Positions 1-36,346 of a stretch of DNA of 36,346 bases are shown here, piece by piece; positions within the stretch are counted from its first letter, which is position 1, and the number at the start of each line of letters is the position of its first letter. The notes beneath the pieces were generated by a model. It saw only the letters and a list, made by a program, of their open reading frames with translations. It ran no database searches and was not told the origin of the DNA. The translations under genes were made by a program, and so were the position numbers. Location: contig WLOK01000007.1 of the NCBI GenBank assembly GCA_009699315.1, positions 1-36,346 of the forward strand, given 5' to 3'. The DNA comes from Actinomycetota bacterium. Its GTDB lineage: Bacteria; Actinomycetota; Actinomycetes; S36-B12.

Positions 1-384
1 TCTGGCGAATGTGTAATTGTCTATCCAGAGGGCACGCTGACCCGCGACCCAGATCTGTGGCCGATGTCAGCCAAAAGCGGAGCTGTCCGAATCGCATTGA
101 TGTCCGGCCGTCCCCTGATCCCATTGGCTCATTGGGGCGCACAGCACATCATGCGTCCCTACAAGAAGGAATTGCGCATAATTCCCCGTAAGCGCATCGA
201 AATTCGCATTGGGACACCTATTGATCTCAGTGACCTTCCCACCGGAGATCTATCGCCTGAGACAATGCGGATTGGAACTGAGCGGCTCATGGATGCGATC
301 ACGGCACTTCTTGCCGAGATTCGCCAGGAGCAACCGCCAGCGACGCGGTTTATCTGGAAGCGAACGAGCAAGGGAGAGCAGTGA
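1..384 (+). CDS. 1-acyl-sn-glycerol-3-phosphate acyltransferase (PlsC family), 5'-truncated
   Basis: Only the last 127 codons are present; the reading frame is open from base 1, so the start lies outside the window. The visible part begins at acyltransferase block III (VYPEGTLTRDP, equivalent to the FPEGTRS motif that binds the glycerol phosphate) and continues into block IV (RPLIPLAHWG). The HX4D catalytic block lies upstream and cannot be seen. The family transfers an acyl chain to lysophosphatidic acid at the inner membrane face to make phosphatidic acid. The TGA stop overlaps the gpsA ATG by one base, which suggests translational coupling. A PlsC-gpsA pair makes metabolic sense because GpsA supplies glycerol-3-phosphate. 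The exact acceptor cannot be told from this fragment. Confidence 0.88.
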   Translation, partial: SGECVIVYPEGTLTRDPDLWPMSAKSGAVRIALMSGRPLIPLAHWGAQHIMRPYKKELRIIPRKRIEIRIGTPIDLSDLPTGDLSPETMRIGTERLMDAITALLAEIRQEQPPATRFIWKRTSKGEQ

Positions 385-1397
385 TGGCACGCATTGCGGT
401 CATGGGTAGCGGGTCGTGGGGCACTGCCTTCGCGATGGTGCTGGCTGATGCGGGAGCCGATGTCACCTTGTGGGGGCTCGACGAAGACGTGGCCGACCAG
501 ATCAATGCGACGCATGTCAACGAGACTTACCACCCTGGCATCGTGCTCCCCACCAATATTGTTGCGACCGTCGATCCCCGTGAAGCTTTGGTGGATTCAC
601 AGATGGTGATTCTCGCCGTGCCTGCCCAGACACTTCGAACCAATCTGGCGGATTGGGGTGCCTACGTAGAGGCGGACGCCCTCATGGTGAGCCTGATGAA
701 AGGCATCGAGTTGGGCACCAACTTGCGGATGAGTCAGGTCATCCAAGAAGCGCTCGGCATTGATGAGTCTCATGTCGCAGTGCTGTCGGGGCCGAACCTA
801 GCCCGCGAGATTGCACAGCGCCAACCCACGGCGACGACAGTGGCGTGTGTGGATGAAGACCGGGCAAAGGCGCTTCAAGACGCGTGCACAACGGACTTCT
901 TCCGCCCGTACTGGACTGTTGATGTCGTGGGTACAGAAATCTGCGGTGCGGTCAAGAACGTCATCGCGTTGGCAAACGGCATGGCAGTAGGCCTTGGCTT
1001 TGGCGAAAACTCGCAATCGGCGTTGATGACGCGCGGTCTTGCTGAAATCTCGCGCCTTGGAGTCGCACTGGGTGCTGATCAGATGACATGCCTTGGACTT
1101 GCGGGTGTAGGGGATCTGATCGCAACGTGTTCCTCGCCGCTTTCTCGCAACCGCACCTTCGGACTCAACCTTGGGCGCGGGCTGTCGATTGAAGAGACGA
1201 TCGCAGCGACAAAGCAGACCTGCGAAGGCGTGAAGAGTTGTCAGCCGATTCTCGAACTTGCACAGTCACATGGCGTAGACATGCCCATCACGGAGCAGGT
1301 TGTTCAGGTCGTGCATCACGGTATGAGCCCGAAGAAGATGTTGATGGCCTTTATGTCTCGCGACACCACTGCTGAAGCGATGAGCGTCGTCGACTGA
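384..1397 (+). CDS. gpsA: Glycerol-3-phosphate dehydrogenase [NAD(P)+]
   Basis: GpsA reduces dihydroxyacetone phosphate to sn-glycerol-3-phosphate in the cytosol, the backbone for phospholipids. The 337-residue protein has an N-terminal Rossmann motif (GSGSWGTAF, about residues 7-15). The conserved substrate-binding block follows with the catalytic lysine in KNVIALANG (about residues 190-198), then the C-terminal helical domain with SRNRTFG. Length is normal for the family. I chose the ATG at 384 over the GTG one codon upstream because the ATG overlaps the preceding TGA in a TGATG arrangement and gives the usual M-x-x-I-A-V-x-G start. The gene ends 3 bases before the stop of the convergent PLP-enzyme gene. 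Confidence 0.96.
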   Translation: MARIAVMGSGSWGTAFAMVLADAGADVTLWGLDEDVADQINATHVNETYHPGIVLPTNIVATVDPREALVDSQMVILAVPAQTLRTNLADWGAYVEADALMVSLMKGIELGTNLRMSQVIQEALGIDESHVAVLSGPNLAREIAQRQPTATTVACVDEDRAKALQDACTTDFFRPYWTVDVVGTEICGAVKNVIALANGMAVGLGFGENSQSALMTRGLAEISRLGVALGADQMTCLGLAGVGDLIATCSSPLSRNRTFGLNLGRGLSIEETIAATKQTCEGVKSCQPILELAQSHGVDMPITEQVVQVVHHGMSPKKMLMAFMSRDTTAEAMSVVD

Positions 1398-1400
1398 CGC

Positions 1401-2459
1401 TTAGGCGTGATCTAGTGCTTGTGCGAGGTCATGCCACAGGTCATCGACATCCTCGATGCCCACCGACAAGCGAATGAGCCCTTCGGGCACGAGTGGCGAC
1501 TCCGCGGCCCAACGGCGGCGGCGCTCAAGAGTTGACTCGACACTGCCGAGGCTCGTGGCGTGGAACCACAATTGCGTTGCTGCACACACACGTTCGGCCG
1601 CTTCGGCTCCGCCTCGTATGTCGATGGAGATAACCCCACTGAAACCGGGGTAGCGGACTGTTTCCACGTTGCGGTGAGCGGCAAGTCGATCTAGCAGAGC
1701 CTGTGCGTTGCTCTGATGACGCTCCATACGGATCGCGAGTGTGCGGATGCCGCGAGCGGCGAGGAAGAGTTCGAGCGCACCACACGTCGCGCCATACTGG
1801 GCGCGACGTGTGCGGAAGTCAGCTACGTAATCCTCATCGGAAGCAACGATTGCGCCAAGAAGCAGGTCAGAGTGGCCGCCAAGGTACTTCGTCGCGCTGT
1901 GAATGACAAAGTCCGCGCCCGATTCCAATGGTCGCTGCAGGATCGGGGTCGCGAATGTGTTGTCGACGGCGACTAGTGCCCCGGCGCTGTGTGCGATCTC
2001 AGCTGCCATCGCGATGTCGGTGACTTCCATGAGTGGATTGGACGGAGTCTCAAGCCAGAGCAACTGTGCGCCCTCGCACGCGATGGCCAGGGCAGCGCTG
2101 TCTGCAGTGTCTACTCTGCGCAACCGAATACGTCCGGTGAAGTCGAGTTCGTCGAGACGGGCTTGGATGCCTGAGTAGCTAGCAAGCGGCGCGACTACGA
2201 CCGCGCCGACGTGCAGCATGTCGAAGATAACGCCAGCGGCGGCTTGACCAGAGGAGACCGCGAGCGCAGTGCCTCCCTCGAGCGCGCCGAGGACTGTCTC
2301 GAAGGCGTGTTCGGGCATCGTTGCGTCGCGGTGGTAGTGCGAGTCGCCGCCAGCGAGATACGTAGAAACTGGGGTAATCGGCTGGTTGAGCGGATCGCCT
2401 GGCTGTGATGGTCGCCCAGCATTGACCGCCACGGTGGCTGGGTGCCGCGGATCTGACAT
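1401..2459 (-). CDS. Cys/Met metabolism PLP-dependent enzyme (cystathionine gamma-synthase/lyase-like)
   Basis: This 352-residue protein belongs to the cystathionine gamma-synthase/gamma-lyase fold-type I family. The PLP-binding lysine sits in SATKYLGGHSD (about residue 190), the cofactor-contacting Asp in VAVDNTFATP, and the C-terminal VPEGLIRLSVGIED block is intact. It is shorter than the usual 380-400 residues. The N-terminal motif that normally reads Y-S/G-R-x-x-N-P-T is here YHRDATMPE, so the NPT triplet is lost. The family acts in transsulfuration or methionine synthesis; which reaction applies here is not determinable. The ATG at 2459 was chosen over the GTG at 2465 because TAACCT lies exactly six bases upstream of it (see promoter). 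A gene of this family between gpsA and ddl is a familiar actinobacterial arrangement. Confidence 0.85.
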   Translation of the reverse strand: MSDPRHPATVAVNAGRPSQPGDPLNQPITPVSTYLAGGDSHYHRDATMPEHAFETVLGALEGGTALAVSSGQAAAGVIFDMLHVGAVVVAPLASYSGIQARLDELDFTGRIRLRRVDTADSAALAIACEGAQLLWLETPSNPLMEVTDIAMAAEIAHSAGALVAVDNTFATPILQRPLESGADFVIHSATKYLGGHSDLLLGAIVASDEDYVADFRTRRAQYGATCGALELFLAARGIRTLAIRMERHQSNAQALLDRLAAHRNVETVRYPGFSGVISIDIRGGAEAAERVCAATQLWFHATSLGSVESTLERRRRWAAESPLVPEGLIRLSVGIEDVDDLWHDLAQALDHA

Positions 2460-2465
2460 GCGCAC

Positions 2466-2471
2466 AGGTTA
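2466..2471 (-). promoter_or_regulatory. Candidate -10 element for the PLP-enzyme gene (leaderless)
   Basis: Read on the minus strand this is TAACCT, followed by six bases and then ATG at 2459. A -10 hexamer at this distance would put the transcription start on or next to the start codon. No Shine-Dalgarno sequence is visible, which agrees with a leaderless mRNA. No convincing -35 is seen. It shares a 67-base divergent intergenic region with the ddl promoter. Confidence 0.45.
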
Positions 2472-2514
2472 GTGCTCGGCGTGTCCCGGCCCGCATGGTG
2501 CCCACCGCGCCGGA

Positions 2515-2520
2515 TACGGT
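2515..2520 (+). promoter_or_regulatory. Candidate -10 element for ddl (leaderless)
   Basis: TACGGT is followed by six bases (CAGGGG) and the ddl GTG at 2527. This matches the actinobacterial TANNNT -10 consensus at the spacing expected for a leaderless transcript. The -35 region shows no clear match. The GGGG immediately before the GTG is too close to serve as a Shine-Dalgarno sequence. Confidence 0.45.
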
Positions 2521-2526
2521 CAGGGG

Positions 2527-3618
2527 GTGAAGACACGCGTCGCAGTCATATTCGGCGGGCGCAGTAGTGAACATGCCATCTCCTGTGTGAGCGCGGGTGC
2601 GGTGCTTCGAGCGCTCGATCGCGATGTTTATGACGTGATCCCTGTGGGCATCACTGAGGCTGGCCACTGGGTCGTTGAGGATGACGATCCTGAGCGCTTG
2701 GTGATCCGTGATGGCGAGATGCCGCACGTGCGCGCCGATCGTGACCCCGTGACGCTTGGGCGCGATGTCGAAGGCAGGGTTGTCCTCACGTCGATCACCG
2801 GATCAACGCTAGGCGTGATTGACGTTGCCTTCCCGGTCTTGCATGGGCCCTGGGGTGAGGACGGCACGATTCAGGGCCTGTTCGAGACGGTGGGGCTTCC
2901 CTACGTCGGCTCGGGGGTCTTCGCTTCCGCGGCTGGCATGGACAAGGGGCACATGAAGGCGATGTTCCGAATTGCTGGTCTTCCAGTTGGACCCTACGAA
3001 GTTGTCACCAACCGCGACTGGATCACTGAACGCGAAGCGACGCTTGCCCGCGTGGCTGAGCTCGGATTCCCACTCTTCGTCAAGCCTGCGCGCGCAGGTT
3101 CGTCGCTGGGCATTTCCAAGGTACGCGATGAAGCAACTTTGGTTGCGTGCATCGAGCAGGCGCGAGTGCATGACCCTCGTCTGGTGATTGAAGCCGGATT
3201 CGAGGGCGTACGAGAAGTGGAGTGTGGCGTGCTCATCGACGTTGACGGGATTCCACGAGCGAGTGCTTGCGCTGAGATTGTCGTGAAGGGCAGTCACGAG
3301 TTTTACGACTTCGAGGCCAAGTACCTTGACGACTCGGCTGATCTTGTGGTCCCCGCTCAGCTCGATGCGGATACTGTGGCTGAGTTGCAGCGACTTGCCA
3401 TTCTTGCTTTCGACGCGGTCGCGGGAGAAGGGCTTGCTCGTGTCGACTTCTTCGTGTGCGCCGACGGCAGCATCATCATCAACGAGCTGAACACGATGCC
3501 GGGATTTACCCCGATTTCGATGTTCCCGCGCATGTGGGCCCATGGCGGTGTGACCTATCCAGAGGTGGTTCAACGTCTTGTTAATGACGCGTTAGTCCGC
3601 GGCGCTGGTCTTCGTTGA
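2527..3618 (+). CDS. ddl: D-alanine--D-alanine ligase
   Basis: Ddl joins two D-alanines with ATP in the cytosol to make the terminal dipeptide of the peptidoglycan precursor. The 363-residue protein shows the N-terminal VIFGGRSSEHAIS motif, the ATP-grasp core with FVKPARAGSSLGISKV (about residues 180-195), and the metal-binding C-terminal block INELNTMPGFTPISMFP. The HGPWGEDGTIQG loop is intact. Length is typical. The GTG start at 2527 is supported by KTRVAVIFGG following directly and by the -10-like TACGGT six bases upstream. thiL follows after ten bases, so the two are probably cotranscribed. Confidence 0.96.
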   Translation: MKTRVAVIFGGRSSEHAISCVSAGAVLRALDRDVYDVIPVGITEAGHWVVEDDDPERLVIRDGEMPHVRADRDPVTLGRDVEGRVVLTSITGSTLGVIDVAFPVLHGPWGEDGTIQGLFETVGLPYVGSGVFASAAGMDKGHMKAMFRIAGLPVGPYEVVTNRDWITEREATLARVAELGFPLFVKPARAGSSLGISKVRDEATLVACIEQARVHDPRLVIEAGFEGVREVECGVLIDVDGIPRASACAEIVVKGSHEFYDFEAKYLDDSADLVVPAQLDADTVAELQRLAILAFDAVAGEGLARVDFFVCADGSIIINELNTMPGFTPISMFPRMWAHGGVTYPEVVQRLVNDALVRGAGLR

Positions 3619-3628
3619 TGAGTGCGTG

Positions 3629-4579
3629 ATGGCTGACTCTGCCGGCGACCTTGGCGAATTCGGTCTCATTAATGCGATGCGCGCCGTACTGCCTGCGGCG
3701 CCGCTCGCGCAGGTGGGCCCGGGAGACGATGCAGCTGTACTCACGACGCCGGATGGGCGCGTGGTCACGACAGTCGACGTCCTTGTCGAAGGCAGGCACT
3801 TTCGACGCGACTGGTCGAGTGCGCACGATGTCGGGCGTCGGGCGGCAGCTGCCAGCCTCGCAGACGTTGTGGCCATGGGTGCTCGTCCCACCGCTTTACT
3901 CATCGGTCTGGGCGTGCCAGCTGACCTTGAGTCGTCCTGGGCTCAAGAACTCGCCGAGGGGCTGGCTGAAGAGGCCGGGCTGGTCGGCGCAGGTGTGATC
4001 GGTGGAGACGTCGTACGCAGCGACTCCATCATTGTGAGTGTGACTGCATTCGGCGATCTGGAAGGGCGATCTCCCGTGCTCCGTTCAGGTGCACAGGCGG
4101 GCGACGTGCTTGCGGTGGCCGGCCGTCTTGGTTGGGCCGCTGCCGGACTCGCGGTGCTATCGCGAGGGTTTCGGGCGCCGCGCGTTCTGGTCAACGCACA
4201 TCGCGTGCCTGAGCCGCCCTATGCCGCAGGACCGGCAGCTGCACAGGCTGGCGCTACGGCGATGCTCGATGTGAGTGACGGCCTTGTCGCCGACGCTGGC
4301 CACATAGCGCAGGCGTCTGGCGTCGAAATCGTCATCGATCCGAATCTTCTTGTTGTGGCTGATCCGATTCGCGACGCGGCGGCCGCATACAACGCCGATC
4401 CGCTGGTGTGGCTGTTGGCAGGAGGCGATGATCATGCGCTCTTGGCGACATTCCCTCAGGGCGCAACCTTGCCCCCAGAATTCACTGTCATTGGCTCAGT
4501 ACGAAAAACGAAGACACCAGGAGTCCTGGTAGGAGATGCTCCCTACGCTGAGCGCGGGGGCTGGGATCACTTCCGATAG
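3629..4579 (+). CDS. thiL: Thiamine-monophosphate kinase
   Basis: ThiL phosphorylates thiamine monophosphate to thiamine diphosphate, the active cofactor, in the cytosol. The 316-residue protein has the family hallmarks: GDDAAVL near residue 30, TVDVLVEGRHF, the ASLADVVAMGARP block, GGDVVRSD for Mg-ATP binding, and LDVSDGLVADAGHIA with LLAGGDDHALL near the C-terminus. The ATG at 3629 is preceded in frame by a GTG at 3626, which is an equally possible start. It follows ddl by ten bases and converges on rpmB with only eight bases between the stop codons. No riboswitch is visible, and none is expected inside an operon. Confidence 0.94.
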   Translation: MADSAGDLGEFGLINAMRAVLPAAPLAQVGPGDDAAVLTTPDGRVVTTVDVLVEGRHFRRDWSSAHDVGRRAAAASLADVVAMGARPTALLIGLGVPADLESSWAQELAEGLAEEAGLVGAGVIGGDVVRSDSIIVSVTAFGDLEGRSPVLRSGAQAGDVLAVAGRLGWAAAGLAVLSRGFRAPRVLVNAHRVPEPPYAAGPAAAQAGATAMLDVSDGLVADAGHIAQASGVEIVIDPNLLVVADPIRDAAAAYNADPLVWLLAGGDDHALLATFPQGATLPPEFTVIGSVRKTKTPGVLVGDAPYAERGGWDHFR

Positions 4580-4587
4580 GGAAGTGA

Positions 4588-4776
4588 CTAGGCGCGAGCG
4601 ACCTTGCCGGCCTTGAGGCAGGAGGCGCATACGTTGAGGCGCTTGGGAGTGCGGCCGACGAGAACACGCACCTTTTGAATGTTCGGCACCCAGCGGCGGT
4701 TGGTGCGACGGTGGGAATGGGAGATGGCGTGACCGTAGATCGGTCCCTTGCCGCAGACTTCGCAGTTGGCCGCCAT
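4588..4776 (-). CDS. rpmB: 50S ribosomal protein L28 (zinc-ribbon form)
   Basis: The 62-residue basic protein carries the L28 signature: CEVCGKGP at the N-terminus, then [16 protein letters not shown] and [11 protein letters not shown] at the C-terminus. Two CxxC pairs (residues 5/8 and near 50/53) mark the zinc-binding C+ type. Actinobacteria often encode a C+ and a C- L28 copy, the latter repressed by zinc through Zur. A strong GGGAG lies about six bases upstream of the ATG (minus strand). It stands alone on the minus strand, divergent from the DAK2 gene, an order conserved in the phylum. No clear Zur box is visible upstream. Confidence 0.96.
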
Positions 4777-4945
4777 GGTGCACTCCCTTTACGTTGCAAA
4801 TAGTTCGTCGCATTAATCGCCTAGTCGGCGACGGCCAAGAGTAGCCGAGGCGTAGTCGGCACCCCAAATCGGCCTCCGGAAGCCTCAGGCGGGGTAGCGT
4901 CACCCGGTCAGGGAATTTCGCAGGACCGCCCCGGGAGGAGGAGCC

Positions 4946-6532
4946 TTGGCCGCCATCGTCAACGTGGACACCGTCCGCCAGTGGATCCAAGTCTCATTGG
5001 AGTCCCTAGGGGCCCAGCGGGCGGCGATTGACTCCCTCAACGTCTTCCCCGTGCCCGACGGTGACACGGGCACCAATATGTACATGACGCTTGAGTCAAC
5101 GGCGGAGGCTATCGAAGTGGCGGCGGCCCGGCCAGACGTCACGTTGACGGAGGTCGGCGCGGCCATGGCCAGGGGAGCCTTGCTTGGTGCTCGGGGCAAT
5201 TCCGGCGTCATCCTCGCCCAGATTTTGCGTGCATTCGCCGAGGAACTTCGTGGCATTCCCGATGGAGCGGCCTTTGATGGCCCGCTCGTACGTCGCGCTC
5301 TACGTCGCGCAAGTGACCTGGCCTACCGCGCCGTTGCAGCCCCGGTCGAAGGCACGATTCTCACGGTCGCGCGCGCGGCGGCAGATGCTGCGGAAGCAAG
5401 TGAGGGCAACGGCGTCGTCTCCGTAGTGGAGGCGGGCGCGGCTGGAGCACGAGCGGCTCTCGCGCAGACCACCGAGATGCTCCCAGCGCTGCGTCGGGCC
5501 GGAGTTGTCGACTCTGGCGGTGCGGGCCTCGTGGTGGTCTACGACGCGATGATGGATGTACTCACCGGCATACGACGTCCCCACGTCCCGGTGCGTGCGG
5601 CTCCGGCTACCGTGCACGAGATTCAGGAGGAATACGGCGGGCCGGCCTATGAAGTCATGTACCTCCTCGACGCAACCGAAGCTGGGGTCGATGCACTTCG
5701 ACCGCGCCTCGAAGCTTTGGGCGATTCGCTGGTAGTCGTGGGCGGTGATCCGCTGTGGAACGTGCACGTGCATGTCGACGATGCGGGCGCCGCAGTCGAA
5801 GCCGCGCTCGAGGTTGGCCGACCCCACCGCATCCGTATTACGCACCTGCAGACGCTGATACCAGAGCCCAAGGGTGGCCGTTCGCTTGTTGTAGTCGTGC
5901 ATGGTCCGGGCGTCGCGGCGATGTTGGCAGAGGGCGGGGCAGTCGTAGTTCCTGCCGAACCCGCGCGTCGGCCGTCGACCCGCGAGATTCTCCAAGCGAT
6001 CGATCGTTGTGAAGGGTCGGACGTCATCGTGTTGCCGAGCGATCGCGACACCCGTGCCGTCGCCGAGGCAGCTGCGGAAGAAGCTCGTGCGCAAGGACGT
6101 CGCGTAGCCGTGATCCCGACCCGCTCCGTGGTGCAATCCCTGGCTGCCGTAGCCGTACACGAGCCCAGCGCGCTCTTCGAAGACGACGTGATTGCCATGA
6201 CTCGAGCAGCGAGTGCTACACACTATGGCGCTGTCACCACGGCCGCCCGTGAAGCTCTCACCAGTGTGGGTGAATGCCGTGCTGGAGATGTTCTCGGCCT
6301 TGCCGATGGCGACATCGTTCACATTGGTAATGATTCGTACGTGGTGGCGCAGGCCGTTATAGAACGAATGCTGACAACCGGCAGCGAGTTAGTGACTGTC
6401 GTGGCAGGTCTCGGCTCTGCGGGCTTACCCGAAGCGCTAGAGACGTGGCTTGCTCGGGTGCATCCGGGCATCGACATGGTCGTTTATGACGGCGGCCAGC
6501 CACTGTGGCCACTCATCATCGGTGTTGAGTGA
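4946..6532 (+). CDS. DAK2 domain protein, FakA/YloV-like (putative fatty-acid kinase component)
   Basis: The 528-residue protein has the three-part FakA layout. An N-terminal DAK2 domain (about 1-200) carries the nucleotide motif NVFPVPDGDTGTNM and GARGNSGVI. A middle domain contains LGDSLVVVGGD and the VHVHVDD metal motif. A C-terminal DegV-like domain follows (about 300-528). FakA phosphorylates fatty acids bound to FakB in the FakAB system of Firmicutes; the actinobacterial homologues are less well characterised, and no FakB gene is in the window. The start is TTG, chosen because a long GGGAGGAGGAG lies just upstream and the AAIVNVDTVRQW start is conserved. A TANNNT element (TAGCGT, 4895-4900) is a possible -10. 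The cysteine expected in the middle domain appears replaced (AYEVMY). Confidence 0.82.
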   Translation: MAAIVNVDTVRQWIQVSLESLGAQRAAIDSLNVFPVPDGDTGTNMYMTLESTAEAIEVAAARPDVTLTEVGAAMARGALLGARGNSGVILAQILRAFAEELRGIPDGAAFDGPLVRRALRRASDLAYRAVAAPVEGTILTVARAAADAAEASEGNGVVSVVEAGAAGARAALAQTTEMLPALRRAGVVDSGGAGLVVVYDAMMDVLTGIRRPHVPVRAAPATVHEIQEEYGGPAYEVMYLLDATEAGVDALRPRLEALGDSLVVVGGDPLWNVHVHVDDAGAAVEAALEVGRPHRIRITHLQTLIPEPKGGRSLVVVVHGPGVAAMLAEGGAVVVPAEPARRPSTREILQAIDRCEGSDVIVLPSDRDTRAVAEAAAEEARAQGRRVAVIPTRSVVQSLAAVAVHEPSALFEDDVIAMTRAASATHYGAVTTAAREALTSVGECRAGDVLGLADGDIVHIGNDSYVVAQAVIERMLTTGSELVTVVAGLGSAGLPEALETWLARVHPGIDMVVYDGGQPLWPLIIGVE

Positions 6533-8664
6533 TGTCTTCTCTGGATAAGCCGCTGAAGTCGGTGGTCGGCGGTGTCTCGGCAACAAAACTTGAGGAACAC
6601 TTCGACATGGTCACGGTGGGGGATCTACTCAGCCACTATCCGCGTCGTTACGCGATTCATGGGGAGTTGACCGACCTCGATTCACTTCCTCTCGACGAGC
6701 ACGTGACGGTCATGGCACAGGTACGCAGTTCATCGACCCGGCAAATGCGTGGCCGCCCTAACTGGATCACTGAAGTGGTCGTGACCGATGGTCGCGGTGA
6801 ACTCACCCTCGTCTACTTTCACAAGCAACAGCGTCCACGATTTCGTATCCCCAAGCAGGGTGAGTTTGGACTCTTTGCTGGCAAAGTGTCGGCCTACCAA
6901 TCACGTCGCCAGCTCGCGCACCCAGAGTTCGTGTTGCAGACCGAAGAAGATCCTGACTCCGTGTCGGCCTTCGCTGGGGCGCTCATACCCGTCTATCCCG
7001 CGACGGCCAAAATTGCGTCTTGGCAGATCCGCAAAACAGTCGAAACAGTGCTCGACGGGCTCGACGATGTCGAAGACACGCTTCCCGAAGCGGTGCGATC
7101 TGCACATAACCTCATGGGTCTCCGTGATGCGTATGTCGCCCTACACCGACCTGCATCGCGCGACGAAGCAGACGCTGCGCTTGATCGGCTTCGCTTTGAC
7201 GAGGCATTTGTACATCAAGTTGTCCTCGCGCAACGTCGACGCGAGTTGCGGGCGCTCCCTGCCGCTCCCCGCATGTCCTCGGCCATGGGATTGCTGTCAG
7301 CATTCGACGCCCGGATGCCCTTCGAACTGACTTCTGGCCAGCGCTCGGTAGGAGCACAGATTGAGAAGGAGATCAGTCAAGACCATCCGATGCATCGACT
7401 CCTGCAAGGTGAGGTGGGCAGCGGAAAGACTGTCGTGGCACTTCGCGCCATGCTCGCGGTCGTCGATGCGGGTGGTCAGGCCGCACTGCTTGCACCCACC
7501 GAAATTCTTGCGCAGCAGCACCTGCGCACAATCACATCCATGCTTGGGCCGTTGGCCGAACGCAGTCGGCTAGGGGGTGACTCCCATGGGACAACAGTCA
7601 CGTTGCTCACAGGTTCGATGACTACGGCGCAGCGACGACAGGCCCTTTTGGACATCGCGAGTGGTGAGGCCGGCATCGTGATCGGCACGCACGCGTTGAT
7701 TGAAGAGCGTGTCACTTTTGCCGACCTCGCCCTTGTCGTGATCGACGAACAGCACCGGTTTGGGGTCGAGCAACGTGCAGCCCTCGCTGCCAAGGCTCCT
7801 GACGGCACGAGGCCGCATGTACTGGTCATGACAGCGACACCGATCCCACGGACAATTGCGATGACGGTGTTTGGTGACCTTGATGTCTCCACTCTCACCG
7901 AAATCCCAGCAGGCCGTAAGGAGATCACCACACATGTGGTCGCCGAATTGGAGAAACCTGCGCATGTGACTCGCGCTTGGGAGCGGATTCGCGAAGAAGT
8001 GTCGCAGGGACGTCAGGCATACGTTGTCTGTCCTCGCATTGGGGATGAGCCGGTCGAAGGCGCTTCGGTGATGGAGACGCTGAGCGAACTCACCCGCATT
8101 TTGTCGGGGCTTCATGTCGCGGCCCTGCATGGCCGCATGCCCTCTGATGAGAAGGATCGTGTCATGCAGCAGTTTGTGGATGGAGCGATCGACGTACTCA
8201 TCGCTACGAGTGTGATTGAAGTCGGAGTAGACGTCCCAAACGCATCGGTGATGGTCGTTCTCGATGCTGAGCGATTTGGCGTTTCCCAGGTCCACCAGCT
8301 ACGTGGCCGCATTGGCCGCGGCGAACATGCAAGTCTGTGTTTGCTCATCACCAAGGCGCCACTCGGTTCACCTGGTCGAACTCGACTCGAAGCAATCGCC
8401 TCTACTAATGACGGCTTCGCCCTGTCGCGACTTGACCTTGAACAACGTCGCGAGGGCGATGTTTTGGGCGCGGTGCAATCGGGACGACGTTCGACTTTGC
8501 GACTCCTTGAAGTCGTACGAGATGAAGACATCGTCGCCGCCGCACGAGAGGATGCGATCGTGCTCATAGAAGCGGACCCCGATCTACTGTCATTGCCCGG
8601 GCTTCGTCGAGCCGTCACCGCACTGTCTGATGAGGACAGCACTGACTTCATCCAGAAGGCCTGA
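6532..8664 (+). CDS. recG: ATP-dependent DNA helicase RecG
   Basis: RecG remodels stalled replication forks and branch-migrates Holliday junctions. The 710-residue protein has an N-terminal wedge/OB domain (about 1-250), then a superfamily 2 motor with Walker A GEVGSGKT (about residue 293), the RecG-type DEQHRFG motif (about 404), TATPIPRT, and a C-terminal helicase domain with ATSVIEVGVDVPNA and QLRGRIGRG. Length is normal. The ATG at 6532 overlaps the TGA of the upstream gene by one base; an in-frame GTG lies one codon earlier. The recG stop in turn overlaps the rsmD ATG, so the three genes are almost certainly one operon. Confidence 0.97.
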   Translation: MSSLDKPLKSVVGGVSATKLEEHFDMVTVGDLLSHYPRRYAIHGELTDLDSLPLDEHVTVMAQVRSSSTRQMRGRPNWITEVVVTDGRGELTLVYFHKQQRPRFRIPKQGEFGLFAGKVSAYQSRRQLAHPEFVLQTEEDPDSVSAFAGALIPVYPATAKIASWQIRKTVETVLDGLDDVEDTLPEAVRSAHNLMGLRDAYVALHRPASRDEADAALDRLRFDEAFVHQVVLAQRRRELRALPAAPRMSSAMGLLSAFDARMPFELTSGQRSVGAQIEKEISQDHPMHRLLQGEVGSGKTVVALRAMLAVVDAGGQAALLAPTEILAQQHLRTITSMLGPLAERSRLGGDSHGTTVTLLTGSMTTAQRRQALLDIASGEAGIVIGTHALIEERVTFADLALVVIDEQHRFGVEQRAALAAKAPDGTRPHVLVMTATPIPRTIAMTVFGDLDVSTLTEIPAGRKEITTHVVAELEKPAHVTRAWERIREEVSQGRQAYVVCPRIGDEPVEGASVMETLSELTRILSGLHVAALHGRMPSDEKDRVMQQFVDGAIDVLIATSVIEVGVDVPNASVMVVLDAERFGVSQVHQLRGRIGRGEHASLCLLITKAPLGSPGRTRLEAIASTNDGFALSRLDLEQRREGDVLGAVQSGRRSTLRLLEVVRDEDIVAAAREDAIVLIEADPDLLSLPGLRRAVTALSDEDSTDFIQKA

Positions 8665-9221
8665 TGACGCGCATCATCGCCGGGGCAGTAGGCGGTCGTC
8701 GGCTGATGGTGCCGCCCAAAGGAACTCGGCCCACAACCGATCGCGTGCGTGAAGCGCTCTTCTCTCGCTTAGATGCACGATTGACTTGGCCCGGTCTGGT
8801 CGTCCTCGATCTCTACGCCGGATCCGGAGCCTTGGGTCTCGAAGCACTCAGTCGCGGCGCCGAAAAAGTTGTGCTCGTCGAACAGCATGCGCAAGCGTGT
8901 GCGGTGATCCAGCGCAATATCGAGGCTGTGGGAATTTCCGGAGCGACCCTCGTCCACACGGACGTAGGTTCCCTGCCTGGACGCGCCCCGATCTGCGCGG
9001 ATTTAGTCCTCGCGGACCCGCCGTACGAAGTCGACTCGGCAACTATTCGAGACCTGCTCGTGAGGCTGTTTGAGGCAGGATGGTTAGCCCCTGATGCTGA
9101 TGTGGTGGTCGAGCGCCCCACACGTGACCAATCCGACCCTCTTCCCGTCGGCTGGTCGTCTACGCACAAGGCCTATGGCGAGACCTCTCTTTGGTACGGT
9201 CAAGTCCTGCAGTCGATCTAG
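8664..9221 (+). CDS. rsmD: 16S rRNA (guanine966-N2)-methyltransferase
   Basis: RsmD methylates G966 of 16S rRNA on the small subunit using S-adenosylmethionine. The 185-residue protein starts with the characteristic RIIAGAVGGRRL and RPTTDRVREALFS. It contains the SAM-binding VLDLYAGSGALGLEALSRGA motif (about residues 47-66) and the catalytic DPPY tetrapeptide (about residue 119). The ATG overlaps the recG TGA by one base. Eight bases separate its stop from coaD, and the coaD Shine-Dalgarno begins in its stop codon. rsmD-coaD is a widely conserved pair. Confidence 0.96.
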   Translation: MTRIIAGAVGGRRLMVPPKGTRPTTDRVREALFSRLDARLTWPGLVVLDLYAGSGALGLEALSRGAEKVVLVEQHAQACAVIQRNIEAVGISGATLVHTDVGSLPGRAPICADLVLADPPYEVDSATIRDLLVRLFEAGWLAPDADVVVERPTRDQSDPLPVGWSSTHKAYGETSLWYGQVLQSI

Positions 9222-9229
9222 GAGGTGCA

Positions 9230-9712
9230 GTGCGCAAGGCAGTGTGTCCGGGCTCATTTGATCCGGTGACCAACGGTCACCTGGACGTTTTTACGCGTGC
9301 CTCCGACCTTGCAGATGAGGTTGTTGTTGCCGTGCTGATCAATAAGAAGAAGTCGAGTCTCTTCACCGTCGAGGAGCGCATCGAGATGCTGCGTGACGTC
9401 GTTGCACCCTTGGGCAATGTCACCGTAGACGCATTCCACGGCCTTCTTGTCAATTACTGCACCGACAACGGCATCACCGCGATCATCAAGGGTTTGCGAG
9501 CCATCAGCGACTTCGACTACGAACTCCAGATGGCACAGATGAACTATCGCCTTACGAAGGTCGAAACCATCTTCATCTCTACCAATCCGTTGTACAGCTA
9601 CATCTCATCGAGCCTGTTGAAGGAGGTGGGCACATATGGAGGCAGCATCGAAGGGCTGGTTCCCGATGTCGTTCACGGACGCTTCGTCGAGGCCCTGAAG
9701 TCGCAAAGGTAG
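9230..9712 (+). CDS. coaD: Phosphopantetheine adenylyltransferase
   Basis: CoaD transfers AMP from ATP to 4'-phosphopantetheine, giving dephospho-CoA, the penultimate step of coenzyme A synthesis. The 160-residue protein matches the family length. It has the nucleotidyltransferase signature CPGSFDPVTNGHLD (residues 6-19), with the TNGH form of the T/HxGH motif, and a C-terminal ISSSLLKEVGTYGG block that carries the family's adenine-binding ISS motif. The GTG at 9230 was chosen because AGGAGG (9220-9225) precedes it at ideal distance and the family begins M-x-x-A-V-x-P-G-S-F. Longer in-frame starts would overlap rsmD. Confidence 0.97.
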   Translation: MRKAVCPGSFDPVTNGHLDVFTRASDLADEVVVAVLINKKKSSLFTVEERIEMLRDVVAPLGNVTVDAFHGLLVNYCTDNGITAIIKGLRAISDFDYELQMAQMNYRLTKVETIFISTNPLYSYISSSLLKEVGTYGGSIEGLVPDVVHGRFVEALKSQR

Positions 9713-9716
9713 GAAT

Positions 9717-10211
9717 ATGGACGTCATCGAACGGCTCGACGACCTCGCCGCAATCGTGGAGGAAGCCAAGGCCATGCCCCTGTCGGCATCGTGCTTGGTC
9801 AACCGGGCGGAGGTCTTGGGCCTGATCGACGAAATCCGCGAGATGTTGCCGACCGCGCTCAGTCACGCCGAGTTGGTCCTGCGCGATCGACAGTCCGTCC
9901 TCGAGGGTGGTCGGTCCGAGGCCAACGCCATCATTGACTCGGCCCATGAGGAGCAGCGCCGGCTTGTCTCCCAGCACGAGGTCTACCTGGAGGCGATTCG
10001 GGAGGCCGATGCGGTCCGCGCTGCCCTGGTGAACGAACTTGAGGCGATGCGCTTCGAGACTGATGACTACATTGACGGCCGTTTGGCAGCTTTTGAGGTC
10101 ACGCTGCATAAGACGCTGACCACGGTTGAGCGTGGGCGCGAGCGTCTTCGCGAGGACGCTGAATCTGCTGCCCAGCCCTATGAGGATGAGCAGGGCGCCT
10201 TCCTGTCCTAG
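9717..10211 (+). CDS. SepIVA/DivIVA-like coiled-coil protein
   Basis: This 164-residue protein has no catalytic motif. It begins with a short amphipathic segment (DVIERLDDLAAIVEEAKAMP), followed by long charged heptad-like helices through about residue 150. The central part (HAELVLRDRQSVLEGGRSEA) resembles the coiled coil of DivIVA-type and ATP-synthase-b-like proteins. In mycobacteria the gene at this place (between coaD and the DUF177-rpmF-rnc block) is sepIVA, an essential septation and envelope factor of about 245 residues. Synteny is the main argument for homology, and this copy is clearly shorter. The ATG follows coaD by four bases, so the two are probably cotranscribed. A role in polar growth or division is inferred. 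Confidence 0.6.
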   Translation: MDVIERLDDLAAIVEEAKAMPLSASCLVNRAEVLGLIDEIREMLPTALSHAELVLRDRQSVLEGGRSEANAIIDSAHEEQRRLVSQHEVYLEAIREADAVRAALVNELEAMRFETDDYIDGRLAAFEVTLHKTLTTVERGRERLREDAESAAQPYEDEQGAFLS

Positions 10212-10253
10212 CGGCCTCACCTGACCGGTGTCGTCGTACGCTCCGATCTCGGA

Positions 10254-10259
10254 TATCCT
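10254..10259 (+). promoter_or_regulatory. Candidate -10 element upstream of the DUF177-rpmF genes
   Basis: TATCCT in the 89-base gap between the SepIVA-like gene and the DUF177 gene fits the TANNNT -10 pattern. It would give a leader of about 35 bases. No recognisable -35 is seen 17-18 bases upstream. It is the best promoter candidate for the DUF177-rpmF-rnc-mutM run, but the evidence is a single hexamer. Confidence 0.3.
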
Positions 10260-10300
10260 GTGCGACGGCCCTGACGGGGTCGATGTGATCCTGTGTAGAC

Positions 10301-10852
10301 ATGGGGGTAGCCCTGACCGGCCCCGAATCTCGCTCACCGCTGGTGTTTGACACCCGCGAGATCAAGCGAGGTTCGTTGCTGGAAGTGGACCGCCTCGTGC
10401 CGGCACCGGCTGATCTCGGCGTCGCCTTGGCTACCTTCCCCGAAGGGTCGGACCTGTCGTTGAACCTGACGTTCGAGTTCGTCGTTGACGGGATCCTCGT
10501 TAGGGGGACGGTCGAAGGCACTGTGCACGCAGAGTGTGCGCGTTGTCTGGATCCGGTCACTTGGCGAGAACAGGTCGCACTCACTGAGTTGTTCCTCTTT
10601 CCGCCGCAGCGGGAGGGCGAAGAACTCAGCGAAGATGATCTGGTGCTCGAGGGAGATCTTCTTGACCTAGAGCCAACGGTGCGAGATGCGGTTGTCCTTC
10701 AACTGCCCCTCGCACCAGTGTGTCGGGAGGACTGCCCCGGACTGTGCTCCGCCTGTGGAGCGCGTCTGGCAGAAGATCCCGAGCATTCGCACGATGAGGT
10801 CGACCCACGGTGGGCCGCTCTCACAGCACTGATCGAAGATGAGCAGGATTAG
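10301..10852 (+). CDS. DUF177 (YceD) family protein, L32-linked
   Basis: The 183-residue acidic protein is a DUF177/YceD member. It shows PLVFDTREIKRG near the N-terminus, CARCLDPVTW in the middle, and a cysteine-rich C-terminal block (CREDCPGLCSACGARL) ending in a conserved DPRWAAL. The family is almost always encoded directly before rpmF, as here. In plants and bacteria it has been linked to 23S rRNA and 50S subunit accumulation, but the molecular activity is not settled. The cysteines could bind metal; that is inference. No strong Shine-Dalgarno sequence precedes the ATG at 10301, and an in-frame stop lies immediately upstream, so no longer start is possible. Confidence 0.88.
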   Translation: MGVALTGPESRSPLVFDTREIKRGSLLEVDRLVPAPADLGVALATFPEGSDLSLNLTFEFVVDGILVRGTVEGTVHAECARCLDPVTWREQVALTELFLFPPQREGEELSEDDLVLEGDLLDLEPTVRDAVVLQLPLAPVCREDCPGLCSACGARLAEDPEHSHDEVDPRWAALTALIEDEQD

Positions 10853-10868
10853 GTAAGGAAGGTGTGAC

Positions 10869-11042
10869 GTGGCAGTTCCCAAACGCAAAACCTCGCGTTC
10901 CAATACCCGGCATCGCCGGTCCCAGTGGAAGACATCGGCACCCACGCTCGTGTTGTGCGCGCGATGCCGAGAGAAGAAGCTCGCTCACACTGCATGTCCG
11001 ACATGTGGCACCTACGCCAAGCGCCAGGTTCTCGACGTCTGA
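10869..11042 (+). CDS. rpmF: 50S ribosomal protein L32
   Basis: This is a 57-residue gene read from a GTG start: the protein begins [18 protein letters not shown] and contains LCARC and ACPTCGTY, the two CxxC halves of the L32 zinc ribbon, then ends KRQVLDV. An AAGGAAGG at 10855-10862 gives a good Shine-Dalgarno with six-base spacing. It starts 16 bases after the DUF177 stop and ends 25 bases before rnc. L32 is part of the 50S subunit near the exit tunnel. The cysteines are all present, so this is the zinc-binding form. Gene order DUF177-rpmF-rnc is conserved across bacteria. Confidence 0.96.
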
Positions 11043-11067
11043 TCTCGGGTAACGGGGAGCCGAGCGC

Positions 11068-11754
11068 ATGACTCATCGCGATCCGGTGACCTTGCTAGCT
11101 GACCTGGGTGTGGCACTTGACCCAGAGTGGCTAGAGATAGCCCTCACCCATCGTTCTTTCGCGTACGAAAACGGGGGCCTTCCCCACAACGAACGACTGG
11201 AGTTCCTCGGCGACTCAGTCCTAGGGCTGGTCGTTACCGACACCCTGTTTAGCGAACACCCCGAACGCAGCGAAGGCGATTTAGCGAAGATGCGCGCAGT
11301 CGTTGTCAACGCCACCGCTCTTGCGGCCGTGAGCCGGAGTGTCGATTTGGGCGCCTATCTTCGCCTGGGGCGCGGCGAAGAGCAGACGGGCGGACGTGAG
11401 AAGAGTTCGATTCTCGCTGACGCGATGGAGTCGATCATCGGTGCCGTCTACGTAAACCTTGGGTTACCCACCGCGACCGAACTCGTGCACCGATTCTTTG
11501 ATCCGCTCATCGCCCGTGCGGCCACGTTAACTGCCGGTTTGGATTGGAAGACCTCCTTGCAAGAAATCTCGGCGGCCCGCGGTCTGGGGGTGCCCGAGTA
11601 TCTGCTGACGGAGACCGGCCCTGATCACGCCAAGGAATTTACGGCTCATGTGCGTGTCGGTGAGCAGATTTATGGCGAGGGTTTCGGACGATCCAAAAAG
11701 GAAGCTGAGCAGCAGGTAGCAGAAGCGGCATACACGGCTATTTCGCAGGCCTGA
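11068..11754 (+). CDS. rnc: Ribonuclease III
   Basis: RNase III cleaves double-stranded RNA, notably the 16S and 23S rRNA precursors. The 228-residue protein has the catalytic signature [12 protein letters not shown] (about residues 41-52), the second acidic patch in [13 protein letters not shown], and a C-terminal double-stranded RNA-binding domain (about 158-226) ending [13 protein letters not shown]. Length is typical. A GGGGAG eight bases before the ATG supports the start. mutM follows one base after the stop, which suggests coupled translation. Confidence 0.97.
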
Positions 11755-11755
11755 G

Positions 11756-12640
11756 GTGCCCGAACTCCCCGAAGTCGAAGTGGTTCGGCGCGGACTTGCG
11801 TCGTTCGTCGTGGATCGCCGAATCTCGCGGGTTGAAGTCCTGCACGATCGTGCTGTACGTCGTAATCCGGGCGGCGCCGGGAGTCTCGTGGATCGGCTGA
11901 CTGGTCGGTCATTCGCGTGCGTCAGCAGACGGGGTAAGTTTTTGTGGTTGCCGCTTGATGACGAGCAGTCGTGTCTAGTGGCGCATTTGGGCATGAGCGG
12001 CCAACTCCTTGTGGTGCCACGATCCAGTCCACCGGAATCCCACCTCCGGGTGGGCATTGGCTTCGCCGACCGGGGCCGAGACCTCCGTTTCGTCGACCAA
12101 CGCACCTTCGGTGGCCTGGCGATGGATGAGTTGATCGATGACGGCAGCGGTGGCCGGATTCCTGCGACAGTCGCCCACATTGCCCGAGATCCCTTTGACC
12201 CCTATTTCGATGACGATGCTTTCGTGGCCACATTGCGCAGGCGAACCTCCGGGGTAAAACGCTCATTGCTTGACCAGACCCTGATTTCTGGTGTGGGCAA
12301 CATCTACGCGGATGAGACCCTGTGGCGCTCTCGGATTCACCCGGAGCGCTCTGCCCAAGCCTTGACGCGCCCCCAAGCGATGGAACTACTCGGGAATGCC
12401 CGTGACGTCATGGGGGCCGCACTGGCCGCCGGGGGCACCTCCTTCGATGCCCTGTACGTGAATGTCAACGGCGAAAGCGGCTGGTTTGAGCGCTCGCTGG
12501 ACGCCTATGGGCAGGCGGGTGAGCCCTGTGGGAGATGCGGGAGCCTCATTGTCCGGGAGCCATTCATGAATCGTTCGTCCTACCGCTGCCCCCGTTGCCA
12601 GCGCACGCCCCCAACTCGCCGTACGGCTGGAGACCGCTGA
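11756..12640 (+). CDS. mutM: Formamidopyrimidine-DNA glycosylase (Fpg)
   Basis: MutM removes oxidised purines such as 8-oxoguanine from DNA and nicks the abasic site. After removal of the initiator residue, the 294-residue protein has the catalytic N-terminal PELPEVE (Pro as nucleophile, Glu at the next position) and the conserved RRGL. It also carries [14 protein letters not shown] of the helix-two-turn-helix and a C-terminal zinc finger with four cysteines in CGRCG and CPRCQ. The start is GTG, fixed by the required P-E-L-P-E-V-E sequence right after it. The rnc-mutM-smc order is conserved in actinobacteria. Confidence 0.97.
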
Positions 12641-12683
12641 GGGTAAGGTGGCGCCACCCGAACGATGTGGAGCGGCGTCCGAA

Positions 12684-15600
12684 GTGCATCTGTCCAGCAT
12701 GACCCTCAAGGGGTTCAAGTCTTTCGCCTCGGCCACGACTCTTAACTTCGAGCCGGGGATCACTTGCGTGGTCGGTCCCAACGGATCCGGCAAGTCCAAT
12801 GTCGTCGATGCCCTTGCCTGGGTCATGGGCGAGCAAGGTGCTAAGTCCTTGCGTGGCGGCAAGATGGAAGATGTCATCTTCATGGGCACATCCACTCGTG
12901 CCCCGCTAGGTCGCGCTGAAGTTCTGCTGACGATCGATAATTCCGACGGTCTACTTCCGATTGAGTTCGCCGAGGTCACGATCGGTCGCACGATGTTTCG
13001 CAACGGCGGGTCTGAATACTCGATCAACGGCAGCCCCTGCCGCCTTCTGGACATCCAAGAGTTGCTCTCGGACTCAGGCATCGGTCGCGAAATGCATGTC
13101 ATCGTGGGCCAGGGTCAGCTTGATTCGGTGCTACAGGCATCGGTCGAGGATCGCCGTGGATTCATTGAGGAAGCAGCGGGCGTTCTGAAGCATCGCAAGC
13201 GCAAGGAGAAGGCGCTTCGCAAGCTCGATGCCATGCAAGCCAACTTGACTCGCTTGCAGGACCTCACCGCCGAACTACGGCGCCAGTTGAAGCCGCTCGG
13301 CCGGCAGGCAGAGGTAGCGCGTCGCGCAGTTGTCATCCAGTCAGATGCGCGTGATGCACGTCTGCGGTTGCTTGCTGACGATCTTGTGCAGATGCGGCAC
13401 GCACTCGCTGCAGAGGTTGCTGACGAAACTGCGCTGCGTGAGCGTCGCGCTGAGGTCGAAAAGGCCCTGCACGAAGCCCAGGCCCGACTTCAGCAAGTTG
13501 AAGACGCACTTGTGCAAGACAGCCCCTTGCTCGCGCAGTCGCAGCAGACTTGGTACGCCCTTGCAGCACTCAAGGAGCGCTTCATGGGCACAGCCTCCCT
13601 AGCTGCCGAGCGTGTGCGCGTGCAGGATCTCAATGAGGAGCCTGCCGGACGCGATCCCGAAGTACTTGAGCACGATGCCCGCACACTGCGCGCCGAAGAG
13701 TTCGAGCTCGGTCGGGAAGTCGAGCGAGAGCGCACGGTTCTCGCCGACGCTGTCGCTGCTCGAGGCGTTGCTGAAGAAGCGCACTCTGCTGAAGAGCGAC
13801 GCGTTGCAGCGGCAAAGCAGGCCGAAGCCGATCGCCGCGAGGGCATGGCGCGTCTCGTAGGACGTGTCGCGGCTGCGCGCTCGCGCGTCGAGGCGGGCAC
13901 CGCCGAGATTGAGCGACTCGACGTACAGGTTGAAGATGCGCGTGCACGCGCCGAGAAAGCACAGCAGGAGTTCCACGCGCTGGAGACCCAGATCGCCGGT
14001 CTCGACGATGGCGAACTCGGTCTCGATGCACAGCACGAAGAGGCTGCTGAGCGACTTGACTTGGCTGACCGTGCACTCTCCGCATTGCGCGCGGAGGAGT
14101 CTGATGCCGATCGTGAACGAGCGACCGCTGCTGCTCGACTTGAGGCACTGCAGATCGGTCTTGATCGCCGCGATGGCACCGGCGCACTTCTCGACCCAGA
14201 GCGTGCAGTCCCTGGAGTCGTCGGCGCAGTCTCGGCACTCCTGCAGATCGAGGCGGGCTACGAGGCGGCAGTGGGCGCTGCACTCGGCCCCTTAGCGGAT
14301 GCCGTAGCAGTTACTGGCGCCGAAGCGGCAGCAGGTGCGATCTGGGTTCTGCGCGAATCTGATGGTGGGCGAGCATCGCTGGTGCTCATCGATGGGCAGA
14401 CTCAGCAGCCTAGTGTTCCCTTTGGTATGCGTCGCGTCCGTGACTTTGTTCGCGGTCCGGAAGACTTGATTCGTTCGCTGACCGCATTACACGGCTCGGT
14501 GATTGTTGATGATGTGCGCTCCCCGGAGGCTCTCCAGGCGGTTCGCGCCGGGCTTACTGTTGTCACGCTTGATGGCGACGTCATTGGTCCCCATGTTGCC
14601 GTGGGTGGGACTAGTCGCGCACCAAGTCTGCTTGAGGTGCAGGCTGCCGTGGATGCGGCGAGTGCGGCTCTCGAGCAGGCGCAGCATCGGGTGGAGCGCG
14701 CACGTTTCCAGCAGATCGCCGTACTCGTGGAGCAAGAAGCCGCAGCGAGCACTGTTGCAGCAGCACTCGATCGCCTACACGATTCAGATGCGCGAATGGC
14801 CGCAGTGGCCGAACAACTCGGTGCGCTTGGGCAGGCTGCTCGAGCCGGTGCAGCAGAGTCTGATCGTTTGACACAGGCTCGTCGTGACGCCGAGCAGGCG
14901 CGTGACTCCGACAGTGCAACTCTCACCGAACTCGAAACGCGACTGGCTTCCGCCGAGCAGGAGCGACCTGCCGACGATATCGATGTTGATCATCGCGAAA
15001 TCTTCGCCGAGCGTGCGCGTGCCGCGCGTCAAACAGAGGTAGATGCTCGTCTTTCGGTGCGTACAGGTGAGGAGCGTTGTGGTGCTCTCGCTGCGCGGGC
15101 TGAGCAACTCGAGAAAGCTGCTTCCGCCGAACGTGCGGCTCGTGTTCGCGCCATCGCGTTGCGCGAGCGTCGCGAGCGTGAGGCTCTCATAGCTGTGGCC
15201 GTGAGTGCGGCGATTGTTAATGTCCTGGAGCGTCTTGACGCCTCACTTGCGGAAGCCGCACAGGTTCGTGATGCGGCTGAAGCGCTGCGCGCCGAACGTG
15301 ATGTTGAGGCGGGTCGTCTTCGCATCTCCGTGCGCGAGTGGGGCGGGGAGATGGAGAAGCTCACCGATTCCGTACACCGCGATGAAGTCGCCCGCGCTGA
15401 GCAGCGTATGCGTATTGAGCAGATGGAGATCCGAGGGATTGAGGAGTATGGCGTTGAGCCTGAGGCTCTGATCGCTGAGTACGGTCCCGATCAACTTGTG
15501 CCGCCGTCACCGCAATCCCCGGGTGATGAGCCGGTCGAGCAGCAAGAGCCGCAGCCGTACAACCGCGTGGAGCAAGAGAAGCGGCTGAAGGAGGCCGAGC

Positions 15601-16217
15601 GCGGGCTCGCCCTGCTTGGCAAGGTCAATCCATTGGCTCTCGAGGAGTTCGATGCGATGGAGGAACGTCACCGATTCCTCACCGAACAACTCGAAGACCT
15701 TAAGAAGTCCCGCAATGACCTTCTTCAGATCATCAAAGATGTTGACGATCGTGTGCAAGAAGTATTTTCGCAGGCATTCGAGGACACAGCACGGGAGTTC
15801 GAGCGTGTCTTTGCCCGACTCTTCCCCGGTGGTGAAGGTCGATTGATCCTTACTGACCCGTCCGATCTGCTCAACACCGGCGTCGACGTCGAAGCTCGTC
15901 CACCAGGCAAGAAGGTCAAGCGCCTGTCGCTGCTCTCTGGTGGTGAGCGCTCGCTCACGGCGGTTGCTTTCCTCGTCGCGTTGTTCAAGGCCCGTCCGAG
16001 TCCGTTCTATGTACTTGATGAGGTCGAGGCCGCGCTCGATGATGTCAACCTCGGGCGGCTCATCGACATAATCGAAGAACTGCGCGACTCGTCACAGCTG
16101 ATCGTGATTACACACCAGAAGCGCACCATGGAAGTTGCCGACGCCTTGTATGGCGTCACTATGCGCAGCGACGGCGTGACCCAAGTGATCAGTCAGAAAC
16201 TTCGCGACACCGCCTGA
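12684..16217 (+). CDS. smc: Chromosome partition protein SMC
   Basis: SMC is the ATPase of the condensin complex that compacts and segregates the chromosome together with ScpA and ScpB (not in this window). The 1177-residue protein has Walker A GPNGSGKSNVVDAL near residues 30-45, two long coiled coils, a hinge domain around residues 500-640 (DPERAVPGVVGAVSALL), the ABC signature LSGGERS (about 1084) and Walker B FYVLDEVEAALDD. The GTG at 12684 was chosen because the protein then begins VHLSSMTLKGFKSFA, matching the family start, with a GGAG eleven bases upstream. A longer start at 12648 would add twelve unconserved residues. The Ala/Glu/Arg-rich coiled coil causes open antisense frames, which are not genes. 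Confidence 0.96.
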   Translation: MHLSSMTLKGFKSFASATTLNFEPGITCVVGPNGSGKSNVVDALAWVMGEQGAKSLRGGKMEDVIFMGTSTRAPLGRAEVLLTIDNSDGLLPIEFAEVTIGRTMFRNGGSEYSINGSPCRLLDIQELLSDSGIGREMHVIVGQGQLDSVLQASVEDRRGFIEEAAGVLKHRKRKEKALRKLDAMQANLTRLQDLTAELRRQLKPLGRQAEVARRAVVIQSDARDARLRLLADDLVQMRHALAAEVADETALRERRAEVEKALHEAQARLQQVEDALVQDSPLLAQSQQTWYALAALKERFMGTASLAAERVRVQDLNEEPAGRDPEVLEHDARTLRAEEFELGREVERERTVLADAVAARGVAEEAHSAEERRVAAAKQAEADRREGMARLVGRVAAARSRVEAGTAEIERLDVQVEDARARAEKAQQEFHALETQIAGLDDGELGLDAQHEEAAERLDLADRALSALRAEESDADRERATAAARLEALQIGLDRRDGTGALLDPERAVPGVVGAVSALLQIEAGYEAAVGAALGPLADAVAVTGAEAAAGAIWVLRESDGGRASLVLIDGQTQQPSVPFGMRRVRDFVRGPEDLIRSLTALHGSVIVDDVRSPEALQAVRAGLTVVTLDGDVIGPHVAVGGTSRAPSLLEVQAAVDAASAALEQAQHRVERARFQQIAVLVEQEAAASTVAAALDRLHDSDARMAAVAEQLGALGQAARAGAAESDRLTQARRDAEQARDSDSATLTELETRLASAEQERPADDIDVDHREIFAERARAARQTEVDARLSVRTGEERCGALAARAEQLEKAASAERAARVRAIALRERREREALIAVAVSAAIVNVLERLDASLAEAAQVRDAAEALRAERDVEAGRLRISVREWGGEMEKLTDSVHRDEVARAEQRMRIEQMEIRGIEEYGVEPEALIAEYGPDQLVPPSPQSPGDEPVEQQEPQPYNRVEQEKRLKEAERGLALLGKVNPLALEEFDAMEERHRFLTEQLEDLKKSRNDLLQIIKDVDDRVQEVFSQAFEDTAREFERVFARLFPGGEGRLILTDPSDLLNTGVDVEARPPGKKVKRLSLLSGGERSLTAVAFLVALFKARPSPFYVLDEVEAALDDVNLGRLIDIIEELRDSSQLIVITHQKRTMEVADALYGVTMRSDGVTQVISQKLRDTA

Positions 16218-16234
16218 CTCTGGAGGACCACCTC

Positions 16235-17434
16235 GTGGAATCTGTCTGGATCTACCTGCTTATCGCCCTAGGCGTACTCGTCGTTGGTGCGGGTCTCTTA
16301 GTGGGGCTGGTCCGCGGTCGCGGGCGCACGCCGGCCAAGCCCGTGGCGACACGCCCTGCGGCACCAACGGTCGATCAGCTTGTCGACGCGCCAGTGATCG
16401 AAGCCCCAGATGCCTTCTCCGAAATTCTGGGTGTCGCGACTCCGCCGGCTCCGATGGTGGAGCATGTCGCCGTTGTCGAAGACATCGACGCCGCTGTTCT
16501 CGATGTTCCTGAGCCGGCCCGCGGCCGGCTCGGCCGCCTTCGTGCTCGCTTGTCGCGCTCAAACAACGCTCTCGGCAAGGGTCTCCTCGCTTTGTTGTCG
16601 CGCGACACCTTGGACGCTGCGACGTGGGAAGAAATCGAAGAGACTTTGCTCATCGCCGATCTCGGTGTTTCCGCGACGGCGGAATTGCTCGAGAGTTTGA
16701 AGACTCGCGTACGTGTGGATTCCGTACGAGACGCAGCCACCATCGAGGCCCTGCTCCGCGAGGAACTGCTCGCGCTTGTTGATCCGAGCATGGACCGTTC
16801 CTTGGCCACGGCCCGGCATGTTGATCGCCCCGCGGTTGTGTTGGTCGTGGGTGTCAATGGCACGGGCAAGACCACCACAGTGGGGAAGTTGGCACGCCTT
16901 CTTGTTGCCGAGGATCGCACCGTCGTCCTCGCCGCCGCCGATACGTTCCGCGCCGCGGCTGCACAGCAACTGCAGACGTGGGGCGATCGTGTGGGCGCCG
17001 CGGTCGTGACCGGCCCTGAAGGTGGCGACCCTGCAAGCGTGGCTTTTGAAGCAGTCGCCGTAGGTGTGGCGGCCGAGGTGGACACCGTCGTGATTGACAC
17101 CGCCGGTCGACTTCACACGAAAGTCGGTCTCATGGACGAACTGGGCAAGGTCAAGCGCGTAGCCGAAAAGCACGGACCCGTCGATGAGGTACTCCTCGTT
17201 CTCGACGCGACGACGGGACAAAACGGTTTGGTACAGGCCAGAGTGTTCGCGGAGGTTGTTGATGTCACTGGCATCGTGCTGACCAAGCTCGATGGCACCG
17301 CCAAAGGCGGCATCGTCGTGTCGGTCCAGCGCGAGCTGGGCGTTCCGGTGAAGCTCGTGGGTCTCGGCGAGGGCCCGGATGATCTAGCGCCCTTCGACCC
17401 AGTCGCCTTCGTTGACGCCATCATCGGCACGTGA
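16235..17434 (+). CDS. ftsY: Signal recognition particle receptor FtsY
   Basis: FtsY docks the SRP-ribosome complex at the membrane. The 399-residue protein starts with a hydrophobic segment (residues 4-25, ending LVGLVRGRGR), the membrane-anchored form found in actinobacteria. An acidic/Ala-Pro linker follows to about residue 90, then the NG domain: G1 GVNGTGKTT (about 204), DTFRAAAAQQL, G3 DTAGRL (about 287), G4 TKLDG (about 349) and the closing GLGEGPDDLAPFDP. A TGGAGG sits eight bases before the GTG start. It follows smc by 17 bases, a conserved pairing. Its partner Ffh is encoded at 21598. Confidence 0.97.
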   Translation: MESVWIYLLIALGVLVVGAGLLVGLVRGRGRTPAKPVATRPAAPTVDQLVDAPVIEAPDAFSEILGVATPPAPMVEHVAVVEDIDAAVLDVPEPARGRLGRLRARLSRSNNALGKGLLALLSRDTLDAATWEEIEETLLIADLGVSATAELLESLKTRVRVDSVRDAATIEALLREELLALVDPSMDRSLATARHVDRPAVVLVVGVNGTGKTTTVGKLARLLVAEDRTVVLAAADTFRAAAAQQLQTWGDRVGAAVVTGPEGGDPASVAFEAVAVGVAAEVDTVVIDTAGRLHTKVGLMDELGKVKRVAEKHGPVDEVLLVLDATTGQNGLVQARVFAEVVDVTGIVLTKLDGTAKGGIVVSVQRELGVPVKLVGLGEGPDDLAPFDPVAFVDAIIGT

Positions 17435-17438
17435 CCTT

Positions 17439-17454
17439 GTGACATACCTGTAAC
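17439..17454 (+). promoter_or_regulatory. Candidate GlnR box 1 upstream of amt
   Basis: GTGAC, six bases, GTAAC. This matches the actinobacterial GlnR box pattern gTnAC-n6-GaAAC at all but one position. It begins only five bases after the ftsY stop and about 150 bases before the amt start. GlnR is the global nitrogen regulator that activates amt-glnB-glnD in Streptomyces and mycobacteria. The gene for GlnR itself is not in this window, so binding is inferred from the motif and the target genes. Confidence 0.55.
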
Positions 17455-17470
17455 ACAAATCGCCCCCTTA

Positions 17471-17486
17471 GTCACCGGCATGAAAC
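17471..17486 (+). promoter_or_regulatory. Candidate GlnR box 2 upstream of amt
   Basis: GTCAC, six bases, GAAAC: a full match to the gTnAC-n6-GaAAC GlnR box. It lies 32 bases (about three helical turns) downstream of box 1, on the same face of the DNA. A further lone GAAAC half-site occurs at 17504-17508, exactly 22 bases after the GAAAC of this box. A TACCCT at 17556-17561 is a possible -10 for the operon, but no convincing -35 is visible. Confidence 0.65.
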
Positions 17487-17588
17487 ATCACGGGCCTTCT
17501 CCCGAAACGCGCTATTGCCAGACTCCGGAATGTCCAGGGGTCAATGGCGACTCCATACCCTTAGCCCGTTTTCAAGGAGGCTCTTCCT

Positions 17589-19252
<1,664 letters not shown>

Positions 19253-21577
19253 GTGGTTGCCACGCCGCTCGATGCCGCGCAACTTACGGCTACCTATCGA
19301 GATACGCGTGCCGAACTCGTCGCGCGCCCCGGGCAAGCTGGTCGGGGGCGCCGACGCGCTCTTACGGCACTGACCGACGAATGGCTGACGGAGCTCTTCT
19401 CGATGTCGAGAGCCGGAGATGCAGCTCTCGTCGCAGTTGGCGGATACGGCAGAGGTGAGCTTTCCCCTGGTAGCGACCTCGACTTAGTTCTGCTCCATAA
19501 GGGTGGCGATATTGCAGAGGCCGCTGACCGCATCTGGTATCCCATTTGGGATTCGGGCGTAAAACTTGATCACAGTGTTCGCACAGTCGCAGAATCGCGA
19601 CGGATGGCTAATGCTGACTTGTGGGTCCTTCTGGGGCTGCTCGACGCGCGCACGATCGCGGGCGATGACTCGCTGACGAAGTCTTTGATTGGATCAGTTC
19701 TTGGTGATTGGCGTGCGTTGGCTGCGTCGCGCATTTGGGATCTTCGCAAGTCTGTCGACACCCGGATTGAGCGCTCTGGGGAGCTCGCTCACCTGCTCGA
19801 ACCAGATCTCAAGGAGTCCTATGGCGGGCTTCGCGACATCACCGTTCTGCGGGCAGTCGCAGCCTCGTGGCTCACAGATGTACCGCACCAAGCGCTATCC
19901 ACCTCATCTAGTTTTCTGCTCGATGTCCGGGATGCCCTGCACCAATCCACAGGTCGGCCCGGTGACCGACTCGTGCTGCAAGAGCAGGAAGGAATCGCGC
20001 AGACGCTTGGTTTGGCTGGTGCGGATGCCCTTCTACGTGCGGTGTCCACCTCTGCACGGGCCGTTGCGTACGCAAGCGACATCGCTTGGCATCGAGTCGG
20101 ACGCTTGACTCGTTCGCCGCGCAAGTCGCCATTGCGACGAGGCATTCGCCGGCTCGGTCCCGAGCGCACTCCACTTGCTGACGGCGTAGTGGTGCAGGAC
20201 GGTGAAGTTGTGTTGTCTGCCGATGCTCGCCCGGATCGCGACCCAGTGCTGGCGCTTCGTGCTGCAGCTGCTGCGGCTCAGGCTGGCCTTCCTCTGGCAC
20301 CGCACACTGCAGAACGCCTCGCCGCTGAGAGCGCTCCCATGCCAGTGCCGTGGCCCGATGAGGCGCGCGAAGCATTGGTATCGCTCCTTGGAGCAGGTCG
20401 CCCCACGGTCGCAGTGTGGGAGGCGCTGGACCAGGTGGGCCTCATCACGCGTTTGATTCCCGAATGGGAAGCAGTTCGCTCCGCGCCGCAGCGCAATGCA
20501 GTGCACACGTTCACTGTCGACCGCCATCTCGTTGAGGCAGCAGTCGCAGCGTCCACTCGCACTCGTCGGGTCGCACGACCGGATCTGCTTTTGGTTGGTG
20601 CGCTGCTTCATGACATCGGCAAGGCGCGGGGCGGTGATCACACTGAAGTGGGTATGCAACTCGTAGCCGATATTGCTCCGCACCTGGGATACAACGACAA
20701 CGACACAGCCACCCTTGTATCCCTCGTAGAGCATCACCTTCTTCTGCCAGACATGGCTACGCGACGTGATCTCGATGATCCAGCGACGCTTGACGCTGTT
20801 GCATCGGCCGTCAGCACCCGTGACTCACTCGACTTGCTACATGCACTCACCGAGGCTGATGCCGAAGCGACTGGACCGGCGGCGTGGAGCGATTGGAAGG
20901 AGTCGCTCATCCGCGAACTCGTCAAGCGCACTCACGCGCTCCTCGAAGGCACTGCCCCCGTGCTCCTCCCGCGACTCGCTGAAGCCGATCGCGCACTCGC
21001 GTCTGAAGAGGGTGTCGTTGTCCGGCTTCAGATTGGTGCGCCGACTTCCACTGTGACCGTAGTTGCTCCTGACCGGCTCGGTTTGCTGTCGACAGTTGCT
21101 GGAGTGCTGTCTTTGCACCGGCTCCAGGTACGCGCGGCTGATACCGAGACTCTTGGCGATCGCGCCGTGTCAGTGTGGCGCGTGACTCCTCTGTACGGCG
21201 ATTTCCCGTCTGAGGACCTGCTTTCTGAAGACGTTCGGCGAGCCTTGTCTGGCAGCCTCGATGTGTCGGCACGACTAGCTCGCCAAGACGATGGCCGTCC
21301 AGTGCCACAGCCATGGGTGGAGTTCGTGCCGGAGGCCAGCGCCCGTTGGGACGTGCTTGAGGTCCGAGCGCATGACATGCCAGCTCTGCTCCACCGAGTC
21401 TCGGGGGCTCTCACCGAGGCCGGGATCTCGATTCAGGCGGCCCGGGTCGCGACTCTCGGTTCTGAGGTTGTCGACGTCTTCTACGTCTCTGAGCCGGCCG
21501 GCACCCCATTGACCGATGAGCGCAGAGCGCAGGCTCGGGGGGCAGTGTTCGCGGCACTGGCCCCGACTACCCTGTGA
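19253..21577 (+). CDS. glnD: PII nucleotidyltransferase / removing enzyme GlnD
   Basis: GlnD modifies and demodifies PII in response to nitrogen status. The 774-residue protein has the domains in order. First comes the nucleotidyltransferase with GGYGRGELSPGSDLDLVLL (about 62-80), then a helical GlnD_UR-type linker, then an HD domain with HTFTVDRH and LLHDIGKARGGDH (about 420-465). Two ACT domains follow near 600 and 702 (VVAPDRLGLLSTVAGVL and VRAHDMPALLHRVSGAL). All catalytic residues I can check are present, so both activities should be intact. The GTG start immediately follows the glnB TAA, with GGAGG inside the end of glnB as Shine-Dalgarno. In actinobacteria the transferred group is AMP. 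Confidence 0.96.
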   Translation: MVATPLDAAQLTATYRDTRAELVARPGQAGRGRRRALTALTDEWLTELFSMSRAGDAALVAVGGYGRGELSPGSDLDLVLLHKGGDIAEAADRIWYPIWDSGVKLDHSVRTVAESRRMANADLWVLLGLLDARTIAGDDSLTKSLIGSVLGDWRALAASRIWDLRKSVDTRIERSGELAHLLEPDLKESYGGLRDITVLRAVAASWLTDVPHQALSTSSSFLLDVRDALHQSTGRPGDRLVLQEQEGIAQTLGLAGADALLRAVSTSARAVAYASDIAWHRVGRLTRSPRKSPLRRGIRRLGPERTPLADGVVVQDGEVVLSADARPDRDPVLALRAAAAAAQAGLPLAPHTAERLAAESAPMPVPWPDEAREALVSLLGAGRPTVAVWEALDQVGLITRLIPEWEAVRSAPQRNAVHTFTVDRHLVEAAVAASTRTRRVARPDLLLVGALLHDIGKARGGDHTEVGMQLVADIAPHLGYNDNDTATLVSLVEHHLLLPDMATRRDLDDPATLDAVASAVSTRDSLDLLHALTEADAEATGPAAWSDWKESLIRELVKRTHALLEGTAPVLLPRLAEADRALASEEGVVVRLQIGAPTSTVTVVAPDRLGLLSTVAGVLSLHRLQVRAADTETLGDRAVSVWRVTPLYGDFPSEDLLSEDVRRALSGSLDVSARLARQDDGRPVPQPWVEFVPEASARWDVLEVRAHDMPALLHRVSGALTEAGISIQAARVATLGSEVVDVFYVSEPAGTPLTDERRAQARGAVFAALAPTTL

Positions 21578-21597
21578 CCACCTGACGAAAGGCAGTT

Positions 21598-23139
21598 GTG
21601 TTCACATCGCTCTCTGATCGTTTGGCCGCGACGTTCAAGAACCTCCGCGGCAAAGGCCGCTTGTCTGAGGCCGATGTCGACGCAACTGTGCGTGAGATTC
21701 GCACTGCGCTTCTTGAGGCAGATGTGGCCGTATCGGTGGTGCGCGACTTCTGCGCGCGCGTACGAGAGCGATCGTTGTCCTCAGAAGTTTCGGGGGCGCT
21801 TAACCCCGCCCAGCAAGTCGTCAAAATCGTCAACGACGAGCTCATTGCGATCCTTGGTGGCGAGACACGTCGGCTGCGATTCGCCAAGACCCCACCAACT
21901 TTTATCTTGCTCGCCGGTCTTCAGGGTGCGGGCAAGACGACGCTCGCCGGCAAATTGGCCAAGCACCTCAAGGACAACGGCCATGCGCCACTCCTTGTTG
22001 CCGCAGATCTTCAGCGGCCAAACGCCGTTGACCAGTTGCGCATCGTGGGTGAGCGCGCAGGAGTGCCGGTCTATGCACCCGAACCAGGCAATGGAGTGGG
22101 CAACCCAGTCGACGTTGCAAAGCAGTCGCGCAACTACGCAGAAGTGCACGTTCATGACATCGTCATCGTCGACACTTCGGGTCGTCTCGCTGTAGACAGT
22201 GAACTCATGCAGCAGTTGCGTGACGTGCGAGATGCCGTCACGCCAGACGAGATCCTGCTTGTCGTTGACGCCATGATTGGTCAAGATGCGGTTCGCACGG
22301 CTGAGGAATTCGGCGATGGCGTCGGCTTCGACGGCGTCGTCCTCACCAAACTCGATGGCGACGCCCGAGGCGGTGCGGCACTGTCGATCGTGTCGGTTAC
22401 CGGGCGCCCTGTTCTCTTCGCGTCGACAGGTGAAGGTCTCGCAGACTTCGAAACTTTCCATCCCGATCGCATGGCGGGCCGCATTCTCGATATGGGTGAC
22501 GTACTCACTCTGATTGAGCAGGCAGAGAAGGCTTTCGACGCTGATCAGGTCGAGCAGATGGCGCGCAAGGTGGCGCGTGGCGACGACTTCACCCTCAATG
22601 ACTTCCTGCAGCAAATGCAGGCTGTGCGCAAGATGGGCTCGCTCGGCAAGATGCTCGGCATGCTTCCCGGCATGGGCGACATGAAGGCTCAGCTCGAGCA
22701 GGTCGACGAAAAGGAGATTGACCGCGTCAGCGCGATCATTCAGTCGATGACGCCAGCAGAGCGCGAAGACCCCAAGCTGCTCAATGCTTCGCGTCGCCAG
22801 CGCATTGCGCGCGGCTCGGGAACCACGGTCACTAACGTCAATTCCCTCGTGGAGCGCTTTGGCGAAGCCCAGAAGATGATGAAGCAAATGCGCGGTGGCA
22901 AGGGCATGCCCGCGATGCCCGGCATGCCAGGCTTCGGTGCTGGTGGCGGTAAGAAGTCCAAGGGCCGTTCGGGTCAGGTCGTAAAGGCCAAGAAGGGTCG
23001 CTCTGGCAACCCGGCAAAGCGGGCCGTGGAGGAGCAGCCGCGTCCCGCGAGTCAGCCCGGCAGCCTCCTGCAGAGCGGAGCAATGGACCCCGCTGACGTC
23101 GATCTGCCCCCCGAACTGAGGGACCTCTTCAAGCAGTAG
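21598..23139 (+). CDS. ffh: Signal recognition particle protein Ffh (SRP54)
   Basis: Ffh binds signal sequences and 4.5S RNA and delivers ribosomes to FtsY. The 513-residue protein has the N domain (1-90), the GTPase domain with G1 GLQGAGKTT (about 107-115), DLQRPNAVDQL, G3 DTSGRL and G4 TKLDGDARGG. A methionine-rich M domain starts at about 310 (MLGMLPGMGDM) and includes SRRQRIARGSGT for RNA binding. The C-terminus adds a Gly/Met and Lys-rich tail (from about 435). The start is GTG with GAAAGG just upstream, 20 bases after glnD. The antisense frames here are shadows of its codon usage. Confidence 0.97.
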   Translation: MFTSLSDRLAATFKNLRGKGRLSEADVDATVREIRTALLEADVAVSVVRDFCARVRERSLSSEVSGALNPAQQVVKIVNDELIAILGGETRRLRFAKTPPTFILLAGLQGAGKTTLAGKLAKHLKDNGHAPLLVAADLQRPNAVDQLRIVGERAGVPVYAPEPGNGVGNPVDVAKQSRNYAEVHVHDIVIVDTSGRLAVDSELMQQLRDVRDAVTPDEILLVVDAMIGQDAVRTAEEFGDGVGFDGVVLTKLDGDARGGAALSIVSVTGRPVLFASTGEGLADFETFHPDRMAGRILDMGDVLTLIEQAEKAFDADQVEQMARKVARGDDFTLNDFLQQMQAVRKMGSLGKMLGMLPGMGDMKAQLEQVDEKEIDRVSAIIQSMTPAEREDPKLLNASRRQRIARGSGTTVTNVNSLVERFGEAQKMMKQMRGGKGMPAMPGMPGFGAGGGKKSKGRSGQVVKAKKGRSGNPAKRAVEEQPRPASQPGSLLQSGAMDPADVDLPPELRDLFKQ

Positions 23140-23161
23140 GCAGCCTCAATTGGGAGCCGAT

Positions 23162-23191
23162 GTGACCGCAGGCCCCTGTCTCTGGCAGGAT
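23162..23191 (+). promoter_or_regulatory. Candidate promoter for the rpsP operon
   Basis: GTGACC (23162-23167) and CAGGAT (23186-23191) are separated by 18 bases and resemble an actinobacterial -35/-10 pair (TTGACN / TAGGAT type). The predicted transcript starts near 23198, giving a leader of about 110 bases before rpsP. The -10 matches only three of the six E. coli consensus positions, so this remains tentative. Confidence 0.4.
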
Positions 23192-23226
23192 GTGCGAGTC
23201 GTGCGGCAGTTCCGGCCCTCTATCCG

Positions 23227-23256
23227 GGTCTGCCTCGATACCGGCCCGGCGAGACC
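23227..23256 (+). promoter_or_regulatory. Potential hairpin in the rpsP 5' leader
   Basis: GGTCTGCC (23227-23234) can pair with GGCGAGACC (23248-23256), leaving one bulged G and a 13-base loop. An alternative outer pairing of GTGCGG (23201-23206) with CCGCAC (23255-23260) competes for its last bases. The leader may therefore switch between folds, but GC-rich DNA gives such pairings often. No known riboswitch class is recognised. Confidence 0.3.
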
Positions 23257-23307
23257 GCACCCCCACGCGGAATTTAACGGCCTACCCAACCTCAGGAGAA
23301 TACGTAC

Positions 23308-23856
23308 GTGGCTGTCAAGATCAAGCTCAAGCGGCTCGGCAAGATCCGCACCCCCCAGTACCGCATCGTGATCGCCGACTCGCGCACCAAGCGCGGCGGC
23401 CGCTCGATCGAGGAGATCGGGGTCTATCACCCCACGGAGGAGCCCAGTCTCATCCGCATCGACTCTGCGCGCGCGCTGCACTGGCTCGCGGTTGGTGCAC
23501 AGCCAACTGAGGCAGTCATGGTGCTGTTGAAGGTCACCGGTGACTGGCAGAAGTTCAAGGGCCTTCCCGGCGCCGAGGGCACGCTGCGTGTTGCTGAGCC
23601 CAAGCCCAACCGCCTCGCGGTGTTTGCTGCTGCGGTGAGCGATGCTGCCAACGAGCCCGAGCACAAGCCGAAGAAGCTTGAGCCCAAGGAGCCCGTTGTC
23701 GAAGTAGTTGCCGAGGCCGTCGTTGCCGAAGCCATCGCCGAGGTCGTCGCTGAGGAGATCGTTGCCGAGGTCGTCGCCGAAGAAATCGTTGCTGAAGAGG
23801 CTGTCGTAGCCGAGGCCGAAGAGATCGTGGCCGAAGCCGAGAAGTCCGAGGAGTAA
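23308..23856 (+). CDS. rpsP: 30S ribosomal protein S16 with long acidic C-terminal extension
   Basis: Residues 1 to about 85 are a standard S16 ([22 protein letters not shown], then [11 protein letters not shown]), an assembly-critical 30S protein. The remaining ~95 residues are an extension: a Lys/Pro-rich linker ([11 protein letters not shown]) followed by a run of Val-Ala-Glu-Glu-Ile repeats to the end, strongly acidic. Extensions of S16 are common in actinobacteria, but their length and repeat content vary. The GTG start is supported by CAGGAGAA eight bases upstream. It heads an operon-like run with the KH gene, rimM and trmD, which is the conserved arrangement. Confidence 0.96.
23740..23793 (+). 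repeat. Two tandem 27-bp repeats inside rpsP
   Basis: Two adjacent 27-base units encode the same nine residues, EVVAEEIVA, twice. The units differ only at a few third codon positions (for example GCT/GCC and GAG/GAA), so they arose by duplication and have since drifted silently. Degenerate copies of the V-A-E pattern lie on both sides (about 23700-23850). Confidence 0.85.
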
Positions 23857-23858
23857 GA

Positions 23859-24098
23859 GTGCTCGAGGAAGCCCTCGGTCACTTGGTCCGCGGCATCGTG
23901 GACCATCCCGACGATGTGTCGGTCTCGACGCGCTCTCAGCGTCGCGGCAATGTGTTGCTTGTACGTGTGCATCCCGAGGACATGGGTCGGGTGATTGGTC
24001 GCGCCGGCCGGACCGCGTCTGCCCTGCGTACCGTCGTGGGTGTCTTGTCCACCGATGGGCCCGTACGCATCGACTTCCTCGACGTCGACGAGCGCTGA
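23859..24098 (+). CDS. khpA: KH-domain RNA-binding protein (KhpA type)
   Basis: The 79-residue protein is a single KH domain. It has VRVHPEDMGRVIGRAGRTASAL, with the GxxG loop as G-R-A-G, then RIDFLDVDE at the C-terminus. Small KH proteins at this site, between rpsP and rimM, are conserved in Gram-positive bacteria. In Firmicutes KhpA pairs with KhpB (Jag/EloR) to bind RNA and affect cell elongation. No khpB is in this window, so the partner is not shown. The start is a GTG two bases after the rpsP stop. Confidence 0.93.
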   Translation: MLEEALGHLVRGIVDHPDDVSVSTRSQRRGNVLLVRVHPEDMGRVIGRAGRTASALRTVVGVLSTDGPVRIDFLDVDER

Positions 24099-24109
24099 TC
24101 GGGGCCACC

Positions 24110-24616
24110 ATGCAGGTGGTTATCGGTCGCATCGGTCGTCCACACGGAGTCCGTGGCGAAGTGACTATTGAGGTTCGCACCGACGAGCCAGATCGGCATT
24201 TCGTAGCCGGCAACGTGCTACTCGTTGAAGGTGGCCAGCCGCTCACTATCGAGACGGCCAAGTGGCACAGCGGTCGTCTCATCGCAACCTTCGCAGGGTT
24301 CGCTGATCGAACCGCGGCCGAGTCGCTGCGTAACACCATCCTCGAGGCCGAGAGAGCAGATGATGAGCGGCCCGAAGACCCCGACGAGTTCTACGACTAT
24401 CAGTTGGTCGGACTCGATGTGGTCACGACAGCGGGTGAAGCAGTAGGCATAGTGAGTGACGTGCTGCACTTGCCGGCCCAGGACGTTTTGTCGGTGACGA
24501 GTGGTGATCGCGAGATTCTGGTGCCGTTTGTGTCTGCAGTAGTTCCTCAGGTTGATCTCGATGCGCGACGCATAGTCATCGACCCGCCTCCAGGGCTGCT
24601 TGATGCTGACCTCTGA
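24110..24616 (+). CDS. rimM: 16S rRNA processing protein RimM
   Basis: RimM binds S19 and helps mature the 30S head domain. The 168-residue protein has the N-terminal barrel start [16 protein letters not shown], the central [15 protein letters not shown], and the PRC-barrel C-terminal half with [25 protein letters not shown] and the closing IDPPPGLL. These blocks are standard and length is normal. The ATG start is eleven bases after the KH gene. Its last 14 bases overlap the start of trmD in another frame. Confidence 0.96.
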
Positions 24617-25358
24617 TGCGCACCCGCAACTGCGCATCGACATCGTGTCGATTTTTCCTGACTATCTCGCACCGCTTGAGTTGTCTCTTGTAGGTAAGGC
24701 CCGTGAAACGGGGCAGATCGACGTACGTATCCACGATTTGCGTAATTGCACCCAGGACCGTCATCGCACGGTCGATGACACGCCATATGGCGGTGGCCCC
24801 GGCATGGTGATGCTGCCCGAACCCTGGGGCGATGCGCTTGATGCCATCCTCGACAGTGACCCCTCCCGCACGCCGGTGCTCGTCGTGCCGACACCATCTG
24901 GAGAGCGATTCACGCAGGCGCATGCGGCGCAGTGGGCTCTGGGTGACTGGCTCATCTTCGCCTGTGGCCGATACGAGGGCATCGACTCGCGCGTTATGGA
25001 GCATTTCCGTGACCGGGTCCAGGTGGTCGAGGTTTCGCTGGGCGATTATGTGCTCGCCGGGGGAGAGGTCGCGGCTTTGGCGGTCACGGAGGCTGTCGTC
25101 CGCTTGCTTCCGGGAGTGTTGGGCAATAGTGAAAGCGTTGTCGATGATTCGTTTGCCCCCGGGCGCATGGCCGATCTTGTCGAAGGCCCGGTCTACACCA
25201 AGCCACCGCTCTGGCGCGGGCTCGAGGTGCCAGAGGTGCTCCTGAGCGGCCATCATGGTCGTATAGAGGCGTGGCGACTTGAGCAGGCCCACGAACGTAC
25301 TCGGACTAGGCGGCCAGACCTCCGTGGCGAATCGCCCTCAGGAGATGTGGCAGACTAG
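24603..25358 (+). CDS. trmD: tRNA (guanine37-N1)-methyltransferase
   Basis: TrmD methylates G37 next to the anticodon and prevents +1 frameshifting. The 251-residue protein has the SPOUT trefoil-knot motifs: [15 protein letters not shown] at the start, [23 protein letters not shown], and [11 protein letters not shown] with [18 protein letters not shown]. The ATG at 24603 is the first plausible start; it overlaps rimM by 14 bases and gives about ten residues before the family start (RIDIV). A TTG lies one codon earlier. The end of the gene may contain the rplS promoter (see entry). Confidence 0.96.
25351..25356 (+). promoter_or_regulatory. Candidate -10 element for rplS inside the end of trmD
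   Basis: CAGACT overlaps the last codons of trmD and is followed by GACTAG. A start about seven bases downstream would place the first hairpin of the rplS leader at the very 5' end of the mRNA. The match to the -10 consensus is partial and no -35 is clear. Confidence 0.3.
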
Positions 25359-25363
25359 GGCGC

Positions 25364-25433
25364 CGACGCTCCTGCCGCAGGGGGAACGTCGAGTTCTCCA
25401 AGAGCAATGTCCACTCCTCGGCCTCGTGGCCGA
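25364..25433 (+). promoter_or_regulatory. Potential structured leader of rplS
   Basis: Two hairpins can form in the 116-base trmD-rplS gap. The first pairs CGACG-CTCCTG (25364-25374) with CAGGGG-gaa-CGTCG (25378-25391): eleven base pairs including one G-T, with a three-base bulge and a three-base loop. The second pairs TCGGCC (25418-25423) with GGCCGA (25428-25433) around a TCGT loop. L19 genes have regulatory leaders in other phyla; whether this one is regulatory is not known. Confidence 0.4.
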
Positions 25434-25474
25434 CTTAGAAGCGGGCGACCTGTGGCGCCGGCCGGGAAGCAGTT

Positions 25475-25828
25475 ATGAATATTCTCGACGATCTCGATTC
25501 AGCCTCTCTCCGCGACGTACCGGACTTCCGTGCCGGCGACACCATCAAGGTGCACGTCAAGGTTATTGAAGGCAACAAGAGCCGCGTGCAGGTCTTCCAG
25601 GGAGTTGTCATCGCCCGCAACGGCGGTGGCGTCCGCGAGACCTTCACTGTGCGCAAGGTTTCTTATGGTGTTGGAGTGGAGCGTGTGTTCCCGCTTCATA
25701 CCCCGATCATCGACAAGATCGAACTTGTCTCCCGTGGCGATGTTCGTCGCGCAAAGCTGTACTACCTGCGCGATCTTCGTGGCAAGGCGGCCAAGATCAA
25801 GGAACTCCGCGACAGAACAGACTCCTGA
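25475..25828 (+). CDS. rplS: 50S ribosomal protein L19
   Basis: L19 sits at the 30S-50S interface. The 117-residue protein has the full signature: [52 protein letters not shown] and [20 protein letters not shown]. Length is normal. GGGAAG lies six bases upstream of the ATG. It follows trmD, as in many bacteria, but a 116-base gap with potential secondary structure suggests it can be transcribed separately. Confidence 0.97.
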
Positions 25829-25830
25829 CC

Positions 25831-25848
25831 GCGAGCCTTCGGGCTTGT
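25831..25848 (+). terminator. Short hairpin after rplS, possible terminator
   Basis: CGAGCC (25832-25837) pairs with GGCTTG (25842-25847) around a TTCG tetraloop, with one G-T pair. It begins three bases after the rplS stop. The sequence after the stem (TTGTTGGGG) is not a U-tract, so intrinsic termination would be weak. It may instead protect the 3' end of the mRNA. Confidence 0.4.
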
Positions 25849-25856
25849 TGGGGAGT

Positions 25857-25862
25857 TAGTCT
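25857..25862 (+). promoter_or_regulatory. Candidate -10 element for the first signal peptidase (leaderless)
   Basis: TAGTCT is followed by six bases and the GTG start at 25869, the same spacing as at ddl and the PLP-enzyme gene. No Shine-Dalgarno sequence is visible between them. A start at the GTG would make a leaderless mRNA for the lepB-lepB-rnhB run. No clear -35. Confidence 0.45.
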
Positions 25863-25868
25863 CGATAG

Positions 25869-26570
25869 GTGAGCCAGACGTGGCGGTCCCGCATCCCCGG
25901 TTGGGTTGAGGTTCCCGCGATAATTGTTGTTGCGCTTCTGGTCGTCTTCTTACTCAAGACATTCGTGGTGCAGGCGTTCTACATCCCCTCCGGGTCGATG
26001 GAGAACACTTTGCAAGTAGGCGATCGCGTTGTAGTCAACAAGGTCGTCTATCACCTCCGGCCAGTACAGCGCGGTGACATCATCGTGTTTGACGGAAGTG
26101 GCATTTTCACTCCCGAGGTAGCCCCTACTGGGAGTGGCGGGCCCCTAGCGGTCGTTGGCCGTGCATTGGGCGCTCTGTTTGGGCTTGCGCCGCCAAGTGA
26201 GCGTGACTTTATTAAGCGCGTCATAGGCGTGGGCGGTGACCGAGTGGTCTGCTGCAACTCTCAGGGCCAGATCACTGTCAACGAAATTGCGCTCGTCGAG
26301 GGTTCGTACCTCTATGGCAAAAATCCCCCAAGCCGTGAGCCCTTCGACGTCATCGTTCCCGCTGGCAAGTTGTGGGTGATGGGGGATCACCGATCCGCGT
26401 CCGCAGACTCGCGGGCGCACTTAGGGGACCCCGGTGGGGGCTTCGTGCCCCTAGATCGCGTCCTCGGTCGCGCGTTCGCCGTAGTATGGCCGCTGTCGGA
26501 TGCTCAGGTTCTCGAAGTGCCGAGCACCTTTGATCAACCCGGTCTTACTCAACCGAATGGCGGTAACTGA
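25869..26570 (+). CDS. lepB: Type I signal peptidase (first of two)
   Basis: LepB removes signal peptides from exported proteins on the outer face of the membrane. The 233-residue protein has one N-terminal membrane segment (about residues 16-36). Just after it comes the catalytic serine in PSGSMENTL (Ser43), and the general-base lysine lies in [13 protein letters not shown] (about residue 117). The C-terminal MGDHRSASADSR box is complete. It contains a Gly/Pro-rich insert (about 75-105). The GTG start fits the leaderless promoter above. Its TGA overlaps the ATG of the second copy by one base. Confidence 0.95.
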   Translation: MSQTWRSRIPGWVEVPAIIVVALLVVFLLKTFVVQAFYIPSGSMENTLQVGDRVVVNKVVYHLRPVQRGDIIVFDGSGIFTPEVAPTGSGGPLAVVGRALGALFGLAPPSERDFIKRVIGVGGDRVVCCNSQGQITVNEIALVEGSYLYGKNPPSREPFDVIVPAGKLWVMGDHRSASADSRAHLGDPGGGFVPLDRVLGRAFAVVWPLSDAQVLEVPSTFDQPGLTQPNGGN

Positions 26571-27376
26571 TGTCGGAGCCCACAGCGGAGCAGACCCCAG
26601 AGCCAGTCGATAACGCAGGGCCGATCGACAACTCACTTGTTGACGAAGCTCCTGCCGAGACTGATCCGATTGAAGCGGCGCCCGTGAAAAAGTCCAAGAA
26701 AGAGAAGAAGAAGAGCGGACCGGTTCGGGCGCTTGCAGAGACCGTGGTGATCATCGGCGTTGCCCTTGCTGCTGCCGTGCTCATCCGGCTCTTTCTCGTG
26801 CAAGCCTTCTACGTACCCAGCGGCTCAATGGAAAACACTCTGCTGCCCAGTGACCGCATTGTGGCCTCGAAAATTACGACTCACTTCTCCGGCGTGCAGC
26901 GCGGGCAGGTCGTGGTGTTTAAAGATCCTGGCGGATGGCTCCCCGCACCCGGGCCGGCGCCCGGCGGGTTAAGCGGGGCAGTTCATAGTCTTTTCACATT
27001 TATTGGTCTCCTGCCTTCTGATTCCGGGAGCGATCTGGTGAAGCGCGTGATCGGCGTTGGTGGCGATCACATTGTCTGTTGCGACATAGATGGCCACATT
27101 CAGTTGAACGGTAAGTCACTCATCGAGCCGTACATCAAGCCGGGCGACACAACCGATCAGGTCCTTTTCGATGTTGTTGTTCCCAAAGACAATATCTTCG
27201 TCATGGGCGACAACCGTTCGAACTCACGAGATTCCCGATATCACCTTCGGGTGCACGATGGTGGTGTCCCGGTAAAGGACGTGGTGGGCAACGTGTTCGT
27301 GACGGTGTGGCCGTTATCAAGATTCACGTTCATGTCGATTCCCGACACGTTTAGCGATATTCCCTCTGCGCCGTGA
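26570..27376 (+). CDS. lepB: Type I signal peptidase (second of two)
   Basis: This 268-residue paralogue differs by a longer cytoplasmic N-terminus (residues 1-50, acidic then the lysine-rich [11 protein letters not shown]), followed by a membrane segment (about 55-78). The catalytic serine is in [12 protein letters not shown] (near residue 87), the lysine in [13 protein letters not shown], and the [12 protein letters not shown] box is intact. Tandem lepB genes before rnhB occur in several actinobacteria; Streptomyces lividans has four. Both copies look active, so they may divide substrates between them (inference). The rnhB start overlaps this gene by four bases. Confidence 0.95.
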
Positions 27377-28053
27377 GTGCCAGGCCCACATTGCGGGTCG
27401 AGCGCGGGCTACTGCGTGACGGCAATCAGCTCCTCGCCAGCATGGACGAGGTAGGTCGTGGTTCGTTGGCGGGCCCGGTGTCTGTCGGTGTTGTAGTTAT
27501 TGATGTGGATTCGCGGCCCGCGCCCGATGGCGTGCGAGATTCCAAGCTCTTGAGCCCGGCGCAGCGCGAGGTACTTGTTCCGGCTATTCGTTCGTGGGCA
27601 TTTGCCTCAGCGGTAGGGCATGCCGAACCCGAGGAGATTGATGAGTTTGGTCTCACGGCGGCATTGCGACTTGCTGGCGAGCGCGCCCTCGCCCAGTTGC
27701 CCGAGCCCCCGGATCTGGTGCTTCTGGATGGAAGTCATGACTGGCTGACTCGCCCGACTGTGCAGGGCGATCTCTTTGCGGATACGACTGCTGCTGGTGA
27801 TCGATGGGGGCTGCGAGCGGCGCCACGCGTGACAACTCGAGTTAAGGCCGACCTCACGTGCGCCTCGGTAGCAGCGGCAAGCGTGCTGGCGAAGGTCGAA
27901 CGCGATGGCCTCATGCGGGTGCTCGGGACTCAAGTTCCGGACTATGGCTGGGCGTTCAATATGGGCTATTCATCGCCCGAGCACGTACAAGCACTCGAGC
28001 GGATCGGCCCATCGCAGTGGCACCGTCGTTCGTGGAATCTGCCCGGCGTCTAA
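27373..28053 (+). CDS. rnhB: Ribonuclease HII
   Basis: RNase HII cuts RNA in RNA-DNA hybrids and at single ribonucleotides in DNA. The 226-residue protein has the metal-binding motif [13 protein letters not shown] (Asp25, Glu26), the third acidic residue in [11 protein letters not shown], and [21 protein letters not shown] with the fourth. The C-terminal half ends [23 protein letters not shown], typical for the family. The GTG start overlaps the lepB TGA by four bases (GTGA). Confidence 0.95.
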
Positions 28054-28058
28054 CTGAG

Positions 28059-28067
28059 TTATCCACA
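28059..28067 (+). promoter_or_regulatory. DnaA-box-like 9-mer
   Basis: TTATCCACA is a perfect match to the consensus DnaA box. It stands alone six bases after the rnhB stop in the 77-base gap before the yraN-type gene. A single box away from oriC could titrate DnaA or regulate the downstream genes, or be chance. No second box was noticed in the window. Confidence 0.45.
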
Positions 28068-28130
28068 CGTGCGGCTTTAACTCTGGCGTGATTCACTCCG
28101 GTCACGAAGTGTGTGCCGCGGAGGTGGCAT

Positions 28131-28487
28131 ATGCGCGTATCCGACGCACTCGGAAAGTTCGGTGAGCAGCTAGCAGCTCAACACTTGATCGCTGCAGGCA
28201 TGGAAGTTCTTGATCGAAACTGGCGTTGTTCAATCGGCGAGATCGACATCGTGGCTCGCGATGGCGACACCCTCGTCATCTGTGAAGTGAAGACCCGTCG
28301 TTCCCTCACCTTTGGCCATCCGCTGGCTGCGGTGACCCCGATCAAGTTGCGGCGACTTCGCAGGTTGGCAGCAGAGTGGATCTCGACAAGTGGCATTCGC
28401 GCGCGCACTATTCGCCTCGATGTGGTGGCCATCCTTACTCCGCGTGACGGACAACCGATCATCGAGCATGTCCGGGGCGTGAGCTGA
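28131..28487 (+). CDS. yraN: UPF0102 / YraN family protein
   Basis: The 118-residue protein belongs to the YraN family, which has a restriction-endonuclease-like fold. The putative active-site pattern is visible as GEIDIVARDGDTLVICEVKTRR (E, D, then E-x-K at about residues 40-60), and FGEQLAAQHL near the N-terminus is conserved. The family's biological activity is not established; its location beside comM-like and dprA genes suggests a role in DNA processing. GCGGAGG six bases before the ATG at 28131 decides the start, excluding a longer frame from 28113. The stop overlaps the next ATG by one base. Confidence 0.9.
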   Translation: MRVSDALGKFGEQLAAQHLIAAGMEVLDRNWRCSIGEIDIVARDGDTLVICEVKTRRSLTFGHPLAAVTPIKLRRLRRLAAEWISTSGIRARTIRLDVVAILTPRDGQPIIEHVRGVS

Positions 28488-30010
28488 TGCCCGTTGCGCG
28501 CACACGTGGCGCGATTGTCGTAGGTGTGGAGGGAGTGATCGTCGAAGTTGAGGCCGACGTTGCTGCTGGATTGGTGGGCATGACGATCGTGGGTCTGCCG
28601 GACAAAGCGGTAGGGGAGTCCCGTGACCGGGCGCGCACCGCAGTTGTCAACAGCGGACTTGAGTGGCCGCAACGCAAGATCACGATTGCGCTCCTGCCGA
28701 CCGACTTGCACAAGCGCGGTTCCGGACTAGACCTCTCCGTTGCTGTCGCGGTCCTTGCGGCAACAGAGCAGGTCCCCGTTACGGCTGCAGCAGCATGCGT
28801 GGTGATGGGGGAGCTCGGGCTTGATGGGCGTGTACGCCCAGTGAGTGGTGTCGTGTCGGCTGCGATTGCGGCGTACCGCGCAGGTGTAGCCAGACTCGTG
28901 GTGCCGCGAGGCAATGCTGCCGAAGCTTCGCTGGTGCCTGGTCTCGAAGTTGTCCCGGTCGACTCTCTCCTGCACCTAGTCCACGTTCTTCGCGGCATCA
29001 CCCAACCCGAAGCCGTGCCCGAGGCACAGGGACACGCACAGTCGTCCCATCTTCCCGACCTCGCAGATGTTCGCGGTCAGTCCGAAGCGCGCTGGGCACT
29101 TGAGGTGGCTGCCGCGGGTGGGCACCATCTCGCGATGATCGGCATGCCTGGCGTAGGCAAGACGCTGCTGGCTGAGCGACTGCCGGGGATTCTGCCGCCG
29201 CTGGAGACCGAGGAAGCTTTGGAAGTCACGGCGATTCGATCAGCTTTCGGCTTATTGCCAGAGGGTGCTGGGTTGGTCGACCGCCCGCCTTTCGAAGCAC
29301 CTCATCACTCGGCCAGCGAGGTCGCTTTAGTCGGCGGTGGTGCAGGTTCGCGCATCCGTGCCGGGTTGGTGACACTCGCACACCACGGAGTGCTGTTTCT
29401 CGATGAGGCTCCTGAGTTTGATCGCGCTGCCTTGGAGGCGCTGCGGCAATCCCTCGAATCCGGAGTCGCAGTCGTTGCGCGGTCAGGATTTAGCGTGAGG
29501 TTGCCTGCTCGATTTCAACTGCTGATTGCCGCCAACCCATGTCCATGCGGGTTTGGATTAGGGCGTGGCGATCGGTGCACCTGTTCTTCGATCGCAAGGC
29601 GACGATACGCACATAAGTTGTCCGGTCCGCTTCTCGATCGCATCGACTTACGCGTCGAACTTGAGCAGTCGGGTGACTTGATCGGCGAACCAGCCGAATC
29701 CTCAGCGGCTGTCGCTGATCGCGTGCGGCTTGCTCGTGAACGCGCCGCCCGCCGCTGGCAGGCAATGCCCTGGACGTTGAATGCGCACGTTCCCCCCGCG
29801 GCACTGCGCAGTACCTTCCCACCGACCCCATCGGCATGGCGCCTCTTGCGCGGAGCCGTGCGCGAACGATCCGTCAGCCAACGCGGCGCCGATCGCGTCC
29901 TTCGCGTCGCGTGGACCCTCGCTGATCTTGGCGGAACGGCCGTACCTGGAGACGACGAAGTGGCCGCAGCACTGGCCGTGCGTTCCACTGCACCGGGGTG
30001 GGCAGCATGA
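28487..30010 (+). CDS. YifB/ComM family Mg-chelatase-like AAA+ protein
   Basis: The 507-residue protein has an N-terminal Lon-protease-like S5 domain (about 1-170, with TIVGLPDKAVGESRDR). A central AAA+ module follows with Walker A GMPGVGKTLLAERL (about 219), Walker B VLFLDEAPEF (about 303), and NPCPCGFGLGRGDRCTC, then a C-terminal Mg-chelatase domain with LSGPLLDRIDLRVEL. In Gram-negatives ComM is a bidirectional hexameric helicase that promotes branch migration during natural transformation. In actinobacteria the role is less studied, but linkage to dprA fits DNA uptake or recombination. The ATG overlaps the yraN TGA. Confidence 0.92.
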   Translation: MPVARTRGAIVVGVEGVIVEVEADVAAGLVGMTIVGLPDKAVGESRDRARTAVVNSGLEWPQRKITIALLPTDLHKRGSGLDLSVAVAVLAATEQVPVTAAAACVVMGELGLDGRVRPVSGVVSAAIAAYRAGVARLVVPRGNAAEASLVPGLEVVPVDSLLHLVHVLRGITQPEAVPEAQGHAQSSHLPDLADVRGQSEARWALEVAAAGGHHLAMIGMPGVGKTLLAERLPGILPPLETEEALEVTAIRSAFGLLPEGAGLVDRPPFEAPHHSASEVALVGGGAGSRIRAGLVTLAHHGVLFLDEAPEFDRAALEALRQSLESGVAVVARSGFSVRLPARFQLLIAANPCPCGFGLGRGDRCTCSSIARRRYAHKLSGPLLDRIDLRVELEQSGDLIGEPAESSAAVADRVRLARERAARRWQAMPWTLNAHVPPAALRSTFPPTPSAWRLLRGAVRERSVSQRGADRVLRVAWTLADLGGTAVPGDDEVAAALAVRSTAPGWAA

Positions 30011-31134
30011 ACGATCTTGATATGCGTGCGCGGGTGCTGCTTTCACGACTCAGCGAGCCGGTCGATGCTCACCTCAACCGCCGCATTAATGAAATCGGAG
30101 CGGCTGAAACAGCAGCTGAACTCGTCGCAGGCACTTCGCCGCTGCGCAACGCGGAGTCATTGCGGATTCGACTCGACCACAACGACCCAGAGCGCATGGT
30201 GGACGCCGACCTTGCATCGGCTGAACGAGTCGGTGCGCGTGTCATCACCCCAGGTACACCTGCGTGGCCCACGCAGCTTGACCAGCTCGGTGAACGCGCG
30301 CCCATACTCCTGTGGGTGCTCGGCTCCGGTGATCTGCGGCTCTTGGCCCTGCGGTCAGTGGCGATGGTGGGCGCTCGAGCCGCAACGTCATACGGCGAAA
30401 CAGTGGCTCGCCGTTGGTCAGCCGATTTTGTGACGCACGGATGGACCGTCGTGTCTGGTGGAGCATTCGGCATTGACGCTGCGGCACACCGAGGGGCCCT
30501 CGCTGCAGGAGGTGCCACGGTCTGCATCCTTGCGAGTGGTGTCGATGTGCCCTACCCGCGATCGCATGACCTACTACTGGCGCAGATCGCAGAGAACGGT
30601 CTAGTGGTGAGCGAATCCCCGCCAGGTAGCTCGGCGATGCGGCAAAGATTCCTCACTCGCAATCGCCTAATCGCTGCAATCTCACGCGCAACTGTTGTCG
30701 TTGAGGCCGCACTGCGTTCCGGTGCCCGAAGCACTGCTGGAGAGGCGGCCGAACTTGCCCGTCCGGTGTTTGCTGTTCCGGGCCCGGTCACCTCGGTGAG
30801 TTCGGCGGGCTGTCACGCCCTCATTCGCCAGCATGCGGCCGAATTGGTGGCGGGCTCCGATGATGTGCTCTCGCTTCTCGATCCGCTAGGCGTTGCTGCT
30901 CCAGTCGACCGCGAACCGGCACGTGTCGATGACGGCCTCGCCACGCGAGAAGCCCGCGTGCTTGATGCCGTGCCTCTACGCAAGCCCGCATCTATGACTG
31001 CGCTGGTGCGGACGGCTGGACTCACTCCCACTGAGGTTGTGGCTGCCCTGGGGCACCTGCAGTCTCGGGGTCTCGTGCGGCGTGCACCGGATGGTTGGGT
31101 CAAACAGGCACGCCAAGAATCCGTGCCTGCGTGA
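30007..31134 (+). CDS. dprA: DNA-processing protein DprA
   Basis: DprA binds incoming single-stranded DNA and loads RecA during transformation; it is also kept in non-competent species. The 375-residue protein has the Rossmann-like core with MVGARAATSYGE (about residue 119), SGGAFGIDAAAHRGAL (about 150), CILASGVDVPYPRSH and RFLTRNRLIAAIS. A C-terminal winged-helix segment (about 320-370) ends GLVRRAPDGWV. The ATG at 30007 was chosen over a GTG at 29998 because it gives the common ATGA overlap with the upstream stop. The yraN-yifB-dprA order is a conserved actinobacterial unit. Confidence 0.95.
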   Translation: MNDLDMRARVLLSRLSEPVDAHLNRRINEIGAAETAAELVAGTSPLRNAESLRIRLDHNDPERMVDADLASAERVGARVITPGTPAWPTQLDQLGERAPILLWVLGSGDLRLLALRSVAMVGARAATSYGETVARRWSADFVTHGWTVVSGGAFGIDAAAHRGALAAGGATVCILASGVDVPYPRSHDLLLAQIAENGLVVSESPPGSSAMRQRFLTRNRLIAAISRATVVVEAALRSGARSTAGEAAELARPVFAVPGPVTSVSSAGCHALIRQHAAELVAGSDDVLSLLDPLGVAAPVDREPARVDDGLATREARVLDAVPLRKPASMTALVRTAGLTPTEVVAALGHLQSRGLVRRAPDGWVKQARQESVPA

Positions 31135-31165
31135 TCTTGAGCCAGTCTGCAGCCACCATGGGGGA

Positions 31166-32098
31166 GTGAGCGCGGGAGAGTCACTCGACCTGCCGGTCGC
31201 CTGGGAGCAGGCCCTGGCCAGCTTCGTCATGCATTTGCGAGATGAGCGTGGTCGCAGTGCCCACACCGTGCGCGCCTACTCGGCGGACATTCGCGATCTG
31301 CTTCAGCATTCGCGACAGTCGGGATGCGTTGACCTAAGCGACATCGATCTGGCCGAACTTCGCGCATGGCTCGCGGACCAGAACTCCGCAGGTCACGCGC
31401 GTACGTCACTGGCTCGTCGGGCTGCCGCCGCGCGATCATTCACATCGTGGTTGCGTCGCCGTGGGCTCATTGAAATCGACCCTGGGACCAGACTGTCGAG
31501 TCCGCGCCCGCATCGGCACCTTCCCGAGGTTCTCACTGCGGCCGAAGCGGAGACAATGCTCGACAACGCGGCTGTCCGTGCCGATGACGGCGATCCGCAA
31601 ACTTCTCGTGATAGGGCCATGCTCGAACTTCTCTATGCGGGTGGCATCCGTGTCTCCGAACTTTGTGGGCTCGACCTTGGTGATGTCGACATGTCGCGAC
31701 GGGTCATGAGAGTGCGGGGCAAAGGCGACAAGGAACGCATGGTCCCGTTTGGAGTTCCGGCAGCAAAAGCTCTGCAGGAGTGGCTTGGCGTGCGAATTCA
31801 ACTGCTCGCACCCGCCAGCGGAAACGCGATCTTTCTCGGAGCGCGCGGTGGCCGAATAGATCCTCGTCGGGTGCGATCGGTCGTGCACGAACTCATTGCG
31901 TCTGTGCCGGGTGCGCCTGATATTGCACCGCATGGATTGCGACACTCAGCAGCGACGCACGTGCTGGAAGGTGGGGCAGACCTTCGGATGGTGCAGGAAC
32001 TACTTGGTCACTCCAGTCTCGCCTCCACTCAGATTTACACGCACGTGTCCGTGGAGCGTCTGAGGTCAACGTTCGAGCAAGCGCACCCTCGGGCGTAG
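31166..32098 (+). CDS. xerC: Tyrosine recombinase XerC
   Basis: XerC and XerD resolve chromosome dimers at dif. The 310-residue protein has the N-terminal SAM-like domain (FVMHLRDERGRSAHTVRAY) and the catalytic domain. The Arg is in GGIRVSEL (about 160), the Lys in GKGDKERMVPF, then HGLRHSAATH, LGHSSLASTQIYTHVS with the nucleophilic Tyr near residue 290. All catalytic residues are present. The GTG at 31166 gives the normal length; longer in-frame starts upstream overlap dprA and add unconserved sequence. CACCAT six bases upstream is a weak -10 candidate. It could equally be classed as XerD on sequence alone; its place after dprA favours XerC. Confidence 0.9.
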   Translation: MSAGESLDLPVAWEQALASFVMHLRDERGRSAHTVRAYSADIRDLLQHSRQSGCVDLSDIDLAELRAWLADQNSAGHARTSLARRAAAARSFTSWLRRRGLIEIDPGTRLSSPRPHRHLPEVLTAAEAETMLDNAAVRADDGDPQTSRDRAMLELLYAGGIRVSELCGLDLGDVDMSRRVMRVRGKGDKERMVPFGVPAAKALQEWLGVRIQLLAPASGNAIFLGARGGRIDPRRVRSVVHELIASVPGAPDIAPHGLRHSAATHVLEGGADLRMVQELLGHSSLASTQIYTHVSVERLRSTFEQAHPRA

Positions 32099-32100
32099 GC

Positions 32101-32565
32101 CTAGAGCGGTTTGAGGACTATGCGTCGCAGCAGGCGCATCGGATCGAGGTAGGTGCTGCCGCGTTTTAGGCCCCAATGTAGACAGCGGCAGTGTCCCCCG
32201 GTGGCAGCGATGCGACCGATCACTTCTCCAGCGAAGACCTGCTCGCCGACCGACACGGAGGGGTCGACCGGCTCATAGGTCGTGCGAAGGCCGCCGTGAT
32301 CAATACTCACGACCCCCCGGCCAGCCAGATCTCCGGCGTAGACGACCCGCCCCGCGCCTGCTGCGAGGACCCACGATCCTGCGGTGGCAGCCAGATCTAC
32401 GCCCCGGTGGCCCACATCCCAATCGGCGGCACCGGGGGCGAACGGAGCCGAGACCCGAAGGGTGCCATCGAGGGGCGCTCGCCATCGGGATGCTTCGGCC
32501 GGGGACGCCATGAGGAAGGCAAGCAGGGTGAGTAGGGAAACGAACACGAGTCGGGTTCGGCGCAT
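32101..32565 (-). CDS. Secreted M23-type peptidase-like protein
   Basis: The protein of 154 residues starts with a signal peptide (RRTR, then a hydrophobic stretch to about residue 20, with ASPAEA as a likely cleavage site). The rest is a LytM/M23 fold: WDVGHRGVDLAA supplies the zinc ligands His53 and Asp57, then GRVVYAGDLAGRG and VSIDHGG. The final motif reads GHCRCLHWG, so the usual His-x-His is Cys128-x-His130. It may bind or trim peptidoglycan, but activity is uncertain. The ATG at 32565 is set by the signal peptide; a longer frame would add 53 residues of leader-like sequence. It converges on xerC with two bases between stops. Confidence 0.85.
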   Translation of the reverse strand: MRRTRLVFVSLLTLLAFLMASPAEASRWRAPLDGTLRVSAPFAPGAADWDVGHRGVDLAATAGSWVLAAGAGRVVYAGDLAGRGVVSIDHGGLRTTYEPVDPSVSVGEQVFAGEVIGRIAATGGHCRCLHWGLKRGSTYLDPMRLLRRIVLKPL

Positions 32566-32572
32566 AGGAGCC

Positions 32573-32601
32573 ACAGTCGGGGGGCGTGGCCTCCGCGGCA
32601 A
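32573..32601 (-). promoter_or_regulatory. Candidate promoter of the M23 gene
   Basis: On the minus strand TTGCCG (32601-32596) and GACTGT (32578-32573) are 17 bases apart, and seven bases separate the -10 from the ATG. No Shine-Dalgarno sequence is visible, so this would be another leaderless or near-leaderless mRNA. The -35 is a better match than at the other candidates. Confidence 0.45.
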
Positions 32602-32645
32602 GACCGGGTGACCGCCCTGTGGATGGAGCACTGTCCCTCGCCCCG

Positions 32646-32651
32646 TACACT
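32646..32651 (+). promoter_or_regulatory. Candidate -10 element for rpsB
   Basis: TACACT fits the TANNNT -10 consensus well and would start transcription near 32658, leaving a leader of about 165 bases before rpsB. No clear -35 is found 17-18 bases upstream. Confidence 0.4.
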
Positions 32652-32701
32652 GCTCCTTGGACCAGACGGCCTCGGCTAGACGGTTACATCGCACGACCTT
32701 C

Positions 32702-32756
32702 GCGGGCTCCGGCCCGCCCGACACGTTCCAGAGGTCCCGCTTCCCAGCGGGTGGAA
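32702..32756 (+). promoter_or_regulatory. Potential structured leader of rpsB
   Basis: Two hairpins lie in a row. The first pairs GCGGGC (32702-32707) with GCCCGC (32712-32717) around TCCG. The second pairs CCCGCT (32736-32741) with AGCGGG (32746-32751) around TCCC, and is extended by TTCCA (32726-32730) with TGGAA (32752-32756), leaving a five-base one-sided bulge GAGGT. A third possible stem (CCCC/GGGG, 32782-32793) lies nearer the start codon and competes with a GGCT/AGCC pairing. An autogenous S2 control element is a reasonable guess, not shown. Confidence 0.45.
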
Positions 32757-32824
32757 GGTGCGGTGGTCGTCAGGAGGCTCTCCCCAGCCGGGGCGGGCTT
32801 ATGAACCTATGAATGGAGTACGCC

Positions 32825-33643
32825 ATGGCCGTTGTGACCATGCGTCAGCTGCTCGAGAGCGGCGTTCACTTCGGGCACCAGACCCGTCGTTGGAACCCGA
32901 AGATGAAGCGATTCATCATCACCGAGCGCAATGGCATTTACATCATCGATCTGCAGCAGTCGCTGTCCTACATCGATCGCGCCTACGAGTTCGTGAAGGA
33001 GACCGTCGCACATGGCGGTTCGATCATGTTCGTTGGCACGAAGAAGCAGGCGCAGGAGCCAGTTGCACAGCAGGCTGCGCGAGTCGGTATGCCCTACGTC
33101 AACCAGCGTTGGCTCGGTGGCATGCTCACCAACTTCAACACGGTCTACAAGCGTCTTCAGCGTATGAAGGAACTTGAGCAGATCGACTTCACGAACGTTG
33201 CTGCTTCCGGACTGACCAAGAAGGAACTCCTCGTTTTGGAGCGCGAGAAGGACAAGCTCACGCGTACCCTTGGCGGTCTTCGCGACATGCACAAGGTGCC
33301 GAGCATTGTCTGGGTCGTGGACACCAAGAAGGAGCACATCGCCGTAGGTGAGGCTCGCAAGTTGGGCATCCCCGTTATCGCGATCCTTGACACCAACTGT
33401 GATCCCGACGAGGTCGACTTCCCGATTCCGGGCAACGACGATGCAATTCGTTCCGTTGCGCTCCTCACACGCGTCATCGCCGATGCGGTTGCCGAGGGCC
33501 TGATGGCTCGCGCGAGCCGCTCAACCGGTGAGGTTGCCGCTGCTGAGGTCGTCGAACCGCTCGCCGAGTGGGAGCAGGAGCTCCTTGCTGGCGCCGGTGA
33601 GGTTGTTGCGCCCGTTGAGGACGCTGCACCCGTCGCTGAGTGA
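32825..33643 (+). CDS. rpsB: 30S ribosomal protein S2
   Basis: S2 binds late to the 30S subunit and is needed for S1 attachment and initiation. The 272-residue protein starts [27 protein letters not shown] in family style. It contains [41 protein letters not shown] and [14 protein letters not shown]. The final 35 residues are an acidic Val/Ala/Glu tail like that of S16. The ATG at 32825 follows GGAG with suitable spacing; a start at 32813 would add four residues. It is followed by tsf, the universal rpsB-tsf pair. Confidence 0.97.
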
Positions 33644-33645
33644 CA

Positions 33646-33675
33646 TTTTTTTTCGTACGCTTGCGCATGTGCGCA
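33646..33675 (+). other. rpsB-tsf intergenic T8 tract and small hairpin
   Basis: A run of eight T (33646-33653) begins two bases after the rpsB stop, but no stable hairpin precedes it. A short inverted repeat follows: TGCGC (33662-33666), ATGT loop, GCGCA (33671-33675). The usual terminator order is reversed, so I do not call a terminator on either strand with confidence. It could attenuate tsf relative to rpsB or be an RNA-processing site. Confidence 0.35.
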
Positions 33676-33690
33676 CTTTGAGAGGGATTC

Positions 33691-34509
33691 ATGGCTGAGT
33701 TCACTGCTGCCGACGTCAAGAAACTTCGCGACCAGACCGGCGCCGGAATGATGGACTGCAAGAAGGCACTTACTGATGCCGACGGCGATCATGCCCAAGC
33801 GGTCGAGATCTTGCGTATCTCGGGCGCTGCCAAGGCTGCAAAGCGTGGAGCTGAGCGTGAGACGTCCAATGGCATCGTTGCCAATGACGCCAATGCACTC
33901 ATCGAGTTGCTTTGTGAGACCGACTTCGTAGCGAAGTCCGCCGACTTCCAGACCTTGGCTAACGCCATCGTTGCGGCAGCCAATGCTGCACAGGTCGGCG
34001 ACCAGGCAGGTGTGCTCGCGTTGAGCCTCCCTCAGGGTGGCACGGTTGCCGAGGCAATTGCGGGCATTGCTGCTGTTATTGGCGAGAAGATCGAGCTGGG
34101 TCGCACTGCTGTGCTCCCGACTCCCGTCTCGGTGTACATGCACCGTCGCGCATCCGATCTGCCCCCGCAGGTTGGTGTTTTGGTTTCTTATCAGGGCAGT
34201 GAGGAAGCCGCTCGGGGCGCCGCGATGCAGGCAGCGGCCATGAAGCCGTTGTACCTCGTGCGCGAGGATGTCCCTGCGGATGTCATCGAGACCGAGCGTC
34301 GGGTGGCCGAGGCCAAGGCGATCGAGGATGGCAAGCCCGAGGCTGCGCTGCCGAAGATCATCGAGGGTCGCGTGGGTGCCTACTTCAAGGACTACTGCCT
34401 ACTCGAGCAGGATTCGGTCACGGACTCGAAGAAGAATGTGGCCGCTGTGCTGAAGGATGCGGGCACCACAGTGACCGCATTCGTGCGCTTCGACGTAGGA
34501 CAGGGCTGA
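33691..34509 (+). CDS. tsf: Translation elongation factor Ts
   Basis: EF-Ts recycles EF-Tu by releasing GDP. The 272-residue protein has the N-terminal UBA-like domain DVKKLRDQTGAGMMDCKKAL (residues 8-27) and the core TDFVAKSADF motif (the TDFV that contacts EF-Tu, about residue 77). The second core subdomain follows, with a final KKNVAAVLKDAGTTVTAFVRFDVG. Length is normal. GAGAGGG six bases before the ATG is the Shine-Dalgarno sequence. Confidence 0.97.
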   Translation: MAEFTAADVKKLRDQTGAGMMDCKKALTDADGDHAQAVEILRISGAAKAAKRGAERETSNGIVANDANALIELLCETDFVAKSADFQTLANAIVAAANAAQVGDQAGVLALSLPQGGTVAEAIAGIAAVIGEKIELGRTAVLPTPVSVYMHRRASDLPPQVGVLVSYQGSEEAARGAAMQAAAMKPLYLVREDVPADVIETERRVAEAKAIEDGKPEAALPKIIEGRVGAYFKDYCLLEQDSVTDSKKNVAAVLKDAGTTVTAFVRFDVGQG

Positions 34510-34568
34510 CGTAGGGCAGACTCGGAGCGTACGTACTGCGGGATCGCACGAACCAAGAGGGAGACTGC

Positions 34569-35324
34569 ATGAGTGCACCGGCAAAGTGGCCTGCTGCTCC
34601 TGAGGGCGGTTGGTCGCGTGTTCTGCTCAAACTCTCTGGCGAAGCATTTGCCGGCGGAGGCGGGCTCGGCGTCGATCCCGATGTCGTGCAATCGATAGCG
34701 ACTCAAATCGCTGCCGTTGTCCGTGCTGGCACCGAAGTGGCCGTAGTTATAGGTGGTGGCAACTACTTCCGCGGTGCTCAGTTATCCGAGCGAGGCATGG
34801 ACCGTTCTCGCGCCGACTACATCGGCATGCTCGGGACCGTCATGAACTGTCTGGCTTTGCAGGACTTTCTCGATCATCAAGGTGTCGACACGCGCGTGCA
34901 GACTGCTATCACGATGGGGCAAGTAGCGGAGCCGTACATCCCGCGACGTGCCGTGCGCCACTTAGAGAAGGGCCGCGTGGTCATCTTCGGCGCCGGACTC
35001 GGTGCCCCGTACTTCTCCACGGACACTACGGCCGCGCAGCGCGCGCTCGAAATCGGCGCACAGGTCGTCTTGATGGCAAAGGGCGTCGATGGCGTCTACG
35101 ACTCCGATCCGCGTACAAATCCCGATGCAAAGCGCTTTGAGGAACTCACGCACAGTGCGGTACTCAACCTCGGGTTAAAGGTTGCCGACGCCACCTCGAT
35201 CAGTTTGTGTGGTGAAAACAACCTGCCTATCGTCGTCTTTAATCTCCTAGTCGACGGCAATATTGCTCGCGCGGTCCGCGGAGATCGCATCGGCACGATC
35301 ATCAATACAGCCAAGGGAGCCTGA
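34569..35324 (+). CDS. pyrH: UMP kinase
   Basis: PyrH phosphorylates UMP to UDP in pyrimidine synthesis. The 251-residue protein shows the amino-acid-kinase fold motifs: [12 protein letters not shown] near residue 20, [49 protein letters not shown] and [16 protein letters not shown]. The first ~15 residues ([13 protein letters not shown]) are a non-conserved extension. GGGAG seven bases upstream supports the ATG. A 59-base gap after tsf holds no clear promoter. frr follows after one base, so pyrH-frr are cotranscribed. Confidence 0.97.
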
Positions 35325-35325
35325 C

Positions 35326-35892
35326 GTGAGCGACCAGACCGACGAGATCCTGCTCGAGGCCGAGGACAAAATGGACAAGGCCATCGCCGTGGCTAGGGAA
35401 GACTTCGCGACGGTGCGCACCGGTCGTGCGACTCCGACCATCTTTAACAAGATCGTGGTCGACTACTACGGCACGTTCACGCCCATACAGCAGCTAGCGT
35501 CATTCCAGAGTCCCGAAGCACGCATGATCATCGTCAGCCCTTACGACAAAGGTGCCTCGGCGGCAATTGAGAAGGCGATTCGCGATAGCGACCTCGGGGT
35601 CAATCCAACCTCCGACGGCAGTGTCATTCGCGTGGTGTTGCCGCAGCTCACCGAAGAACGTCGTAAGGAATACATCAAGTTGGCAAAGCACAAAGCCGAA
35701 GAAGCACGAATCTCCATGCGCAATATTCGTCGTCATGCAAAAGAGAGTCTCGATAAACTCCAAAAAGACGGCGATGTGGGCGAGGACGAAATACGCCGTG
35801 CCGAGAAAGCTCTCGATGATCTCACGCACAAGCACGTGGAGGCCATCGACGAAGTTCTCAAGCACAAGGAAGCCGAACTCCTCGAGGTCTGA
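35326..35892 (+). CDS. frr: Ribosome recycling factor
   Basis: RRF splits the post-termination ribosome together with EF-G. The 188-residue protein has [65 protein letters not shown] and the C-terminal helix [22 protein letters not shown], all standard. The GTG at 35326 gives the normal length and has AAGGGAG upstream inside pyrH; longer in-frame starts would overlap pyrH. Stop at 35892 is three bases before cdsA. Confidence 0.97.
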
Positions 35893-35895
35893 CAG

Positions 35896-36346
35896 GTGAC
35901 GACCCCGGAGTCGGAGTCCGCGAAACCCACGTCGCGTGCTGGCCGTAATCTCCCAGCTGCCATCGGGGTGGGTCTCGGCATCGGCATCGTCGTGCTCATC
36001 AGCCTGTTCACGTGGCGGCCGCTTTTTGTCGGCGTAGTCATTCTCGCGATCGGTATGGGCGTACATGAGCTGATCAAGGCTGGTGCATCGCGCGATATCG
36101 CGATGACTCGTGTGCCGCTTTATGCCGCTGCAGTTGTGAGCCCCGTGGTCGCCTACATCTGGGGCATCACGGCTATCACGGTCACCTTCGGAGTGACCGT
36201 CGTATTGATTTTCATGAGGAGGATTCGCGGGGGCACGTCGGGCTACGTACGCGATGTGACTGCCAGTGTGTTTGTGGCTGCCTACCTGCCGTTCATGGCG
36301 GGCTTCGTCATGGTCATGTTTGCCGCGGATAACGGACCAAGCCGAA
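35896..36346 (+). CDS. cdsA: Phosphatidate cytidylyltransferase, 3'-truncated
   Basis: The first 150 codons are present, then the window ends. From the GTG start the protein has a short polar N-terminus (TTPESESAKPTSRAGRNLP) and then at least four hydrophobic segments (about residues 22-40, 46-60, 80-115 and 130-145), as expected for the membrane enzyme that makes CDP-diacylglycerol from phosphatidic acid. The AGRNLPAAIGVGLGIG start resembles actinobacterial CdsA. The catalytic signature (S-x(8)-K-R-x(4)-K-D) lies beyond the window, so the call rests on the N-terminus and on the conserved pyrH-frr-cdsA order. Confidence 0.82.
   Translation, partial: MTTPESESAKPTSRAGRNLPAAIGVGLGIGIVVLISLFTWRPLFVGVVILAIGMGVHELIKAGASRDIAMTRVPLYAAAVVSPVVAYIWGITAITVTFGVTVVLIFMRRIRGGTSGYVRDVTASVFVAAYLPFMAGFVMVMFAADNGPSR

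Follow-up and report, generated by a model that had tools for sequence, protein, structure and literature searches.

A conserved three-box array predicted to be the GlnR-dependent promoter of the amt-glnB-glnD operon in an uncultured actinobacterium

The gap between ftsY (end 17434) and amt (start 17589) in the genome of an uncultured actinobacterium is 154 bp long, and the array of short repeated sites that it contains, which was read directly from the sequence, is very probably a GlnR-activated promoter of the amt-glnB-glnD operon. The window, i.e. the whole stretch of DNA that was analysed (36,346 nucleotides), carries the array directly upstream of this operon. What is described here is the standard actinobacterial nitrogen-starvation switch, intact in an uncultured actinobacterium, so the finding is of a well-known kind and of low surprise. 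The elements of the gap are as follows.

17439..17454, plus strand: distal GlnR box a3-b3, GTGAC (17439-17443), n6, GTAAC (17450-17454), read directly
17471..17486, plus strand: central GlnR box a1-b1, GTCAC (17471-17475), n6, GAAAC (17482-17486), read directly
17493..17497, plus strand: a2 slot GGCCT, degenerate and not conserved, at the -35 position
17504..17508, plus strand: b2 site GAAAC, at a fixed 22 bp from b1
17519..17524, plus strand: predicted -10 element CAGACT, exactly 10 bp past b2, without a -35 element
17574..17580, plus strand: Shine-Dalgarno sequence AAGGAGG ahead of amt, read directly

At least two boxes of the gTnAc-n6-GaAAc type stand in register with a 22-bp step, and a1-b1 fits the consensus. 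The original prediction had described two boxes 32 bp apart and a further GAAAC 22 bp after that of the second box; these coordinates and spacings were correct on direct reading. It had also placed all of the sites on nearly one DNA face, and this holds for a3-b3, a1-b1 and b2, since the box-to-box distance of 32 bp and the GAAAC-to-GAAAC distance of 22 bp correspond to 3.05 and 2.1 turns at 10.5 bp per turn. However, the GAAAC at 17504, which is indeed present, had been taken for a further half-site, while it is better read as b2 of a known three-box array with a degenerate a2 slot. Both this identity and the conserved -10-like element after b2 had been overlooked. No -35/-10 pair of the sigma-70 type was found in 17300-17700, and neither an ordinary sigma-70 promoter nor an intrinsic terminator was found in the ftsY-amt gap.

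The genes around the array were identified from their open reading frames and NCBIfam matches, and those downstream are the three that had been claimed (amt, a PII gene and glnD).

16235..17434, plus strand: ftsY, upstream neighbour (TIGR00064, 330.6 bits against a cut-off of 260.7)
17589..18914, plus strand: amt, ammonium transporter (TIGR00836, 465.8 bits against a cut-off of 343.3; PF00909)
18914..19252, plus strand: glnB/glnK, PII signal protein, an ORF whose start overlaps the amt stop
19253..21577, plus strand: glnD, PII nucleotidyltransferase (NF002895, 946.9 bits against a cut-off of 631)

The best NCBIfam match of glnB/glnK is nitrogen regulatory protein P-II, under the equivalog cut-off, and glnD starts at the base directly after the glnB stop. 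ftsY stops 5 bp ahead of the array and is outside the regulated unit. The amt gene (PF00909) is the sole copy in this genome assembly. A second amt, 61% identical, exists in the one other genome compared from the same genus (L010; G001 C9:1561-2835); the window's genome, itself about 91% complete, yielded no such second copy.

Operons of the same content are also targets of AmtR, the TetR-type repressor that controls them in Corynebacterium, and AmtR control of this operon was weighed for that reason. AmtR recognizes the palindrome tttCTATN6AtAGat/aA (PMC2723105). CTAT-n6-ATAG with up to 2 mismatches is absent from 17435-17588 and its window-wide matches are at chance level, so the remark in the original prediction that the motif does not suggest AmtR-type control was borne out. 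With the palindrome missing from the gap, AmtR control was rejected as highly improbable.

Short, loose motifs may match by chance, and single boxes indeed do so here. The loose box KTNAC-n6-GNAAC has two matches in the window, both of them in the ftsY-amt gap, and 1.64 were expected for the window, which is no excess; genome-wide, GTNAC-n6-GAAAC has 8 matches and the reversed control 13, again without excess. In contrast to these chance-level counts, the composite KTNAC-n6-GNAAC-n17-GNAAC has one occurrence in the 2.1-Mb genome, namely the amt array, and none in the control. Scored with a 54-column matrix, whose training set came from other genera and excluded the window as well as L012 and L013 (its two closest relatives), the amt array reaches 39.9 bits, while the runner-up place in the window reaches 2.4 bits and ten shuffled windows do not exceed 4.9 bits. 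Likewise, a sequence-only model of the same columns, trained without this site, returns the amt array as the top match of the genome (E = 6e-6). The array is far beyond chance, while single boxes are uninformative alone. Together with the conservation described below (72 of 80 loci), which refutes a chance origin, the score and the single occurrence per genome leave that explanation a negligible probability.

In order to assess conservation, 300 bp upstream of amt were searched at 80 actinobacterial loci (the upstream stretches long enough to test, window included) from the window's group, Streptomyces, Actinomadura, Amycolatopsis, Mycobacterium, Frankiales and others. The arrangement a1-n6-b1-n17-b2 is found in 72 of the 80 amt upstreams; shuffling the stretches gave 0.1, and none of 78 control stretches, taken 700-1000 bp upstream, had it. 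In 41 non-redundant amt promoters the a1, b1 and b2 columns are almost invariant, partly by selection, as the promoters were put in register by these sites; the b2 columns (+33 to +37) are nearly invariant both in these 41 promoters and in alignment A1, and the central-box columns are near-invariant in alignment A1 too. Two further features lie outside the selection criteria. In 36 of 44 non-redundant loci a b-type site occupies the place of b3, 20 or 21 bp upstream of a1, and the hexamer ten bases past b2 has A at position 2 (+49) and T at position 6 (+53) in all 41 promoters. Since the selection used neither, the b3 and -10 columns represent independent conservation. The a2 slot (+22 to +26) has 0.05-0.42 bits per column in the 41 non-redundant promoters, i.e. 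no conservation.

Among 20 further amt upstreams inside the family, most have the array, several of them weakly, and one is without it. The boxes, whose lack of conservation upstream of amt in close relatives had been named as a reason to give up the prediction, are thus conserved in close and distant relatives. As a separate observation, the amt upstreams of L035 and L086 (both Sinomonas) and L044 (a Propionibacteriaceae MAG) have no canonical array or a weak form of it, and these three loci are candidates for altered amt control.

The anatomy can be compared with known systems. The amtB promoter of S. coelicolor contains three GlnR boxes, a3-b3, a1-b1 and a2-b2, of which a3-b3 is essential, while a2 (GGGCT) is atypical, dispensable and located at the -35 position (PMC5826061). 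The array described here shares the three-box order, the 22-bp step from b1 to b2 and the amt-PII-glnD operon with that promoter, and a2 is degenerate and at the -35 position in both (GGCCT here, GGGCT in Streptomyces; PMC5826061). The distance from b3 to a1 is 21 bp here, in contrast to 20 bp in the Streptomyces loci collected, and the b3 sequence GTAAC is a variant that is also on the S. venezuelae list. In M. smegmatis, where amtB, amt1 and glnA1 have such sites, an OmpR-type GlnR acts before amtB and glnA, as predicted here, and the mycobacterial core AC-n9-AC fits the boxes of the array (PMC3662644).

The a3-b3 box of S. coelicolor is a binding site of PhoP as well as of GlnR (PMC5826061), and the window's genome encodes a RegX3 orthologue (match to 2oqr, 6.5e-111). 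A PhoP/RegX3 orthologue might therefore compete for a3-b3 and link phosphate to nitrogen, which would add to GlnR control. However, the GTGAC-n6-GTAAC of the present a3-b3 conforms to the GlnR pattern, and we consider such competition possible but rather doubtful.

For GlnR control of the operon, a regulator has to be encoded. The search of the window's genome gave six genes whose products have a DNA-binding domain of the OmpR type, and one of them (G000 C123, L002; 251 aa counted from the chosen start) is the GlnR orthologue. Its top matches among solved structures are 8hih (1.9e-79) and 8hig (1.2e-77), with a DNA-binding domain alignment that is nearly identical through the recognition helix, and a receiver-domain entry named GlnR (4o1h) also matches it. 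In the search output 8hih and 8hig carry only the name transcriptional regulator; we take both to come from the work of Shi et al. 2023 on GlnR complexes. None of the NCBIfam equivalog models called the regulator, which was identified from its PDB match and from orthologue identity. Within the family, a GlnR match is present in 52 of 59 genomes, full-length in most of them, and the orthologue in 34 of 36 good genomes. A genome without a glnR homologue had been named as the other ground for dropping the idea; the orthologue was found, and it supports, along with the conservation of the array, the earlier reading that GlnR controls the amt operon.

From the sequence we infer that GlnR binds the array, that it activates rather than represses, that transcription starts at about 17531, and which of the sites are essential. 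Under nitrogen limitation, GlnR molecules would bind head to tail on a3-b3, a1-b1 and b2, and the promoter-proximal subunits would occupy the place of the missing -35 element. In this position GlnR may keep RNA polymerase at CAGACT, a weak -10 element, and the outcome would be production of the ammonium transporter and of the PII/GlnD control pair. Because there is no -35 element and the distance from b2 to the -10 element is fixed, GlnR filling the -35 place and recruiting RNA polymerase would be the simplest mechanism. The 10-bp spacing resembles PhoB-type activation. In the GlnR-dependent transcription activation complex (Shi et al. 2023, as described in PMC10704036), head-to-tail DNA-binding domains occupy a four-site promoter beside RNA polymerase, and the anatomy predicted here fits this arrangement, which is known from a solved structure.

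The main reader of the array might also be MtrA instead of GlnR, acting as a repressor in rich conditions or competing for the sites. MtrA is encoded in the window's genome (L004; 385.8 bits against a cut-off of 300). Streptomyces MtrA represses amtB, glnA and glnD and binds the same promoters, and the amtB, glnA and glnR promoters are both bound and repressed by it (PMC9045223). Moreover, a sister genus retains the array without a detected GlnR. Against these points, the GlnR orthologue is present here and in nearly all good family genomes, a conserved -10 element at a constant 10 bp from b2, with no -35 element, resembles an activator site, and a review assigns the decisive role to GlnR (PMC10704036). 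Taken together, MtrA as the main reader is unlikely, and GlnR is preferred.

The sister genus (g4) is represented by two drafts, G004 and G016 (93% and 89% complete), in which no GlnR was found even at a loose threshold; the best matches of the GlnR search are 36-42% identical, mainly in the C-terminal part. Their amt arrays are intact, with matrix scores of 23.9 (L199, G004) and 35.0 (L200, G016). Since these two genomes keep the array without a detected GlnR, the array alone is no proof that GlnR reads it. The chance that glnR was missed in both drafts is about 0.8% if the gaps are independent, which binning gaps are not. If g4 has truly lost glnR, its GlnR boxes could have passed to a different OmpR-type regulator, with MtrA as the likeliest candidate, a scenario to which we give a low probability. 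Were it true, nitrogen control of ammonium uptake in part of the family would depend on another signal.

With GlnR as the probable reader, the switch before ammonium uptake appears to be kept to the spacing in small-genome uncultured actinobacteria. The footprint seen in different genera gives a testable rule, in which a1, b1 and b2 stand in an 11/22-bp register, a2 is free, and the A and T of the -10 element are fixed, 10 bp past b2. With such a rule GlnR targets can be predicted more easily than from loose consensus boxes, whose frequency is that of chance.

To look for other targets, an array model (R1) built from amt promoters alone was run over 59 family genomes. Each of its best 16 matches (E up to 0.0056) has amt or glnA downstream: 14 are followed by amt, the one in L118 by an amt that is truncated at the contig end, and the one in L125 by glnA. 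Two more glnA promoters were found among weaker matches (L128 and L138), so that a model trained on amt only, in other genera, detects glnA promoters in three other family genomes. The matches beyond the first 16 were partly checked; some lie before glnA, and others, which are probably chance matches, fall within coding sequence or precede unrelated genes.

In the window's own genome, glnA is preceded by GAAAC-n6-GAAAC-n17-GAAAT-n10-TAGGCT (L103:1042-1095), 147 bp before the ATG. The R1 search of this genome did not list the site, despite its matrix score of 13.3 bits, a score matched by 0 of 2000 shuffles. Judging from its amt-like geometry, glnA is likely a second GlnR target. The mycobacterial GlnR regulon exceeds 100 genes (PMC3662644), in contrast to only amt and glnA here, where the regulon was sampled by searches limited to this array form.

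An array-like match also exists in another family genome at L130:1501-1542 (G019 C36), with the sequence ACACAGGCGAAAC...GCGAAACACTCCC and E = 0.03. This site is possibly a further GlnR target in the family, and the ORF right after it resembles a circularly permuted ATP-grasp protein.
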